DNA from: Kiloniella laminariae
GTDB taxonomy: Bacteria > Pseudomonadota > Alphaproteobacteria > Kiloniellales > Kiloniellaceae
Length of the DNA stretch: 64,000 bases
Direction of reading: 5' to 3'
Assembly: GCF_027214005.1 (NCBI RefSeq)
Contig: NZ_JAPWGY010000001.1
Coordinates: 62,001 to 126,000, forward strand
Part shown: piece after piece, positions 1-64,000 of the stretch
How positions within the stretch are numbered: position 1 is the stretch's first letter
How the letters are laid out: the number at the start of each line of letters is the position of its first letter
Position numbers and translations under genes: made by a program
Notes under the pieces: generated by a model
The model's input: only the letters and a program-made list of their open reading frames with translations
The model's database searches: none
Told to the model about the DNA's origin: nothing

Positions 1-350
1 CGGATCCGGATGAAAATAGCGAAGGCCTTTTTACTGATGACTTCTATGCATCCTGTAAAGACCGCCTTGCCCCCGGGGGAATTCTGGTTGCACAGGCTGG
101 CTGCCCGGCGTTTCAGGATTCTGTTGTCGTTCATATGCGTGAACGCATGCAGGCAAAATTCAGGTTTGGCGGGTTCTATTATGCCGCGGTCCCGACGTAC
201 ATCGGTGGATTGCATGCCTTTTCCTGGGCCAGTGACGAACATGACCTGTCGCAGCTGGCAGAAACAGGGGCTTTGGAAAAACGCACTAAACCCGTGACAA
301 GATACTATTCTGCCCGCTCCCACAAAGCGGCATTTTATCTGGAACCCTGA
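1..350 (+). CDS. speE: Spermidine synthase, C-terminal part (5' end outside window)
   Basis: An open frame enters from the left edge (codons in phase from base 3) and stops at TGA 348-350, giving about 115 residues. It begins DPDENSEGLFTDDFY, the segment that follows the catalytic Asp region of spermidine synthases, and continues with LAPGGILVAQAG and GFYYAAVPTYIGG, which are typical of the C-terminal half of the aminopropyltransferase fold. The enzyme transfers an aminopropyl group from decarboxylated S-adenosylmethionine to putrescine in the cytoplasm. The N-terminal half and the SAM-binding motifs lie outside the window. A related polyamine synthase cannot be excluded. A polyamine-type ABC transporter lies at 26.4-30.6 kb but is not adjacent. 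Confidence 0.85.
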   Translation, partial: DPDENSEGLFTDDFYASCKDRLAPGGILVAQAGCPAFQDSVVVHMRERMQAKFRFGGFYYAAVPTYIGGLHAFSWASDEHDLSQLAETGALEKRTKPVTRYYSARSHKAAFYLEP

Positions 351-441
351 ATCCAAAAGCTTGTGTAAGAAGCGCTCGCTGCCCATATAAGTCATCAGGT
401 TATTGCCACGCTTCAGAACCCCATGGTCTGATCGGAAGACA

Positions 442-1071
442 ATGGTTACAAGAAAAAGCAGATCAGTTTTTTTTACGGTCATTTTTTTGCTGGCAGGTTG
501 TGGCAGCCTGATCCCCTCTGGTCATCAGGTAAAAGAAGTATCCGCCTGGAGGCAAGGGACCTACAGACTTGATCCTGACCATGCCAGTCTGGTTTTCTCG
601 CTCGACCATCTTGGTTTTTCCGAATACGTCGGGCGCTTCAACGTGCTGGATGCCTCGCTGGATTTCGATCCCGAAAAACCACTGACAACAAGACTGTCTG
701 CTGAAGTCGATATCGCGGGTCTGGATGTGAACAATCCGGTTTTCGCCGAAGAGTTAAAAGGACCAAGCTGGTTTGATGCCGCTACCTATCCTGCAGCCTA
801 TCTGGAAAGCACGGAAATTATCCTAACTGGGGATAATTCGGCCAGATTGCACGCGGATCTTACTCTTAAGGGCATAACCCGCCCGGTTACTTTTGATGTG
901 ACGTTTAACGGTGGCGCGAACAATCTGCTCAGCGGTAAGTATACGCTGGGCTTCTCGGCCGAAGGGACGATCAGGCGTTCGGATTTTGGAATCAGCTATC
1001 TGGTGCCGGCGATTGGCGACGAAGTGAAATTACAGATATCTGCCGAGTTCTTGCGGGCTTCGGAAGATTAA
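442..1071 (+). CDS. YceI family lipoprotein
   Basis: Encodes 209 residues from ATG 442, preceded by GGAAG. An in-frame TTG at 403 is less likely because the signal peptide starts properly only from 442. The N-terminus is a lipoprotein signal (basic MVTRKSR, hydrophobic run, lipobox LAGC with Cys20). The rest is a YceI-type domain: YRLDPDHASLVFSLDHLGF at the start, then LKGITRPVTFDV and a terminal IGDEVKLQISAEF. YceI proteins form a lipocalin-like barrel that binds isoprenoid-like molecules such as polyprenyl chains. The lipidated form would sit in the periplasm on a membrane. The bound ligand cannot be read from the sequence. Confidence 0.85.
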   Translation: MVTRKSRSVFFTVIFLLAGCGSLIPSGHQVKEVSAWRQGTYRLDPDHASLVFSLDHLGFSEYVGRFNVLDASLDFDPEKPLTTRLSAEVDIAGLDVNNPVFAEELKGPSWFDAATYPAAYLESTEIILTGDNSARLHADLTLKGITRPVTFDVTFNGGANNLLSGKYTLGFSAEGTIRRSDFGISYLVPAIGDEVKLQISAEFLRASED

Positions 1072-1098
1072 GCAAAATGGTTCCTGAAGCAGGCAGAG

Positions 1099-1959
1099 TT
1101 ATTCTTCACTTTCGGAAGCGGCAATAATCCGCAAGCCATCAAGCGCCTGATCAACCAGGGCCTTGTTGTTCGAGCTTTTGGCATAGACCATATAGGCAGG
1201 GCGTTGAATGGTGGGGGTATCAGGGACGAGAAACAGTTCTCCAATCTGGAGATGGGGGCGAACCACGCGCATGGGGAAATAGCCACTTCCGCCATTTTCC
1301 AGAATATATCGCAGACCCAGATCACCAAGACCGACATAAATCGGCGGGGTGGCCATATCGGGAAAATGTTCATTGTGAATGTTGCGAAAAACATCACCCC
1401 AATCAACCAGGATATAGTCTTTCCGCCAGTCATCCGGCTCGTTTAATGGAGAGGTGGAAACCATGACCAGCTGTTCTTCGAGCAGCTTTTCGATCCTCAA
1501 GCCCGGAATTTGTCGAGGACTGTACATGACACCGATATCAAGCACGCCATCTGAGAGTTGACGCATCATGGCGTTGGAATAGTTTGTGTCCAAGCGCAAG
1601 GCTACATCGGGGGCGTGCTGTCGCATCCAGGGCATCCAGTGCAAAATCAGTCGTGACCAGAGGCTGAACTGGGACGACAAAGCCAGAGTGGCGTTCAGGC
1701 CCGGTGGCAGGCAAACTTCATGTCGTGCCTGTTTCCAGAGCCGGAGCATACTGGCGGTATAGCGTTGTAACTGACGGCCAGCCGGACTGAGCTCGACACC
1801 GTTATGGTTGCGTTTGAAAAGGCTGCGTCCAAGCGAGTCTTCCAAGGCTTTGACACGGGCACTGACAGTTGACTGTGTGACATGCAGGTTTTCTGCGGCC
1901 TTGTTAAAGTTGCCGGTTTCTGCAATTTCGAGAAAGGTTTCGAGGTGTGTGAGATTCAT
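1099..1959 (-). CDS. LysR family transcriptional regulator
   Basis: Encodes 286 residues with the LysR winged-helix domain at residues 1-60 (HLETFLEIAETGNFNKAAENL, then TQSTVSARVKALEDSLG) and a periplasmic-binding-protein-like effector domain after it. It is divergent from the MFS transporter gene starting at 2080, with 120 bp between the starts, so that transporter is its likely target. It ends 27 bp from the convergent YceI gene. The ligand is unknown. Confidence 0.9.
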   Translation of the reverse strand: MNLTHLETFLEIAETGNFNKAAENLHVTQSTVSARVKALEDSLGRSLFKRNHNGVELSPAGRQLQRYTASMLRLWKQARHEVCLPPGLNATLALSSQFSLWSRLILHWMPWMRQHAPDVALRLDTNYSNAMMRQLSDGVLDIGVMYSPRQIPGLRIEKLLEEQLVMVSTSPLNEPDDWRKDYILVDWGDVFRNIHNEHFPDMATPPIYVGLGDLGLRYILENGGSGYFPMRVVRPHLQIGELFLVPDTPTIQRPAYMVYAKSSNNKALVDQALDGLRIIAASESEE

Positions 1960-1969
1960 GGTTCTGTAA

Positions 1970-2001
1970 TTGATATCGAGAAAATCGATTGATCATATCA
2001 A
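1970..2001. promoter_or_regulatory. Inverted repeat, candidate LysR operator
   Basis: TTGATAT (1970-1976) and ATATCAA (1995-2001) form a perfect 7-bp inverted repeat with 18 bp between the arms. It lies in the AT-rich gap between the divergent LysR and MFS genes. The position suits a LysR site, but the spacing is longer than the classical T-N11-A box, so the assignment is inferred. Confidence 0.35.
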
Positions 2002-2079
2002 CATATATCGCTTTTCAAATAGCGGTAATTTCCAGAAACTTGTTTTTAAGTAAAATCAAGCCCGCTTTGGAGAGTCGTT

Positions 2080-3312
2080 ATGTTTGTGCGCCACCCCGTG
2101 TGGTTGCAGAATGCCACACGCCCTGGTTCAGAAACCTTTGCTCTGGTATTTGCCGCTGAATCACTTTCCCGTTCAATTATCTCTTCGGTGATTCCAATCC
2201 AGCTTCTCCGTGTTCTGGGGGATAGCCAGCAGGTCAGCGTTCTTTATTTCACAGCTAGCTGTGTCGGAATGGTTTTTGCACTTTTCCTGCCGATGATTGT
2301 GGGCATCATTCCCCGGCGGTGGGTGTACACCTTTGGGGCTGTCGGGTTTATTATTGCCGCATTTTTCCTGATGATGGAAGATGAAACCAGCCTAGTGATC
2401 GGGATGATCGCGCGTGTGGTCGGGCTGGTCTCGACGACTATTTGCATGAACCTTTATATTCTCGATTTCATTGCCCGTCGGGATCTCAGCAGATCTGAAC
2501 CCACCCGTATTTTTTATTCTGCGCTGAGCTGGTCTGTGGGACCCGTTTGTGGAGCTCTGTTGATGCAGTGGTGGGGCATGTGGGCTCCCTTCGCGGTCAG
2601 TGCCGGTTGTGCGGCTGTCATGCTCGGTTATTTCTGGTGTCTGCGGTTGGGCGGCGGCTTGGCCATTACCGCGGGCAGCCGACGGCGGGCGCCAAACCCT
2701 CTGAGCAGTATCCGGCAGTTTATTAGGCAACCTCGTCTGAATATGGCCTGGATCATCGCCTTTTGCCGGGCATCCTGGTGGTCGATGTTTTTTATCTATA
2801 CGCCAATCTATGCGGTTGAATCAGGATTGGGCGAAATTATCGGCGGGCTGATTGTTTCTGGCGGGAATGCCTGTCTGTTCTTGCTGCCGATCTGGGCGCG
2901 AATTGCCCGACGGATCGGGGCGCGCAAAGTTCTGATGATTGCCTTTATTGTCGCGGGAACAGGGACGTCTCTGGTGGCCTTTATGAATGGCTATGCCTAT
3001 CTCGGTGTCGGCCTTTTGTTGATCGCAGCCCTGGGAATGTCGTTTCAGGATGCTATCGGCAACTTGCCGTTCATGGTTGCGGTGCGTCCCAGAGAACGCT
3101 CGGAAATGACATCTGTCTTTATGACATACCGGGATGCCTCCGAGCTGGTTCCCCCTGGTGTCTATGCCCTTCTGTTGCGGTCTTTTGATCTTTCTGCTGT
3201 TTTCCTTGCTACGGGGGCGTTGATGTTCGGGATCGTGGGGATTGCTTCGCGTGTTCACCCCCGTGTTGGCAAGGACCGGGTGATCGACAAGATCGCTGCT
3301 CCGGCGGAGTAG
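2080..3312 (+). CDS. MFS transporter
   Basis: Encodes 410 residues rich in hydrophobic helices, about 12 predicted by eye, as expected for a major facilitator superfamily permease of the inner membrane. GGAGAG lies 6-8 bases before ATG 2080. A central basic loop (GSRRRAPNPLSSIRQFIRQ, near residues 200-220) would separate the two six-helix bundles. The divergent LysR gene suggests induction by the transported compound. The substrate cannot be inferred; exporters and importers look alike at this level. Confidence 0.85.
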   Translation: MFVRHPVWLQNATRPGSETFALVFAAESLSRSIISSVIPIQLLRVLGDSQQVSVLYFTASCVGMVFALFLPMIVGIIPRRWVYTFGAVGFIIAAFFLMMEDETSLVIGMIARVVGLVSTTICMNLYILDFIARRDLSRSEPTRIFYSALSWSVGPVCGALLMQWWGMWAPFAVSAGCAAVMLGYFWCLRLGGGLAITAGSRRRAPNPLSSIRQFIRQPRLNMAWIIAFCRASWWSMFFIYTPIYAVESGLGEIIGGLIVSGGNACLFLLPIWARIARRIGARKVLMIAFIVAGTGTSLVAFMNGYAYLGVGLLLIAALGMSFQDAIGNLPFMVAVRPRERSEMTSVFMTYRDASELVPPGVYALLLRSFDLSAVFLATGALMFGIVGIASRVHPRVGKDRVIDKIAAPAE

Positions 3313-3476
3313 ATATTCCTTCCCTCCTTGATGGAGATCAATCGTCTCCGAGTTGTTCATGCCCTATAACAATCCTGCAAATGGGGAGGATAAGCTGTCT
3401 TTAATGGGCAGTATTAATTTGTCTTTCATAACAAATCCCGTATTTTGCAGAGTGTCCAAGGTTGTTAGGTGGGAAG

Positions 3477-4865
3477 ATGGAACAATACGAACTGATTGTG
3501 ATTGGCAGTGGCCCTTCGGGACGACGCGCGGCGGTGCAAGCTGCAAAGTGGAACAAACGGGTACTGGTAATTGAAAAAAGCCCGGCCATTGGCGGGGTAT
3601 CGGTTCACACTGGAACACTCCCGAGCAAAACCTTGCGTGAGACAGTACTGAACCTTTCAGGTTGGCGCGAGCGCACCTTCTATGGCCGCTCTTATCGGGT
3701 CAAGGACAACATTACGGCAGCTGATCTGCTTGAGCGTCTGCATATGACGCTGGAGCATGAGGTGGAAAATCTCGAACACCAATTCGTACGCAACAAGGTC
3801 GACTGGGCCCATGGTCTGGCCCATTTTATCGACCCCAATACCCTCGAGATTGTGGATGACGCAGGCGAGAGTACCAGGGTGCGGGGTGACAAGATCCTGA
3901 TCGCGACCGGAACACAGCCACACCGCCCGGACTATATTCCCTTTGACGGGGAAACGATTATCGACAGTGACGAGATTATCGAACTGAAAAATCTTCCCCG
4001 CTCACTCGCGGTGATCGGGGCTGGGGTGATCGGCATCGAGTATGCCACGATTTTCAGCGCCCTGGATGTAACGGTCACCGTTATTGAACCACGCGATACC
4101 ATGCTCGACTTTATCGATCGGGAAATCATCGCGGAATTTACCCATCTGCTCCGCTTGCAGAATGTTACTTTCCGTTTCGGCCAGGGTGTCGAGAAAATCG
4201 AGAAGACTGTCGGTGGTGGCAGTATTATTCATCTGGAAAACAAACGCATCGTCAAGGCAGATATGGTTCTGTTTTCGGCCGGACGTATGGGGGCAACAGA
4301 CAAGCTGGGGCTCGACAAGGCGGGGGTGCCGACAGACCACCGCCAGCGGATCAAGGTCAATGAACATTTCCAGACCGAGGTACCACATATTTACGCGGCA
4401 GGGGATGTGATCGGTTTTCCGAGCCTTGCTTCTACCTCAATGGAGCAGGGCCGGATTGTTGCCTGTCATGCCTTTGACCAAGACGCCTATGATGCGCCGG
4501 AATACTTTCCTTACGGGGTTTATTCTGTCCCCGAGATCTCGACGGTGGGCATGTCGGAAGAAGAAGTCCAGCAACGGGGAATCCCCTATGAATGTGGCGT
4601 TTGTCATTTCCGGGAAACAGCCCGTGGCCAGATCATGGGGCTGAGCAGCGGGATGATGAAAATGATCTTCTCGCTCAAGACCCGTCGTTTACTGGGGGTG
4701 CACATCGTTGGGGAAGGCGCGACCGAATTGATCCATATCGGTCAGGCGGTGTTGAATCTTAAAGGTACTCTCGAATATTTCGTCGAGAATACCTTTAACT
4801 ATCCAACACTCGCAGAGGCCTATAAGGTTGCGGCACTCGATGCCTGGAACCGTATGCCTCACTAG
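3477..4865 (+). CDS. sthA: Soluble pyridine nucleotide transhydrogenase (Si-specific)
   Basis: Encodes 462 residues, close to the usual 460-470. ATG 3477 follows AGGTGGGAAG; an upstream in-frame TTG at 3462 has no such site. The N-terminal FAD motif GSGPSG is at residues 10-15. The next segment reads GTLPSKTLRE instead of the CxxxxC disulfide motif of lipoamide dehydrogenase, the hallmark of SthA. A second nucleotide-binding motif (VIGAGVIGIEYA) lies near residue 180, and AAGDVIGFPSLASTSMEQGR near residue 305. The enzyme moves hydride between NADPH and NAD+ in the cytoplasm and balances the two pools. The gene stands alone and converges on the lyase gene at 4889. Confidence 0.9.
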   Translation: MEQYELIVIGSGPSGRRAAVQAAKWNKRVLVIEKSPAIGGVSVHTGTLPSKTLRETVLNLSGWRERTFYGRSYRVKDNITAADLLERLHMTLEHEVENLEHQFVRNKVDWAHGLAHFIDPNTLEIVDDAGESTRVRGDKILIATGTQPHRPDYIPFDGETIIDSDEIIELKNLPRSLAVIGAGVIGIEYATIFSALDVTVTVIEPRDTMLDFIDREIIAEFTHLLRLQNVTFRFGQGVEKIEKTVGGGSIIHLENKRIVKADMVLFSAGRMGATDKLGLDKAGVPTDHRQRIKVNEHFQTEVPHIYAAGDVIGFPSLASTSMEQGRIVACHAFDQDAYDAPEYFPYGVYSVPEISTVGMSEEEVQQRGIPYECGVCHFRETARGQIMGLSSGMMKMIFSLKTRRLLGVHIVGEGATELIHIGQAVLNLKGTLEYFVENTFNYPTLAEAYKVAALDAWNRMPH

Positions 4866-4888
4866 AAGGCCTCGGGTAACTGTTTTGC

Positions 4889-5665
4889 CTAACGGATGCT
4901 CTGATAACTCTCCGCAAGCATTTTCATGAGCTGAAAATAGAGGCCCGGGCCATAGCTTATTCTTGATGCCCCGAGAGAGGCGAGTGTCGTGAGGTTGGGT
5001 GATGCTTCGGCTTTCATGACATTGACCGGCAGATCGACCGTTTCACAGATTGAGGCAATCAATTCAGCATCGACCAGGCCAGGAATAAAGAAGCCGCTGG
5101 CCCCGGCCTCTTTGAATGCAGCTGCGCGTTCAATCGCCTGTTGGATCATTCCGGTATGTTTGTTGCGATTTGTTTCTTGTAAAAAGAGATCGGTCCGCGC
5201 GTTGATAAAGAGCGGCAGGCCAAGTGCATTGGCAGCCTGTCTTATGGCAGCGATACGTTTTTGCTGGATATCAAGCGTATAAAGGCCGGCTTTACCGACC
5301 TGCTGGTCTTCAAAGTTTATCCCGATAGCGCCGGTAGATATGATCCGGGTGATGTTGTGTGCCAGAGCTTCACAATCTTCTGCATAGCCGCCTTCAAAAT
5401 CTATGCTGACGGGAATGTCGATTGTTGTCGCAATTCGTGAAGCGATGGTTGTCAGAAGATCCAGCGGGATGGCCTCGCCATCAGGATATCCCTGTGCTGC
5501 AGCAACGGACCAACTGCCTGTTGCAATGGCTTTGGCCCCTGTTTCGGCAATAGCCTTGGCGGTGCCGGCATCCCAGATGTTGTAAAGCACAAGCGGGTCT
5601 CCTTTGATGTGGAGAGCGGTAAACTTGTGTGCTTTCTCGATTTGTGTTTTTTGAATTTCAGTCAT
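4889..5665 (-). CDS. Isocitrate lyase/PEP mutase family protein
   Basis: Encodes 258 residues of the ICL/PEP mutase TIM-barrel superfamily: LYNIWDAGTAKAIAETGAKA near residues 28-47, SIDFEGGYAED (metal-binding Asp region) and INARTDLFL. The length fits the short branch that cleaves or forms C-C or C-P bonds on 2-oxo acids (oxaloacetate decarboxylase-like, methylisocitrate lyase-like). The catalytic Cys loop of true isocitrate lyases (KKCGH) is not seen, so isocitrate lyase itself is unlikely. The gene starts 15 bp after the end of ada on the same strand and is probably cotranscribed with it. No functional link to alkylation repair is evident. Confidence 0.75.
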   Translation of the reverse strand: MTEIQKTQIEKAHKFTALHIKGDPLVLYNIWDAGTAKAIAETGAKAIATGSWSVAAAQGYPDGEAIPLDLLTTIASRIATTIDIPVSIDFEGGYAEDCEALAHNITRIISTGAIGINFEDQQVGKAGLYTLDIQQKRIAAIRQAANALGLPLFINARTDLFLQETNRNKHTGMIQQAIERAAAFKEAGASGFFIPGLVDAELIASICETVDLPVNVMKAEASPNLTTLASLGASRISYGPGLYFQLMKMLAESYQSIR

Positions 5666-5680
5666 GGATATCTTTGCAAA

Positions 5681-6745
5681 CTATCTTTGAAGTTCAGAGG
5701 AAACGCGATGTTCGAGTTCAATCAGCTTTTGCTTGCGCCAGAGCCCGCCACCGTACCCGGTCAGGGATCCATCTGCACCAATGACACGGTGACAGGGGAT
5801 AACAATGGCAATCTGGTTGGCGCCGTTGGCCTGGGCGACGGCCCGTGTGGCTGTGGGGCGTCCGATCCTGCGGGCAATGTCGCTGTAGCTACGGGTTTCG
5901 CCGACAGGAATTTCGCGAAGGGCCTGCCAGACATGCCGGGTGAAAGGCGTGCCATGTAAAGCCAGAGGTACTGTGAATTCCTGTTTTTTACTCTGGAAAA
6001 AGGCCGAGAGTTCGGCTTCGATCTGATCCGTTGGGTCAAAGCGGCCAAAACCGAGATTGTTTCGGGTTAACTTGCGCAGTTTTTGCAGTTCTGTTGGCAA
6101 GGCCTTACGGTCGGCAAATTCCAGCAGATGCAGGGCCGATTTGTCACTGACCGCGACCATAGCCCCCAGAGGTGTATCAATCCAGTCAGCTCTGAGCAGT
6201 GCGTCATTTGTGAAGTGGGCCGGAGTGGTGCCCAGCAGTTTGGCAAAGGCTGTCCTGAAGGCGCTGGGCGAAGAAAAGCCGGCATCAAGCTGGGCATCAA
6301 TCATGCGCCCCCCGTTGGAAATCGTCTCGAAACCATCCCTGATTCGCGAACGCCGGGCCATCTCGAGAAAGGTTATGCCAAAGTGCCTTTTGAAAAGACG
6401 TCGGACGGTAGAAGGGTCCAGGCCATGTTTTATAATGTCGTCCTCACCCCAGCGGTAGGCGGGGTTCTGCTCCAAAGCACTCAGAAGTTTCTGGATCGAA
6501 GGATCTGTTTCGGCAGCGGGGGCCAGAGGATAACAACGTTTACAAGGACGATATCCGGCGTCAATGCATTCGGCGACGCTTTCAAAAAATTGACAGTTCT
6601 CTGATTTTGGTTTGCGAGCGGGGCAGGTGAGGCGACAGAAAACCCCTGTAGATCTGACTGCGACATAAACGCGACCGTCGTAGGCCGGGTTCCGTTCGAC
6701 CAGAGCCGTATAAAGAGTTTGATGGTCGGGAGACTGGAACAACAT
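5681..6745 (-). CDS. ada: Ada: alkylation-response regulator / O6-methylguanine-DNA methyltransferase
   Basis: Encodes 354 residues, the length of full Ada. The N-terminal zinc domain has four cysteines (C37, C41, C68, C71 in FCRLTCPARKP and RPCKRC), which in Ada accept methyl groups from phosphotriesters. An AraC-type helix-turn-helix follows (near residues 95-180). The C-terminal methyltransferase domain carries the PCHRV active site with Cys near residue 318, then GSLTGYGGGLWRKQ. Both suicide cysteines are present, so the protein should be active as repair enzyme and as self-methylated activator. It is the first gene of a probable two-gene operon with the downstream lyase-family gene. Confidence 0.93.
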   Translation of the reverse strand: MLFQSPDHQTLYTALVERNPAYDGRVYVAVRSTGVFCRLTCPARKPKSENCQFFESVAECIDAGYRPCKRCYPLAPAAETDPSIQKLLSALEQNPAYRWGEDDIIKHGLDPSTVRRLFKRHFGITFLEMARRSRIRDGFETISNGGRMIDAQLDAGFSSPSAFRTAFAKLLGTTPAHFTNDALLRADWIDTPLGAMVAVSDKSALHLLEFADRKALPTELQKLRKLTRNNLGFGRFDPTDQIEAELSAFFQSKKQEFTVPLALHGTPFTRHVWQALREIPVGETRSYSDIARRIGRPTATRAVAQANGANQIAIVIPCHRVIGADGSLTGYGGGLWRKQKLIELEHRVSSELQR

Positions 6746-6917
6746 GGTCTGGCTAATCTGTTTCTGGCTGTAATTGGACTGATGAAGAGTACCATAATCT
6801 CCTGTTTAGCGTCTGTCCGTCCAGAAACGGGCAGTTATTAAATAAAGTCTCGCATGTTGGAAGGATTTAAAGGCGATTTTGTCGTTCCTTAATCTGGGAA
6901 TCCTGTCAGGCTTGCAC

Positions 6918-6923
6918 TGTAAT
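6918..6923 (+). promoter_or_regulatory. Candidate -10 element for the trpS leader transcript
   Basis: TGTAAT matches TATAAT in five of six bases and lies 24 bp before the leader-peptide ATG, leaving room for a start site near 6930 and the AAGAGAAG ribosome site. No good -35 hexamer is present at 16-18 bp, so this is only a candidate. Confidence 0.25.
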
Positions 6924-6946
6924 TTCTGCGATGTTAAGAGAAGATC

Positions 6947-6997
6947 ATGAAACAATATCGCACACTTCAGGCTTTGAATTGGTGGCGTTCCGAATAG
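6947..6997 (+). CDS. Trp-rich leader peptide of trpS
   Basis: A 16-codon ORF, MKQYRTLQALNWWRSE, starts at ATG 6947 with the purine-rich AAGAGAAG at 6936-6943 just upstream, and ends at TAG 6995-6997. Two consecutive Trp codons (6980-6985) lie four codons before the stop. Tryptophan is rare in proteins, so a tandem pair in a tiny ORF directly before a tryptophanyl-tRNA synthetase gene is the signature of an attenuator leader. Stalling at these codons would cover the first attenuator segment and free the second. The product itself probably has no function. Confidence 0.85.
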   Translation: MKQYRTLQALNWWRSE

Positions 6998-7068
6998 GAG
7001 CGGCGCGATGGTATTTCATGTTTTGATTTAATATTTCGAGCCGCCATATGGGCGGCTTTATCTTTTCT
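6986..7068 (+). promoter_or_regulatory. Transcription attenuator of trpS
   Basis: Three mutually exclusive pairings can be drawn. Segment 1:2 is CGTTCC (6986-6991) with GGAGCG (6997-7002), starting right after the Trp codons. Segment 2:3, the antiterminator, is GCGGCGCGA (7000-7008) with TCGAGCCGC (7036-7044): eight pairs and one G.A mismatch. Segment 3:4 is the terminator. Ribosome stalling at Trp codons when charged tRNA-Trp is low would block 1:2, allow 2:3 and so prevent termination. This follows the classical trp attenuation logic; the pairings were made by eye and not by energy calculation. Confidence 0.75.
7039..7068 (+). terminator. Intrinsic terminator of the trpS attenuator
   Basis: AGCCGCC (7039-7045) and GGCGGCT (7051-7057) pair perfectly over 7 bp around the loop ATATG, followed by the U-rich tract TTATCTTTTCTT. 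It lies between the leader ORF and the trpS start at 7110. The 5' arm overlaps the antiterminator's distal arm. Confidence 0.8.
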
Positions 7069-7109
7069 TGCAGCATCATGTGGCGGCTTCCTTTATCTGG
7101 AGAAAGCAA

Positions 7110-8120
7110 ATGTCACATCCCAAGCCTGTCATCCTTACGGGAGATAGAACCACCGGTCCTCTTCATATCGGGCATTATGCGGGGTCGCTGAGAAATCGGC
7201 TCAGGTTCCAGCTTAGCCACGAACAGTATCTCTTGTTGGCAGATATGCAGGCCCTGACTGATAACACAGGTGATATAAAAAAAGTGTGCTCCAATGTGCT
7301 GGAAGTTGCATTGGATTATCTTGCCGTTGGTATCGACCCGCAACAGTCAACCATCTGTTTGCAGTCCCAACTTCCAGCTCTTGCCGAGTTGTCGATGCTT
7401 TATCTGAATTTTGTGACGGTGGCCCGATTGGAACGGAACCCGACCATTCGCGAGGAAATCAGGGCGCGGGAATTTGGTCGGGATATTCCTGCCGGTTTCC
7501 TCTGTTATCCTGCTGCGCAAGCCGCTGATATCACTGCTTTCAAAGCAACAGTGATTCCTGTTGGTGAAGATCAGGCCCCGATCATTGAGCAGACCAATGA
7601 AATCATCCGGCGGATCAATACAACAGCCGGGCTTGTCGTTCTGCCCGAGGTCACGGCCGTTATTCCCAAATCCGGTCGCCTGCCCGGGATAAACGGCAAG
7701 GCGAAGATGAGTAAATCGCTTGGTAATGCCATAGCGCTTTCTGCATCAGCAGATGAAATCTCTGCAGCGGTGAAACAGATGTTCACAGACCCCAAGCACC
7801 TTAGGATTGAGGATCCAGGGCAGGTTGAAGGGAACGTTGTTTTTTCCTATCTGGATGCCTTTGATGAGGATCAGGACGAAGTTGAACATTTAAAGACACT
7901 CTATCGGCAAGGTGGACTGGGGGATGCCGTGATAAAGCGTCGGCTGGATGAGGTTCTGCAAAATTTTCTTGGCCCGGTTCGTGACAGACGGGCTTTATTG
8001 TCTCGTGATCTTGGCTATGTACAGCAAGTGGTACGCGAAGGAACGGAACGCGCGCGGGCAATTACAGAGGCAACCTATGCAGAGGTGACCCGGGCACTTG
8101 GGCTTTTTCAGTTTCAGTAG
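7110..8120 (+). CDS. trpS: Tryptophanyl-tRNA synthetase, auxiliary (type II) form
   Basis: Encodes 336 residues from ATG 7110, with GGAG 8-11 bases upstream; an earlier in-frame TTG at 7068 lies in the terminator U-tract. Class I signatures are clear: GPLHIGHYAGSL (HIGH motif, residues 16-27), PVGEDQAP, and KMSKS in GKAKMSKSLGNA. The opening TGDRTTGPLHIGH and the block VARLERNPT resemble the second TrpRS type of Clostridium, Deinococcus and Streptomyces, not the E. coli-like enzyme (which reads SGAQPSGxLTIGNY). It charges tRNA-Trp in the cytoplasm. An alphaproteobacterium normally also has a housekeeping trpS elsewhere, so this is probably an extra copy. Expression is likely controlled by the upstream Trp-Trp leader and attenuator. 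Confidence 0.92.
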   Translation: MSHPKPVILTGDRTTGPLHIGHYAGSLRNRLRFQLSHEQYLLLADMQALTDNTGDIKKVCSNVLEVALDYLAVGIDPQQSTICLQSQLPALAELSMLYLNFVTVARLERNPTIREEIRAREFGRDIPAGFLCYPAAQAADITAFKATVIPVGEDQAPIIEQTNEIIRRINTTAGLVVLPEVTAVIPKSGRLPGINGKAKMSKSLGNAIALSASADEISAAVKQMFTDPKHLRIEDPGQVEGNVVFSYLDAFDEDQDEVEHLKTLYRQGGLGDAVIKRRLDEVLQNFLGPVRDRRALLSRDLGYVQQVVREGTERARAITEATYAEVTRALGLFQFQ

Positions 8121-8156
8121 AGCTTGCGCTAGAGCAGCTTCTTTCTTTGGACGGGC

Positions 8157-8624
8157 TCAGCGTCGGATAATCGGTTCATGCTTGATCGGAAAATTCACGG
8201 AACGGGCGATGAAGCACATTTCCGAAGCGCTGTGGTGCAGTTTTTCTGCCACGGCTGGATCAGAGTTTTTGGAAATCGTAACCTCTGGCCTGAGAAGGGC
8301 TGAGGTAAATTGACCGCTGCCATCGCTGTTCATGCTCATGGTGGCGGTCGCCCGGTCTTCATATTCAAGAACGGTTATCTTGTTCACGGAACAAAGGTGC
8401 AAATACCAGAGCATGTGGCAGGAAGAAATTGCCCCGAGCAACATATCTTCAGGGTTATGACGGCTTTTGTCTCCGCGAAAGGCTGGATCTGAAGAGCCGG
8501 GAAGAGATGGCTTTCCTGTAATCAGGATGTTGTAATCCCGGTCATAGGCTTTATAGGTTTCTGTGCCGGTTCCGCGATTTCCCGTCCAAACCAGATGTGT
8601 TTGGTAACTGTGGTTCTGTGTCAT
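8157..8624 (-). CDS. OsmC family protein
   Basis: Encodes 155 residues from ATG 8624 (MTQNHSYQTHLVWTGNRGTG); the frame extends to 8705 but the extension lacks family similarity and overlaps the upstream gene. The two family cysteines are present in AISSCHMLWYLHLC and in SEMCFIARSVNFP. OsmC/Ohr proteins are thiol peroxidases that reduce organic hydroperoxides. The longer spacing and HMLWYLHLC motif suggest the OsmC-like subgroup rather than Ohr. It lies 49 bp downstream of an alpha/beta hydrolase gene on the same strand and is probably cotranscribed with it. Confidence 0.82.
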   Translation of the reverse strand: MTQNHSYQTHLVWTGNRGTGTETYKAYDRDYNILITGKPSLPGSSDPAFRGDKSRHNPEDMLLGAISSCHMLWYLHLCSVNKITVLEYEDRATATMSMNSDGSGQFTSALLRPEVTISKNSDPAVAEKLHHSASEMCFIARSVNFPIKHEPIIRR

Positions 8625-8673
8625 GTTTCTTGCCTGTAATCTCGAGAGTAGAAGAGCGCTTGTGACCGGGCCC

Positions 8674-9417
8674 TTATCGGCAGCAGTCCAGGACTGCCTG
8701 TGCAAAAGCTTCCGGATCCTGCAACATCATCAGATGCCCTGTATCCGGGATAACAATGTCTTGTGTTGCCATTTCCCGAACCCATTTCGGGACATCCCAG
8801 CCTGCAGCAGAATTTTCCCCTGCGATAAGGCCGAAGGGCAGATCCGAGATCATAAGCTCCTTGATGATTTCAAGATATTCGGGATCATCAGTGGCCTGAA
8901 CCACGGCTCTGGCTTCAGCCTGGATGGTGGAGGCGGGCTGGTTATCGAGCCAGGCCCGTGCCAGTGCTGAGGTCCAGTCGGTTATTTCAACACCGGATCC
9001 TGTTAGCCAGTTATCGGCATCGGCTTTGTAATCCGTAAGAATTTTCTCGACTTCCGACAGAGGCATCCGGGAAATCTGTTCCGACCAGAAGGCATCTTTC
9101 AATGTGAAGTTTCCTTCGACAGAAGTCAGCGAGGCAACAAAGTCCGGTCTTTTTCCAGCGATGAGAACCGACACGGCCCCACCAACTGAATGGCCCACCA
9201 GGTTAACCGGGCCAAGGTTGTGTGTTTGTATATAGTTGACGATGTGTTCGGCCTGATCGGCCAGGACAAGATTGTTAGTTGGCTGTTCCGTAAACATTCC
9301 ATAACCAATCAGATCAGGGGTATGGATTTCGATATCATGCTTGGCAAAGGGGAGCAGGACCTGAGGCACTCTGAGGTGTCCGAACAGGCCATGAACAAAG
9401 AGGATTGGACGCATCAT
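8674..9417 (-). CDS. Alpha/beta hydrolase
   Basis: Encodes 247 residues. The oxyanion segment FVHGLFGH is at residues 7-14, the nucleophile elbow is GHSVGG (Ser near residue 78), and the catalytic His is in DTGHLMMLQDPEAF near the C-terminus. No signal peptide is seen, so the protein is cytoplasmic. It precedes the OsmC gene and is divergent from the LysR gene at 9548, which probably controls the pair. The substrate is unknown; esterase, lactonase or haloperoxidase-like activity are all possible. Confidence 0.82.
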   Translation of the reverse strand: MMRPILFVHGLFGHLRVPQVLLPFAKHDIEIHTPDLIGYGMFTEQPTNNLVLADQAEHIVNYIQTHNLGPVNLVGHSVGGAVSVLIAGKRPDFVASLTSVEGNFTLKDAFWSEQISRMPLSEVEKILTDYKADADNWLTGSGVEITDWTSALARAWLDNQPASTIQAEARAVVQATDDPEYLEIIKELMISDLPFGLIAGENSAAGWDVPKWVREMATQDIVIPDTGHLMMLQDPEAFAQAVLDCCR

Positions 9418-9547
9418 TGGATAACTCTTTGGCGAACAGAGAGGGGGAAATAGTCGACTGGATCAAGATGATAAACGAGAAAAATTCTGATTAAAAATAT
9501 TTGTTTTTTAACAATATTGATACAAAAATGAATTAATGGGAGGAGCG

Positions 9548-10435
9548 ATGACAGATTGGGATGATTACCGATATTTTCAGGCTGTGGTCACGCAAGGGAG
9601 TTTCTCTGCTGCGGCCAGAGCGCTGGATGTTACACAGCCGACGATCGGTCGAAGGATTGGCGCGCTCGAGGCACGTTTGGGACAGGAGCTTTTTGAACGT
9701 GATGGAAAGTATGTGCGGCTGACGGGTTATGGACGTCTGCTTGCCCAGCGTATCGAGCCCATGGTAGCCAGCGCGGGACGGCTGGAACGAGAACTGGAAG
9801 GCTTTGGTGATAGCCTGCTCCCTCCAGTACGCCTGACATCAACAGACGGGCTTGCGTTATATTGGCTCCCCGAGGTTCTGGCTGACTTTCACCTGAACGA
9901 ACCGGATATTCCTTATTTGTTAACTCCGGGGAACAATTTTGAGGATGTTGCCCGCCGGGAAGTTGATATTGCCTTTCGCACCGGAGGAGGCGCGACGACT
10001 GGCTTGCTTGAAGTGCCGCTGTTGGAACTGGAATATGGCCTCTGGGCATCTGAAACATACCTTGAGCGGCGCGGGCGGCCTGCTTCTGCAACAGATCTCG
10101 AAGATCATTTGCTGATTGCCTTTTCAGAGAGGTACATGGGGCTGGATACCATGCAGTTGTTCCGGCCTGAACAGCTGGCGAAAAATATTGTCTTTCGGTC
10201 TGATAATGTGGCGGTGCAGGCACGTGCCGCCCAGGCGGGCTTGGGTATTGCCTTCCTGCCGGACTACCTTGCTGTCCAACAGGAAAAGCTGATCCGGATT
10301 CCCTGGCCCTCGGCGCTGGTCTCTACAGGCATTACCATGCTTGCTCACCCCAGCGCACTGGAAAGTCCCTCGATCAGCAAGGTCTGGAACTATCTGTTGT
10401 CACTCAGGGGCAAATTGACTATCGCGCATGCATAG
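9548..10435 (+). CDS. LysR family transcriptional regulator
   Basis: Encodes 295 residues from ATG 9548, directly after GGGAGGAGCG; ATG 9536 would put this ribosome site inside the gene. The helix-turn-helix is YFQAVVTQGSFSAAARALDV followed by QPTIGRRIGALEARLGQELF (residues about 8-50). An effector domain follows. It is divergent from the hydrolase/osmC pair, its likely target. Its 3' end overlaps that of the convergent uronate-dehydrogenase-like gene by 17 bp. Confidence 0.88.
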   Translation: MTDWDDYRYFQAVVTQGSFSAAARALDVTQPTIGRRIGALEARLGQELFERDGKYVRLTGYGRLLAQRIEPMVASAGRLERELEGFGDSLLPPVRLTSTDGLALYWLPEVLADFHLNEPDIPYLLTPGNNFEDVARREVDIAFRTGGGATTGLLEVPLLELEYGLWASETYLERRGRPASATDLEDHLLIAFSERYMGLDTMQLFRPEQLAKNIVFRSDNVAVQARAAQAGLGIAFLPDYLAVQQEKLIRIPWPSALVSTGITMLAHPSALESPSISKVWNYLLSLRGKLTIAHA

Positions 10436-11249
10436 CCTTTTCAATGTCCCCGGCAAAGTCGACATCGCAGGCACCACCACCCTGGGTTCTTCCTCCGAGA
10501 GGTCCGAGGGGATCTCCGCCTGCCATAATCTCTTCAAGGTAAATCTCTGCATCTGATTGCGGGCGGTATCCCAACCAGTCGACATGACTGTTGTCGACGC
10601 GGGAACGGGTATTGTTGGAGACACCATAAACCCGGAAGAAATGAAACTCGGGTGCGGTGAGGCACTGTTCGAAGAGATGCAGGGCATCCTGGTGACTGAG
10701 CCAGGTAGAGAGCATACGCTGGTCAGTTGGTTTCTCCTCAAAAGAAGCAATCCGTACGCAAGCAACCGACAGACCGAATTTATCGGCATAAAGACTGGCA
10801 AGTGATTCCCCAAAAGCTTTGGAAACGCCATAGAAACCACTGGGCCGCAACCGGGCCTCATCGGTGATGGTCGTTTCAAGAGGATGAAAGCCTACGGCCT
10901 GGACCGAACTGGCGAAGATGACACGCTTTATCTTCTCAATCCGCGCTGCCTCGAACAGGGTATGTGTCAGCTGATAGTTGAGGGGAAAAATTACATCCCA
11001 TGGAGCTTCTTCAGGATAGGCGGCGAGATGGATAACACTGTCCACGCCCTTCATCGCTCCGGTCATGGCGTGAAGGTCAACGGCGTCGATTTGGTAATGC
11101 TCTTCCCTTTCGGCGACATCCCCCAGCGCTGATTTGTCTACCAGCCGAAGGATCCGGTGCGGAGAGGCAAGCCCTTCCCGAAGAACACGGCCAATACGTC
11201 CGGCAGCACCGGTGATCAAAATTCGTTCCATTGTTTTACTTTCGCTCAT
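10419..11249 (-). CDS. NAD-dependent epimerase/dehydratase, uronate dehydrogenase-like
   Basis: Encodes 276 residues of the extended short-chain dehydrogenase family: ITGAAGRIGRVL at residues 12-23 binds NAD, with FASS (112-115) and YGVSK (Y140, K144) as catalytic residues. The blocks YGVSKAFGES, RMLSTWLSHQD and DNSHVDWLGYRP match bacterial uronate dehydrogenases, which oxidise galacturonate or glucuronate to the aldarolactone. It is the last gene of an operon after a threonine aldolase and an SMP-30 lactonase; a sugar-acid dehydrogenase next to a lactonase makes biochemical sense. The start may be Met7 (11231) instead. The exact substrate is inferred. Confidence 0.75.
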   Translation of the reverse strand: MSESKTMERILITGAAGRIGRVLREGLASPHRILRLVDKSALGDVAEREEHYQIDAVDLHAMTGAMKGVDSVIHLAAYPEEAPWDVIFPLNYQLTHTLFEAARIEKIKRVIFASSVQAVGFHPLETTITDEARLRPSGFYGVSKAFGESLASLYADKFGLSVACVRIASFEEKPTDQRMLSTWLSHQDALHLFEQCLTAPEFHFFRVYGVSNNTRSRVDNSHVDWLGYRPQSDAEIYLEEIMAGGDPLGPLGGRTQGGGACDVDFAGDIEKAMHAR

Positions 11250-11281
11250 GTCTTGTTGTGTTCTTTTCCGGCAGGAGGATC

Positions 11282-12190
11282 TTATCCTGCATAGCGGTTC
11301 ATGGGCATCCCGGATACCCCGGGTTTGAAGCTGAAAAGCCCGCCGGCAAGCGGCTGGTCCCGTAATTCGGCATCGGAGAGGTCTTCAAGGGCTGTCGTGA
11401 TGAAAAGTGTATCCAGATCCTTGCCCCCAAAACAGCAAGAGGTAACATTGGCGACAGGCAGCTCTATAACCTGCAGAACAGTGCCATCGGGAGCATAGCG
11501 GGTAATACAGGCACCAGCAAAGTGGGCACTCCACAGGCAACCTTCGACATCAACGGTTGCACCATCGGGGCGTCCTTTGCCTGAAGGGACCGTGGCAAAA
11601 ACACGCTCGTTGGCAAGGTCGCCGCTCTCAAGGTCATAGTCAAAGGCGAGGATCTGTAGTGTCGGAGTATCGGTGAAATAGAATGTTTTTCCGTCCGGGC
11701 TCCAGGCAAAGCCGTTGCTGGTTTTTACGCCGGAGCGGATTTTTTTGACCACGCTGGCCGGGTCCGGTCCCTGGCCCGGATCGAGGCGGTAGACGGCAGC
11801 AATGGGTTGACGCAAAGCCGGGTCCGAAACTTCGTGAATACTGCCGCACCAGAAACGGCCACGGGGATCACATTTGCCATCGTTCATCCGGTTGGCAGGT
11901 AAGGCTATTTCAGGGGTCGCAAGAAGATCAAAACTTTCGGTCTGGAGGTCAACCAGGGCAAAACCTTCTCTGCCTCCGGTGATAAAACCCGGTGCATTCG
12001 CCCTGAGCGCGAGCGCACTGATTTCAGCGCGTACGGGCCACCGGGTGAGTGTTCCTGTGTCTGGTACCAGCCGATAGACCTGACGTTCTGTGATGTCAGT
12101 CCAGTAGAGGACCTGTTCCCGCTCGTCCCAAAGAGGACATTCACCCAAGGTGTTTTTTACCTGAGCGATGCAGACAGGGCTATTGTGCAT
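11282..12190 (-). CDS. SMP-30/gluconolactonase family lactonase
   Basis: Encodes 302 residues of a six-bladed beta-propeller. GECPLWDE (metal-binding Glu17) opens the fold, RMNDGKCDPRGRFWCGS is the conserved central motif, and SNGFAWSPDGKTFYFTDT and RPDGATVDVEGCLWSAHF supply the further divalent-metal ligands. These enzymes hydrolyse sugar lactones such as gluconolactone. The ATG overlaps the stop of the upstream threonine aldolase (TAATG) and the uronate-dehydrogenase-like gene starts 32 bp downstream, so translation is probably coupled. It may open the lactone made by the downstream dehydrogenase. Confidence 0.85.
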   Translation of the reverse strand: MHNSPVCIAQVKNTLGECPLWDEREQVLYWTDITERQVYRLVPDTGTLTRWPVRAEISALALRANAPGFITGGREGFALVDLQTESFDLLATPEIALPANRMNDGKCDPRGRFWCGSIHEVSDPALRQPIAAVYRLDPGQGPDPASVVKKIRSGVKTSNGFAWSPDGKTFYFTDTPTLQILAFDYDLESGDLANERVFATVPSGKGRPDGATVDVEGCLWSAHFAGACITRYAPDGTVLQVIELPVANVTSCCFGGKDLDTLFITTALEDLSDAELRDQPLAGGLFSFKPGVSGMPMNRYAG

Positions 12191-13254
12191 TATTGGAACC
12201 TTCGATCGCGGTTGACGATTTCACCAATTCTGGACAGGGCCAGATCGATGTCATCTGTCGAGAGATCCTTGTGGGTGGCGAAGCGCAAACGATTGCCCTT
12301 TGGCGGCAAAACGAGGACGGCTTCCCGGGTCAGGATCTCGTGAAATTTATCCGGTTTTGGCAAGTGGTCCGGCAGATAGGCCATGACAATATTGGTTTCA
12401 ATGGCGGGCAGGTCGACCACCAGCCCCAGAGAGCAAAGACCTTGTGCCAGTCGCATGGCATTTGCATGGTCATCGGCCAGCCGGTTAACATTCTGCTGAA
12501 GGGCAAAAAGTCCGGCAGCGGCAAGGACACCGGCCTGCCGCATACCGCCGCCGACCATCTGCCGCCAATGACGTGCCTCCTCGATAAAATCTCGGTCTCC
12601 AGCGATCATGGCCCCACCGGGTGCGCCCAATCCTTTGGAAAGGCAAAAGGAAATGCTCTGTAACGGGGCAGCAAGTTCCGAAGGCTTGACGCCAAGGGAG
12701 ACAACAGCATTGAAAAATCTGGCCCCGTCCATATGGAAGGTAAGGGAACGCGCATTGGCGAAGCAACGCAAATCCTGCAGGTAGGCAAGATCAAGACAGC
12801 GTCCCCCCTCGCCATTATGGGTGTTTTCTATGGCGATCAGCTTCAGGCGTGGATTCAGGACAGAAGGGCGTTGGCCCGGTGAAGAGATCGGCCAGGTTTT
12901 CTCCAGTTCCGAAAGCGGGTATCTGCCGTCGGGTGTCGCCATGGGATAGGATGTTATGCCACAGATCGAAGCCAGGTGCCCGGTTTCGTTCAGGTGGAGG
13001 TGGGAGCTGCTGCTGACCAGCGCCGCGCTGCCCGGTGGCACCTGTGCCCTGACGGAAAGAAGGTTTCCCATGGTCCCGCTGAGGACAAAAAGAGCAGCCT
13101 CCTTGCCCAGCAGTTCTGCTGTATAGTCCTCGAGAGCACGGATTGACGGATCTTCGCGATAATAATCATCCCCGACTTCTGCTGCGGCCATGTGCGTGCG
13201 CATGGCCTTGCAAGGTGTCGTCAGGGTGTCGCTTCTGAAGTCGATTGGGCGCAA
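12190..13254 (-). CDS. Threonine aldolase family, PLP-dependent beta-hydroxy-amino acid lyase
   Basis: Encodes 354 residues. DFRSDTLTTPCKAMRTHMAA at the N-terminus and the PLP lysine region SFCLSKGLGAPGGAMIAGD near residue 205 identify the low-specificity L-threonine aldolase family, which splits threonine or related beta-hydroxy-amino acids into glycine and an aldehyde. The N-terminal block and HMDGARFFNA are intact. It is the first gene of a three-gene operon with a lactonase and a sugar-acid dehydrogenase, so the physiological substrate may be a hydroxy-amino acid other than threonine. An Lrp/AsnC regulator is divergent. Confidence 0.87.
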   Translation of the reverse strand: MRPIDFRSDTLTTPCKAMRTHMAAAEVGDDYYREDPSIRALEDYTAELLGKEAALFVLSGTMGNLLSVRAQVPPGSAALVSSSSHLHLNETGHLASICGITSYPMATPDGRYPLSELEKTWPISSPGQRPSVLNPRLKLIAIENTHNGEGGRCLDLAYLQDLRCFANARSLTFHMDGARFFNAVVSLGVKPSELAAPLQSISFCLSKGLGAPGGAMIAGDRDFIEEARHWRQMVGGGMRQAGVLAAAGLFALQQNVNRLADDHANAMRLAQGLCSLGLVVDLPAIETNIVMAYLPDHLPKPDKFHEILTREAVLVLPPKGNRLRFATHKDLSTDDIDLALSRIGEIVNRDRRFQ

Positions 13255-13319
13255 GTGGCGGGTCCTTGTCAGTATTGTTTTCGACGCCAGTATTGCGGAA
13301 TGGGGGTGATGGTATTAAA

Positions 13320-13377
13320 CAAAATTCTGGATAAAATGAAATTTTGGATCATTATTGTTAATTTTTTGACTAACAAT
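13320..13377. promoter_or_regulatory. Two AT-rich inverted repeats, candidate Lrp/AsnC operators
   Basis: CAAAATT (13320-13326) pairs with AATTTTG (13340-13346), and ATTGTTA (13354-13360) pairs with TAACAAT (13371-13377). Both lie in the 148-bp gap between the divergent threonine aldolase operon and the Lrp/AsnC gene. Lrp-type regulators prefer AT-rich inverted repeats in such divergent gaps and often repress their own gene. Function is inferred. Confidence 0.4.
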
Positions 13378-13402
13378 TTCAATATACAGAAAAGGAGGAG
13401 GT

Positions 13403-13888
13403 GTGGGAAAACGCGGGCAAGGTCTGGATCAGATTGACCGGAAGATCCTCAATGCGTTGCAGCGGGATTGCCAAATGCCGAATATTGATCTGGCAGAACT
13501 GGTTGGCACCTCTGCGCCGTCCTGTACACGGCGGGTTCGTCGGCTGAGAGCCGAGGGCTATATCGAGCGCGAGATCGCGTTGGTCAATCCGGAAAGAGCC
13601 GGAGACACTCTGGTTGCCATTTCTGAGGTCCGGTTGAACAATCACAACCGCCAGGCACGCGACCAGGCCATCAGGGTGATCCAGAATATCCCAGAGGTCA
13701 TGATCTGTTATAATGTCACCGGAGATCACGACCTGATGTTTATCTCGGCCCTGACCGATATGACCGATTTTGAAGCGAAGATAACCGAGCCACTGACCAG
13801 CTTGCCCGAGATCCGTTCGATCAACAGTTATTTCGCGATCAAACGTATCAAGTTTGAACCGTTTCTGAACTTCGACGAAGGACGGTAG
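13403..13888 (+). CDS. Lrp/AsnC family transcriptional regulator
   Basis: Encodes 161 residues from GTG 13403, six bases after the strong AAAGGAGGAG. The N-terminal winged helix (LDQIDRKILNALQRDCQMPN, then APSCTRRVRRLRAEGYIERE) and the C-terminal RAM ligand-binding domain (TGDHDLMFISALTDMTDFEA) are both complete. It is divergent from the threonine aldolase-lactonase-dehydrogenase operon and probably controls it, with an amino acid as effector. It converges on the lipid-transport operon. Confidence 0.9.
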   Translation: MGKRGQGLDQIDRKILNALQRDCQMPNIDLAELVGTSAPSCTRRVRRLRAEGYIEREIALVNPERAGDTLVAISEVRLNNHNRQARDQAIRVIQNIPEVMICYNVTGDHDLMFISALTDMTDFEAKITEPLTSLPEIRSINSYFAIKRIKFEPFLNFDEGR

Positions 13889-13902
13889 AAAAAAGGCTTG
13901 GA

Positions 13903-14550
13903 CTAACTACCATACTTTTTCTTCTGATAGGCTGCGTCGGCAGTGGTCAATGTCCATTCGACCAGATGTTTTGTGACTTTGCCCAGTGCCTGATCAAAGG
14001 CTTCAATGATTTTGTCGAGTTGATCGGCTGTCGCTGGAATCCGTGCTTCGAAAGAGTTCGAGCCAATGATGTTGCGACGGGGCATCTGGACGATTTTTGC
14101 GTTGATGGTGATCAGGACAGTCGGGCTGCCATCAAAGTACTGGGTCTGGAATTCCCGTAGCTCGGTCTTGAGGATAAAGTCGGACCGCAAGCCGACGGTT
14201 TCCCGGCCAACCGAGATAATTTTCCGGGTATTCTCAAAGGATTCAACCAGCAGGCTCTGGATCATGACCGAGGCTTTGTCGACCCAGCCGGCATTGGCGT
14301 AATATTCCATCTGGTTGGGTTGGCGCTGCAGGGCAATCTTTGTGGTGTTGAGGCTGGCATTGGCGGTGGTTTGTTCCAACACCAGTTGCCAGGGAACAGT
14401 TGGCAGGTTGGGATCAAAAGTGCTTTTGGGCGACAGACGATAGAGATCAGGCAGAGGCCCTTGCCCGGGGATCAGAGAGGCGCAGGCTGCGGTTGTCCCT
14501 GCGAGTGGCAAAAGAGAAGCGAATTTCAGGAAGGTACGGCGGTTGTGCAT
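13903..14550 (-). CDS. ABC-type transport auxiliary lipoprotein (PqiC/DUF330-like) with Tat-like signal
   Basis: Encodes 215 residues, the last gene of a four-gene Mla/Mce-type operon. The N-terminus reads NRRTFLKFA, a twin-arginine motif, and ends at the lipobox TAAC (Cys23), so it looks like a Tat-exported lipoprotein. The remainder (LYRLSPKSTF, VMIQSLLVESFENTRKI, LREFQTQYFDG) fits the auxiliary lipoproteins that work with Mce-type lipid transporters, as PqiC does for PqiB. It would sit in the periplasm on the outer membrane. It starts 106 bp downstream of the MlaD-like gene's end. Confidence 0.75.
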   Translation of the reverse strand: MHNRRTFLKFASLLPLAGTTAACASLIPGQGPLPDLYRLSPKSTFDPNLPTVPWQLVLEQTTANASLNTTKIALQRQPNQMEYYANAGWVDKASVMIQSLLVESFENTRKIISVGRETVGLRSDFILKTELREFQTQYFDGSPTVLITINAKIVQMPRRNIIGSNSFEARIPATADQLDKIIEAFDQALGKVTKHLVEWTLTTADAAYQKKKYGS

Positions 14551-14656
14551 GGCGATCTCGTCTCTTTAGGCGTGGGCTTCTTTTGACAGTCTAAAGGAAA
14601 AAGATCCTTCAGCGGAAATTTTTCCTTTAACAGGGATTACTGGAAAGGGGGCTGGC

Positions 14657-15691
14657 TTACTGCGAAGTTTCGTATCCCTTTTGTTTATCCCCGAAAAAGA
14701 ACCGGGCGGGGTCACGCTCGATTTCAGCAGTAAGATGTTGCAGATCCTCGACCAGCTTTCTTGATTCAGACAGAAGATTTGAAAATTCATAAAGACCACT
14801 GGAAGTGAAGTCCTGAATGGGTTCGCGATTTTCACGAATAAGGGCTTCGACCTGGTCGCTGGTTTTGGCAAAACTCTGGGCTGTGCTTTGCAAGTCTTTG
14901 ACCAGAGAACGAATTTCCGGACTGCTGTCTCCCACGACCGAGTTAATGGTGGTTGCGGCCTTGTCCAGCGCTGATACAGCATGGTTGGCCCGGGTAATGA
15001 GATCCTTGCTTCCGGATTGAAGGTCCGCTGTGAGATCTTTTACCGAAGCGGACATTTCTTTCAGGTTTTTTGCTGTTGTAGAGGTATCGTCAATCATGGT
15101 TGCTATCTGGTTTTCCCGTTCAGCCAGCGCCTGTGTCAGACTGCGGATATGCACCAGAGTATCCGCGATATTCTGACGATTCTGGTCGTTGAGAAGATCG
15201 TTGCCTCTGGAAACAAGGACATTGGTATTTCCCAACAGTTCAGGGGCACCTTTGATCAGCTTGTCCAGGGCAGAGCTGCCAGAACGAATGACGGGATAGC
15301 CATAAGGGCCTTTTTCTGTCAGAGGGCCTGCTTCGTTGGTTCCCATATTGAGCAGAACAGAACGGACACCTGTAATGCCTTCAAGCTGGAGTATGGCGAC
15401 GGTGTCTGTCATAACCGGGGTGGTGTGATCGACCTCGATCAGGATGACAATTTCCTCGGCTGGTTTATCCGGCGAGAGTTCGACATCAACAACTTCTCCG
15501 ACACTGACACCGCGAAAGCGCACCGCACTACCGGATTTCAGCCCGGTGACATCACCTTGATAGATGATGTTGTAGCGCGTGAAGACTTGGTCAGACTGGA
15601 ATTTTGCCAGCCAGATGACAAAGCCCATCGCGCCGAGCATAAAGGCGATGACAAAAACACCTACGATCATATGGTTGGCACGGGTTTCCAT
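14657..15691 (-). CDS. MlaD-like Mce domain protein
   Basis: Encodes 344 residues: one N-terminal membrane segment (MIVGVFVIAFMLGAMGFVIW, residues 8-27), then an Mce domain (YQGDVTGLKSGSAVRFRGVS, residues about 45-64; LQLEGITGVRSVLLNMG). A long helical C-terminal region follows, with many Lys/Asp/Gln and coiled-coil character. It should form the ring or tube in the periplasm through which lipids pass from or to the inner-membrane ABC complex. The gene follows the ATPase gene by 60 bp. The length exceeds E. coli MlaD (about 183 residues) because of the helical tail. Confidence 0.88.
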   Translation of the reverse strand: METRANHMIVGVFVIAFMLGAMGFVIWLAKFQSDQVFTRYNIIYQGDVTGLKSGSAVRFRGVSVGEVVDVELSPDKPAEEIVILIEVDHTTPVMTDTVAILQLEGITGVRSVLLNMGTNEAGPLTEKGPYGYPVIRSGSSALDKLIKGAPELLGNTNVLVSRGNDLLNDQNRQNIADTLVHIRSLTQALAERENQIATMIDDTSTTAKNLKEMSASVKDLTADLQSGSKDLITRANHAVSALDKAATTINSVVGDSSPEIRSLVKDLQSTAQSFAKTSDQVEALIRENREPIQDFTSSGLYEFSNLLSESRKLVEDLQHLTAEIERDPARFFFGDKQKGYETSQ

Positions 15692-15751
15692 AAACTGTCC
15701 TTCTTGGCTATGACTTGCCTGATTGGTCGCTGTAACTTAAGAAAAAGCTCA

Positions 15752-16567
15752 TCAGCTCTGTGATGAGGTTGCTTTCTGGCTTTGGCTTGCATGTGACCGG
15801 GTTGCTGCCCGTCCACGAGGCCCGTCAAAATACTCCTTGATCCAGGGATCCGGCTCTTTTGTCAGTTCTGCTATGGTGCCAACCTTGATACGTTTGTTCA
15901 ACAGCACACCGATCCGGTTGCAGATGGCATGCAGGGAATCAAGATCGTGGGTGATCATGACCACCGTGAGGCCCAAAGCAGTTTGAAGATCGGATATCAA
16001 CTGGTCAAATTGTGCTGCACCAATCGGGTCCAGCCCCGCCGTAGGTTCGTCAAGAAACACGATATCCGGGTCAAGTGCCAGGGCGCGGGCAAGGCCGGCG
16101 CGTTTGCGCATGCCGCCGGAGAGTTCTGAAGGGTACTTGCCACCAGCATCGGCAGGGAGACCTGCAAGGGATATTTTAAGGGCAGCAATTTCCTTGAGAA
16201 ACGATATCGGAAGCCGGGTATGTTCCTTGAGAACCGCTTCTATATTCTGGGATACTGTCAGGGAGGAGAACAGGGCACCGTCCTGAAACAAAACCCCCAT
16301 ACGCTGGCGCAGGCGGTTGAGCTCGTCCAGACGAAGCCGATCAACATCCTGACCAAGAATAGAAATGGTCCCCGCAGTTTTCTGGTTCAGGCCGACAATG
16401 GTTCGCAGCAGGACAGATTTTCCCGTGCCGGAACCGCCGACAATACCCAGAACCTCTCCTTTGCGGATATCAAGAGTGAGCGCCTCATGGAGAACATGAG
16501 AGCCGAATTGGTTCCGGATATCAGTCAGGGAAATAATGATGTCTTCTTGCGAGGTCGCTGCAGGCAT
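15752..16567 (-). CDS. MlaF-like ABC transporter ATP-binding protein
   Basis: Encodes 271 residues. Walker A is GGSGTGKSVLLR (near residues 39-50), the signature is LSGGMRKRAGLARALALDPD, Walker B is VFLDEPTAGLDP, and the H-loop is MITHDLDSL. The LSGGM variant is common in Mla/Mce ATPases. It energises the phospholipid transporter from the cytoplasmic face. It starts 3 bp after the permease gene's stop, so the two are translationally linked. Confidence 0.92.
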   Translation of the reverse strand: MPAATSQEDIIISLTDIRNQFGSHVLHEALTLDIRKGEVLGIVGGSGTGKSVLLRTIVGLNQKTAGTISILGQDVDRLRLDELNRLRQRMGVLFQDGALFSSLTVSQNIEAVLKEHTRLPISFLKEIAALKISLAGLPADAGGKYPSELSGGMRKRAGLARALALDPDIVFLDEPTAGLDPIGAAQFDQLISDLQTALGLTVVMITHDLDSLHAICNRIGVLLNKRIKVGTIAELTKEPDPWIKEYFDGPRGRAATRSHASQSQKATSSQS

Positions 16568-16570
16568 CTC

Positions 16571-17698
16571 TTACACCCCGAGAATGGAAAAAAGGATCGA
16601 GAGCATGGCATCAAGAACAATAATCAGAAAGCTGGCCTCGACCACTGACCGGGTTGTCTGGCGGCCAACTGATTCTGCACTGCGGCTGACCTGTAATCCT
16701 TCGTGGCAACCAATCAGGGCAATGATAAAGGCAAAGATTGGCGCCTTGATCATGCCGACAAGGAAATCGCCCAGCTTTGCCGCATCCTGCAGATGGCGGA
16801 GATATTGAAATAGCGAGAGATCCAGTGTGACCATCGTCATGGCCGCACCGCCGATCAATCCCATAATATCTGCATAGAATGTCAGAAGCGGCAGGACCAG
16901 AACCAGCCCGAATATTCTCGGTAAAACCAGTGTTTCAATCGGGTCGAGACCGATTGTACGCATGGCGTCGATTTCTTCGTTGACCTTCATGGTGCCGATC
17001 TGGGCGGTAAAGGCACTGCCGGAACGCCCGGCAACAATAATAGCTGTCAGCAGAATGCCCATTTCGCGCAGAACACCGACGGCAACAAGATTGATGGTAA
17101 AGATCTGTGCCCCGAAGCGTTCCAGCTGATCTGACCCCTGAAAGGCCAGAACCACTCCGATCAGAAAAGAGATCAGGCCAACAATTGGCAGTGCATGAAG
17201 TCCTGCCTGTTCCATCTGGGCGATCAGGGAAGTAAATCTGATCCGACCTGGATGGCGTATCTGGCGCAAAGAGGCTGAAATCACCAGTCCCAAGAAGGCG
17301 ATCAACTCGCCGGCTTTGTTACAGAGCTCGAGAAAATGCCGCCCCGTTTCTGCAAAGAAAACAGCGATACCTTGCCTTTCCTGCGCTGCAGGTATGGTCT
17401 TGCTGTGGTGTTCCTCTATGGCCGAGATGATCCGTTTGACGGGATCCGGTATATTCTCAAGGACTGTATCTTTGCCACTTTCTTCAAGCCGGTTTCGAAG
17501 CTTTTGCAGCAGCAAAGCCCCGGCGCTATCCATAATTTCAACATGCTGGAGGTTGAGAACAACGCTGGTGCCCTGCTTGATTGGTAATGTCTCTATCAGA
17601 GGGAGAAGTGTGTTCAGCTCCTGGGTTATCCAGGAACCGGACAGTTGTATGGCAGTCTGGTTTTTGTCTTCTGATATCTGAAATCGGGGAGTGGTCAA
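16571..17698 (-). CDS. MlaE-like permease with N-terminal STAS domain
   Basis: Encodes 375 residues in two parts. Residues 1-100 form a STAS domain (VVLNLQHVEIMDSAGALLLQ), and residues about 125-375 are the MlaE permease (GLISFLIGVVLAFQGSDQL, TAIIVAGRSGSAFTAQIGTM, MRTIGLDPIETLVLPR). In E. coli the STAS partner MlaB is a separate protein; here it is fused, as in many alphaproteobacteria. It is the first gene of the operon permease-ATPase-Mce protein-lipoprotein, likely for phospholipid traffic between the membranes. Confidence 0.9.
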   Translation of the reverse strand: MTTPRFQISEDKNQTAIQLSGSWITQELNTLLPLIETLPIKQGTSVVLNLQHVEIMDSAGALLLQKLRNRLEESGKDTVLENIPDPVKRIISAIEEHHSKTIPAAQERQGIAVFFAETGRHFLELCNKAGELIAFLGLVISASLRQIRHPGRIRFTSLIAQMEQAGLHALPIVGLISFLIGVVLAFQGSDQLERFGAQIFTINLVAVGVLREMGILLTAIIVAGRSGSAFTAQIGTMKVNEEIDAMRTIGLDPIETLVLPRIFGLVLVLPLLTFYADIMGLIGGAAMTMVTLDLSLFQYLRHLQDAAKLGDFLVGMIKAPIFAFIIALIGCHEGLQVSRSAESVGRQTTRSVVEASFLIIVLDAMLSILFSILGV

Positions 17699-17825
17699 GT
17701 TGGGGCGCGCCGCAAGGTTGTTGAATGATAGGGGTAGTCTAGATCAACTGCGGGTGTTTGCAAAAGCATCGTTTTTCTCCCTGTTGCGCGGAGGCACAAC
17801 AGGTTTTCTGCTTTGCTATTTCAGC

Positions 17826-18425
17826 TTACACCGCTGCGCTCAGGATTTTATCGGTATCAGATCCGCCACTTAAAAAGGCCGAGTGTACCCGGCGAGCATA
17901 ACTGAGATCTGCCAATCGCTTGTTTGAGAGAGTCTTGTCATGGCGCCCGGTTGCACCGAGAACAAATGGCTGTATCAACTCAGGGGGAGCCGGAACAACC
18001 CGCTCATCTCTAGGGAGCTCAACCTCAGCCAGGGTGAAATAGGTCTTCCCTTTGTGTTTTAAAAAATCGACATCCCATGTAAGACCATCAACGATGAACT
18101 TGTAACGGACTTTGTGGATATCGAGTTCCCGAACTGACCAAAGCGCGGCAAAATCCTCTTTCGCAATATCTGTCTCTACCTCGACCACATCATCACCGAC
18201 CCGGTGTTTATAGGTATAGATATAACGGATTCTGCCTGTTTTGAGATCGGTCCATTCCCGGACTCTTGAGCCCTTGCGAATATAGCCCTGTTTAATGGAA
18301 ACACGAAAAAAATCAGATGCTTGCAATTCTGTTTCCAAGACGCCGTCAGGGTCATGAAGGGCAAATTTGTATTCGTTTTCTACCGGCATATCACGCCATT
18401 CCCAAGGGATACCACGAACTTTCAT
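17826..18425 (-). CDS. CYTH-like domain protein
   Basis: Encodes 199 residues. The opening VENEYKFAL has the E-x-E-x-K pattern of CYTH (CyaB/thiamine-triphosphatase) tunnel enzymes. Alternating charged strands follow: RKGSRVREW, RYIYTYKHRVGDD, VEVETDI, VRYKFIVDGLTWDVDFLKHK and FTLAEVELP. Such enzymes act on triphosphates or inorganic polyphosphate with a divalent metal. The family call rests on the pattern of acidic and basic strand residues, not on close similarity. It stands apart from neighbouring genes on either side and its substrate is unknown. Confidence 0.6.
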   Translation of the reverse strand: MKVRGIPWEWRDMPVENEYKFALHDPDGVLETELQASDFFRVSIKQGYIRKGSRVREWTDLKTGRIRYIYTYKHRVGDDVVEVETDIAKEDFAALWSVRELDIHKVRYKFIVDGLTWDVDFLKHKGKTYFTLAEVELPRDERVVPAPPELIQPFVLGATGRHDKTLSNKRLADLSYARRVHSAFLSGGSDTDKILSAAV

Positions 18426-18592
18426 TACTCTGTTTTACAAGCTTATGCCAGTTCAAGAGAGTCATGTCATAATAGTTTCATATTTGGGTATTCGCAAAAT
18501 TCAACGAGTTAACCATATTGTCATGCTTGCAAGGTTATAGCAGATGATCCAGATTGTCGGGGTGTTTGCTGGGGCTATTCCCTGATTGATGT

Positions 18593-19402
18593 ATGTTGAT
18601 GTTCGTAATTGGTATTCCTTCCAGAATGAAATTTGTTTTAATCTTCCAGATATTTTTTCTTTCGCTTTCCTCATTGGTCCAGGCCAGTCACGAGACGCTC
18701 AAGGCTGTGGTCCCACTTGAAAAACCATGGGGATATGTTGATGAAAAAGGACAGTTGGTCGGTGTCGTCGTCGAGTATTTTGATGCTCTTTCAAAGGAAC
18801 TCGGAGAGCCTATTGAAGTACATGCCGTGCCGGAAAAAAGGTTGAAATATGGATTGGAAAAAGGCTTGTACGACCTTTCTGTCATGTTCTGGCAAGAAGG
18901 GATGCAAGAGGTTTTAACACCTGTTATGCCGACAGTACGACTGGACAAAATGGTGATTACCCACAAAGATCTGGTGCTCCAGTCGGATAAAGACATCCTG
19001 GGTCTGAAGATGGCTGTGGTCAGGGGATCCAATAGCGGAAGCTGGATTGATCGCAGCGACAAAATCGAAAAAATTGGAACGGCGAATTATACCGAAGCTC
19101 TTTGGCTCATGAAGCAAAAGCGGGTTGAGGCTGTTATCGGAACACTGCCTGTGCTGGATGCTGCAATCGAGCACCACAAGATGTCCTGGGAAGATTTTAG
19201 TAAACCCTATTTTCTCAACTGTCGCGTTGTCTGGCTGGTCGCGTCGAAAAAATCCTGGCAACGGGTACATATCTCTACCTTGGCAGCAGCTGCAAAACGT
19301 CTTTCCAAAAGCGACCAGTGGGAAGCGTTAAAAGGGAAGGCGTCCGGTAAATCTCTATTATGGTTAAGTGATCATAATCATCTGCCTGACGCTGGGAAGT
19401 GA
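18593..19402 (+). CDS. Periplasmic amino-acid-type solute-binding protein (SBP family 3)
   Basis: Encodes up to 269 residues. A signal peptide (MKFVLIFQIFFLSLSSLVQA from Met12 at 18626) precedes the mature part. LKAVVPLEKPWGYVDEKGQL, VVEYFDALSKELG and GLKMAVVRGSNSGSW follow the type-II binding-protein fold of family 3. No ribosome site marks the start clearly, so 18626 is as likely as 18593. No permease or ATPase is adjacent, so it may be an orphan receptor or a sensor partner of the histidine kinase gene 264 bp downstream. Confidence 0.7.
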   Translation: MLMFVIGIPSRMKFVLIFQIFFLSLSSLVQASHETLKAVVPLEKPWGYVDEKGQLVGVVVEYFDALSKELGEPIEVHAVPEKRLKYGLEKGLYDLSVMFWQEGMQEVLTPVMPTVRLDKMVITHKDLVLQSDKDILGLKMAVVRGSNSGSWIDRSDKIEKIGTANYTEALWLMKQKRVEAVIGTLPVLDAAIEHHKMSWEDFSKPYFLNCRVVWLVASKKSWQRVHISTLAAAAKRLSKSDQWEALKGKASGKSLLWLSDHNHLPDAGK

Positions 19403-19666
19403 TGATCCATTTCCTGGTCACGAACAGAAGAAAGCACATGTCGGGGTCTTTTTGCTTTCTATTGTACTTAAGTCGGAAGTAACATCCGGGGAAAAATCTG
19501 CTAAGCTGTTGTCGCTTTTCTAAAACATCCAGCTTTTGTGCTGTGGGGTCAGTCTTTGTCCTTCTGGTCACCAGGCAGAAAATCGCAATGAAAAGCTCTA
19601 TCTGCTTCGGGAGTCGGCGAAGCAGGCAAGGGTGCCCTTACTGATCAATGTCAGGAAATATGAGCC

Positions 19667-21007
19667 GTGAGTGTGAAGCAGCAGAATATGAAGCGAAAGG
19701 CTGGAGAAGCTGATGTTGCTGAACTTCTGTCTGAAAACCTGCATCTCGGCATTTTTAACAATTTTGCAGTCAAGCTTATCGGCATTCCGACGAAAGCAGA
19801 ACTCGCGTGGTTTGTGGCCAGGGAAGTCGTACAACGCTTTGGTTTTGTCGATTGTGTAGTCTACTATCTTGAACCGGATGGAACCCGGCTTCGCCAAATG
19901 TCTGCGATTGGGGAGAAAAATCCCGAGAGCGATACCATTTTTAATCAGCTTACAATTCCGATCGAGAATGGCATCGTCGGCAGTGTTGCGCGCTCAAAAG
20001 TGCCGGTTTGTATCGATGATATCAGAAAAGATCCCCGGTATATCGTGGATCTGGAAGGCATGCGCTCTGAAATCTGTGTACCGCTGCTGGGGCATGACAA
20101 TCAGCTTTTGGGGGTGATTGACTGTGAAAACCCAAATCCGGGCTGGTTCGGCGACAATCACCAGAAAATTCTGACCACCATTGCTGCCATGATGAGCGCC
20201 AAGCTCATGTTGTTGGACAAGGAACAGGCGCAGAAGCGGGTTGAGCTTGAGCTTTTGCTGGCAAAGGAAGCTGCTGAAGAAGCCAATGCTGCAAAAACAG
20301 CCTTCCTGGCCAATATGAGCCATGAATTAAGAACACCCCTGAATGCGATCATCGGGTTTTCCGATTTTATCACCGGGGAATATCTCGGAGAGTTGGGAAA
20401 TGAAAAGTACCGGGATTATATCGGATCTATAAATTCGGCCGGAAAACATCTTCTCGATCTTATCAATGATATTCTTGATACAGCCAAGGTGGATTCAGGC
20501 ACCGTTATACTCAATGAAGTGGCCTGTGATCTGACTCAACTGCTTGAGGAGGCCCTGGTCGTTATTTCTGGCGACCCAAAAGCGAACGAACTACAGGTGA
20601 GTTATACCGTTGCGGGAGGTTGTCCGGTTTTGTGGGCTGATGCGCGTTGTGTGAAACAGATACTTTTCAACCTCTTGTCAAACGCAGTCAAGTTTACGCC
20701 AGCTAAGGGCAAGGTGAGCGTGCATGCAGAGGTGACTGAGCAGAAGGCGATAACCCTTATTGTCAAGGATACGGGGATTGGAATTGCCGAGGAAAACCTT
20801 TTGCGGGTGGCTCAACCCTTTAACCAGGTTCATGATGACTATCTGATTAAATCTCCGGCCAGGGGAACGGGCCTTGGGCTTCCTCTGGCAAAAAAACTGG
20901 CCGAATTGCACGGCGCGGTTTTTTCTCTGGAAAGCAAAGTCGGGCAGGGCACAAAAGTTGTGGTGTCTTTTCCACCAGAACGTTCCCAAATTCGACAGAC
21001 TGATTAA
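19667..21007 (+). CDS. GAF domain sensor histidine kinase
   Basis: Encodes 446 residues from GTG 19667 (AGGAAA about 10 bases before). A GAF domain occupies about residues 40-175 (GIVGSVARSKVPVCIDDIRK, EICVPLLGHDNQLLGVIDCE). A helical linker then leads to the phosphoacceptor block FLANMSHELRTPLNAIIGFS (His near residue 225). The ATP-binding boxes are intact: N-box NLLSNAVKFTPAKG, G1 DTGIGI, G2 GTGLGLPLAKKL. No membrane segment is seen, so it is a cytoplasmic sensor. No response regulator is adjacent, so it is an orphan kinase. Confidence 0.9.
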   Translation: MSVKQQNMKRKAGEADVAELLSENLHLGIFNNFAVKLIGIPTKAELAWFVAREVVQRFGFVDCVVYYLEPDGTRLRQMSAIGEKNPESDTIFNQLTIPIENGIVGSVARSKVPVCIDDIRKDPRYIVDLEGMRSEICVPLLGHDNQLLGVIDCENPNPGWFGDNHQKILTTIAAMMSAKLMLLDKEQAQKRVELELLLAKEAAEEANAAKTAFLANMSHELRTPLNAIIGFSDFITGEYLGELGNEKYRDYIGSINSAGKHLLDLINDILDTAKVDSGTVILNEVACDLTQLLEEALVVISGDPKANELQVSYTVAGGCPVLWADARCVKQILFNLLSNAVKFTPAKGKVSVHAEVTEQKAITLIVKDTGIGIAEENLLRVAQPFNQVHDDYLIKSPARGTGLGLPLAKKLAELHGAVFSLESKVGQGTKVVVSFPPERSQIRQTD

Positions 21008-21150
21008 ATACTGTTTCCAGAATTAATGCAGGCCTTGCTTTAATCCGGGGATAAAAGGTTATTCCCTTCTTGTTTCTTACGGCCTGTTTCTTGCGGCCTG
21101 TTTCTCACAGACGATTTCCGTCGCGCGTTTCCCTAAACCCATGGATACTT

Positions 21151-21918
21151 ATGGATTTTCAGATGTTGTTTGAATACAGCTATGGCTTTTATCTTGTCGC
21201 AGCAATTGCTGTTCTGATCACCGGAATTTCAAAAAGCGGCTTTTCTGGCGGTATCGGCGCCTTGACGGTTCCTATGATGGCGCTGTTTGTGTCACCGCTG
21301 AAGGCGGCAGCAATCATGTTGCCGATCCTCTGCTTTATGGATCTGCTGAGTATTCTTGCCTATCGGAAAAATTGGCATGGACGCAACCTGGTTCTGTTGC
21401 TTTCAGGGGCTTTGCCCGGGATCGTGATTGGTACGCTGACCTTCAGCTATGTTGATCCGGATAACGTACGCTTGTTGCTGGGGGTGGTGACGCTGGTTTT
21501 TGGATTAAGTTATTTTGTAACACGGCAGAAAGTCGAGGCTGTCGCTACTGAGCCCTCAACGCCGCTTGGACTTGGTTGTGGTCTGCTTTCTGGCTTCACC
21601 AGCTTTGTGGCACATGCGGGAGGGCCCCCTGTGAAATACTTTTTGTTACGACAGCGTATGGACAAGACTCTTTTTGTCGGCACCAACGTTGTCTTTTTTC
21701 TGGTGGTCAATCAGGTCAAGATCATTCCCTATGCCTGGATTGGTCAGTTTTCGACAGAAAATCTTCTGCTCTCGCTGGTGTTTGCGCCTTTGGTTCCGCT
21801 TGGGATCTGGCTTGGCTTGAAGTTACACAAGGTCCTCTCGCCCGAGCTTTTTTATAAAATAAGCTATCTCATGATGGTGGTCGCGGGAATCAAGCTGATC
21901 TATGACAGCTTTGCTTGA
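21151..21918 (+). CDS. TauE/SafE family permease
   Basis: Encodes 255 residues from ATG 21151 (GGA just upstream); the frame extends to 21070 but the extra residues are not family-like. The protein is almost all membrane helices, with LITGISKSGFSGGIGALTVP near residue 25 and a second copy of the motif, GFTSFVAHAGGPPVKYFLLR, near residue 150. This tandem pattern is typical of the sulfite/anion exporter TauE/SafE family. The anion or organic acid transported is unknown. A strong terminator follows. Confidence 0.87.
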   Translation: MDFQMLFEYSYGFYLVAAIAVLITGISKSGFSGGIGALTVPMMALFVSPLKAAAIMLPILCFMDLLSILAYRKNWHGRNLVLLLSGALPGIVIGTLTFSYVDPDNVRLLLGVVTLVFGLSYFVTRQKVEAVATEPSTPLGLGCGLLSGFTSFVAHAGGPPVKYFLLRQRMDKTLFVGTNVVFFLVVNQVKIIPYAWIGQFSTENLLLSLVFAPLVPLGIWLGLKLHKVLSPELFYKISYLMMVVAGIKLIYDSFA

Positions 21919-21931
21919 GAAAATCTGCTGC

Positions 21932-21974
21932 AAAAAAAACCCGGGCAACGGCTGTGACCTGTTGCCCGGGTTTT
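21932..21974. terminator. Bidirectional intrinsic terminator
   Basis: AACCCGGGCAAC (21938-21949) and GTTGCCCGGGTT (21961-21972) form a perfect 12-bp stem, with an A-run before and TTTT after. It serves both the TauE-like gene and the convergent dioxygenase gene at 22000. Confidence 0.9.
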
Positions 21975-21999
21975 GGTTATTTGTGTTGTTGGAAAGAGG

Positions 22000-23163
22000 T
22001 TAAAGGCCGGAAATGATTTCACCGTACCGTTTGCTCAGGACACGCAGGCGGCTGTCGAAGTCACTTCGGTCAACATAACAGCCCCGCAGATGTCGTGCAC
22101 CTGTCGCATCAAAAGCCTTCCGCCCGTGCATGACGCGTCGATTGTCAAAGATACAGAGATCACCAGATTTCATCTTGATTGAAATGACGAAACGGCGGTC
22201 GTTGATCAGGATCATCAATCTGCGGAAGGCAAGGTAGAAACTTTCCATGATGTCTTCGTCCATGTCGAAGGTATCTACCAGATGCGGGCTGTACCGCAGC
22301 TCTACCAGATGACCGTTCTCATCGACATTGATAATCGGATGGCGGCTGCGGATATCTGTTTCGCTATCGTGAAAGCGCATGGGGACGGTAACAGTACTTA
22401 ACAGCTTGAAAGCTTCGGGATCGGTTGCCTTTAATTCTTCGATAATTCTGAAGCCATCTGCATAAGTGGATTCTCCCCCCCGGCTGTCATTGACCAGGCA
22501 ATGGAGAAACTGGAAGCCAGGGGGAATTTCCTGATTGATCAGATCGATGTGCAGAGGCAACCCTTCAGAGGTGTAGGCATTGTTGATCGGGTTGGCGACA
22601 GATCGCACATTGAATATCTTGCCAAAATTTGTTTCTCGCAAAAAGGCAATGCGTTGAGCGACATCGGTTATGCCTTCGTCATTGCAGGGAACATTTCGCA
22701 CATAGGAGATCCCGTCGCGCTTGACTGCTTTGAGCCAATCGAACAGGACCCGGTCATCGCGCATGAGATCTTCGTACTGGATCTCATAGATACGATCACG
22801 CATTTCCACACCCCAGGGCTCGGCCCATTTCTCGGGTGCAGATTTGAAATCGGGTGAATAGGCATGATCATAGAGCCACTGCAAGCGATAGACGCTTTTG
22901 TGTGCATCTTCTGACCACGAGACATAGAGATGCTCTTCATCGAAACTTGAGGCGACAGCATGGATGTCGGGACTGACCGAGGTCAGGTTGAAAAGGCGTT
23001 CTTCTGTCGAGGGATGAAATCCGCTGGGACAATTGTCGCGAAGCCATAGATAGTGGTAGGTGGCTTTTTTGCCATCTGCCCAGACAATTTTCAGGGCATG
23101 ACCTGTCTGTTCAAGCGACTGTATTGTTATGCCGGAATAGGTTAAAGGCACGGCAGAATTCAT
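22000..23163 (-). CDS. Gamma-butyrobetaine hydroxylase-like 2-oxoglutarate/Fe(II) dioxygenase
   Basis: Encodes 387 residues, the size of gamma-butyrobetaine dioxygenase. An N-terminal DUF971-type domain (YHYLWLRDNCPSGFHP, residues about 37-52) precedes the TauD-type core (NNAYTSEGLPLHIDLINQE, with His-x-Asp; distal His in RRVMHGRKAF; FDNRR before it). Homologous enzymes hydroxylate gamma-butyrobetaine to carnitine, or trimethyllysine. The N-terminal zinc-binding cysteine cluster of the mammalian enzyme is reduced to one Cys, so zinc is probably not bound there. It is divergent from the aminotransferase gene; the two may share an operator. The substrate is inferred to be a betaine-like amine. 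Confidence 0.82.
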   Translation of the reverse strand: MNSAVPLTYSGITIQSLEQTGHALKIVWADGKKATYHYLWLRDNCPSGFHPSTEERLFNLTSVSPDIHAVASSFDEEHLYVSWSEDAHKSVYRLQWLYDHAYSPDFKSAPEKWAEPWGVEMRDRIYEIQYEDLMRDDRVLFDWLKAVKRDGISYVRNVPCNDEGITDVAQRIAFLRETNFGKIFNVRSVANPINNAYTSEGLPLHIDLINQEIPPGFQFLHCLVNDSRGGESTYADGFRIIEELKATDPEAFKLLSTVTVPMRFHDSETDIRSRHPIINVDENGHLVELRYSPHLVDTFDMDEDIMESFYLAFRRLMILINDRRFVISIKMKSGDLCIFDNRRVMHGRKAFDATGARHLRGCYVDRSDFDSRLRVLSKRYGEIISGL

Positions 23164-23275
23164 GATCTCACTCCGTTAATGCGCTTTGTCGTACGATTGG
23201 CCATAGACAAAGTTATCTAGATTTTCTTCTGTGAATTTGAACCTCTTCGCACAGGGGGAAAAGTGATATTATTTT

Positions 23276-23289
23276 ACTGATCGTTCAGT
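23276..23289. promoter_or_regulatory. Palindrome ACTGATCGTTCAGT, TetR/BetI-type operator candidate
   Basis: ACTGA (23276-23280) and TCAGT (23285-23289) flank TCGT in the 237-bp gap between the divergent dioxygenase and aminotransferase genes. The core TGA-TCGTTCA resembles sites of TetR-family repressors, including BetI-type sites of choline/betaine genes. No TetR gene lies in the window, so the regulator would act from elsewhere. Confidence 0.4.
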
Positions 23290-23400
23290 TTTTCTCTTAA
23301 ATCAGAAGAGCTTCCTGTTATATGACACGGCTCTTTGATTGCCTAGAAAGACGCAGCGGTGTTACGATGGAAACAGTCACAAGAGTCGGGGAACGACACC

Positions 23401-24555
23401 ATGAAAGAAGCCAATTCCGTCCTGTCATCCTATAGCACCACAGTCTTCGAAGTCATGTCCCGCCTGGCGCTGGAACATGATGCAATCAACCTGGGTCAGG
23501 GCTTTCCGGATGAAGATGGGCCAGAGGATCTTCGGCGGGTAGCCGCCGAAGCACTGATTGCCGGACCAAACCAGTATCCACCGATGATGGGACTGCCGGT
23601 ATTGAGGCAGGCGGTGGCCAGTCACGACAAAAGATTTTATGGATTGAATCTGGATTGGCAAACCGAGGTGATGGTGACTTCAGGGGCAACGGAGGCTCTG
23701 GCCGATTGTCTGCTCGGTTTGATCGAACCGGGGGATGAAGTCATTGTGCTTGAACCCTATTACGACTGTTATCTGCCGTTGATCAAACGTGCCGGGGGGA
23801 TTCCCAAGGTGGTTCGAATGAGCCCTCCGGACTGGAAACTGCCGCTGGAAGAGCTGGAAGACGCTTTTACGCAGGACACCAAACTGATCATGATCAACAG
23901 CCCCATGAACCCCGTGGGCAAGGTTTTCAGCTGGGATGAACTGGAAGCACTGGCAGAGATGTGCTTGCGTTATGATGTCTTTGCCGTTTGTGACGAGGTT
24001 TATGAACATCTGGTCTTTGGCGGGCAGAAACACTATCCCCTTTTGACACTTCCGGGGATGCGGGATCGAACGGTCAGAATTGGCTCTGCTGGAAAAAGCT
24101 TTGCGTTGACCGGCTGGAAGGTTGGCTACATCTGTGCTGCTCCTGAGGTTCTGGCACCGATTGCCAAGGCGCATCAATTCAACACCTTTACGACTGCCCC
24201 GCATTTGCAAAAGGCTGTAGCGGAAGGGCTGGCCAAGGACCGTGCCTATTTTGACGGCCTGATCAAAGAACTGCAGGGTAAGCGGGACTATCTCTCGAAG
24301 GAGCTTGCTGCCATGGGGTTCAAGGTTTTGCCCTGTGAAGGCACATTTTTTGTGACCGTAGATTTTTCCGGGCTGTATCGCGGTACTGACGAGGCATTCT
24401 GCCGCCACATCACTACCGAAGCCAAGGTTGCAGCTGTCCCCATTAGTGTGTTCTACGAAATGGAAGGTCCAACCCAAATGGCCCGTTTTTGCTTCAGCAA
24501 AAAAATGTCTGTGCTAGAAGAGGCCGTCAGACGTTTGAAAGGGCTGTTTTCGTAA
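23401..24555 (+). CDS. Class I/II PLP-dependent aminotransferase
   Basis: Encodes 384 residues from ATG 23401 (GGGGAA nine bases before); the frame opens earlier at 23359. It is a fold-type-I aminotransferase: INLGQGFPDEDGPEDLRRVA, NQYPPMMGLPVLRQAVA, NSPMNPVGKVFSWDE, and the PLP Lys in SAGKSFALTGWKVGY (near residue 235). The sequence resembles kynurenine/methionine-type aminotransferases (YbdL, KAT). It is followed by a convergent MocR regulator. Its partner gene may be the divergent dioxygenase. The amino donor is unknown. Confidence 0.87.
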   Translation: MKEANSVLSSYSTTVFEVMSRLALEHDAINLGQGFPDEDGPEDLRRVAAEALIAGPNQYPPMMGLPVLRQAVASHDKRFYGLNLDWQTEVMVTSGATEALADCLLGLIEPGDEVIVLEPYYDCYLPLIKRAGGIPKVVRMSPPDWKLPLEELEDAFTQDTKLIMINSPMNPVGKVFSWDELEALAEMCLRYDVFAVCDEVYEHLVFGGQKHYPLLTLPGMRDRTVRIGSAGKSFALTGWKVGYICAAPEVLAPIAKAHQFNTFTTAPHLQKAVAEGLAKDRAYFDGLIKELQGKRDYLSKELAAMGFKVLPCEGTFFVTVDFSGLYRGTDEAFCRHITTEAKVAAVPISVFYEMEGPTQMARFCFSKKMSVLEEAVRRLKGLFS

Positions 24556-24586
24556 ATCACAATTTCTTGTGACATTACGGGAGGAA

Positions 24587-26086
24587 TCAGAGGATCCGGC
24601 GCAGGATTTTGGCCATGCCCTGAATTCCTGCCGGTATCTCTTCCTCTGGTGTTCCGGCAAAACCGATCATGAAGCCCTTTCGGCGATAAGGCCGGATACA
24701 GTAATAATCAATGTTGTTCACGGCATAGCCGGCCTGGCGCAAGATGTCTTCGATCTCTTGCGCGTCCACGTGATCTGGCAGCCAGGCATTACAGTGAAAG
24801 CCCTGCTCTACAGGAGAAATGTTGACCAGGCCTTTCAGATGTTCTTCGGCGGCGGCGAGAAGGACTTTTTGTCGTTGGTCATAGATCTTGCGCATCTTGC
24901 GCATATGCGTGGCGAAGAAACCTTCGTTGATAAAGTCGGTGATGACCTGCTGGATCAGTTTTGGTGTTGACCGCTGCATGATGGTCGAGGCATGGGCAAA
25001 AGCTTCTGACATGGAGCCGGGAACAATCATATAACCCAAGCGAATCCCTGGGTAGAGGATCTTTGTAAAGGAACCGACGTAAAGAACGCGTCCACTCTTG
25101 TCGAGGCCTTGCAGTGCGGCGAGAGGGCGCCCGGTATAGCGAAACTCGCTGTTGTAATCATCTTCGAATATCCAGGCGTCATTCTGCTGGGCCCAGTCCA
25201 GCAGTTCGATCCTTCGGGTCAGGGGCATGCGACAGCCCAGGGGATGCTGGCTTGAGGGCGTGACATAGGCGAGCTTTACGGGCTTGTCTTTGTGTTCTGG
25301 CGGACAGAGTTCAGGATTGAAGCCATGTTCATCGAGAGGAACCGGAACGACATTGGCGCCGCTGCCCTCGAAGACGCAACGGGCTGCCATGTGCCCGGGA
25401 TCTTCCATCCAGACTGCATCGCCTGGATCCAGAAGCAACTGGCTGATCAGGTGCAAGGCGGATTGTGTTCCTGAGGTGATGATCACCTGTTCAGGGGTAC
25501 AGCGAATGGATCGGGAGGTTTTCAGATAGCTGGAGATTGCTTCGCGCAGGGGCATAAAGCCGCCCCGGTCTGCATAGGTCAGGTCAGCCGGGGTCGGGCG
25601 ACGCTGGTAGCGGTTGGTCAGACGGGAAAAGACGTCGTGAGGCAAAAGCTCGTAAGCCGACTGACTGGGTCGAAAAGTATAGATCCCCTCTGGTTCGTAT
25701 TGGTGCGGCAGGTCGGCATACCCCTGTCCCCGGCGGGAAAGCTTGAGATCGGGCGCTTCCACGTCCTGCTGGGGATCGTCCTCGTCGATCGACTGATAAA
25801 AATCGGTCATTGCCGGTAAATGATGTGACACGTAGGTTCCTGCGCCGCGCCGGGTTTCGAGAAAGCCCTCAGAGATCATCTGCTCTATGGTGTTGATCAC
25901 AGTGGTTCTGGATATACTCAGTTCAGTGGCAATTGTTCTGCTGGCAGGAAGTTTAATTCCAGGCGGGAGGTCGCCGGAGAGGATCAGGCGGCGTATGCCG
26001 GTATAGAGCTGGCGGTAAAGCGGACTGAGGGAATTCGGGTCCAGTTTGATCCCGTCCAGCAGGGCTCCTGATGCAAATTTTGCCAT
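24587..26086 (-). CDS. MocR/PdxR-type transcriptional regulator (GntR HTH + aminotransferase domain)
   Basis: Encodes 499 residues in the MocR layout: a GntR winged helix at residues about 15-90 (LYRQLYTGIRRLILSGDLPP, TELSISRTTVINTIEQM) and a class-I aminotransferase-like effector domain to the end (PSQHPLGCRMPL; FEDDYNSEFRY; YVGSFTKILYPGIRLGY with the PLP Lys). MocR proteins sense PLP adducts of amino acids or amines. It is divergent from the ABC transporter operon starting at 26388, which suggests that it regulates uptake of an amine or polyamine-like substrate. Confidence 0.9.
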   Translation of the reverse strand: MAKFASGALLDGIKLDPNSLSPLYRQLYTGIRRLILSGDLPPGIKLPASRTIATELSISRTTVINTIEQMISEGFLETRRGAGTYVSHHLPAMTDFYQSIDEDDPQQDVEAPDLKLSRRGQGYADLPHQYEPEGIYTFRPSQSAYELLPHDVFSRLTNRYQRRPTPADLTYADRGGFMPLREAISSYLKTSRSIRCTPEQVIITSGTQSALHLISQLLLDPGDAVWMEDPGHMAARCVFEGSGANVVPVPLDEHGFNPELCPPEHKDKPVKLAYVTPSSQHPLGCRMPLTRRIELLDWAQQNDAWIFEDDYNSEFRYTGRPLAALQGLDKSGRVLYVGSFTKILYPGIRLGYMIVPGSMSEAFAHASTIMQRSTPKLIQQVITDFINEGFFATHMRKMRKIYDQRQKVLLAAAEEHLKGLVNISPVEQGFHCNAWLPDHVDAQEIEDILRQAGYAVNNIDYYCIRPYRRKGFMIGFAGTPEEEIPAGIQGMAKILRRIL

Positions 26087-26387
26087 AATAAAACGCTTGT
26101 TGTTGAATTGGTATTATAGCACGCCGGATAATGGATCTTAAAGAGGTGCCAATCTTTGTGTAATATTTCTTTAACAATAAAGCCGCAAGCAATTCCGCTT
26201 AAAAACTTTTTTGCAAACAAAGTTCAATCTGATTGTAATACATGCCTGTTAGGTCTGATTTTACAATGCCATGACGCTGTGTGTAAGGCGTTAACAGGAC
26301 TTTGAAAGCAATTGTTCGGTGAAAATAAAGGGGCTTGTCCCGTGACGCATTCGAACATGCGCATGATATCAACATGGAGGTATTTTT
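26087..26387. other. 301-bp divergent regulatory gap, mocR / ABC operon
   Basis: No coding frame with gene-like features is visible. The gap holds the mocR -10 element and, at its right end, the ribosome site GGAGG (26372-26376) of the binding-protein gene. Its AT-rich centre (26155-26260) is a likely place for the transporter promoter, which I could not pin down. Confidence 0.5.
26114..26119 (-). promoter_or_regulatory. -10 element of the mocR gene
   Basis: TATAAT on the minus strand lies 28 bp before the MocR start (26086), leaving a short leader. The best -35 (TTTAAG at 18 bp) is weak. TTGGTAT overlaps it on the plus strand and GTGCCAA lies about 20 bp further out; these imperfect repeats could be the MocR site. 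Confidence 0.4.
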
Positions 26388-27482
26388 ATGAAATCTGCAA
26401 AAACCACGCTTTCCCTGAAGAAGGCGATTCTGGGTGTAACAGCCATCGTCGGATTGGCATTTTCTGCTCAGGCTCAGGCTGAAGAACTGAGACTGCTGAC
26501 CTGGGGTGGTTATGCCCCTGATGCTGTTGTCGAGCAGTTTAAAGCCGAAACCGGGATTGACGTGAAAGTCACAAAATCCAACAACGAAGAAATGATTGCC
26601 AAGCTCCGCGCGACAGGCGGCGGCGGTTTCGATTTGGCCCAGCCAAGCCAGGACCGTATTTCCGGTGCGCAGATCGAAAACCGGATCTACAAGCCGATGG
26701 ATCTGTCCAAGATCGACAGCAGCCAGTTCATTTCCTCTATGCTTGAAGCAACAAAAGCCAACACGACTGTTGACGGCGAAGTTTACGGTGTTCCGCATGT
26801 CTGGGGAACAAGTGGTCTGGTTCTCGACACCAAAAAAGCTGGTGATGTGAAAGACTATGCCGACCTTTGTAACGAAGCTCATGCCGGTAAAGTTTCTTAT
26901 CGTCTGAAGCGTCCTACCCTGATCGGTTTTGCTTTCTCTATGGGCATGGATCCTTTTGAGGCCTATGGCGATACAGCAAAATATCAGGAAATCATGGACA
27001 AGGTTGAAGCCAAGCTGATTTCCTGTAAGGCCAACGTGAAGACCTATTGGGAAGGTGGCGATGCACTGCTGAACCTGGTTCGTTCCGGTGAAGTTGTCGC
27101 TGCTATGGCATGGGATACTGGCGGCTGGAAACTCAACGGTGACAATCCTGATGTGACTTTTGTTGCGCCAGCATCCGGTGCGCTTGGCTGGATCGATACC
27201 TTTGCTCTGCCACGCAAAACCGAAAACGAAGAAGCGGCATACAAGTGGATCAACTTTGTGATGCGTCCTGAAATTGCTGCGCAGATCACTGCCGAAGCTG
27301 GCAACTTTACAGCTTCCAAAGGGGCCGATGCCTTTGCTGAAGACAAGCTGAAAGCCCAGTTCCAGGCCAGTTTCCCTGAGCAGGATCTGAACAACATCAA
27401 GTGGTATCCGACTGTTCCTGCTGGACTGGAAACCATTGAAGGTAAAGTTCTGGATCGTGTAAAAGCGGCTTCTTCCAACTAA
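26388..27482 (+). CDS. Polyamine-type ABC transporter substrate-binding protein
   Basis: Encodes 364 residues. GGAGG precedes ATG 26388 by 11 bases. A Sec signal peptide ends near AQAQA (residue 31). The mature protein starts EELRLLTWGGYAPDAVVEQF and follows the PotD/PotF family (VKVTKSNNEEMIAKLRATGG, FDLAQPSQD, VYGVPHVWGTSGLV). It captures a small cationic compound, probably a polyamine or related amine, in the periplasm. It is the first gene of an operon with the ATPase and two permeases, and a stem-loop after it may favour its higher expression. The ligand cannot be named; the aromatic/acidic pocket residues were not compared. Confidence 0.88.
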   Translation: MKSAKTTLSLKKAILGVTAIVGLAFSAQAQAEELRLLTWGGYAPDAVVEQFKAETGIDVKVTKSNNEEMIAKLRATGGGGFDLAQPSQDRISGAQIENRIYKPMDLSKIDSSQFISSMLEATKANTTVDGEVYGVPHVWGTSGLVLDTKKAGDVKDYADLCNEAHAGKVSYRLKRPTLIGFAFSMGMDPFEAYGDTAKYQEIMDKVEAKLISCKANVKTYWEGGDALLNLVRSGEVVAAMAWDTGGWKLNGDNPDVTFVAPASGALGWIDTFALPRKTENEEAAYKWINFVMRPEIAAQITAEAGNFTASKGADAFAEDKLKAQFQASFPEQDLNNIKWYPTVPAGLETIEGKVLDRVKAASSN

Positions 27483-27515
27483 GCAAGCCAGTTAACACGG
27501 TTACAATTCTGGCTT

Positions 27516-27541
27516 CCCCCGGTCTTGCAAAAGATCGGGGG
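27516..27541 (+). other. Stem-loop between binding protein and ATPase genes
   Basis: CCCCCGGTCTT (27516-27526) and AAGATCGGGGG (27531-27541) form an 11-bp stem with one G.U pair and the loop GCAA. The tract after it (TCTTGCC) is a poor terminator tail. Such hairpins after binding-protein genes often give partial termination or protect the upstream mRNA, so the binding protein is made in excess. Confidence 0.6.
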
Positions 27542-27652
27542 TCTTGCCATCACCGGCCCTGTTCCGGTTCAATCCCCAACACGTCCGGCTATGAAAACGG
27601 CCTCGCTTTCGTCAGGTAATGATGCCCGAGGCCAGATAACTAGGTATAAAAT

Positions 27653-28798
27653 ATGAGCACTCAACTGGATCTTGAATGTCGTCAGGTCGTGAAATCCTTT
27701 GGAAAATTCACCGCTGTTGACAATGTTTCTCTCGAAATTCCGCAAGGATCATTCTTTTCGATCCTCGGACCAAGTGGCTGCGGTAAAACCACCCTGCTGA
27801 GAATGCTGGCAGGCTTTATCGAACCCACCACGGGTGACATTCGCATCAAGGACAAGTCCATGTTGGGCGTGCCACCGAATAAACGTCCTGCCAATATGGT
27901 GTTTCAGCATCTCGCCCTGTTCCCGATGATGAATGTGGCCGAGAACATTGCCTATGGACTGAAGCGCCGCAAGATGGGGCAGGCAGAAATAGATCGCAAG
28001 GTTGCGGATGTGCTTGAGCGCGTCAGCTTGCCGGATGCGGGTGCCAAGCGCATTGAGCAGCTTTCCGGTGGACAGCGCCAGCGTATCGCCATTGCCCGTT
28101 CGCTGGTTCTTGAACCAGCCTTGCTGTTGCTTGATGAGCCTCTTGGCGCCCTGGACCTCAAGTTACGTGAACACATGAAGGTGGAACTCAAACAGCTTCA
28201 ACATGAAGTCGGCACTACTTTTGTCTATATCACGCATGATCAGTCAGAAGCACTGGTGATGTCTGATAATGTGGCTGTGATGAACGAAGGCCGGTTTGAG
28301 CAGGTTGGTACACCACAGGATCTTTATTATAACCCCTCAACGGCTTTTGTTGCCGGATTTGTCGGCGATGCCAATCGTTGGGAAGGACGGATCGAGGCTC
28401 TGGATGGTGCCCAGGCGATGGTTGCCCTTGACGAAGGTGGTGTGATTGCGACGTCTTTTGCGCCGGGTACTTCTTTTGCGGTCGGAGAAAATGTCGATCT
28501 TTTTGTTCGCCCGGAAGCGATAGTTATTGAACGGAGCAAGGCGGCGCAGGAAAAAGCACGCCTTTCTGGTGGCAAAAACACCCTTTCAGGAGTGGTGCAG
28601 AATCTCTTGTTTGATGGGGCCAACAGCCGGGCACTGGTTCGGGATCAGGCAACCGGGCATGAGGTAATGGTCTCTTTGCCACAAACCGGAGCCTTTAGTG
28701 ATCTGAAACCAGGTGAGGCGCTGGTCCTGTCGTGGGATGTTGAAAAGACCCGTGCTTTTAAAGCGATGAAGGCTGCCAGACAGGGAATTGCAGCATGA
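27653..28798 (+). CDS. potA: ABC transporter ATP-binding protein (PotA-like)
   Basis: Encodes 381 residues. Walker A is GPSGCGKTTLLRML (near residue 38), the signature is LSGGQRQRIAIARSLVLEPA, Walker B is LLLDEPLGALDLKLRE, and the H-loop is ITHDQSEALVMSD. A TOBE-type C-terminal domain follows from about residue 240 (VDLFVRPEAIVIERSK). This architecture is that of the polyamine/iron/sugar importer ATPases. Its stop overlaps the next gene's ATG by ATGA, so the products are coupled. Spermidine/putrescine is the best guess for the substrate group. Confidence 0.9.
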   Translation: MSTQLDLECRQVVKSFGKFTAVDNVSLEIPQGSFFSILGPSGCGKTTLLRMLAGFIEPTTGDIRIKDKSMLGVPPNKRPANMVFQHLALFPMMNVAENIAYGLKRRKMGQAEIDRKVADVLERVSLPDAGAKRIEQLSGGQRQRIAIARSLVLEPALLLLDEPLGALDLKLREHMKVELKQLQHEVGTTFVYITHDQSEALVMSDNVAVMNEGRFEQVGTPQDLYYNPSTAFVAGFVGDANRWEGRIEALDGAQAMVALDEGGVIATSFAPGTSFAVGENVDLFVRPEAIVIERSKAAQEKARLSGGKNTLSGVVQNLLFDGANSRALVRDQATGHEVMVSLPQTGAFSDLKPGEALVLSWDVEKTRAFKAMKAARQGIAA

Positions 28799-29697
28799 GT
28801 AGTGTGAGTACCTTGTCTGCAACAGAGGGGCAGGAAAGAAAAATACCGATTATCAAGCTTGGTACCTTCCTGCTTATGCTGCCGCTTCTTCTGTGGCTTT
28901 TTCTCCTGATCATCCTGCCACATGTCGACCTGCTGATGGTATCCCTGCGCGAGAAGCTCGGCTATCGCGAATATGCTTTCAGTTTCCAGAACTACATCGA
29001 ATTCTTTACGGAACCGCTTTACTGGAACACCTTTGTCCGCACTGCGGTTATGTCGATTATTGCCACAGTAATCACGCTTATTGTCGGTTTTCCCATTTCC
29101 TATTATATCGCCAAGGTGATGAAGGGAAAAAAGCGCAGTCTTTTGTTTATGATGTGTCTTATTCCTTTCTGGGTGTCCGAGCTTGTCCGGACTTTTGGCT
29201 GGATGATCCTGCTGCGTGAAAGTGGTGTGATCAGCAGCTTCCTGCAGTGGGCAGGTATTGTCGATGGGCCGGTTGAGATGCTTTATAACGATGCCTCTCT
29301 GATGGTCGGACTGGTTTACACATCGATGCTTTTCATGGTCGTGCCCCTGGTGTCGGTTCTCGATACGCTCGATGACAGCCTGATCGAGGCGGGATATGAT
29401 CTGGGCGGGAATACCTTTAATATCCTGCGGGAAATTGTGATTCCCCATGCCATGCCGGGTATTGCGTCGGGCTGCATTGTGGTCTTCATGTTGACGCTGG
29501 GGAACTATCTGACACCGACGCTGCTGGGCGGCAAGGATGGCTTGTGGTTCACCGAACAGATCTATAACCAGTTTATCACCCGTTTTAACTGGGAATCAGG
29601 CTCGGCCTTTGGCTTCCTGTTACTGATCCTCTCTTCTGCAATTGTTTTTGTAGGCTTGAAATTAAGCCGGCAGACGCTTGCCGATACTGTGAAATAG
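28795..29697 (+). CDS. potB: ABC transporter permease (PotB-like)
   Basis: Encodes 300 residues with about six membrane helices. The EAA loop is LDDSLIEAGYDLGGNTFNIL near residue 200, the contact for the ATPase. The first helix follows a short cytoplasmic tail. The gene overlaps potA by ATGA and precedes the second permease by 11 bp. It forms one half of the inner-membrane channel. Confidence 0.9.
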   Translation: MSSVSTLSATEGQERKIPIIKLGTFLLMLPLLLWLFLLIILPHVDLLMVSLREKLGYREYAFSFQNYIEFFTEPLYWNTFVRTAVMSIIATVITLIVGFPISYYIAKVMKGKKRSLLFMMCLIPFWVSELVRTFGWMILLRESGVISSFLQWAGIVDGPVEMLYNDASLMVGLVYTSMLFMVVPLVSVLDTLDDSLIEAGYDLGGNTFNILREIVIPHAMPGIASGCIVVFMLTLGNYLTPTLLGGKDGLWFTEQIYNQFITRFNWESGSAFGFLLLILSSAIVFVGLKLSRQTLADTVK

Positions 29698-29708
29698 GGA
29701 GCGGGACA

Positions 29709-30575
29709 ATGATACCATCCATACCACAATCCAAGTTCAGCACCCGGCTTTATGCCGCTTATGTCACGCTGTTCTTTCTCTATCTGGCGGCTCCTCTGGT
29801 CGTGGTCGGGGTCTTCGCATTCAACGACAGCCTTTTCCCTTCCATGCCCTGGAACGGGATAACCTTTGACTGGTTCCTGGGTACAGAATCTCCCCGCGTT
29901 GGTGTTTTTCATGATTCACAGCTTCTGGAGAGTATCGGCTACTCTGCCTTCATTGCGATCTGCGTGACCTTGATGGCTGTCGCCGTAGGGACCTGTAATG
30001 CTTTCCTGTTCGAGCGCCACTCTTTCCCTTTCAAGAATATTCTCTACATCGTCGCCCTGATGCCATTGGTGGTGCCGGGGGTGATTCTGGGGATTTCCAT
30101 GCTGGTTTTTGCCAACTCTCTGGTGAACGGCATTGAGGATCTGTTCGGGTTTGAGCTGGATATATTACGCCCGGGCCTGTTCCTGGTAATCCTCGGACAA
30201 TTTGCCTTTGTCACAACGATTACGACGCTGGTGATTTCTGCCCGTTTGCGCAAGTTTGACACCAGTCTGGAAGAGGCTGCGCTTAATCTCGGGGCGACCA
30301 AGTGGGAAGCGGTACAGACCATTACCCTGCCGTTTCTCAAGCCTGCGATGATCGGTGCAGGGATTGTCTGTTTTCTGATGTCGTTTGAAAACTTCAATAC
30401 CACCCTGATGCTGGTGGGCTCAGATTCTCCTTTGACGATCACCATGTTCGATCGCCTTAAACAGGGATCTACTCCTGCTTTGAATGCGGCATCTCTGATG
30501 CTGATGGTGGTCTCCGGCGGGCTGGCCCTGATTTCTGTTTTTGTCCAACGTGATCGTACGGCTGCACCGGAATAA
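29709..30575 (+). CDS. potC: ABC transporter permease (PotC-like)
   Basis: Encodes 288 residues with about six membrane helices. The EAA loop is DTSLEEAALNLGATKWEAVQ near residue 182. It is the second permease half of the polyamine-type importer. A strong intrinsic terminator follows 38 bp after the stop, ending the core operon. Confidence 0.9.
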   Translation: MIPSIPQSKFSTRLYAAYVTLFFLYLAAPLVVVGVFAFNDSLFPSMPWNGITFDWFLGTESPRVGVFHDSQLLESIGYSAFIAICVTLMAVAVGTCNAFLFERHSFPFKNILYIVALMPLVVPGVILGISMLVFANSLVNGIEDLFGFELDILRPGLFLVILGQFAFVTTITTLVISARLRKFDTSLEEAALNLGATKWEAVQTITLPFLKPAMIGAGIVCFLMSFENFNTTLMLVGSDSPLTITMFDRLKQGSTPALNAASLMLMVVSGGLALISVFVQRDRTAAPE

Positions 30576-30612
30576 AAAGCTTACTGAGGGACACGTCGCT
30601 CCCACGATGTCT

Positions 30613-30642
30613 GGCCGGGCTTGATCGCCCGGCCTTTTTTTT
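30613..30642 (+). terminator. Intrinsic terminator of the ABC operon
   Basis: GGCCGGGC (30613-30620) and GCCCGGCC (30627-30634) form a perfect 8-bp GC stem around TTGATC, followed by eight T residues. It separates the ABC operon from the second binding-protein gene. Confidence 0.93.
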
Positions 30643-30765
30643 GACCTTCGTTTTTCACAAAAATATCCTGCATGATAGCGCTGGATGCGGTAAAGCTTTG
30701 ATCCGAGGGACAGGCAGGCCTGAAATTGGCAAATCCTGATAATAGATAAAAGGGACAGGATACCG

Positions 30766-31917
30766 GTGAACGAAACGTTGAAAACCCTGACTACAGCAAG
30801 GATGTTTACCCGTCGTGGCCTTTTAAAGAACGCTGCCATGCTTCTGGGGGGCGCGAGTATTCCTCTTCTGGGCAGAAAATCAGCGGCAGGGGCTGCATCC
30901 GAGGAGATATCTGTCTGGGGGTGGCAGGGGCAGATCAGTGATCAGATGATTACCGCTTTCAAAGAAGACACTGGGATTCAGATCCGGCTTGTTACCTATC
31001 GTTCAAACGCAGAAGCGCTCGATAGACTGGTTGCTGCAAAAGGGGAGACTGTGGATCTGGTCTTCCCGACGACAACAGCGCTTAAAGGCTGGCATGCGGC
31101 AGGGCTGTTACAGATGCTTGATGAAAGCAAGCTTCAACTGGAGCGGATTAGACCTGGGTTTTTGGAAAAATCAATGGATCTTGGGGCGCGGTATCGTGGC
31201 CGTCGCTATGCCATGCCTTTCAACTGGGGGGTGGAAGGGGTGGCTTATGACAGCCATCGGCGCGAGTATCTTCCGGGTAAGCTGTCCTGGTCGGATCTCT
31301 GGTCAGATATAAACCGCGGCCTGATGACGGTTCGACCGATGTCGGCCTTGATGGTGATGGCGCTGATGCTGGATGGTACCGGGGAGCGTCTGGATAACGC
31401 CTATCAAAATCCAGAAAATGCCAACGAAGTTTTTGCTGATGCTCTCGGGTTCGCCCGTGCCTATAAATCCCATGTGCACCAGTTCTGGCGCGACAGCCAG
31501 GAATTGAGGGCGGCTTTTCTTGAGCAGGGATGTGTCATCGGACAAGCCTGGGAGGGGACAGCAGCGGCACTGTCGGAAGAAAGCAACAATCGCTTCCGGT
31601 TCCTGTTGCCCAAAGAAGGTGGTCTGGCCTGGCAGGGGGCAATGGCTGTCCCGGCGCAGGCAAAAAATGTTGATCAGGCCTATCAACTGATGAACTGGCT
31701 GATCTCACCAAAAGCTGCAGCCCTCTATAGTGCTCATTCGGGATTCCATAGTGCTGCCCTTGGGGCCGAGGGCGAAATGGATGGGGCAGGAAGCAAGCGG
31801 TTTCGTGACCTCTATCAGCAGGAAAACGCACTGGAAAATCTCTATTGGTGGAAAGCTGAGCCTGAATGGTTCGCGGCTTTGAAGCAGAAAGCACTCAAAG
31901 AGTATCTCAATTCTTGA
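30766..31917 (+). CDS. Second extracellular solute-binding protein with Tat signal
   Basis: Encodes 383 residues from GTG 30766 (AGGA nine bases upstream); Met13 (30802) is an alternative. The N-terminus has the twin-arginine motif TRRGLLKNAAMLLGG and then an Ala-rich cleavage region (SAAGAASEE). The mature part (ISVWGWQGQISDQMITAFKE, TVDLVFPTTTALKGWHAAGL) is of the polyamine/spermidine-type binding-protein family, distant from the one at 26388. It lies after the operon terminator but on the same strand, so it may be an alternative receptor for the same permease. Tat export means it is folded before export, perhaps with a bound cofactor or partner. Confidence 0.8.
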   Translation: MNETLKTLTTARMFTRRGLLKNAAMLLGGASIPLLGRKSAAGAASEEISVWGWQGQISDQMITAFKEDTGIQIRLVTYRSNAEALDRLVAAKGETVDLVFPTTTALKGWHAAGLLQMLDESKLQLERIRPGFLEKSMDLGARYRGRRYAMPFNWGVEGVAYDSHRREYLPGKLSWSDLWSDINRGLMTVRPMSALMVMALMLDGTGERLDNAYQNPENANEVFADALGFARAYKSHVHQFWRDSQELRAAFLEQGCVIGQAWEGTAAALSEESNNRFRFLLPKEGGLAWQGAMAVPAQAKNVDQAYQLMNWLISPKAAALYSAHSGFHSAALGAEGEMDGAGSKRFRDLYQQENALENLYWWKAEPEWFAALKQKALKEYLNS

Positions 31918-32021
31918 AATTATATGTCAAAAAATAAGGAAAAAAAGTCGTATTTGTTTAATTGAATCTGTGTCAGCATTGTATACTGATTTTTTTAAGC
32001 GTGGCTGAAAGGAATTGGCAT

Positions 32022-32561
32022 ATGGCGAATATCATCATGACGGTTATTGGGACAGATCGTTCCGGCTTGGTCGACCAGCTATCAGCCACGATCACGGACC
32101 ATGGCGGGAACTGGCTGGAAAGCCGGATGTCCAGACTGTCTGGGTATTTTGCTGGTATCCTCCGGGTTTCTGTGCCTGAAGAGCAGCTTGTTAGTATGGA
32201 AGCCGCTTTGCAGCATTTGACCGGAGATAGCCTGCAGCTGGTTATTGCGCATGAAACGTCAGGTGTTGATGAAGGGCCGCAAAAAGCACTCCACCTTGAG
32301 GTGCTTGGACCGGATCACCCCGGTATCGTTCACGACATTTCCCATGCTTTGGCGACCAAGAATATCGGAATCAGCAGCATTTCTACTGACTGCAGGGATG
32401 GTGCCATGTCGTCAGAAAGAATTTTCAGCGCAGATATCAATATCTCGGTGCCCGTGGATGTGTCAGTTGAAAGCATCCGGGATGAACTGGAAGACCTTGC
32501 CAACGAATTGATGGTTGATATCACCATGGATGATCTGGAAGGCAGTGTTGTCCAGATCTAG
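32022..32561 (+). CDS. gcvR: ACT-domain protein, glycine cleavage system regulator-like
   Basis: Encodes 179 residues from ATG 32022 (AAGGAA upstream); the frame extends to 31962. Two ACT domains are seen: ANIIMTVIGTDRSGLVDQLS (residues 2-21) and ALHLEVLGPDHPGIVHDISH (near residues 88-107). This double-ACT layout is that of GcvR, which inhibits the activator GcvA when glycine is low. No gcv genes are in the window, and an intact GcvA-like LysR partner is not obvious; the LysR pseudogene at 45.5 kb has GcvA-like features. Amino-acid binding is expected; the regulatory partner is inferred. Confidence 0.78.
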   Translation: MANIIMTVIGTDRSGLVDQLSATITDHGGNWLESRMSRLSGYFAGILRVSVPEEQLVSMEAALQHLTGDSLQLVIAHETSGVDEGPQKALHLEVLGPDHPGIVHDISHALATKNIGISSISTDCRDGAMSSERIFSADINISVPVDVSVESIRDELEDLANELMVDITMDDLEGSVVQI

Positions 32562-32643
32562 GCTGTAATCAGGCTTTGACTGTTTAGCAAAGGGCATGGT
32601 TGTTGACTGTGCCCTTTGTTTATTGCGGTATTAGAGCGCCCGG

Positions 32644-33357
32644 TCAGAGCGCCCCGTCAAAATCGATTTCGGATATCTGCGGCAGAAGCCAGTTAACCGG
32701 TTTCTTTCCCTGTTGCTCCAGATAATGGTTGGCCTTTGAAAAATGGCCGTTGCCAAAAAAGCCTCTGTGAGCTGACAGAGGTGAGGGGTGGGGTGACTGC
32801 AGGACAAGATGGCGATTCCGGTCGATGGCCGCGCCTTTTTTCTGGGCATAACTACCCCAGAGTAAAAAGACCAGACCGTCATGTGACCGATTCAATATTT
32901 CAATAATTTTGTCGGTGAAGAGTTCCCAGCCTCTCCCTTGATGCGATCCTGCCTTATGTTGTTCTACGGTCAGTACAGCATTAAGCAAGAGCACACCTTG
33001 TTGCGCCCAGGGCAGAAGACAGCCATGGGAAGGCTGTTCTATGGCCAGGTCCTGCGCCATCTCTTTGTAGATATTCTTGAGGGATGGTGGGGTCGGAACG
33101 CCAGGTTTGACAGAAAAACACAAGCCATGCGCCTGCCCGGGGCCATGATAGGGATCCTGACCCAGGATCACGAGTTTGACCTGTTCGAGCGGGGTGAGGT
33201 TCAGGGCCTGGAAGTATTCCTTCCCACGCGGAAATATGGTTTTCCCCTGCTGCTTTTGCTGCTGGAGAAAAGCTTTCAGATTCCGCATGTAGTCTTTGTT
33301 GAATTCTGAGGCGAGCTGGGTTTTCCAGCTTTCGTCCAGTTTAATCTGATCAGTCAT
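32644..33357 (-). CDS. ung: Uracil-DNA glycosylase
   Basis: Encodes 237 residues of family-1 UDG. The water-activating motif [14 protein letters not shown] carries the catalytic Asp (near residue 73). [11 protein letters not shown] and the His motif [13 protein letters not shown] (near residue 198) complete the uracil pocket. It removes uracil from DNA to start base excision repair. The gene stands alone between gcvR and elbB and converges on the former. Confidence 0.95.
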
Positions 33358-33418
33358 CTATCCTGAATATCAAATTTATTCCCGGCGGGAAACAGTCTGA
33401 CAGGGCCAGTCGGCAATA

Positions 33419-34078
33419 TCAGTCGTCAATAAGGGTGAGGAGGACACTCATCGCATTCTCGGCCCCGCAGGCAATATCGGGAACTGTTGCATCAAGCATG
33501 TAGCAAGGGGTGGTCACGAGCTTGTTGGTGCGATCGACAACAACTTCACCGTGTCCTGTGGTTTCATGGCGGGCGCCCATGGCCTCGAGCGTATTCGCCG
33601 TTTCCACATCCTGACCAATGGTCAGAGTTGGTGAAGTATATAACCGGGCAACAACCGCCGGAGAGATGCAAAGGGCTGCGACAGGCTTGTTGAGTTTGAT
33701 CATGCCCCTGATCGCGCTCTCTACATCGGGATTGATACTGCAGGCGGCTCCGTCAGAAGCGAAGCTTGAGAGATTTTTTGCCGCTCCGAAACCACCAGGG
33801 AGAGCCATGGCGTCAAATTGTTCCGGGTCAAACGCTGCAATATCCTGGATTTGTCCCCGGGCAATACGGGCAGATTCAACCAGAACATTTCTTTTTTCAT
33901 TTTTGGCGATTTCGCCCGTCAGGTGGTTGACCACATCACGCTGGTCAATGTCAGGGGCAAAACAGAAAGTTTTTGCGCCAAGTTTCTGTAAGGCATAGAG
34001 CGTCATGACAGCTTCGTGGATCTCAGCTCCATCCAGAAATCCACAGCCTGACAGGATGATGGCGACTTTTACACTCAT
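33419..34078 (-). CDS. elbB: ElbB: isoprenoid biosynthesis glyoxalase
   Basis: Encodes 219 residues from ATG 34078, preceded by GGAG at six bases; the frame extends from a TTG four codons earlier that lacks a site. Family motifs: ILSGCGFLDGAEIHEAVMTL at residues about 6-25, DAMALPGGFGAAKNLSSFA, and ALCISPAVVARL with the nucleophile Cys. ElbB belongs to the DJ-1/PfpI superfamily and has glyoxalase III activity; a role in isoprenoid supply was first seen as increased lycopene. Cytoplasmic. It lies downstream of a LysR gene on the same strand with a 132-bp gap. Confidence 0.88.
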   Translation of the reverse strand: MSVKVAIILSGCGFLDGAEIHEAVMTLYALQKLGAKTFCFAPDIDQRDVVNHLTGEIAKNEKRNVLVESARIARGQIQDIAAFDPEQFDAMALPGGFGAAKNLSSFASDGAACSINPDVESAIRGMIKLNKPVAALCISPAVVARLYTSPTLTIGQDVETANTLEAMGARHETTGHGEVVVDRTNKLVTTPCYMLDATVPDIACGAENAMSVLLTLIDD

Positions 34079-34210
34079 ATGCTTCTCCAAAACCGATCGA
34101 TCTCTACAGAAAATCCTGTAGAGAGATTAACAGGATCGATCTGAAAAATCCCGGATAATCATCGGCTTAGATTGATTTCTCCCTATGGGCGAAAGTCAAT
34201 TGGGTAACCA

Positions 34211-35128
34211 TTAGTTTTTCTCTGACGCTTCCCTGAGCAGTTTCTGGACATCCTGGCGCTTGGTGTGTTTAAAAAACTCCAGGGCTATGGGGGATCCGGG
34301 TTCGCGTTTGGCAATAACCATCGCAATTTTATTGATCAACCGGGGCTCGGAAAGAGGGATGGCAACAACGCCGTCCAGGTTTCGCAACACGTGAATAAGA
34401 CCGATGGGGACAATGCTGGATGTGTTCCCGAACCTGGTTTCATGCAGAAGCTGGGTGATCGAGTTGGTTTGTGTATGCGGGGTAATATGACAATCGAGTT
34501 CTTCAAAAGTCTTGTCGATGATCCGGCGATACTGCATGTCCGGTGTCAGCAGGCTGAGAGGAAGTTCCGCTGCTTCCTGCCAGGTAATGCTTTTCCGGTC
34601 CTTCAAAGGGCCATTGGCATTGTGTATCAGCGAATACTCTTCCTGGTAGAGTTCGTGTGTTTCTATATTTCCGGTTAGTTCCTTGCTCAGGTAAGTGACA
34701 CCGACTTCCAGATCAAATTTTTCAAGCCCAAGCTGAATCTCGACTGAGGAGAGGGATAACAGTGAAATGGTGATATTGGGATGGGCAGCACAGAAGGGGT
34801 TTTTGATCAGCGACATCATCGGCATGGCAGAGGGAATGGCACCGATCCGGAGATGTCCTGCAAGACCCTTGCTCATCTGACTCAGGGATTGCTTGAGTGT
34901 CCGGGCTTCCGCCAGAATACGCTGGGCCGTGGTAACAACGAGTTCACCTTCTGTGGTCAGGCCTTGAAAGGATCGTTCCCTTTGGACAATAGGGACTCCC
35001 AGTTCATTTTCCAACTGGCGAATACGCGCTGAAAAAGCTGGTTGGGATATGTTGCAGTTTTTTGCTGCGCGACCGAAATGCTTTTCCCGGGCCAGAGCGC
35101 AGAGTAATTCAAGTTGGCGCAAGTCCAA
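34211..35128 (-). CDS. LysR family transcriptional regulator
   Basis: Encodes 305 residues. The helix-turn-helix is REKHFGRAAKNCNISQPAFS (residues about 14-33), then ARIRQLENELGVPIVQRE; the rest is the effector-binding domain. HFGRAA and SQPAFSxRIRxLE are reminiscent of the OxyR/CysB-like and malonate-regulator branches. It points the same way as elbB, with nothing divergent adjacent except a 206-bp gap, so the target is unclear. Confidence 0.87.
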   Translation of the reverse strand: MDLRQLELLCALAREKHFGRAAKNCNISQPAFSARIRQLENELGVPIVQRERSFQGLTTEGELVVTTAQRILAEARTLKQSLSQMSKGLAGHLRIGAIPSAMPMMSLIKNPFCAAHPNITISLLSLSSVEIQLGLEKFDLEVGVTYLSKELTGNIETHELYQEEYSLIHNANGPLKDRKSITWQEAAELPLSLLTPDMQYRRIIDKTFEELDCHITPHTQTNSITQLLHETRFGNTSSIVPIGLIHVLRNLDGVVAIPLSEPRLINKIAMVIAKREPGSPIALEFFKHTKRQDVQKLLREASEKN

Positions 35129-35334
35129 TGCCTTAATCCCCTGTGATCGACGTGTTGCTTTTCTTAATTACGGCGATACTGAACCCGCAGGTGTCAGCGG
35201 TGCCCTTTGAATATATACAATATATCCCCTTTGTTTATAAGGAATATATTGGCCAGCGCTAGGGTGAATACGTCCTTCTTGTTCTGTTGTGCGACGAAAC
35301 GCTATTGCTCGAGGGCGATTTATCAGAACCAGTT

Positions 35335-36630
35335 TCACTCCGGAGAGATTTTTTTTCCAGTCATCAATGCGGGGGTGCCTCCCGGAGAACGCATGCCGGT
35401 ATTCATCATGAACTGACGGAGGGGGGGGAAGTTGCGAATGGCAGCCAGCCCCAGCCCCCTAATTCCGTGCAGAATGCCGCTGTCGTTTGAGGCAAAGCGG
35501 TTTAAGCCATCTGCTGCCGCCATCCGGGTAACCACGTCGAGGCGACGAGCCCGGTCATAGTCCTCTAACAGGGTGCTGTCACCCAGATCAAGCCGGTTGT
35601 TGTGCTGGTCGATCAGGGCTTCTGCCAGGACAGCGATGTCTCGTAAACTCAGATTAAGCCCCTGCGCAGCGATGGGGGGAAGGGCGTGAGCCGCTTCAGC
35701 GACAAGCGCCAGTCGGGGGCCATGGAAACTGTTGCTCAGCATTGCCGAAAGAGGAAAGCCCCCACGGCGGCCAAAAAGCTTTACACTTCCAAGTCGCCCG
35801 CCAATCTTTTCGATCAGCGCCTTGCTGAAGGTTGCCTCATCTTGCTGCAGTAATTTCCGGGCCAGACGGGTTTCTTCAACCCAGACAATAGAAGAGCGAT
35901 TACCCATCATGGGGACCAGAGTGAAGGGCCCGGCAGGATAGTGGGTTTCTGTCGAAACGTTCCGGTGCGGCTTGCTGTGTTCAATGTAGCAGGTTATGGC
36001 CGTTTGCGGGTAGGGCCAGGACATACTTCTGATACCTGCGGTCTTGCGACAGAGAGAATTCTTTCCATCCGCACCGACGGTGAGCTGGGCTGTTGCCTTG
36101 CTGCTATCAGAGAGCGCCAGAAGCCAGCCGTCTTCCGAGGAGCGCATGCCATCCATTTTGGTCTGGGTTAAATGTGTGACTGAGGATAACTGGGCCAGAC
36201 GCTGGCATAACACCCTACGTAAAACAGCATTGGGAACATTATAGCCAAAGGGGCTGGTTTCGGTTTCGCGGGAATCAAAATCCGTGGTGCTGGCTTTGGT
36301 CTGCCGCCCCCGAGGCAAGTTGATAATGCGCATGACAGTCAGGGCTGTCGCGTATTCCTCACAGCCTTCCCAGGCCCCACAGGCTTTCAGCAGGTTGATT
36401 GAATTGAGAATCAGAGCCGTGGTCCGGTTGTCAGTGGCTTCACTGTACGCCGCAGCTGAAACCGGGGCTTCCTGATCAACAAGAAGGGTTGTTATGCCTG
36501 CAGATCCCAGGGCCGCCGCAAGGCTCAGTCCTGCCAGACCGCCTCCGACAATCTGAACCTGGCTTGTGATCGGTTCAGATTGGCTGGAGCGCGATGATGA
36601 GGACGAATCTGTCATCTGTCTTGGTGGCAT
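35335..36630 (-). CDS. UbiH/UbiF/VisC family FAD hydroxylase
   Basis: Encodes 431 residues, a FAD-dependent ring hydroxylase. IVGGGLAGLSLAAALGSAGI (residues about 27-46) is the dinucleotide motif. The distal FAD motif reads ALVAEAAHALPPIAAQGLNL (near residue 310), with Glu in place of the usual Gly-Asp/Asn before AAH. NLSLRD closes it. The family adds hydroxyls to the ubiquinone ring precursor with O2 and NAD(P)H. Which position is modified cannot be told from the sequence alone. It follows an AsmA-like gene by 85 bp, with a hairpin between them. Confidence 0.85.
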   Translation of the reverse strand: MPPRQMTDSSSSSRSSQSEPITSQVQIVGGGLAGLSLAAALGSAGITTLLVDQEAPVSAAAYSEATDNRTTALILNSINLLKACGAWEGCEEYATALTVMRIINLPRGRQTKASTTDFDSRETETSPFGYNVPNAVLRRVLCQRLAQLSSVTHLTQTKMDGMRSSEDGWLLALSDSSKATAQLTVGADGKNSLCRKTAGIRSMSWPYPQTAITCYIEHSKPHRNVSTETHYPAGPFTLVPMMGNRSSIVWVEETRLARKLLQQDEATFSKALIEKIGGRLGSVKLFGRRGGFPLSAMLSNSFHGPRLALVAEAAHALPPIAAQGLNLSLRDIAVLAEALIDQHNNRLDLGDSTLLEDYDRARRLDVVTRMAAADGLNRFASNDSGILHGIRGLGLAAIRNFPPLRQFMMNTGMRSPGGTPALMTGKKISPE

Positions 36631-36669
36631 GACTGCTCGGTTCCTGCAAGTTTATCGTGATCTTGAGAT

Positions 36670-36697
36670 ACTCTTGCTGCTGTTGGACAGCAAGAGT
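36670..36697. other. Perfect 10-bp stem-loop upstream of the ubiH-like gene
   Basis: ACTCTTGCTG (36670-36679) and CAGCAAGAGT (36688-36697) pair around CTGTTGGA. No T-run follows on the minus strand, so it is not a clear terminator for the AsmA-like gene; it may be an operator or an mRNA structure. Confidence 0.45.
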
Positions 36698-36715
36698 GGT
36701 TTTGTCGCAGTTATC

Positions 36716-37540
36716 CTAGTTACCAAGAAGACCTTTTAAGGCGTTGCCTGCACTGTCTGCTGCGCCCTTGACCGTGTCTGCGGTGCCTGTTGCAGCTCCT
36801 TCGACACTGCTGCCAACAGTATCGGTCACAGCCGAGACGCCATCGGTTACACCCTTGGCAACATCACCAGCGAGGCCCTTGAGGTCAATTCTACCGACGG
36901 CACCTGTGATGTTTTTGGTAACGGCACCCAACGCGGCCTGGAGGATAACTTCCGGGCTAGCGCCTTTGTCGTTTTTGCCAATGTCTTTCAGGTGGATGTC
37001 GGGAAGGGCGAGGTCAATGGTTTTATCTCCGAGTGGTGCGGCGGTTACTGATATTTCTCCGTCATTCAGGTAGAGATGTTCGACGATGAACTCTTTTCCG
37101 GGGCCTTCGCTACTGTCGGAACTGCTGTTGACACTGTAGGACTGGGTATTCCTGTTAATCGTGTCAATGTTGCTTTCCTCAGGTCCGAGTTCATAGGTGA
37201 TATGGGGCGCAAGGATACGTACTTCATTAATCACCACAACATCTGAGGTCAGCGTGGACATGTCTACCTTGACGGTGATTTCTTCAAACTGAAGAGCTTG
37301 ATTCGCCTTGTAACCATCTGGATTTCCCATAACAAAACCCTGGAGACGGCCTTCTCCGGTTGTTGGAGAGATCTGGACGTCACCAAGCTCGACACGGGTT
37401 TGGGTCATGTCTGACGCGATGCTTTCAACAGCGGTTTTGATCACAGAGTCGAGAGAGGAATATATAAAAATAAATCCACCAACGATCAGCAGGGCGATAG
37501 TAATAAGTGTGATGCTGGCTATTTTGATCGCTTTGTTCAT
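36716..37540 (-). CDS. AsmA-like membrane protein
   Basis: Encodes 274 residues. One N-terminal membrane helix (IASITLITIALLIVGGFIFI, residues about 7-26) is followed by VIKTAVESIASDMTQTRVEL and GRLQGFVMGNPDGYKANQAL, typical of AsmA/DUF748-like proteins that face the periplasm. The middle has FEEITVKVDMSTLTSDVVVI. The last 60 residues are small, polar and repetitive (DVAKGVTDGVSAVTDTVGSS), as in an amphipathic helix. AsmA-like proteins are linked to outer-membrane lipid transport or assembly. Function here is unknown. Confidence 0.68.
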   Translation of the reverse strand: MNKAIKIASITLITIALLIVGGFIFIYSSLDSVIKTAVESIASDMTQTRVELGDVQISPTTGEGRLQGFVMGNPDGYKANQALQFEEITVKVDMSTLTSDVVVINEVRILAPHITYELGPEESNIDTINRNTQSYSVNSSSDSSEGPGKEFIVEHLYLNDGEISVTAAPLGDKTIDLALPDIHLKDIGKNDKGASPEVILQAALGAVTKNITGAVGRIDLKGLAGDVAKGVTDGVSAVTDTVGSSVEGAATGTADTVKGAADSAGNALKGLLGN

Positions 37541-37724
37541 GGTTTTGAATCCCGGTTTCCGATAGCTAGCGGCTTAGCATTTAAGGGAGAAAAAATCTAC
37601 CTGAATGTCTTTTCGCAGGAGAGTGCAGTCCTGACCTTCATCGCAATATTACTTAACCTTCACTGTGTCAGGGACGTTGTGCCGAAGGTGAAAAGCTATT
37701 TTTAGATGTCAGAAAGCGGTCTGG

Positions 37725-37910
37725 ATGTCTCAAGCCGCAAGGGTGGAAAACCCCTCCGGCGAGGTACATATAAATATTGGAGGAGACAGTAATTTTCAGC
37801 TGCTTTCCTGTGTTTTAAGTAAAAAGGTTAACGAGGTTAAGTTCTTGTTTCTGGTTGATAGAGAGGGAGGGTTGGCCAGCTTTATACCTCTTGAATTTGC
37901 TGCCAAGTAA
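37725..37910 (+). CDS. Possible small protein
   Basis: A 61-codon ORF (MSQAARVENPSGEVHINIGG at its start) lies in otherwise noncoding DNA and is followed 10 bp later by a long imperfect palindrome that could end its transcript. No family is recognised, the upstream AGAAAGCGG is a poor ribosome site, and codon use gives no firm support. It may be chance. Confidence 0.25.
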   Translation: MSQAARVENPSGEVHINIGGDSNFQLLSCVLSKKVNEVKFLFLVDREGGLASFIPLEFAAK

Positions 37911-37920
37911 AAACGCAGAT

Positions 37921-37954
37921 TCACAAAAATAGGTAAATATACCTTATTTTGTGA
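37921..37954. repeat. Imperfect 15-bp palindrome
   Basis: TCACAAAAATAGGTA (37921-37935) and TACCTTATTTTGTGA (37940-37954) pair with a two-base mismatch around AATA. It could be an AT-rich terminator or a protein-binding site. It lies in the middle of an intergenic stretch. Confidence 0.5.
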
Positions 37955-38374
37955 AAATATTGTGTTTTATAGCAAAATATATAAGAATATAATCTTATAA
38001 TTGTGGCGATAATCTGTTTGCTCATTTCGGGTAATAATTCAACAGAGGTTTCATTTTCAAGCATAGGAACTATGCGGCTACTGCATGGATATTTATTTTT
38101 TATTTAAAGTAAAACCAATTTTTTTGAAGTAAATGGTAAATTGAGGTCGTGTAATTCTTGAGTGAACAAATATTTTAACGGAATTTTTGCGCGAATTCAT
38201 GATAAATATTTCTTTGACTCTTGCTGTTAATCTCTTGTAAAGAATTGGGCAGCAGACACCGGGGGTGTTTGCATCGAAAAAAACGACCCTATTTCAGGGT
38301 CAAGCTCACTAATGATCCAGGCTGTGTGGGCACGGGCTTTAAAAGCTGCTGAAGTGATGAACTGAGGTACTTCT

Positions 38375-39070
38375 ATGCGACGTGGTTTACGACAGATTAA
38401 ACTTTCGGGTTACCGGATGAGGGGACGATTCCGGGGGCATTGGTATGGCCTGTCTTCATTTATGTTTGCCGCTACGATCTGTGCAGGTGTTCTTGCACCT
38501 GAGTCGTCCGTAACAAAGCCGGCTGTACAGGTTTCAGCGAGTGATTTTATCGCCCCTGTTGATGTGCTGGTCCTTGCAAGGGAATATGCGGTGCAGCCTG
38601 AGCTTGCCCGCCGCCGGCCAACAGAAGCAGCTGTCGATACTGAGCTGGCTTGTCTGGCGCAGAATATCTATTTCGAGGCACGTAGCGAAACTGTCGGTGG
38701 CAGACGTGCTGTTGCGCATGTTGTTCTCAATCGTGTGGCGAGTGAGCGTTTTCCGTCGACCATTTGCGAAGTTGTTCAGCAAGGTGGGGCAAAACAGTCC
38801 AACAGCTGTCAGTTTTCCTGGTGGTGCGATGGACGTAAGGACGAAATCACCAATCAGGTTGCCTGGGATGAGGCAATGAAGCTGGCCCGTTATGTCTATT
38901 GGGGGCTGTCCAAAGACGTCAGCGAAGGGGCTCTTTGGTATCATGCGGATTATGTTGCACCGAAGTGGCGGGAAGCTTTTGATGAAGGCCCGACCATTGG
39001 ACGTCATATTTTCTATCGCGAGAAAAGCGACGACGATCTCGAAGTGGCAGCTCTGGAGCTGGATGATTAA
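38375..39070 (+). CDS. SleB-family cell wall hydrolase
   Basis: Encodes 231 residues. An N-terminal membrane or signal helix (SSFMFAATICAGVLAPESS, near residues 28-46) precedes the hydrolase domain: LACLAQNIYFEARSETVGGR (Glu is the predicted catalytic acid), AVAHVVLNRVASERFPSTIC, and NSCQFSWWCDGRKDE. It belongs to the SleB/CwlJ lytic transglycosylase-like family, present in many alphaproteobacteria that do not form spores. It probably cuts peptidoglycan in the periplasm. A strong terminator follows. Confidence 0.85.
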   Translation: MRRGLRQIKLSGYRMRGRFRGHWYGLSSFMFAATICAGVLAPESSVTKPAVQVSASDFIAPVDVLVLAREYAVQPELARRRPTEAAVDTELACLAQNIYFEARSETVGGRRAVAHVVLNRVASERFPSTICEVVQQGGAKQSNSCQFSWWCDGRKDEITNQVAWDEAMKLARYVYWGLSKDVSEGALWYHADYVAPKWREAFDEGPTIGRHIFYREKSDDDLEVAALELDD

Positions 39071-39115
39071 AAGGAGCAGATCAGTCTGGCCAATGACTGT
39101 ATCGCTATAATAAAG

Positions 39116-39141
39116 AAAGCGCCTCGTTCGGGCGCTTTTTT
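39116..39141 (+). terminator. Intrinsic terminator after the cell wall hydrolase gene
   Basis: AAAGCGCC (39116-39123) and GGCGCTTT (39131-39138) form a perfect 8-bp stem around TCGTTCG, followed by more T. It may also serve the convergent DUF4169 gene. Confidence 0.88.
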
Positions 39142-39179
39142 AATGGGGATTGTCGGCGACATCTCTCTTTTTTCAGGCT

Positions 39180-39368
39180 CTATTCGGATTTGTCTTTGCC
39201 CAGTCTGTGCGCATCAAGTTGTTTCTGGTGACGTACTTCTTCAGCTTTGGTGGCTTCTTTTTCGGCTTTTGTTCTGCCAAAGGCAATGCGATTATCCGCT
39301 GCCCGGGTTGCCTTGTCCGCCCGGGCTTTTTGCTTGCGTGCCTGGTTGAGATTGATGACCTTGGGCAT
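39180..39368 (-). CDS. DUF4169 family small protein
   Basis: Encodes 62 residues from ATG 39368, with GAGGAAA 8-14 bases before. MPKVINLNQARKQKARADKA at the N-terminus and the following basic, Ala- and Glu-rich helix (RTKAEKEATKAEE) match DUF4169, a small alphaproteobacterial family of unknown function. The whole protein is probably one long charged helix that could bind nucleic acid or protein. It is divergent from the oligopeptidase gene. Confidence 0.82.
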   Translation of the reverse strand: MPKVINLNQARKQKARADKATRAADNRIAFGRTKAEKEATKAEEVRHQKQLDAHRLGKDKSE

Positions 39369-39510
39369 TCAGAATTTTCCTCAGAAAAAGAACTCAGGGC
39401 TGTACGCTGATAACTTTTAGACGCTCTCGGTCTACCTTTATTGTTTCCTGGCATGATGTAACCATTTAAAGCTACGACACCAGAGTTTTATGAAGTTAGA
39501 CGGAGCCATT

Positions 39511-41610
39511 ATGACGACCCCGACCATTTCTGTGAATAGCCTTGCCCCGAAAGCTGAAAAGAAACCCTTTGTGCATGAGATGCACGGGCAGCAGAGAGAG
39601 GACAGCTATGCCTGGTTGAGGGCGGAGAACTGGCAAGAGGTCATGCGGGAGCCCACCAGGCTGGCACCGGATATCCGCGATTATCTGGAACAGGAAAATG
39701 GATATTGTGAAGCCGTGATGGCTGATCAGGAAGAGCTGAAACAGAAGCTGTTTGAGGAATTGAAGGGGCGGATCAAGGAAGATGATTCTTCTGTACCGTC
39801 TCCAGATGGGCCCTGGTTGTATTACACGCGTTACGAAGAAGGTGCTCAGCACCCGATTTTCTGTCGTAAAAAGCGGGATGGCCTTGCTGATGAAGTTGTG
39901 CTGCTTGATGGCAACAGGGAAGCAGAAGGGAAGGACTATTTCCAGCTGGCCAGCTGTGTACACAGTCCGGATCACCGATACCTTGCCTACAGCGTGGATG
40001 AGAAGGGGTCGGAATATTACAGCCTGAAAGTCCGCGATCTGGAAACCGGAGCCGAGCTGGACGATCTGATCGAGAATACCTCGGGAGCTGTGGTTTGGGC
40101 TGCAGATAACCGGACACTGTTCTATACGGTACTGGATGAGAATCACCGCCCCTCAAAAGTGTTACGCCACCTTCTTGGAGATGATGAAAACCTTGATGTC
40201 CAGGTTTATGAAGAACCGGATGCCGGGTTTTTTGTTGGGGTCGGCAAGAGTGAATCTGGCCGTTTTATCCAAATACTTGCCCATGATCACCAGACATCAG
40301 AAGTCCATTTGATTCCTGCAAATACACCGGCAACAGCTCCGGCAGTGGTCGCCCCACGTCAGACTGGGCTGGAGTATGAAGTCAGTGACCACGATGACCG
40401 CCTTCTGATTTTAACAAACGCAGACGGAGCTGAGGATTTTAAAATCTGCACGGCACCAATTGCCACACCATCACAGGAGCATTGGCAGGATTTGCTCTCG
40501 CATAAGCCAGGTGTGCTTGTTTTGAGCCTGATTGTGTTCGAGAAATTTATGGCGCGTCTGGAGCGGGTTGAGGGCTTGCCTCGAATTGTTATCACCAGCT
40601 TTGTTGATGGCGAGGAACACCAGATTTCGTTTGATGAAGAAGCCTACAGTCTGGGAATGTCTGGCGGGTATGAGTTCAAAACCACCAATCTGCGCTTTTC
40701 CTATTCTTCTCTTTCAACGCCTTCACGAGTGTATGACTATGACATGGCCAGCCGGGAGCGGGTGCTGCGCAAGGAAGACGAGATTCCCAGTGGTCACAAT
40801 TCGGAAGATTATATCGTCCGGCGCCTGATGGCCCCTTCTCATGATGGCGCTTTGGTGCCGATCTCGATCCTTTACCGCAAGGACACTGAACTTGCTGGCG
40901 AGGCTCCCCTGCTTCTTTATGCCTATGGTTCCTATGGGAACGCTATACCTGCAGGGTTCCAGCGCAACAGCTTCTCTCTGGTCGACCGTGGCTTTGTCTA
41001 CGCGATCGCTCATATTCGCGGCGGCACGGATAAAGGCTATGGCTGGTACAAAGAAGGAAAGATGCTGAAAAAGAAAAACACTTTCCTCGATTTTATCGCG
41101 GCAGCAGAACATCTGATAAAAGAAGGCTTTACCTCGGCGGGCCGTATTGCCGCCCACGGCGGCAGTGCGGGTGGAATGCTGATGGGCGTCGTCAGCAATC
41201 AGCGACCAGATCTGTTCAAGGCAGTGGTTGCTGATGTGCCGTTTGTCGATGTGCTGACCACCATGTCAGATGCCAGTCTGCCTTTGACGCCGCCTGAATG
41301 GCCGGAATGGGGCAATCCGATCACGGATATTGCGGCTTATGAATATATCCGTTCCTATTCTCCCGTTGATAATGTCACTGCCCAGGATTATCCAAACATG
41401 CTGGTTACGGCAGGGTTGAGCGACCCTCGTGTGACCTATTGGGAGCCGGCAAAATGGGTGGCCAGACTGCGTGAACTGAAAACCGACAATAACCTGCTGT
41501 TGTTCAAGACCAATATGTCTGCCGGGCATGGCGGCGCCTCGGGGCGTTTCGAACGGCTGAAGGAGGTGGCGTTGATGGATGCTTTCCTTCTGAAGGTCTT
41601 CGCGGTGTAA
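39511..41610 (+). CDS. ptrB: Oligopeptidase B (S9 family serine peptidase)
   Basis: Encodes 699 residues from ATG 39511, preceded by CGGAG; a start at 39490 has no site. The N-terminal beta-propeller (YAWLRAENWQEVM, YYTRYEEGAQHPIFCRKKRD) covers about residues 20-420. The C-terminal alpha/beta hydrolase domain has the nucleophile elbow GGSAGGMLMG, Asp in GLSDPRVTYWEPAKW, and His in SAGHGGASGRFERL. It cleaves short peptides after basic residues in the cytoplasm. It converges with a phosphatase gene through a shared hairpin. Confidence 0.93.
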   Translation: MTTPTISVNSLAPKAEKKPFVHEMHGQQREDSYAWLRAENWQEVMREPTRLAPDIRDYLEQENGYCEAVMADQEELKQKLFEELKGRIKEDDSSVPSPDGPWLYYTRYEEGAQHPIFCRKKRDGLADEVVLLDGNREAEGKDYFQLASCVHSPDHRYLAYSVDEKGSEYYSLKVRDLETGAELDDLIENTSGAVVWAADNRTLFYTVLDENHRPSKVLRHLLGDDENLDVQVYEEPDAGFFVGVGKSESGRFIQILAHDHQTSEVHLIPANTPATAPAVVAPRQTGLEYEVSDHDDRLLILTNADGAEDFKICTAPIATPSQEHWQDLLSHKPGVLVLSLIVFEKFMARLERVEGLPRIVITSFVDGEEHQISFDEEAYSLGMSGGYEFKTTNLRFSYSSLSTPSRVYDYDMASRERVLRKEDEIPSGHNSEDYIVRRLMAPSHDGALVPISILYRKDTELAGEAPLLLYAYGSYGNAIPAGFQRNSFSLVDRGFVYAIAHIRGGTDKGYGWYKEGKMLKKKNTFLDFIAAAEHLIKEGFTSAGRIAAHGGSAGGMLMGVVSNQRPDLFKAVVADVPFVDVLTTMSDASLPLTPPEWPEWGNPITDIAAYEYIRSYSPVDNVTAQDYPNMLVTAGLSDPRVTYWEPAKWVARLRELKTDNNLLLFKTNMSAGHGGASGRFERLKEVALMDAFLLKVFAV

Positions 41611-41624
41611 GGGAGACAGAATCT

Positions 41625-41655
41625 GACAAAGGTCAAGGCTAACCTGGCCTTTGTC
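41625..41655. terminator. Bidirectional hairpin between convergent genes
   Basis: GACAAAGGTCA (41625-41635) and TGGCCTTTGTC (41645-41655) pair over 11 bp with one G.U around AGGCTAACC. It lies between the oligopeptidase and phosphatase genes. Flanking U-runs are weak, so it could also slow decay. Confidence 0.6.
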
Positions 41656-41666
41656 GCACTTGTCAT

Positions 41667-42233
41667 CTAGGGGATAAATTTTTGTTGCCAGACCGGTTTG
41701 TCTTGTGAAGGCGGGATGTTCTGCACAAGGGTACAGTTGGGAAGGGTTGCACCCTTTTCGTATCCGGCATGCTCCATAACTGCCCAGTAGATGCCGCCGT
41801 GGGCGACAATAAGTACAGGTCCGGGGCGGGTGAGGGCCTGGTTTATGGCAGCAGTGGAGCGAGCAATAAAGTCACGATAACTCTCTGCACCTTTCGGGGT
41901 GAAATGTCCTTCTTCCCAGTCGGATAACCAATCGTGACCCAATTGTCCTTCGTGCTCCCCAAAACAGCATTCTTTGAGCTCTTCAAGAATTTCCAACTTG
42001 GCTCCACATGCTTTTTGCAGAATTTTTGCTGTTTCAAGCGCGCGTGACAGCGGGCTGGAACAAATCGTGGTAATGTCGATATTACGGATTGTCTCGGCAG
42101 CAGAGTGAGCCTGGGCAATTCCGGTTTCATTCAGAGGAACATCCGTATGCCCTTGCATTCGATGAATAATGTTCCAATCGGTCTGGCCGTGGCGGATGTA
42201 GTAGAAGGGAGCAGGGTGGAGTGTCTGGTGCAT
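41667..42233 (-). CDS. Histidine phosphatase family protein
   Basis: Encodes 188 residues. The phosphohistidine motif FYYIRHGQTDWN is at residues 10-21, ICSSPLSRALETAKI follows near residue 57, and the second catalytic His is in LIVAHGGIYWAV near residue 147. This is the phosphoglycerate mutase-like histidine phosphatase fold (cobC/gpmB-like). The substrate is unknown. A cobC role is not supported by any cobalamin gene nearby. Confidence 0.88.
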   Translation of the reverse strand: MHQTLHPAPFYYIRHGQTDWNIIHRMQGHTDVPLNETGIAQAHSAAETIRNIDITTICSSPLSRALETAKILQKACGAKLEILEELKECCFGEHEGQLGHDWLSDWEEGHFTPKGAESYRDFIARSTAAINQALTRPGPVLIVAHGGIYWAVMEHAGYEKGATLPNCTLVQNIPPSQDKPVWQQKFIP

Positions 42234-42452
42234 AAAGATATCTTGATTCCAATAGGCGGTCTGTCAAATGAGCCGGGGGGATCAATCTATAAAACGTTCA
42301 AGGCAAGGCAACAACAATCTGTCCACTGAATTTCCGCCGGGCATCATGTGCCGTTGTGTATGTCGCACAGGGCCAACGATGTTAATTGCTGGAGAAATGC
42401 TGTAAGGACTTTGAAGAAACAGATTATAAAAATATTTATGGAGCTGATTCTG

Positions 42453-42828
42453 ATGCAACGGGCCTTTGTCAATATTCTGAGCGAGAACGTGGCTGTGTCT
42501 GCGAAGTTTTATGAAGAGCTTCTGGGGATGACCCGGCATTTTGATTCTGATTGGTTTGTCATCCTGACCCACCCTGATATTGACGGGCTGGAGTACGGGA
42601 TATTACAGCGATCATCAAATAGTACCCGAGGCCGTACGGTGCATGCCTGCCGGCGTCATCATGACGTTTGTCGTTTTGGACTGCGATGCGCTTTACCAGC
42701 AGGCTCTGCGAATGCATGCGGAGATTGTCGAAAAACCGACTGATATGCCCTACGGACAGAGGCGAATGCTTGTTCGTGATCCTGATGGAACGGTTCTGGA
42801 CATCAGTGCCCCGACGGCTCTTCTGTGA
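42453..42828 (+). pseudogene. VOC/glyoxalase-family gene broken by a frameshift
   Basis: The first part is read from ATG 42453 (GGAG upstream): MQRAFVNILSENVAVSAKFY, EELLGMTRHFDSDWFVILTH, IDGLEYGILQR. The second part, in another frame, reads DHQIVPEAV, MTFVVLDCDALYQQAL and PYGQRRMLVRDPDGTVLDIS to the stop at 42828. Together they give a complete VOC (glyoxalase/bleomycin-resistance) protein of about 125 residues with the usual ends. A one-base loss near 42610 (CAGCG|ATCAT) explains the break. It is either a real decaying gene or a sequencing error. Confidence 0.8.
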
Positions 42829-42879
42829 TGAGATGATCCTGAATTGTTGTAGCGGAGCGCAGGAAGCAGCCTGAAGCAG

Positions 42880-43386
42880 TCAGTGAGGCATTTTCTTGAA
42901 GAGATAGAGGATAATCGCCAGGAACAGAGCGCCCAATGGCATGATCAGCAATTCCCATGTCATCTGTTCAAGCAAGATGGACTTCAGGAACAGGACAGCA
43001 AGGATGACAATCACGATCTCCAGCAAAAGAGCTTTTAGCTCGGTAACAGTGCTGATATGCCACCAGGAGTTGGAGTGTGGATTATTTGAGGCCTCTTGCT
43101 CGTTGTCTGGCTGCGAGACGCCGAGAACGAAAATCCGGTAAATACCACACGCGAGGATCAATAACACGAGACCAAAGAGGAAAGTGTCGACTGCTTCGAC
43201 GATGCCAACCAACGCGACTTCTGCATCGCTTAAATGACTGTATTCTTCGGGCAGGTTTTTCTGGAAATAATTTACGATGGCTGTGTAGGTTTTGTAGCTA
43301 CCAAGATAAAACAGAAAAATCGAGCCGATCATTGAAAAGGCTGTCGCAACGAGGCTGATGTATCTGAAAGGCAGGATCCATTTCAT
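42880..43386 (-). CDS. YqhA/UPF0114-like membrane protein
   Basis: Encodes 168 residues from ATG 43386; earlier Met codons (43419, 43428) lack a site. Four hydrophobic helices are seen: YISLVATAFSMIGSIFLFYL, VDTFLFGLVLLILACGIYRI, LLLEIVIVILAVLFLKSILL and LLIMPLGALFLAIILYLFKK. These match the UPF0114/YqhA family of unknown function. It follows the amidohydrolase gene's terminator. No partner is evident. Confidence 0.72.
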   Translation of the reverse strand: MKWILPFRYISLVATAFSMIGSIFLFYLGSYKTYTAIVNYFQKNLPEEYSHLSDAEVALVGIVEAVDTFLFGLVLLILACGIYRIFVLGVSQPDNEQEASNNPHSNSWWHISTVTELKALLLEIVIVILAVLFLKSILLEQMTWELLIMPLGALFLAIILYLFKKMPH

Positions 43387-43426
43387 CGAAAAACTCTCTG
43401 TTTGAAGGACATCTCTCATTATACAC

Positions 43427-43460
43427 AAAAGGCACCTGCCGGAGAAAGCAGATGCCTTTT
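43427..43460 (-). terminator. Intrinsic terminator of the amidohydrolase gene
   Basis: On the minus strand AAAAGGCATCTGC and GCAGGTGCCTTTT form a 13-bp stem with one mismatch around TTTCTCCG, ending in a short T-run. It lies 15 bp after the stop at 43475. Confidence 0.7.
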
Positions 43461-43474
43461 ATATGGTGGCACGC

Positions 43475-45172
43475 TTAGTCTAATCCTTCGTCCTGATAGA
43501 TGTTCTCGCCTTCTAGAAAAGTTGCAAGAACCCTTGTCTTGCTGATGTCTTCAGTGGGAATGTCGAACAGATTTTGATCAAGAACGATAAAGTCAGCAAG
43601 TTTCCCGACTTCAAGAGAACCCGCGCGATCCTCTTGTCTCATGGTATATGCACCGTTGATGGTGTAAGCCTTGATGACAGCAGACAGATCGGGAAGGGCT
43701 TCTTCTCCTCGGGTCAGAGCGTGTTCCATACCAATAAAAGGATTCATCGGGCTGACATCATAGTCACTGCTCAGTGTGATTCTGGCGCCAGTGTCAAACA
43801 CGCTTCGAAGGGGGATGGGGTTATCGGCGCGGTGGCCGATCAGTTCACCTTCGGGCGCATATTCTTCGGGGAAAGTCCAGTCGCCAGCAACTTGAAAATC
43901 TGCAACGGCGTCCAGTTGTTGGAATCGTTGTAAATCAAACGGGTCTGCAATTTCAACATGGGTCAGGCGGTGGCGTCGATCGATGTGCAGGCCATTTTGG
44001 TTGCGCACGCGTTCAATGGCGTTCAGAGATTCGTGGACGGCCTGGTCGCCAATAGTATGAATCAGGAAATCGAACCCGGTTTTTTCCAGCTCGGCCATAA
44101 AGAGGGCCAAACGATCTTCGTTAAAATAGTTGAGACCTCTATTGCCTTCTATACCCAGGCCAAGATTGACTTTATAGGGGGCTTTCATCTTGGCGGTGGT
44201 GTTGCCGACAATGCCGTCACTGTAAACCTTGACCTGATTGATTCTCAGCAAGCTTTCCGGATTGTTAGAGTAGAGAGATTTCATCGTCTCCATCTGATCA
44301 TTTCCAAGTTCTGGATAAGCCCAGAGTGCAAGGTTGACGCGGGCGGTCAGGGTTCCCTCACGTTCGGCTCGTTGCCAGACAGTGTGATGGTCGCGGGTCC
44401 AGTAACTGCGGGCATCAACGACTGAAGTGATGCCATTTTCTGCAAGAAGTTCGAGGTTTTCCAGTAAGCCTTCGTACATCAGTCCCAAAAACTCAGGCGT
44501 TTTTTTATGGGCATTGGCCTCTATGATCATGCCGGCATTGTCTATCAGGATACCGTTGGGGTGGCCTGTATCCGGATCTTTGACAATGATCCCTCCGGGA
44601 GGATTGGGGGTGTCAGCTGTGATGCCTGCAGCTTTCAGTGCCTGGCTGTTGGCCCAATGGGAATGAGAGGTGAATTCCATCATCAGTGCCGGACGATTAT
44701 GGATAGATTGATCAAGGATTTCGACAGGTGGACGTGCCGTATCGAGTAGATCCCCGATATAATGTCCCCAGCCGAGCACCCAGTTTGTGCCGATCTGTCG
44801 GGGAGCGCAGTCGATGAATTCCTCATGATAGGTCTCAGGATCTCTGCCCGCTTCAAGCATGCAGGTTCCAGCTGCAAGGTTCCCTGCTTCAAGCGGATGC
44901 ATATGAACATCATGAATTCCCGGCATGACAAATCTGCCGTTCAGGTCGATGATCTGTGTTGTTTCTGTTAAAAAAGATTCAGCTTCTTTCGCGTTGCCGA
45001 TAAAAATAATTTCGCCCTGGTCCACGACCATCGCTTCAGCCCAAGGCTGTGAGGGGTTGACCGTGTAAATCATGGCATTGGTGATAAGCAGGTCTGCAGC
45101 CTGTGTGCCGGATGTCGACAAGGTGAGCGCAGCTGCCAAGGCGAGTGAAATTGCAGGATGTCCGGGCATCAT
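43475..45172 (-). CDS. Secreted amidohydrolase (YtcJ-like)
   Basis: Encodes 565 residues from ATG 45172, with AAGGAT just upstream; the frame extends to 45277 but that part lacks signal-peptide or domain features. A Sec signal (PAISLALAAALTLSTSGTQA, cleavage near residue 25) precedes the amidohydrolase-3 fold. It has ADLLITNAMIYTVNPSQPWA, the metal motif GIHDVHMHPLEAG, and near the C-terminus ITLSSDYDVSPMNPF and YTINGAYTMRQEDRAGSLEV. Binuclear-metal hydrolases of this branch act on amides or cyclic compounds, with substrates mostly unknown. Export to the periplasm is unusual enough to note. The LysR pseudogene upstream may once have regulated it. Confidence 0.82.
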   Translation of the reverse strand: MMPGHPAISLALAAALTLSTSGTQAADLLITNAMIYTVNPSQPWAEAMVVDQGEIIFIGNAKEAESFLTETTQIIDLNGRFVMPGIHDVHMHPLEAGNLAAGTCMLEAGRDPETYHEEFIDCAPRQIGTNWVLGWGHYIGDLLDTARPPVEILDQSIHNRPALMMEFTSHSHWANSQALKAAGITADTPNPPGGIIVKDPDTGHPNGILIDNAGMIIEANAHKKTPEFLGLMYEGLLENLELLAENGITSVVDARSYWTRDHHTVWQRAEREGTLTARVNLALWAYPELGNDQMETMKSLYSNNPESLLRINQVKVYSDGIVGNTTAKMKAPYKVNLGLGIEGNRGLNYFNEDRLALFMAELEKTGFDFLIHTIGDQAVHESLNAIERVRNQNGLHIDRRHRLTHVEIADPFDLQRFQQLDAVADFQVAGDWTFPEEYAPEGELIGHRADNPIPLRSVFDTGARITLSSDYDVSPMNPFIGMEHALTRGEEALPDLSAVIKAYTINGAYTMRQEDRAGSLEVGKLADFIVLDQNLFDIPTEDISKTRVLATFLEGENIYQDEGLD

Positions 45173-45512
45173 GTCTATCCTTTGTCTGGATGGGTAGGGC
45201 AAGAGCCATAGAGGTTTATGGTGTTGGAATATTGCCTGTTTGTATAGGCCTATAGGTAATTGCAGATTGCCCGACAAAAAAGTGAAACTTCCTCATCGAA
45301 TTGATGCAAAAAATCTATAGGTGAAAAGTTGAGACAACCGGTCTGGTATGCGGGAGGGGATCTTGCCAAGATGGGCTCGAATAACAAATCACGAATATTG
45401 ATGGGGAAAATCCTGGTGGCACAGGCCGCAACTATTGCAGGCAGATCGTTTTCGGGATCAACGACCCAGCTGTCACAAAAAACGGCTCTTTTTTGCGATA
45501 AGGGCTGGCGTT
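45173..45512. other. 340-bp gap upstream of the amidohydrolase gene
   Basis: No supported gene. The 70-codon plus-strand ORF at 45329 has no family features or ribosome site. A perfect 12-bp palindrome, TATAGGCCTATA, lies at 45243-45254, 71 bp before the amidohydrolase start and likely near its promoter. Confidence 0.5.
45243..45254. promoter_or_regulatory. 12-bp palindrome TATAGGCCTATA
   Basis: A perfect 12-bp palindrome upstream of the amidohydrolase gene; the related word CTATAGG recurs at 45313-45320. It may be an operator. Nothing else supports this. Confidence 0.3.
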
Positions 45513-46417
45513 CTAGATCCCGGGTGTTGTCGTGCTTTTGAGGATCCAGCTGTGCAGTTTCTCGGCAGAAGGGCGTTTGGCAAAACGCGGGTGTTGGAGT
45601 AGGTAGAAAGCTTCCTGTGTTTCGAGAATGAGGTCAAAAAGCCTGACGAGACTGCCGTCCTCGATCAGGTCGCGGGCCATGGACAGGCTGCCCAGTACAA
45701 TGCCATGGCCCAGGGTTGCGGCGTCGAGAGCCAAAGCCGGATCGCTAAAGTTCATACCGGTAATGAAATCAAGTTCTGCTGCACCTGCCAGATGGAGCCA
45801 TGACTGCCAATCGTCTTTTCTTTCATCGTGCAGAAGAGGATAGAAGGCCAGATCTGCCGGGGTGGTGATCGCTTGTTCCGGCGTGAGCATTCCTGGTGCA
45901 CAAAGTGGCGACAGATAATCGGGGAAAAGTCTGGTGGCCTCTATTCCTGGCCAGTTTCCATCGCCATAAACAATGGCCAGATCGATTTCACTGCTTTCGA
46001 GATCAAAAGAGTCATCACTGGTGTAGACCCACAGGGTTGGATATCCGGGCAGCTTGCCTTGAGTGTGCTCAGGCGGGGGAGGAGCCATTTGCGTGCGATC
46101 ATGGGGGTGGTCGCCAGAACAACGGAACCGGGTTTGAGGTAGTGATCCAGACGGTGCTGCCCTTGAGAGAGGATGCCCAGCATTCTGGTGGCAGTTTCCA
46201 GGAAATCACGGCCTGCATCAGTCAGGATGACCGAACGTTTCACCCGGCGAAACAGGGGTTGTCCAAAAAACTCTTCCAGTGCCTTGATCTGATGGCTCAC
46301 AGCAGACTGGGTGATGTTCAGCTCTGCAGAAGCGAGGGAAAAACTCCCGAGGCGGGCTGCGGCTTCGAAACCTTCAAGCGAGGTCAGGGGAGGGAGGCGT
46401 CCGAATCTTCTGTTCAT
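45513..46417 (-). pseudogene. LysR (GcvA-like) regulator gene broken by a frameshift
   Basis: Reading from ATG 46417 gives a LysR protein: RRFGRLPPLTSLEGFEAAAR, then ITQSAVSHQIKALEEFFGQP, typical of GcvA/AmpR-like LysR proteins, to KWLLPRLSTLKASCPDIQ. The rest of the effector domain is in another frame (TLWVYTSDDSFDLESSEIDL, through LHSWILKSTTTPGI). A single-base loss in the AA run near 46037 joins them as CPDIQ-TLWVYTSDD. It is either a pseudogene or a sequencing error. It lies directly upstream of the amidohydrolase gene. Confidence 0.8.
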
Positions 46418-46645
46418 GAGCAAAATTGATGGAAATGGATCATTTGTGCTGCTGCGTTTCTTCCTGAACTGCAAAATATACTTAAACTTAGGCCGAAAAT
46501 ATAAATTTTCGGTTTCTCCTGTGATGAAATTTTTTTGTCTTTAAGTGGCAGCAATGTGGGTATCAGGAGAGGAGGGGATACTGGTGGAATTTATTCTGTC
46601 GTCCAGGAACAGTCTGTCTTGCGAGTTCAGTCGCGTTCCTGCCTC

Positions 46646-46682
46646 AAAAAAAAGCCCCGTCCTGTTGAGGTCGGGGCTTTTT
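46646..46682. terminator. Bidirectional intrinsic terminator of greA
   Basis: On the minus strand AAAAAGCCCCGACC pairs with GGACGGGGCTTTTT, with one mismatched pair near the loop, and then four more T. A-runs flank both sides. It lies 16 bp after the greA stop. Confidence 0.9.
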
Positions 46683-46697
46683 GCAGCACTTGATCGC

Positions 46698-47174
46698 TTA
46701 GATATACTGGATCTTTACGATTTCATAGCCTTTGTCACCAGCGGGCGTTCTGACTTCAATCGTATCGCCTTCTTCCTTGCCAATCATGGCACGGGCGATA
46801 GGGGAAGTAATGGCTATCCGTCCGGCTTTAACGTCAGCTTCAAGGTCTCCTACCAGTTGGTAAGTGGACTCTTCGTCGGTGTCCTCATCGGCAATGGTCA
46901 CTGTTGCGCCGAATTTGACTGTTGAGCCAGACATGGTGGCCACGTCAATGACTTCGGCACGGGAAATCCGTGCTTCCAGTTCCAGAACGCGCCCTTCGAT
47001 GAAGCTCTGTTTTTCGCGTGCAGCGTGATATTCGGCGTTCTCGGAGAGATCACCGTGCTCACGTGCTTCTGCAATTGCACGAATAACAGTCGGCCGTTCA
47101 ACCACTTTGAGGTTGCGTAACTCTTCTTCAAGTCGGGCAAGGCCCTCCTTGGTCATAGGGAACTTTTCACTCAT
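46698..47174 (-). CDS. greA: Transcription elongation factor GreA
   Basis: Encodes 158 residues from ATG 47174 ([20 protein letters not shown]), the usual GreA length; the frame extends ten codons upstream. The N-terminal coiled coil carries [17 protein letters not shown], whose acidic residues reach the RNA polymerase active site. The C-terminal FKBP-like domain includes [18 protein letters not shown]. It stimulates transcript cleavage to rescue stalled polymerase. It follows carB by 84 bp, with a hairpin between them. Confidence 0.95.
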
Positions 47175-47211
47175 TCGCGTTTCCAGGCGCAGGCGTTGAT
47201 ACAAACAGCAA

Positions 47212-47249
47212 CTCCCGATTCTACCGCATGATTCGGGCGGAATCGGGAG
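47212..47249 (-). other. Hairpin between carB and greA
   Basis: CTCCCGATTC (47212-47221) and GAATCGGGAG (47240-47249) pair over 10 bp, with inner CCGC/GCGG extending the stem. The minus-strand tail after it (TTGCTGTTTG) is a poor U-tract, so it may be a weak terminator, a processing site, or protect the car mRNA. Confidence 0.55.
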
Positions 47250-47258
47250 CCAGCTATA

Positions 47259-50200
47259 CTAGAACGAAGTATTAAAATAGGCCTGAAGTGGCGCGACTTC
47301 AAGTCGTCCTTCACGTTTTGCCTTTAATGCCTCAACCATAGCCCAGGCACCATTGGCTGTTGTGGAGTATGGAACCGAGTTATCCAGCGCTCCCCGACGG
47401 ATGTTAAAGCTGTCTGCAATCGCTTTTGGTCCCTCGGTTGTGTTGATGATCAGGTGTATCTGACCGGACTTGATCGCATCAAGGATATTTGGTCGACCTT
47501 CGCGAACTTTAAGGACGGATGTGACTTCAATTCCCTGCTCCTGAAGATGTTCTGCAGTCCCGCTGGTGGCCACCAGTTTGTAGCCGAGATCAAGAAGGTC
47601 ACGGGCAATACTGACCATTTCCGGTTTGTCCCGGTCTTTGACAGAGAGAAAGACAGTTCCGCTGTCCGGCAGGTTGGAGCCAGCTGCAATCTGGGATTTC
47701 AGGAAAGCGCGGCCAAAAGAGGTATCAAGACCCATGACTTCGCCTGTCGACCGCATTTCCGGGCCGAGAACCACGTCGACACCGGGGAAGCGGTTGAAGG
47801 GGAAGACGGCTTCCTTGATTGCGATATGATCGCCGCGCTCGCGGTTGATTTCAATCCCGGCCAGTTTTTCCCCGGCCATAACCCGCGAGGCGATCTTGGC
47901 AATGGCGTTCCCGGTTGCCTTGGCGACAAAAGGTACGGTCCGGCTGGCGCGGGGGTTAACTTCGAGGATGTAGATTACATCATCCTTTACCGCGAACTGG
48001 ATATTCATCAGGCCGACGACATTGAGCGCGATGGCAAGTTTTTCTGCCTGCAGGGAGATTTCGGCAATGATCTCTGGCTTCAGACTGTGTGGAGGCAGAG
48101 AACAAGCAGAATCTCCTGAGTGAATACCAGCCTCTTCGATGTGTTCCATGATGCCGGCGATAAAGACATCGCTGCCGTCACAGATGGCATCGACGTCAAC
48201 TTCGATTGCATCCTGCAGATAACCGTCAATCAGGACAGGGTTTTTACCTGAAACCTGTACCGCTGTCGTGATGTAACGCTCAAGCTGGTCGGTATTGTGG
48301 ATGATTTCCATGGCGCGTCCGCCCAGCACATAGGAAGGTCGGATCACAACTGGAAAGCCGATGCGCTCGGCGACGGCAAAGGCCTGTTCCCGGGTTGTTG
48401 CTGTCCCATTGGTGGGCTGGCGCAGGTCAAGATCCTGCAGCAGGTGTTGGAAGCGCTCACGGTCTTCGGCCAGATCAATGGCGTCAGGAGAGGTGCCGAG
48501 AATTGGGATGCCCGCGTCTTCCAGTGCCTGGGAGAGTTTCAGGGGGGTCTGGCCACCGAACTGAACAATAACCCCTTTGAGGGTGCCATTGCTCTGTTCC
48601 TTGCGGGCAATCTCGATCACATCTTCGGCGGTGAGGGGCTCGAAGTACAGGCGGTCAGAGGTATCGTAATCTGTGGAAACCGTTTCTGGATTACAGTTGA
48701 CCATGATGGTCTCATACCCGGCTTCGCTCAAAGCATAAGCAGCATGCACACAGCAGTAGTCAAACTCGATGCCCTGGCCGATACGGTTTGGTCCGCCACC
48801 AAGGATCATGATTTTTTCCCGGTCGGTGGGCTCAGCTTCACATTCTGCCGGGTTGACGCCGTCGCCTTCATAACAGGAGTACATGTAGGGTGTTGTCGAG
48901 GGGAATTCCCCCGCACAGGTGTCGATCCGCTTGTATACCGGTAGGACATTCAGGCTGCGGCGATGTGCTGAAACAGCTGCTTCTTCCTGTCCGGTTAGTT
49001 CGGCCAGGCGAACATCGGCAAATCCCATTTTCTTGAGGCTGAGGAAAGACTGACGATCCATCGGCAGGCCCTTGCTCCGGATCTCTTCTTCGATCTGGAC
49101 GATATCTTCGATCTGTCGAATGAACCAGGGATCAAACTTGGTAACGCTGAATATTTCCTGAACGCTCAGGCCATGACGGATCGCCTGGGCGATGGTCAGC
49201 ATGCGGTCTTTTGTCGGCTTGGCGAGGAAGGATCTGATGGCATCTTTGTCAATCTGACCGTCACTGTTTACCGCCCCGGGAATCTTGACTTCGTTAAAGC
49301 CGGTCAGGCCCGTTTCCATGGAACGCAGGGCTTTTTGCACAGATTCGGCAAAACTGCGGCCAATCGACATGGCTTCACCGACAGACTTCATTGCGGTTGT
49401 CAGATAATCTTCGGCACCGGGGAATTTCTCGAAGGTGAAACGCGGGATCTTGGTGACGACATAATCAATTGTCGGTTCGAAAGACGCCGGAGTGACCTTG
49501 GTGATGTCGTTTTTCAACTCATCCAGTGTATAGCCAACAGCAAGCTTCGCAGCGATCTTGGCGATCGGGAAGCCTGTGGCTTTGGAGGCCAGTGCCGAGG
49601 AACGGGAAACCCTCGGGTTCATTTCGATAACAACGAGTTCGCCGTTTTCGGGGTTGAGGCCGAACTGGACGTTGGAACCGCCAGTATCAACACCGATCTC
49701 GCGCAGGCAGGCAATCGAAGCATCGCGGAGGATCTGGTATTCCTTGTCGGTCAGGGTCAGTGCAGGTGCGACGGTGACGGAATCCCCGGTGTGGATGCCC
49801 ATCGGGTCGATATTCTCGATCGAGCAGATGATAATGCAGTTGTCGGCACAATCGCGGACAACTTCCATTTCATATTCTTTCCAGCCCAAGACCGACTGCT
49901 CAACCAGAACTTCTTTGGTTGGGGAGGCCTTGAGACCGCTCTTGATGATCTCTTCAAATTCCTGCTGGTTGTAGGCAATGCCGCCGCCGGTTCCACCCAG
50001 TGTAAAGGACGGGCGGATGATGGCTGGCAAACCGACAAACTCAAGTGCTTCAAGGGCCTCTTCGTAGCTGTGTACGACCTCGGAGCGTGGGGATTTCAGG
50101 CCGATTTTCTCCATGGCTGTGCGGAACAGCAGGCGATCTTCGGCTTTCTCGATAACATCGGCTTTCGCCCCGATCAACTCAACACCATGTTTCTGCAACA

Positions 50201-50519
50201 CACCGCTCCGCTCGAGCGCCAGACCCGTATTGAGGGCTGTTTGCCCACCCATGGTCGGCAGCAGAGCATCAGGTTTTTCTTTCTCGATGATTTTCTCAAC
50301 GATTTCCGGGGTGATCGGCTCGATATAGGTCGCATCGGCCAGGCCCGGGTCTGTCATGATGGTTGCCGGGTTGGAGTTGACCAGAATAACCCGGTAGCCT
50401 TCTTCGCGCAGCGCTTTACAGGCCTGGGCACCGGAGTAATCAAATTCACAGGCCTGCCCGATGATAATAGGTCCGGCACCGATGATCATAACCGATTTGA
50501 TGTCTGTTCTCTTTGGCAT
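47259..50519 (-). CDS. carB: Carbamoyl-phosphate synthase large subunit
   Basis: Encodes 1086 residues from ATG 50519 ([20 protein letters not shown]), close to E. coli CarB (1073); the frame extends 27 codons upstream without a site. Two homologous ATP-grasp halves are seen: one begins there, the other near [20 protein letters not shown] (residue 570). The second ATP-grasp half contains [16 protein letters not shown]. The C-terminal allosteric domain ends near [20 protein letters not shown]. It makes carbamoyl phosphate for pyrimidine and arginine synthesis. It follows carA by 122 bp. Confidence 0.97.
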
Positions 50520-50641
50520 GGTCTGCTCTACTCGTCTTTGTCTGGATGTCCGGTATCTGTCAGCGAAAGACAGTTGGACGTGTTCATTTATCGATCTCAA
50601 AGAAGTGGCGGCTGCTGGGATATCAGCGCCGCCACAAAACC

Positions 50642-51856
50642 CTATTTTCGTCGTTCAGCCATCAGATCCCGGAACCGCTTGAACAGGTACTGACTGTCCT
50701 GGGGACCAGGTGAGGCCTCGGGGTGGTACTGCACCGAAAAGACTGGCCGGTCCTTGAGACGTATTCCCTGGTTTGTGCTGTCAAACAGGGAAATGTGGGT
50801 CTCTTCAACATTTGCCGGAAGGCTTGTCTTATCAACCATGAAGCCGTGGTTCTGGCTGGTGATCTCGACCTTGTTGGTTGTGAAATCCTTGACCGGGTGG
50901 TTGGCGCCACGGTGTCCGAGGTGCATTTTTGTTGTCTTGGCGCCCAGAGCCAGTGCCAGGATCTGGTGCCCCAGACAGATGCCGAAGATCGGAAGCTCCT
51001 TGTGGGTCAGAAGCTCTTGCACCATGGGAATGGCGTAAATTCCTGTGGCAGCGGGGTCGCCCGGGCCGTTGGAAAGGAAAACGCCATCCGGCTTATGTGC
51101 CAGAATTTCACTTGCCGTTGTTTCTGCGGGGACAACAGTGACCCGGCACCCCTGGGAGGCCAGTGAACGGAGAATGTTGCGCTTGGCGCCAAAATCGACG
51201 GCCACAACATGAAACTCCGGATCGGTGAGCGCGGTATAGCCTGCTTCCAGGTCCCAGCGCTGCTCATCCCACTTTGTTGTCTGGCTGCAGGTAACTTCCC
51301 TGGCCAGATCCATACCGTTCAGCCCTGGCCAGGCCGCTGCTTTGGCGCGCAGGGCTTCAAGGTCAAACTTGCCATCGGGATGGTGAGCTATACAGCCGTT
51401 TGGCGCGCCTCCGTCACGGATCAGGCGGGTGAGAACCCGGGTATCAATACCAGAGATCGCGCTCAGGTTATGGGATTTCAGCCAGGTATCCAGATCGCGG
51501 GTTGCGCGCCAGTTGGATGGCTGGGTGATATCGACGCGGAAAATGGCACCGCGGCAGGAGGGAGTAATGGTCTCGATATCCTGTTCGTTGGTCCCGACAT
51601 TTCCGATATGAGGGAAGGTAAAGGTAATGATCTGTCCAGCATAGGAAGGGTCGGTCAGGATTTCCTGATAACCGGTCATCGAGGTGTTGAAGCAAACTTC
51701 CGCAACGGCCTCTCCCTCTGCGCCGAGACCCATACCCCAAAAGACCTTGCCATCTGCGAGTACAAGAACGGCAGTGGCTCCGGCGGGCTGTTGGCAGGCA
51801 GAATCAATAGCCCCTGTCTGTGCGACGGGGGGTTCATGCGATTTCATCTCATTCAT
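50642..51856 (-). CDS. carA: Carbamoyl-phosphate synthase small subunit
   Basis: Encodes 404 residues from ATG 51856 (AAGGA nine bases before); an upstream TTG at 51877 would include that site. The N-terminal CPSase domain ([40 protein letters not shown]) is followed by the class-I glutamine amidotransferase domain: nucleophile Cys in [14 protein letters not shown] and catalytic His in [12 protein letters not shown]. It supplies ammonia from glutamine to CarB. The gene heads carA-carB, with a good sigma-70 promoter upstream. Confidence 0.96.
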
Positions 51857-51923
51857 GGAGGAGCGTCCTTCAGGCAAACGTGCAGACAGACGTGTGCGTC
51901 AGCAAATTAATGGCTGAGGCCTT

Positions 51924-51952
51924 TGTATAAGCATAAGTTCCCCGGAGGTCAA
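51924..51952 (-). promoter_or_regulatory. Sigma-70 promoter of carAB
   Basis: On the minus strand TTGACC (51947-51952) and TATACA (51924-51929) are separated by exactly 17 bp, about 68 bp before the carA start. Both hexamers are near consensus. No leader peptide or attenuator was seen in the 60-base leader. Confidence 0.75.
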
Positions 51953-52071
51953 GAAAAAGAGTTCAATAAAATATCTTTTAAAAACAGTAACTTAGTCTCT
52001 TCATCTAAACTTTGCCATTTTGTGAGTTTTAGGTTAGGTTCTGGTCCTTTCCAACGTGTTCGGGGCAAACG

Positions 52072-52524
52072 ATGCTACGCAACAGCTTGAATGATGCGCT
52101 TAAAGAAGCCATGCGAAGTAAAGATAAACTAGCGATTTCAACGCTTAGGCTTATCCTTGCTGCTTTAAAAGACCGTGATATTGCAGCGCGTGGCGAAGCA
52201 CGGGATCAGATTGGCGAAGAAGAAGTTCTGGAAATGCTCCAGAAAATGATTCGTCAGCGGCGTGATTCTGTAGAAATGTATGAAAAAGCCGGTCGTTCTG
52301 AATTGGCCGAACGTGAGCTGAGCGAGATCACGGTGATCGAGGGCTTCCTTCCCCAGCAGATGTCTGCTGAGGAGGTCGAGCAGGTCGTAACCGATCTTGT
52401 CGCAGAACTTGGTGCAGACTCCATCAAGGATATGGGCCGGGTTATGGGCGTGCTGAAAGAAAGATACGCCGGAAAAATGGATTTTGGTAAAGCCAGTGGT
52501 CTGGTGAAGACAAAACTGGTCTAG
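52072..52524 (+). CDS. yqeY: GatB/YqeY domain protein
   Basis: Encodes 150 residues: MLRNSLNDALKEAMRSKDKL at the start, STLRLILAALKDRDIAARGE, VLEMLQKMIRQRRDSVEMYE, and KASGLVKTKLV at the end. This is the free-standing tail domain of GatB, thought to bind tRNA. The gene commonly lies next to dnaG-rpoD in alphaproteobacteria, as here, and is divergent from carA. Confidence 0.9.
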   Translation: MLRNSLNDALKEAMRSKDKLAISTLRLILAALKDRDIAARGEARDQIGEEEVLEMLQKMIRQRRDSVEMYEKAGRSELAERELSEITVIEGFLPQQMSAEEVEQVVTDLVAELGADSIKDMGRVMGVLKERYAGKMDFGKASGLVKTKLV

Positions 52525-52600
52525 TCCATACAGACACAGGCCGTTATTCCCAGAGGGAGTCCGGCCTTGCAAGAAAGTTCCCGACTTCGGGAGACAGAAA

Positions 52601-52631
52601 CAGAACCTGCAGTTGATGCGGGTTCTGTTTT
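52601..52631 (+). terminator. Intrinsic terminator of yqeY
   Basis: CAGAACCTGC (52601-52610) and GCGGGTTCTG (52618-52627) form a 10-bp stem with one G.U around AGTTGAT, followed by TTTTCTCGTTTT. It separates yqeY from dnaG. Confidence 0.85.
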
Positions 52632-52719
52632 CTCGTTTTGGCAGATGTGGTGCCCGGTTATAATATTCTGTTAAAATTTTCGGGTAGAAATTATGCCAGA
52701 AACTTTTGAACGGAATTTT

Positions 52720-52747
52720 TTGACAGGCAGTACGCAGAGGCTATTAG
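52720..52747 (+). promoter_or_regulatory. Sigma-70 promoter of dnaG
   Basis: TTGACA (52720-52725, consensus) and TATTAG (52742-52747) are 16 bp apart, 70 bp before the dnaG ATG. It probably drives dnaG and, by read-through, rpoD. Confidence 0.65.
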
Positions 52748-52816
52748 GGATGACCCTGTCGCTATGTTACGCTGGGTCATTGGTTGTGTGTTGCGGTTTG
52801 GGGTTCCAGTTTTACA

Positions 52817-54790
52817 ATGTCATTCACACCGGAATTTTTGGATGAATTACGCGCCCGCGTGCCGGTTTCCGGGGTGGTTGGACGCAAGGTCAAACTGATC
52901 AAACGCGGCCGTGAATTCAGTGGTCTCTGTCCATTCCATAATGAAAAAAGCCCTTCTTTCACGGTGAATGACGACAAGGGTTTCTATCATTGCTTTGGCT
53001 GCGGGGCTCATGGGGATGTCATTACTTTTGTCACAGAAACAGAAGGGCTGACTTTTCCTGAATCGGTTGAACGCCTGGCGGAGCAGGCCGGACTCCAGGT
53101 GCCGAAAGGCAGCCGGGAAGATATCGAGCTCTCAAAAAAACGGGCCAGCCTCTATGACGTGATGGAGGAAATTTCTCGCTGGTTTGAAGAACAGCTTGCG
53201 GCAAGCGGTGGTCAGGACGCGCGGGACTATGTCAATCGCCGGGGCTTGCGGGGGGAAACGGTCAGCCGGTTTCGCCTTGGCTTTGCCCCCAATCAGCGCG
53301 GGCTGTTGCGAAAGGCGATGAATGCCCGAGGAATAGGTGACGAGCAGCTGGTTGATGTCGGGGTCATCAAGCCTTCCGAGGGGGGAGGGCGCAACGATGG
53401 TGACGAGTTCTGGGACTATTTCATCAACCGTCTGATGTTCCCGATTACCGATCGTCGTGGACGTATTATTGCTTTTGGCGGCAGGGCATTGGGTGAAAGC
53501 AAGGCAAAGTATCTGAATTCACCGGATACGACGTTGTTTCATAAAGGCAAGGTTCTTTATAATCTGGCCTATGCCCGGCAGGCGGCCCACGATCTGGGCG
53601 AGGTGATTGTTACTGAGGGCTATATGGATGTCATCGCTCTGTCCCAGGCGGGTTTCCCTGCTGCAGTTGCCCCTTTGGGGACAGCGGTAACCGAAGACCA
53701 GATTCAAGAGCTCTGGCGGATGGTTGCCGAGCCGACGCTCTGTCTCGATGGGGATCAGGCGGGAATTCGTGCCGCTTACAGGGTGGTTGAACGCGCTCTT
53801 CCGATTATAAAGCCCGGCAAGTCTCTTCTTTTCTGTACGCTGCCTGAAGGGGAGGACCCCGACAGTCTGATCCAGACACAGGGCGCGACAACGATGCGAG
53901 AACACCTGGCTCGGGCGCGGCCATTATCTGAAATGCTCTGGAAAAAAACGATAGAAGGGCTGAATCTCGACACGCCGGAACGGCGTGCGGCGCTCAAGGC
54001 GGAACTCCGTAAACAGATTTCCGTGATTAGCGACAAGGACCTGGCTTTTGAATATCAGAAAGAAATGTTCCGCCGGTATGATACCTTGACGGGCGGTGCC
54101 GGAAGCGGAGGTACTTCTGGTCAGAGCGCGGCTGCTTATTCCGGGCAGGGACGGAATACAGGCTATGGCGCCCAAAGCTATCAAAAGCCCTATAACAAAA
54201 ACAGTAACTGGAAAGGCGGTGGACGGGGCAAAGGTCAAAAGAATGCCTATGAACCAGACCCGCGCATTCCCCGGGCAAGTATGCCGCCGAAGATGCTAGC
54301 GCGACGTCAGGAACAGGTTCTGCTGGCTACTCTGATCAACCATCCGGTTGTTCTGTCAAAACATCTGGAAGATCTGGCGACGCTACGCTTGCCGAGCAAG
54401 GACTTCGATGTGGTTTTGCAGGAGCTTGTTGACGCTGTTGTTCGAGAGCCGGACCTTGACAGAGAGGCGCTTAAATGCCAACTCTGCGATAAGGGATATT
54501 CTCGATTAGTGGATGAACTCTTGGGCCCGGCAGTTTTGGATCATGGAAAATTTGCGAGACCAGCTACGGACAGCTACGCTGCCGAGCATGGTGTTTCGCA
54601 TATTGCGGCGATGTTCCGCGAGAAGCAGGCAGAACGGGAAAAGAGTATTCATAGTCGTGAATTTGCAGCGAATATGGACGAAACGGGACTGGCCCAGCTG
54701 GAGGAGCGCAAGCTGCACCGGCAGGAAGTATCCGGGGTTTCTATCGACCTTGATAGTTACGACCCCGATGCTTTTGAAGACAGTCACTGA
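52817..54790 (+). CDS. dnaG: DNA primase
   Basis: Encodes 657 residues from ATG 52817 (MSFTPEFLDELRARVPVSGV), where similarity starts; the frame opens earlier at 52784. The zinc ribbon has C38, H41, C59 and C62. The RNA polymerase/TOPRIM core includes GRIIAFGGRALG, VTEGYMDVIALSQAGFPAAV and LCLDGDQAGIRAAYRVVERA. A Gly/Ser/Gln-rich linker (about residues 430-490) precedes the C-terminal helicase-binding domain. It makes RNA primers at the fork. rpoD follows after 97 bp. Confidence 0.97.
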   Translation: MSFTPEFLDELRARVPVSGVVGRKVKLIKRGREFSGLCPFHNEKSPSFTVNDDKGFYHCFGCGAHGDVITFVTETEGLTFPESVERLAEQAGLQVPKGSREDIELSKKRASLYDVMEEISRWFEEQLAASGGQDARDYVNRRGLRGETVSRFRLGFAPNQRGLLRKAMNARGIGDEQLVDVGVIKPSEGGGRNDGDEFWDYFINRLMFPITDRRGRIIAFGGRALGESKAKYLNSPDTTLFHKGKVLYNLAYARQAAHDLGEVIVTEGYMDVIALSQAGFPAAVAPLGTAVTEDQIQELWRMVAEPTLCLDGDQAGIRAAYRVVERALPIIKPGKSLLFCTLPEGEDPDSLIQTQGATTMREHLARARPLSEMLWKKTIEGLNLDTPERRAALKAELRKQISVISDKDLAFEYQKEMFRRYDTLTGGAGSGGTSGQSAAAYSGQGRNTGYGAQSYQKPYNKNSNWKGGGRGKGQKNAYEPDPRIPRASMPPKMLARRQEQVLLATLINHPVVLSKHLEDLATLRLPSKDFDVVLQELVDAVVREPDLDREALKCQLCDKGYSRLVDELLGPAVLDHGKFARPATDSYAAEHGVSHIAAMFREKQAEREKSIHSREFAANMDETGLAQLEERKLHRQEVSGVSIDLDSYDPDAFEDSH

Positions 54791-54887
54791 GCGTTAGAAG
54801 AGGGCACGTTGGCCATAGATAATCGGTAATCGAATCGATGATCGAATCGGCGAGCGTGCTGAATTGCTATTTGGGGTACGAGGTTAA

Positions 54888-56912
54888 ATGGCGACCAAGG
54901 CGACCGAAAACGCTGAAACAAGCACGGAAAATCGGGAAGATAACTCCGACGGACCTTTGATGGATATCACCTCCGCGACCGTCAAGAAGATGATCGCCAA
55001 GGCAAAAGAGGTTGGCTACGTTACTTACGACGAGCTGAACAAGGTTCTGCCGTCTGATGAAATGTCTTCTGAACAGATCGAAGACATCATGTCACTTCTT
55101 TCCGAGATGGGCATTAATGTCGTCGAGAACGAAGAGACTGACGATTCTAGCGATAATGAAGAAGCAAACGAAGAAGCCGTTACCGGAAACGTCAAAGAAG
55201 AGGATGTAGGCCGAACGGATGATCCGGTACGTATGTACCTGCGCGAAATGGGCACGGTTGAACTGCTCTCTCGCGAAGGTGAAATTGCCATTGCGAAGCG
55301 TATTGAGGCCGGGCGTGACAAGATGATTGGCGGGATTTGCGAAAGCCCCCTGACCATTCACTCGTTGTTGCATTGGCGTGAAGGCCTGATCGAAGGCAAT
55401 CTGCTGCTGCGTGATATTATTGATCTCGACGCGACCTATGGAAATGGGCCGAACGACGATGATATTGCTTTTGAAGAAGCCGGCGGTGGCGACAAGACGG
55501 ATGTCGACGATGAAATTGCCAGCCAGGCTGGTGATAGCAAAAAAGATGACGACGACGATGATGACAAGCCTGCGAAACCGGAAGGTGAAGAAGGCGAGGA
55601 ATCTCGTGACGGCGATGATGGCGATGATGACGAAGAAGAAAACAACATGTCCCTTGCGGCCATGGAAGAAGCTTTGTTGCCACAGGTTCTTGAAATGTTC
55701 GAGAACATCGCCGATACCCAGCAGAAACTGAGCAAAATTCAGGAAAAGCGTCTTGCTTCCCTGCTTGCCGGTGAGCCGGTCGTCGATGCCATTGAAAAGA
55801 AATGTACCAAGCTGAAGCAGGAAATGGTTGAGCTGATGGAAGGAGTTCACTTTAACTCCAACCGTCTTGAGCAGCTCATGGACCAGCTTTACGGCCTGAA
55901 CAAGAACCTGATGTCGCAAGAAGGTAAACTGCTGCGTCTAGCAGAAAAATCCGGTGTTGCCCGCGAAGAATTCCTTGAAACCTATTTCGGAAGCGAACTG
56001 CACCCGAACTGGCTTGAGGAAATCAGCGGTTATGCGGGTAAGGGCTGGGCCAAGTTTGCCGAGCGCCATGCTGAAGACATCATGTCGATCCGCGAAAGCA
56101 TCTCTAAAGTTGCTGACGAAGTAGGGCTGCCTATTCCTGAATTCCGCCGGATCGTGAAAACGGTACAGACCGGAGAGAAGGAAGCTACCAAAGCCAAGAC
56201 CGAAATGGTCGAGGCCAACCTGCGTCTGGTGATCTCCATTGCCAAAAAATATACCAACCGTGGCCTGCAGTTCCTGGATCTGATCCAGGAAGGAAACATT
56301 GGTCTGATGAAGGCAGTGGACAAGTTCGAATACCGCCGTGGATACAAATTCTCGACCTATGCAACCTGGTGGATCCGTCAGGCCATTACCCGCTCTATTG
56401 CGGATCAGGCCCGGACAATCCGTATCCCGGTTCACATGATCGAGACCATCAACAAGCTGGTTCGTACCAGCCGCCAGATGCTCCACGAAATTGGCCGCGA
56501 GCCACAGCCGGAAGAATTGGCCGAACGTCTGGGCATGCCGCTTGAAAAAGTGCGCAAGGTTCTGAAAATCGCCAAGGAGCCGATCTCTCTTGAAACCCCG
56601 ATCGGGGACGAGGAAGACAGTCACCTCGGCGATTTCATCGAAGACAAGAATGCGGTTATTCCTCTGGATTCTGCTATTCAGTCAAACTTGCGTGAGACCA
56701 CAACACGGGTTCTCGCAAGTCTGACACCTCGTGAAGAGCGTGTGCTGCGCATGCGCTTTGGTATCGGGATGAATACGGACCACACGCTGGAGGAAGTCGG
56801 GCAGCAGTTCTCTGTGACCCGTGAACGTATTCGTCAGATCGAGGCGAAAGCCCTGCGTAAACTCAAACATCCAAGCCGTTCGCGCAAACTGCGCAGCTTC
56901 CTGGATACCTGA
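54888..56912 (+). CDS. rpoD: RNA polymerase sigma factor RpoD (sigma 70)
   Basis: Encodes 674 residues. Region 1.1 is near residues 25-85. Region 1.2 reads [21 protein letters not shown] run of Asp/Glu (about residues 215-255, [12 protein letters not shown] onward) forms an acidic nonconserved stretch. Regions 2.3-2.4 read [20 protein letters not shown] and TIRIPVHM, and 4.2 reads [20 protein letters not shown]. It is the housekeeping sigma factor. GAGG lies 5-8 bases before ATG 54888. An ASCH-domain gene starts 17 bp downstream. Confidence 0.97.
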
Positions 56913-56928
56913 TCTGGAACTCCTGAAA

Positions 56929-57417
56929 GTGTCTCAAGCTCACAATCAGGATACCGAAAGTAAAATAGAGGCGTTTTGGAAATCCTGCCGGGAGTATCTC
57001 CCGGCGGAGGACCGGGACGCCTCTTTTTCTTCCTGGTCTTTTGGAGATAGCGCCGAGCTGTCAGAAGAACTGTTGAATCTGGTCCTCTCTGGCGACAAAA
57101 CCGCGACCTGTGGTGCGTTGTTTGACTATGAAGCTGACGGGATCACGCCTCCCAAACAGGGCAGTTACCACATCGTTACAGATTTTTCCGGGACGCCAAG
57201 GTGCCTGATACAATTGACGCAGGTTGAACTTTGCGCTTTCAAGGATGTCTCTGCTGATTTTGCCGCCGCAGAAGGAGAAGGCAATCAGAGCCTTGAGGTC
57301 TGGCGGGAAGGGCATCAGGCATTTTTTGAACGCCGGGCACGGGACACGGGAAATGTTTTCGATGAAAACATCATGCTGGTCCTTGAGAGATTCAAAATGG
57401 TATATGCAGGATCTTAA
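56929..57417 (+). CDS. ASCH domain protein
   Basis: Encodes about 162 residues. The frame continues back into rpoD, so the start is uncertain: GTG 56929 (VSQAHNQDTESKIEAFWKSC) is the likely one, 17 bp after the rpoD stop with GGA upstream. The ASCH motif LVLSGDKTATCGAL (near residues 54-67) is followed by CLIQLTQVELCAFKDVSADF and EGEGNQSLEVWREGHQAFFE. ASCH proteins have a PUA-like barrel and bind RNA; some hydrolyse N4-acetylcytidine. Cotranscription with rpoD is likely. Confidence 0.83.
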   Translation: MSQAHNQDTESKIEAFWKSCREYLPAEDRDASFSSWSFGDSAELSEELLNLVLSGDKTATCGALFDYEADGITPPKQGSYHIVTDFSGTPRCLIQLTQVELCAFKDVSADFAAAEGEGNQSLEVWREGHQAFFERRARDTGNVFDENIMLVLERFKMVYAGS

Positions 57418-57464
57418 AGTAGAAGCTTCGCACAATTAATGGCCCAGAACAGGAGAGCGCCGGA

Positions 57465-58337
57465 ATGGATATCACGTTGCTTGGAACCGGCTGCCCGGCA
57501 GTCCACACGGAACGTTATGGCGCAGGTCAGCTGATCCGCCATGGTGATACCGAGATCCTGATCGATTGTGGGTCCGGCGTGACCCAACGTCTGGTCGGGG
57601 CGGGATCTTCAGGGGCAAAGCTTGAAGCTGTTCTGCTTACCCATCTGCACTCTGACCATCTGATTGATATCTACCAGCTCATTGTTTCGGCCTGGCATCA
57701 GGGGCGAACGAAACCACAGCGGATCTATGGGCCCACTGGCACACGCAAGTTTGTCGAAGGCATGATGGCGGTTTGGCGCGAGGAGCTCAATCTGCGCATC
57801 AAACATGAACGACGTCCTTCTACCGCAGCGCTGGATCTTGATATTACGGAAATTGAAGCCGGGCAGACGCTGGAATTTGGTGAGATCACAGTTGCTGTCG
57901 TCGCGGTGGATCACCAGCCGATCGACCCGGCCTTCGGCTTTATTTTCTCTGCCACCGGGACAAAAATCGCGCTTTCCGGGGATACCACCTATTGCCCGGC
58001 GTTGATCGAGGCGGCCAAAGATGTAGACCTGCTGGTGCACGAGGTCTTTGTCCACCGTGAAATGCACGTGGTCGACGGGCTGCGGTCGGCTGAGACGATC
58101 GAGGCGGTCGCCGGGTATCACACGCTGTCTCATGAAGTCGGCAAGGTCGCAAGCGCAGCCGGGGTTGGCTGTTTGCTGTTGACCCATATTGTTCCGCCCA
58201 ACAGCAACCGGGATGAACTGCTTGCCGAAGTGAAACAGAGCTTCAGTGGGCCTGTACTGGTTGGTGAAGATCTGATGCGGGTAGATCCCGTCAATAAAAC
58301 TGTTGCTTATGGAGTGGCACGGGTATCTTACGCCTGA
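57465..58337 (+). CDS. MBL-fold metallo-hydrolase (RNase Z-like)
   Basis: Encodes 290 residues: MDITLLGTGCPAVHTERYGA at the start, the metal motif THLHSDHLIDIYQL (residues about 62-75), SGDTTYCPALIEAAKDVDLL, and a later His in LTHIVPPNSNRDEL. The layout is that of ribonuclease Z/arylsulfatase-like beta-lactamase-fold enzymes. It lacks an obvious long exosite insert, so tRNA 3'-processing is not certain despite the nearby tRNA gene. Cytoplasmic. Confidence 0.83.
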   Translation: MDITLLGTGCPAVHTERYGAGQLIRHGDTEILIDCGSGVTQRLVGAGSSGAKLEAVLLTHLHSDHLIDIYQLIVSAWHQGRTKPQRIYGPTGTRKFVEGMMAVWREELNLRIKHERRPSTAALDLDITEIEAGQTLEFGEITVAVVAVDHQPIDPAFGFIFSATGTKIALSGDTTYCPALIEAAKDVDLLVHEVFVHREMHVVDGLRSAETIEAVAGYHTLSHEVGKVASAAGVGCLLLTHIVPPNSNRDELLAEVKQSFSGPVLVGEDLMRVDPVNKTVAYGVARVSYA

Positions 58338-58449
58338 GGGCAGTCAGGTATCCGACATAAAATCTGTATAAAAAGCAACCGAGGGTTTGAGAATCGTGAA
58401 TTAACGCTTGAAGATTCAGTTTGTCTGAGCAACATTAGCGACCTCAAGT

Positions 58450-58526
58450 GGGCCTGTAGTTCAGTTGGTTAGAACCCTCCGCTCATAACGGAGCCGTCGC
58501 AGGTTCGAGTCCTGCCGGGCCCACCA
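58450..58526 (+). tRNA. tRNA with CAT anticodon (Ile2 or elongator Met)
   Basis: 77 nt with encoded CCA. Acceptor GGGCCTG (58450-58456) pairs with CGGGCCC (58516-58522) with one G.U. D-stem GTTC/GAAC, anticodon stem CTCCG/CGGAG with loop CTCATAA (anticodon CAT at 58484-58486), T-stem GCAGG/CCTGC with loop TTCGAGT. Loop CTCATAA excludes the initiator type. C4-G69 and C5-G68 pairs resemble the TilS-modified tRNA-Ile2 of E. coli, so Ile2 is favoured, but the elongator Met cannot be excluded by eye. A weak TTGAAG/AACATT pair with 17-bp spacing lies upstream. Confidence 0.93.
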
Positions 58527-58585
58527 TTTTTCCCCGTTTCAATAAATCGGAAAACAGTGGCTCTCGCCGACATAAGGTTTTCCCG

Positions 58586-59206
58586 TTATTTTTTTCTGGC
58601 GACAATAAACACGGACATGGCTTTTTCCGGCTGCCAGAGGTGGTCGATTTCAAAACCCGCGGCGGTCAGAGCGTTTTCCATCTCTTTGGCAGTGAAGATC
58701 TTGAGCAGGGGCATCAAACCGAAGAATTTTCCGATGGGCGCGATAAACTTGAAGTACTTCATCTTGTCGCCGAGACAGACCGTACTGGTGATAAAGTAGC
58801 CACCGGGTTTGAGCATTTTGTAAACCCGGCTGATGACCTCTTCCTTGTTTTCCACAAGGTGCAGAAGACTGAGCGCGAGGACCGCATCAAGGCTTTGGTC
58901 CGGCACAGTCAGTTGATCAATGTCGGACTGTTCAAAGGTAACGTTATTAATATTCTGGGCTTTGGCTTTGTCCCGCGCGATCGTCAGCATCCCCGAAGAG
59001 ATATCCGTTGCCCGGATGTGTTTGACAAAAGAAGCATGGCTGAGAGCGGTTGTGCCTGTGCCACAGCCGATTTCGAGGACGTCCATCTCGGGGTGAAAGT
59101 ATTCCCGGCTTTTCTGAAGCTTTTGCTGGTAAACGGCTTCATCCGCAACCGGTCGCTTTGAATAGCTGACGGCGATCTTGTCCCAGAAACGTGCCGAATG
59201 AGCCAT
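58586..59206 (-). CDS. Class I SAM-dependent methyltransferase
   Basis: Encodes 206 residues. Motif I is VLEIGCGTGTTALSHA (near residue 40), followed by IRATDISSGMLTIARDKAKA and FEQSDIDQLTVPDQSLDAVL. It belongs to the Methyltransf_11/25 type. No target is evident. The gene stands alone between the tRNA and the YghU gene. Confidence 0.83.
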   Translation of the reverse strand: MAHSARFWDKIAVSYSKRPVADEAVYQQKLQKSREYFHPEMDVLEIGCGTGTTALSHASFVKHIRATDISSGMLTIARDKAKAQNINNVTFEQSDIDQLTVPDQSLDAVLALSLLHLVENKEEVISRVYKMLKPGGYFITSTVCLGDKMKYFKFIAPIGKFFGLMPLLKIFTAKEMENALTAAGFEIDHLWQPEKAMSVFIVARKK

Positions 59207-59362
59207 GATATTCCCCCTGAATGTGCTTTGTTTCTACAGGATAAACCCTGCTCTCCAGTATCTCACACGAGATTCTGTGAGACACTAGAGAGACTGGATA
59301 AGGCAGAGGAAAATCAATTCCTTGTGAAGATGCCGGGGTTTACCGCGAGGTTGGTTCCGTTT

Positions 59363-60247
59363 TTAGCTCGCAGCAGCCAGTTTATCCTGCGTTCTGGTGT
59401 CAAAGTCGCTGGCATCATGGCGTTCGTGCAGCTGTTCTTCTTCTGGCCCGAAGGTCCGGTTGACCATGCGTCCGCGTTTGACGGCGGGCCGGGCTTTGAT
59501 TTCCTCTGCCCACCGGGTCACATGTTTGTAGGATTTGGCGTCGAGAAATTCGGTGGCGTCGTACTGATTGTTTGAGACCAGTCCGCCATACCAGGGCCAG
59601 ATTGCAATATCGGCAATGCTGTATTCGTCACCGCAGATACAGTGGTTGTTTGCCAAATGCCGATCCAGGACATCCAGCTGGCGTTTGACCTCCATGGTAA
59701 AGCGGTCAATACAGTACTGGATTTTTTCCGGGGCATAGCTGTAGAAGTGCCCGAAACCACCGCCAACATAAGGGGCGCTGCCCATCTGCCAGAATAGCCA
59801 GGATAGACACTCTGTTCGTTTGGCCGGGTCTGTCGGCAGCAGGGCGCCAAATTTTTCGGCGAGATACAGCAAAATGGCGCCGGATTCAAAGACCCGTGTC
59901 GGCGTCGGCGTGCTGTGGTCCATCAGGGCAGGAATTTTGGAGTTGGGGTTAACCTCGACAAAACCGCTGCCAAACTGATCTCCGTCCCCGATCTTGATCA
60001 GATGGGCGTCGTATTCTGCACCACTAAAACCGAGAGCCAGCAATTCTTCCAGCATCACAGTGACTTTTACACCGTTGGGTGTCGCGAGAGAGTAAAGTTG
60101 CAGCGGGTGTTTGCCGATTGGAAGTTTTTTCTCATGCGTCGGGCCTGCAATCGGGCGATTGATCTTGGCAAAGGCACCGCCATTTTCTGACTCCCATTTC
60201 CAGACTTTTGGTGGTGTGTATGTGTTTGCTTCACTCACGTCTTGCAC
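59363..60247 (-). CDS. yghU: YghU: glutathione-dependent disulfide-bond oxidoreductase
   Basis: Encodes 294 residues, close to E. coli YghU. The opening TYTPPKVWKWESENGGAFAK, GPTHEKKLPIGKHPLQLYSL and LATPNGVKVTVMLEELLALG form the thioredoxin-like half; AGVE-type GSH-binding residues follow in FVEVNPNSKIPALMDHSTPT and VFESGAILLYLAEKFG. The helical half includes FWQMGSAPYVGGGFGHFYSY and YSIADIAIWPWYGGLV. The family reduces disulfides or peroxides with glutathione, binding two GSH molecules and lacking an essential Cys. Confidence 0.93.
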   Translation of the reverse strand: MQDVSEANTYTPPKVWKWESENGGAFAKINRPIAGPTHEKKLPIGKHPLQLYSLATPNGVKVTVMLEELLALGFSGAEYDAHLIKIGDGDQFGSGFVEVNPNSKIPALMDHSTPTPTRVFESGAILLYLAEKFGALLPTDPAKRTECLSWLFWQMGSAPYVGGGFGHFYSYAPEKIQYCIDRFTMEVKRQLDVLDRHLANNHCICGDEYSIADIAIWPWYGGLVSNNQYDATEFLDAKSYKHVTRWAEEIKARPAVKRGRMVNRTFGPEEEQLHERHDASDFDTRTQDKLAAAS

Positions 60248-60401
60248 TCCGTGTTGTCGGTATCGTCACGTTTGTCAGGTGACATCTATGATGGGGACCG
60301 TTCTGAGGTTATTTATCCTGGGGATCACATATAGGAAGCAGCCAGGAGGGATGAAAGGTGTTGGGTGATGAAAAGACCAGCTTGCTCTGACGTGTTTGAT
60401 C

Positions 60402-61505
60402 TTATTGTTCATAAGTCTGGATTTTATAGGGCTGAAGTTCCTTGAGGTATTCTGCCAGACTTACCAGGCCAACGCAGGGCATCGCACCGATGAGATCACA
60501 TTTTTGTGAAGCCAATTTTCTTGCCAGAATAATTGCCGGAATTGTCGGGATCTGTGGTCCGTCGCTATCAAGGGCAATGATATACCAGCTGCGGATGTGA
60601 GCTTTGCCCCCCTTGTCTTGCCCGGAAAGGCGGAAAAACATGCCGCCGTCTGCTGTGCCCAAGCGATCAAAATAGTTGCTCGCCCGAAGCAGAAGCTCGG
60701 CGTGTTTCTGGAGCTTGAGCGGGAGCCCCCATCGCACGAGCCAAGACAAAATCCAGAGACCAAGATGTAGAGGTGCCAGTTCCAGCCCTGCGGAGAATGT
60801 CAGATTCCTGATGGCATATTTCTGTGGGAAAAGATCAAGATCAGGAATATCACAGTTGGCCATCCACCGTTTGCCGAGGACAGGGAAATCTTGCCGGAAA
60901 ATATTCTGCCAGCCATATCGGGGGATTTTCTGGCAGACAGCAGGTTTCAGGATTTTGCCCGCGTAACCCAGAATACCCCGGGTTGTGGCGAGACCTCGTT
61001 CGGCCTTCTGACCGGGACTAATGCCATAGGTACAGTTTTCGATGACAGAAAAAGCGTCCGAAAAATGTTCGATGACCGCAGAGGAGAGCCCGGGTACCGT
61101 ACTGGCACCACTGATCACCGGGACTTTATTGTCTCGGGCCTCTGCATCGAGGCTGGTGATCCCGGTGACAAAATCCCGGCCATCTGCAAGATCGATATAG
61201 GGAATAGCATGCTTGATGCAACACTGCGGAATTGAATAGTCGCTGTCCTGGAAGGGGCCACAGGTATTTATGACCACGGCTGGCTTGAGCTGGGCGAGCT
61301 TTTGATCCAGATCGGTAAAGGCATCAAAACAGGCAAAACTTGCCATGCCAGGCGGAAGCTCACGTACCAGAGCCGCTGCCTTGTCAGCATCTCGCCCGGT
61401 AATGATAACCGGAAGCGGGGCTGCGGTTCTTCCATTGGTCAGGGCGGTGGCAATGCGTTTGCCAAAATTGCCATAACCGCCAAGAATCAGGATGGGCTGT
61501 TGCAT
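60402..61505 (-). CDS. Saccharopine dehydrogenase-like NAD(P)-binding protein
   Basis: Encodes 367 residues. The Rossmann motif LILGGYGNFGKRIATALTNG (residues 5-24) and VIITGRDADKAAALVRELPP begin a saccharopine-dehydrogenase-type fold. VVINTCGPFQDSDYSIPQCC and GASTVPGLSSAVIEHF follow. It overlaps the start-proximal DUF4166 gene end by 19 bp, so the two are translated together. Related proteins fuse the same two domains, so the pair probably forms one functional unit. The reaction is unknown. Confidence 0.8.
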   Translation of the reverse strand: MQQPILILGGYGNFGKRIATALTNGRTAAPLPVIITGRDADKAAALVRELPPGMASFACFDAFTDLDQKLAQLKPAVVINTCGPFQDSDYSIPQCCIKHAIPYIDLADGRDFVTGITSLDAEARDNKVPVISGASTVPGLSSAVIEHFSDAFSVIENCTYGISPGQKAERGLATTRGILGYAGKILKPAVCQKIPRYGWQNIFRQDFPVLGKRWMANCDIPDLDLFPQKYAIRNLTFSAGLELAPLHLGLWILSWLVRWGLPLKLQKHAELLLRASNYFDRLGTADGGMFFRLSGQDKGGKAHIRSWYIIALDSDGPQIPTIPAIILARKLASQKCDLIGAMPCVGLVSLAEYLKELQPYKIQTYEQ

Positions 61506-62110
61506 GATACCTCTGTAATCTCAAATTCTCCGGCGTAACCAAACGTGACACCGAACAGGGGGTGTTTTGCGTGGGTCCACATACGAAAGGACGTTTCTGT
61601 CAGGGCATATTCTTCTGCATGGCCACGACCAATCAGGAGTGACAGGGGGATTGGTATCACAAAACCGAAAAGGCGCCAGACATATCCCCGGTGGCACAGG
61701 CATATTTTCTCTCCGTCCCAATCGTAGGACAGTTTCCAGCCAATACCAAAGCGCATGAATTCAACCAGCTGGTTTCCGCTGGACGGCTCCATGGTTGAAT
61801 GGAAAGTTACCGGGGATTTTCCCGGAAAATGAAACTGGCGTTCTAGGCGGAAGACATTTTTTCGGCAACTTCGGTAGGTCACCGAAACCGGGATTCCCTT
61901 GCCAGAATCAGCCACGAGCATGCCAGTCAAACGGGCCAGGACGGAGATCATTGGTGAAACGGTTACATCCAGCGTTCCTTTCGCGATAACAAAATCATCG
62001 CTGTAGGGAGGGACGGTGTAGTGCTTTTGCAGAACAGGTGGAAGTTTTTCCCAGTCTGCGCCGAATATTTGTTCAAAAAGAAGGCGCGAAGCCTGTCGGG
62101 AAACCTGCAT
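61487..62110 (-). CDS. DUF4166 family protein
   Basis: Encodes about 207 residues from ATG 62110; the frame extends from TTG 62167 and neither has a good ribosome site. LFEQIFGADWEKLPPVLQKH, GKSPVTFHSTMEPSSGNQLV, and GHAEEYALTETSFRMW are typical of DUF4166, which is often fused to a saccharopine-dehydrogenase-like domain. Its 3' end overlaps the saccharopine-dehydrogenase-like gene by 19 bp. Divergent DUF2269 gene 101 bp upstream. Confidence 0.75.
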   Translation of the reverse strand: MQVSRQASRLLFEQIFGADWEKLPPVLQKHYTVPPYSDDFVIAKGTLDVTVSPMISVLARLTGMLVADSGKGIPVSVTYRSCRKNVFRLERQFHFPGKSPVTFHSTMEPSSGNQLVEFMRFGIGWKLSYDWDGEKICLCHRGYVWRLFGFVIPIPLSLLIGRGHAEEYALTETSFRMWTHAKHPLFGVTFGYAGEFEITEVSCNSPS

Positions 62111-62211
62111 TGAAAAACGGTTCTTTGTAATGCCAGCTGAGAGACGAGGCCAAGGCCCGGTCCGCAAGAAATGGGCTGTTCTTTTGAAGATAGTTCTGTC
62201 TTGATGTTTTT

Positions 62212-62682
62212 ATGGATTATCTGCTGCTTAAATGGATTCATATCGTCAGTTCCACCATACTCTTTGGCACAGGAATTGGCAGTGCTTTTTACATGTTTGT
62301 TGCCAACCGCAGCAGGGATACGGCTGCAATCTACTTTGTTGTGCGTCATGTGGTGTGGGCAGACTGGATCTTCACCACACCTGCCGTCATCATCCAGCTA
62401 GCTACGGGCCTGGCGCTGGTTGAGGTGACAGGGGCAAGTTTTGAGGACGCCTGGCTGTTCTGGGGGGTAACTCTGTATTTCTTTGCCGGTGCCTGCTGGC
62501 TGCCAGTGGTCTGGTTACAGATCCGTATGTGTGCCGATTTGCGTGATTGTCTCGAAGATCAGACTGTGCTTCCCGCGCGCTACTGGCGCTATGAGCGCTG
62601 GTGGATTGTGCTGGGATCCTTGGCCTTTCCTGCAGTGCTGCTTGTGTTTTACCTTATGGTTTTCAGGCCGCTTGCCTTTTGA
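62212..62682 (+). CDS. DUF2269 family membrane protein
   Basis: Encodes 156 residues with about four hydrophobic helices. LLLKWIHIVSSTILFGTGIG (residues 4-23) carries the family's conserved His, and HVVWADWIFTTPAVIIQLAT follows. Such proteins resemble the CopD-like four-helix membrane proteins that may bind heme or copper. It is divergent from the DUF4166/saccharopine-dehydrogenase pair, with which this family often clusters. Function unknown. Confidence 0.82.
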   Translation: MDYLLLKWIHIVSSTILFGTGIGSAFYMFVANRSRDTAAIYFVVRHVVWADWIFTTPAVIIQLATGLALVEVTGASFEDAWLFWGVTLYFFAGACWLPVVWLQIRMCADLRDCLEDQTVLPARYWRYERWWIVLGSLAFPAVLLVFYLMVFRPLAF

Positions 62683-62869
62683 CTTTACAGGCGATTTTAC
62701 CAGAAATTCTACATAGGAATTGCAGTGTTCCACGTCACGAGATCTCAAGCAGGTAAATGTGGCGGGGCTGATTTCTTGGTGAGTACGAAAGAACAGTGTA
62801 AAATAGGTGTCACCAGAAGGGGCGTGACAAGATTTCTTCACCACAAGATTTTTCAATGAAGGAAAGTTT

Positions 62870-63337
62870 ATGGATCGATTGGGTTTGGAAAATGACCTGC
62901 TGGTCGAACTGCTTCACTATTGGAGCAAACAGGCCCTTCCCGGATGTTTACCCGGAAGAAAAGATATTGATCCGCTTGATATCCCCCACCTGTTACCCTT
63001 TTGCGAACTGATTGATGTGGAAAAAGAGCCTCTGGATTTTATCTATCGCTTGCTTGGAACAAAAATTGATCACATAACCCGTGAAAAATACACTGGCATG
63101 CGAGTCAGTGATATTCCGACCCAACGTGCGCCGAGCCTGATTTTTGATCTCTACAGTCAAGTTGCAAAGAGCGGGAAACCTGTGCGGGCTGTTTTACCCT
63201 ATGTTGGCGAAAAATTAAAAACCAAGGAAGTAGAATGCCTGGTCCTGCCCCTTGCCGCGAACGGGCAGGATGTTGATATGCTGTTGGGGGGGATTGCACT
63301 CTCGAATATGGAAGTTCGGCTGTTGGCGGGTTTATAG
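62870..63337 (+). CDS. PAS_5 (DUF1457) domain protein
   Basis: Encodes 155 residues of a single PAS-type domain: ELLHYWSKQALPGCLPGRKD (near residues 13-32), DPLDIPHLLPFCELIDVEKE, and FIYRLLGTKIDHITREKYTG. It is a family common in Rhodospirillales, usually as free single-domain proteins. It may sense a ligand or redox state, or bind a partner. No output domain is attached. Confidence 0.83.
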   Translation: MDRLGLENDLLVELLHYWSKQALPGCLPGRKDIDPLDIPHLLPFCELIDVEKEPLDFIYRLLGTKIDHITREKYTGMRVSDIPTQRAPSLIFDLYSQVAKSGKPVRAVLPYVGEKLKTKEVECLVLPLAANGQDVDMLLGGIALSNMEVRLLAGL

Positions 63338-63535
63338 TTTATCGTGCTGGTTTCACTAATTCTCCCGACCAACTGCATTGCATTGTTGGTGGGACAAAGC
63401 CGGAGGCCGTGCATCGAAGAGTTCTCTTCGCTAGGATCCTCCGGGTGTCTTGTCTTTGTACGTCTACTGTAAACAGTCGACGTAGACGAAGAGGTGTTTG
63501 CCCCGTAGCCAGGTGGTAGGGCAGTAGGGCGGCGA

Positions 63536-63907
63536 TTAGTCCCAGGACCCATCCCGGGCGTTGACCAGATGGATGACAGATGAAGGGCTGGTAACCCAAT
63601 AGCCGTCGAAGGTCTCGCCCAGATCCTCGATCTCGTCACATCTGATGACACCGCTATCCGACAGGACCCTGGCGGCTGCGGCAGTATCGTCGGTCACGAT
63701 TTCCAGCCATAATTCGGCTTGGCTCATAGTGGGCACTTTGTCGATCCAAAGGTTGTTTGATCCGAATTTAAACCCGACGGAATCACCGGCGGGTCCAGCG
63801 ATCTGCTCCAGGCCGAGAAGGTCGCGGTAGAACCCAACTGTTGCGTCGTACTGATGCGGAGGTACCTTCATCGCGATGTTCTTGCCACCAGAAAATTTGG
63901 GGGTCAT
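63536..63907 (-). CDS. VOC family glyoxalase-like protein
   Basis: Encodes 123 residues from ATG 63907 (GGGAG eight bases before); ATG 63913 is too close to that site. KVPPHQYDATVGFYRDLLGL (near residues 14-33), VGFKFGSNNLWIDKVPTMSQ and AELWLEIVTDDTAAAARVLS show a VOC fold. The metal-binding pattern of glyoxalase I is incomplete, so the reaction is open. A 15-bp tandem repeat lies directly upstream. Confidence 0.78.
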   Translation of the reverse strand: MTPKFSGGKNIAMKVPPHQYDATVGFYRDLLGLEQIAGPAGDSVGFKFGSNNLWIDKVPTMSQAELWLEIVTDDTAAAARVLSDSGVIRCDEIEDLGETFDGYWVTSPSSVIHLVNARDGSWD

Positions 63908-63922
63908 TTTCATTTCTCCCTG

Positions 63923-63961
63923 TTCTGTTTTATTGGGTTCTGTTTTATTGGGTTCTGTTCC
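63923..63961. repeat. 15-bp tandem repeat upstream of the VOC gene
   Basis: TTCTGTTTTATTGGG occurs at 63923-63937 and again at 63938-63952, with a partial third copy (TTCTGTTCC) to 63961. It lies 10-54 bp before the VOC start, so it may hold the promoter or regulator sites, or be a slippage repeat. Confidence 0.6.
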
Positions 63962-64000
63962 TTTGGCTTGGCGAGGGCAGATCTTTGGCCAGCAAGCTCG

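Follow-up and report, generated by a model that had tools for sequence, protein, structure and literature searches.

In Streptomyces coelicolor, the auxiliary and indolmycin-resistant tryptophanyl-tRNA synthetase (TrpRS) encoded by trpRS1 is reportedly controlled by an attenuator. The pheST leader of Escherichia coli, a gammaproteobacterium, contains Phe codons and serves a housekeeping enzyme, and it differs thereby from the Kiloniella leader considered here. Ribosome-mediated attenuation of this aminoacyl-tRNA synthetase operon, in Proteobacteria, is mentioned in the part of PMC1262725 that was accessible, and attenuators of Streptomyces trpS genes are described there and in the accessible part of PMC8079986. 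To the extent covered by these parts, the Streptomyces trpS leaders (trpRS1 and others) resemble the Kiloniella one in having a leader with Trp codons and competing hairpins before trpS. However, trpL2 of S. lividans (MMTRTCTQLWRAA, followed by a stop) has one Trp and is without a U-rich stretch, unlike the Kiloniella leader, and trpL1 of the same species is termed leaderless (PMC8079986, same part).

The trpL-trpE(G) attenuator of alphaproteobacteria (Sinorhizobium rnTrpL/peTrpL, Bradyrhizobium) shares with our leader the WW or WWW peptide and the same order of segments, and its start at or by the AUG is predicted for ours as well; the 5' end of Sinorhizobium rnTrpL is the ATG of trpL, according to the sections of PMC7298713 at hand. 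It controls anthranilate synthase, whereas the Kiloniella leader would control a tRNA synthetase. T-box leaders of Firmicutes serve the same purpose, but they sense tRNA directly and without a leader peptide. Such a T-box precedes the orthologue of Lactobacillus selangorensis (L074:2745-2955; RF00230, 114.4 bits), one of the six Firmicute loci scanned. In the window, by which we mean the whole stretch of 64,000 nucleotides of DNA analysed from this marine Kiloniella, RF00230 has no match, the sole match at the gathering threshold being a tRNA (58450-58523), and a T-box leader was rejected on this ground. No Rfam leader family reached the same threshold upstream of trpS in the window or at L001, L003, L035, L052 and L056.

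The nearest solved relative of the enzyme itself is TrpRS II of Deinococcus radiodurans (PDB chains 1yi8 and 2a4m, E ~5e-109), likewise a second TrpRS, which is described with NO synthase in the available part of PMC9437257. None of the 18 neighbouring proteins scanned in our study, several of them without a family match, was named as NO synthase. From the two-enzyme arrangement one might guess, by analogy, that the auxiliary TrpRS of the window would be resistant to indolmycin.

The mechanism proposed below belongs to a type already described (Streptomyces trpRS1, pheST, trpL), and its form at an alphaproteobacterial trpS was not found in the literature searched. No paper on such a leader appeared among the matches listed, in a search with thin coverage of subscription journals, so that an earlier mention is possible, and PMC2965389, when inspected for trpS, gave no mention of it. 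Leader-peptide control of an auxiliary TrpRS would thereby be extended from Actinobacteria to a broad and seemingly mobile clade of Alphaproteobacteria, Bradyrhizobium and Rhizobium species included.

The second tryptophanyl-tRNA synthetase gene and its leader

The trpS gene of the window encodes a second, auxiliary TrpRS. Its product scores 220.6 bits against TIGR00233, above the cut-off of 176.75, and contains GPLHIGHY and KMSKS, which we take to be the signature motifs of TrpRS. The other TrpRS of this genome is 34% identical to it, and the nearest named relatives of the window's enzyme are the proteins of K. laminariae (85%) and K. litopenaei (75%). A TrpRS match was obtained in 57 of 58 genomes, the window's own counted among them; an enzyme of the window's type was present in six (G000, G002, G004, G006, G018, G037), always beside a second TrpRS. 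In 385 genomes of the class, close matches (E <= 1e-90) occurred in 32, and 25 of these 32 are genomes of 0.6-2.1 Mb. Alphaproteobacteria with small genomes (L117-L139, ~0.6-2.1 Mb) possess a TrpRS of the window's type, 47-56% identical, without a Trp leader: none was detected at the 23 orthologues listed, 18 of which were rightly placed (misplaced: L125, L126, L130, L136 and L138).

Translation of trpS starts at ATG 7110, preceded by the Shine-Dalgarno sequence (SD) GGAG at 7099-7102. The elements found at the locus are collected in Table 1.

Table 1. Elements of the leader and of trpS, with positions in the window
Element	Position	Strand	Basis
-35 element TTGCAC (predicted)	6912-6917	+	pattern scan
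-10 element TAAGAG (predicted), ends 6 nt before leader ATG	6935-6940	+	pattern scan
Leader ORF MKQYRTLQALNWWRSE and stop (16 codons, ending NWWRSE and stop)	6947-6997	+	sequence; relatives
Tandem Trp codons (sensor)	6980-6985	+	conserved in clade
Segment 1, pairs with 6997-7002	6986-6991	+	sequence; pairing in 97.9% of cells in group 2
Segment 2, pairs with segment 1 or (antiterminator) segment 3	6997-7008	+	pairing counts, folding
Segment 3: antiterminator 3' arm, terminator 5' arm and loop; complementary to segment 5	7036-7050	+	pairing counts, folding
Intrinsic terminator 3:4, stem 7038-7058, U-rich tail TATCTTTTCT	7038-7068	+	folding, T count
Segment 5, alternatively part of hairpin over trpS ribosome-binding site	7077-7089	+	complementarity, folding
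Hairpin 5:6, pairs the SD and start-codon bases 2 and 3	7078-7118	+	local folding
Auxiliary tryptophanyl-tRNA synthetase gene trpS, 336 aa	7110-8120	+	TIGR00233 score, sequence

An earlier note, made from this sequence alone, had proposed ribosome-mediated attenuation of trpS by means of a leader ORF with two Trp codons (6980-6985), a 1:2 hairpin (6986-6991 with 6997-7002), an antiterminator (7000-7008 with 7036-7044) and a terminator with a U-tract (7039-7057). All these elements were recovered, and the attenuation itself is supported by conservation of the Trp codons and helices within the auxiliary clade. New relative to that note are the auxiliary nature of the enzyme, the spread of the leader through a whole clade, the predicted promoter close before the leader AUG, and the conserved segment 5 and SD hairpin that lie between terminator and trpS. 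The ORF is read directly, from ATG 6947 to the stop TAG 6995-6997, and CGTTCC at 6986-6991 is complementary to GGAGCG at 6997-7002. Folding of the two alternative states, suggested in the same note, gave the expected pair of structures. The RNA left free by a stalled ribosome and still without arm 4 (6992-7047) folds into the antiterminator (-16.2 kcal/mol, z -2.03; matched by 9 of 200 shuffles), in which 7000-7004 and 7006-7008 pair with 7036-7038 and 7040-7044. When segment 2 is occupied instead, the terminator forms from 7007-7068 (-16.9; matched by 2 of 200 shuffles). Once arm 4 exists, the terminator prevails even in the stalled frame (6992-7068, z -0.71), hence the choice between the two structures must be kinetic, as in other attenuators. 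The fold of 6940-7068 as a whole beats 200 of 200 dinucleotide shuffles (z -3.63).

Judged from sequence comparison, it is very probable that a ribosome-mediated Trp attenuator controls the auxiliary TrpRS. When Trp-tRNA is scarce, either by starvation or because an inhibitor blocks the housekeeping TrpRS, the ribosome would stall on UGG-UGG and cover segment 1, its front edge lying ~12 nt downstream of where the first Trp codon begins. Helix 2:3 would then form, polymerase would read into trpS, and the second TrpRS would be made. When Trp-tRNA is plentiful, the ribosome would move to the stop codon and cover segment 2, and helix 3:4 would terminate transcription, leaving a leader RNA of ~120 nt. 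By analogy with described attenuators, we infer that uncharged tRNA-Trp would raise trpS expression. The spare enzyme is most likely switched on when charged Trp tRNA is low, and the attenuator would explain in simple terms under which conditions a spare synthetase comes into use.

Conservation of the leader in the auxiliary clade

The leader is found throughout one clade and is not peculiar to a single genome. In a tree of 117 TrpRS rows, a set without Streptomyces sequences, the 50 rows of alphaproteobacterial auxiliary TrpRS (one of which, L050, is named only 'uncultured bacterium') group in one clade (support 100/99) that excludes the enzymes of Firmicutes, betaproteobacteria, myxobacteria and small-genome alphaproteobacteria. 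Bradyrhizobium occurs at two places in this tree. Duplicates were removed before counting (L032, L033 and L059, from the same genomes as L003, L004 and L005), as were L043 and L044, whose contigs start at the gene so that upstream sequence is absent. Among the 51 clade loci with upstream sequence (49 distinct ones, since L061 and L150 are identical to L060 and L055), tandem Trp codons stand at the same place in 48, and a single Trp codon, positioned by eye, is found there in the remaining three (L007, L053, L114). Thus, every one of the 51 has a Trp codon at the proper place. Counted from the first Trp codon through the trpS start codon, the distance is 116-155 nt across the clade, and each of the 35 leaders with a promoter match has 10 or 11 codons ahead of its Trp codons. 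The usual stop codon is lost in the leaders of L063 and L151, where the ORF runs on.

A leader with Trp codons and hairpins was not found in orthologues outside the auxiliary clade. A WW ORF occurs within 400 nt upstream of 2 of 47 other orthologues and of 4 of 25 housekeeping trpS genes, none having the form of the leader, and in 31 of 1480 shuffles derived from 37 upstream regions (one of which, L007, was wrongly oriented, and some genomes were counted twice). The comparison of orthologous upstream regions for Trp codons, put forward in the earlier note, was therefore positive throughout the clade, with the leader absent outside it.

The leaders were divided into two groups, drawn by eye and before T residues were counted. 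Group 1 comprises 31 distinct leaders (Kiloniella, most Bradyrhizobium, rhodobacterial and others) and is nested as one clade (100/99) inside group 2, which has 18. At least five T in the nine positions after the hairpin were found in all 31 leaders of group 1 and in 8 of the 18 of group 2, the other 10 being without a U-tract. As L063 and L065, which lie on deep branches, have U-tracts, either state, with or without the tract, may be the older one. The contrast between the groups lets the conversion of one form of control into another be asked.

A promoter pattern (TTGNNN, 16-18 nt, TANNNN, 5-8 nt, leader ATG) is present at 35 of the 49 distinct loci, that is at 31 of 31 in group 1 and 4 of 18 in group 2, and in 38 of 4800 shuffles; this comparison has a small bias, as every in-frame ATG was tried in the observed sequences and only the nearest ATG in the shuffles. 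A scan for the sigma-70 consensus returned 0 promoters. From the spacing of the predicted elements, the mRNA should start at or next to the leader AUG. In two Bradyrhizobium loci (L041, L047), an inverted repeat, CTAGAGCCCCGTTCCGATT...AATCGGAACGGGGCTCTAG, is located ~50-90 nt upstream of the leader ATG, directly before the promoter.

Covariation and folding energies were assessed in 36 leaders, 20 of the 31 in group 1 (near-identical ones omitted) and 16 of the 18 in group 2 (without L063 and L065); counts of leaders are not independent, and related sequences can exceed covariation shuffles without any structure. Helix 1:2, in a count confined to group 2, is paired in 97.9% of cells, with two pairs changed on both sides. 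For helix 3:5 in the same 16 leaders the values are 98.2% and one pair. Jointly, these two helices contain 7 double-change cells against 1.3 in shuffles, a value reached by 0 of 500; the number of doubly changed pairs is equalled in 34 of 500. Helix 3:4 is paired in 98.1% of cells in the 20 group-1 leaders, and one pair has double changes. Helix 2:3, with its inner stem, is paired in 86.5% of cells in the 16 group-2 leaders (alignment A1), a fraction reached by 14 of 500 shuffles, and one slid control has 7 double-change cells versus 4 in the structure. In the 20 group-1 leaders (alignment A2) the same helix is paired in 88.3% of cells, which 0 of 500 shuffles reach, and shows one double change, reached by 84 of 500. 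Slid controls of the five pairing counts gave 17-73% of cells paired. The earlier note had also pointed to hairpin covariation in relatives as a check. In the alignments, helices 1:2 and 3:4 show clear compensatory changes, those of 2:3 are weak, and the mutually exclusive helices 1:2, 2:3 and 3:4 are, by these pairing counts, conserved in the auxiliary clade.

A fifth segment and the trpS start site

The 5' half of the terminator stem plus the loop (7038-7050) can form 13 contiguous pairs, two of them G-U, with segment 5, just upstream of the SD of trpS. In each of the 36 leaders (20/20 in group 1, 16/16 in group 2), no more than 5% of dinucleotide shuffles attain a 3:5 complementarity as good. 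In the 20 group-1 leaders (A2), helix 3:5 is paired in 95.6% of cells and has 5 double-change cells against 1.0, with a covariation score of 0.223 versus 0.147 (0 of 500 shuffles), and its compensatory changes reach the terminator loop (A2 columns 71-74 with 112-115). Pairings 3:5 and 5:6 share segment 5 and are largely mutually exclusive. In local folds, the probability that the SD of the auxiliary trpS is open does not exceed 0.26 in 34 of 36 leaders, the exceptions being L057 (0.42) and L058 (0.47). Its mean openness is 0.14 versus 0.28 in shuffles and falls under the shuffle mean in 32 of 36. For 20 housekeeping trpS genes (5 of 25 loci were dropped as having no usable SD) the corresponding values are 0.41 and 0.29, and openness is under the shuffle mean in 8 of 20.

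Segment 5 and the SD hairpin point to a further lock, at the level of translation. In the read-through mRNA, segment 5 would choose between a hidden trpS start (5:6 together with 3:4) and a freed one (3:5). When macrostates were separated, 3:5 cut the cost of opening the start site relative to 3:4 in 36 of 36 leaders and relative to 2:3 in 35 of 36; the path from 2:3 to an open site cost less than that from 3:4 in 27 of 36 leaders and more in 5. For the window's own leader the result speaks against the lock, since 3:5 comes out as most stable in the stalled and in the non-stalled frame alike. On these mixed results, a translational backup lock on the trpS start site may be regarded as a fair but unproven reading, with roughly even chances of being right. 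The conserved segment 5 and the hidden start site offer a testable case of one leader controlling both transcription and translation.

Freeing of the SD by pairing of segment 2 with the CUCC of segment 5 was considered as well and rejected. Inspected by eye, this pairing looks good at no more than part of the loci (L048, L052, L054, L056), and it is poor in L053, L055, L057, L058 and L116.

Several other explanations have to be weighed. That the locus is a product of chance, an ordinary terminator next to a random WW ORF, has a negligible probability in our opinion. A WW ORF alone is no rarity, as one of at most 60 aa arises in 29 of 500 shuffles of the 400 nt upstream in the window; however, the Trp codons, arms and promoter are conserved across the clade, and it is the conservation of the Trp codons, compared with the controls, that rules chance out. 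Moreover, the upstream gene is divergent, so there is no transcript of that gene needing an end here. A chance ORF with a stray terminator was rejected on these comparative data. A more serious alternative, whose chances we put somewhat below even, is that attenuation does take place, but at the level of transcription only; segment 5 and the SD hairpin would then have no role in regulation and would result from general mRNA structure or from the high G+C content and repeated words of the leader. Segments 2, 4 and 5 do share GGCGGC-like words, so that complementarity to segment 3 comes partly free, and exposure of the SD hardly changes with ribosome position in unconstrained folds (31 group-1 and 17 group-2 leaders), being near equal in stalled and non-stalled frames (0.23 vs 0.20; 0.21 vs 0.19). 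Against it stand the 3:5 complementarity, which few shuffles equal in any of the 36 leaders, and its compensatory changes into the terminator loop; moreover, the SD is hidden at the auxiliary trpS but not at the housekeeping one.

For group 2, one may also suppose that control is mainly translational, access to the start site being set by 3:4, 2:3 and 3:5, with termination minor or Rho-assisted. The scarcity of U-tracts in this group relative to group 1, along with retention of 3:5 and the SD hairpin, speaks for it, yet folding gives no clear direction of the switch, the deep branches L063 and L065 carry U-tracts, and the window's own leader, having a U-tract, is not concerned; we consider this version unlikely. 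Still less probable is an additional action in trans of the terminated leader RNA and the 16-aa peptide, in the manner of Sinorhizobium rnTrpL/peTrpL. The predicted start at the AUG, as in rnTrpL (PMC7298713, in the part available), and the likeness to the Bradyrhizobium-type trpE(G) leader would agree with it, but upstream of its Trp codons the peptide differs greatly from one clade leader to the next.

A ribosome-mediated attenuator remains the preferred reading, and its fullest version would be a Trp switch of five segments and two levels. The same 5' arm and loop that build the terminator would act as antisequestrator of the trpS start, and one stalled ribosome would govern both termination and translation, in a leader-gene unit mobile among alphaproteobacteria, some lineages of which would have swapped one level of control for the other. 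We advance this composite scheme tentatively, and it may well prove wrong as a whole.

Origin and movement of the leader and gene

A covariance model built on 20 group-1 leaders (R1) was used to look for similar sequences. Applied to 53 sources, it recovered 7 of 7 group-1 leaders, all of them among its training rows; at E <= 0.01 it found 12 of 17 group-2 leaders (E 5e-6 to 0.007) and gave matches in 0 of 29 other sources. In this genome it detected one leader (E 2.3e-17), the next match having E 0.07. A scan of 385 genomes of the class, run with stricter filters under which the known group-2 leaders L114, L115 and L116 were missed, yielded 9 matches. Four were leaders of auxiliary trpS and one was a trpE(G) leader (L162); the other four (L161, L163, L164, L165) showed no Trp leader on reading and look like plain hairpins or terminators.

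The match of R1 to the trpE(G) leader covers positions 1-127 of the model (E 3.5e-5). This locus (L162:1471-1634) has the leader peptide MSIAVRPARFWWRTS, ending in a stop, and similar arms upstream of a fused trpE(G), and its peptide resembles Bradyrhizobium peTrpL, MSTAVAPARLWWRTS, as given in the accessible part of PMC7298713. A WW ORF of varied form was present at 12 of the 26 trpE(G) loci scanned. At L166, within the final 200 nt ahead of the trpE(G) gene (reverse strand), the leader's terminator arm and loop match, by eye, a stretch like segment 5 just before the SD; the fifth segment may be wider in occurrence than the trpS leaders. No WW leader was found within 450 nt of trpE or the housekeeping trpS of this genome, and since these Kiloniella genes are without one, the leader probably arrived together with the auxiliary trpS. 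It may have been derived from a trpE(G) leader elsewhere.

The surroundings of trpS are mostly unlike at the nine loci with neighbours listed, which suggests that leader and gene travel together; they seem to move horizontally as a unit. In the window, the divergent gene upstream of the leader (5681-6745) encodes an Ada-type methylated-DNA repair protein, and an OsmC-like gene (8157-8705) lies downstream of trpS. Both flank trpS in K. laminariae too, and the neighbours in K. litopenaei differ from those of the window. The close relatives L052 and L056 have in common an upstream ORF of 871 aa, which is CckA in L052. When an empty site was sought in other Kiloniella, ada was found in 2 of 7 genomes, and in one of them (G008) neither trpS nor OsmC was present in the available flanks. 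In Meridianimarinicoccus roseus, two contigs (L043 and L044) break 2 nt from identical copies of a window-type trpS, perhaps because the gene is there a repeat or a mobile copy.
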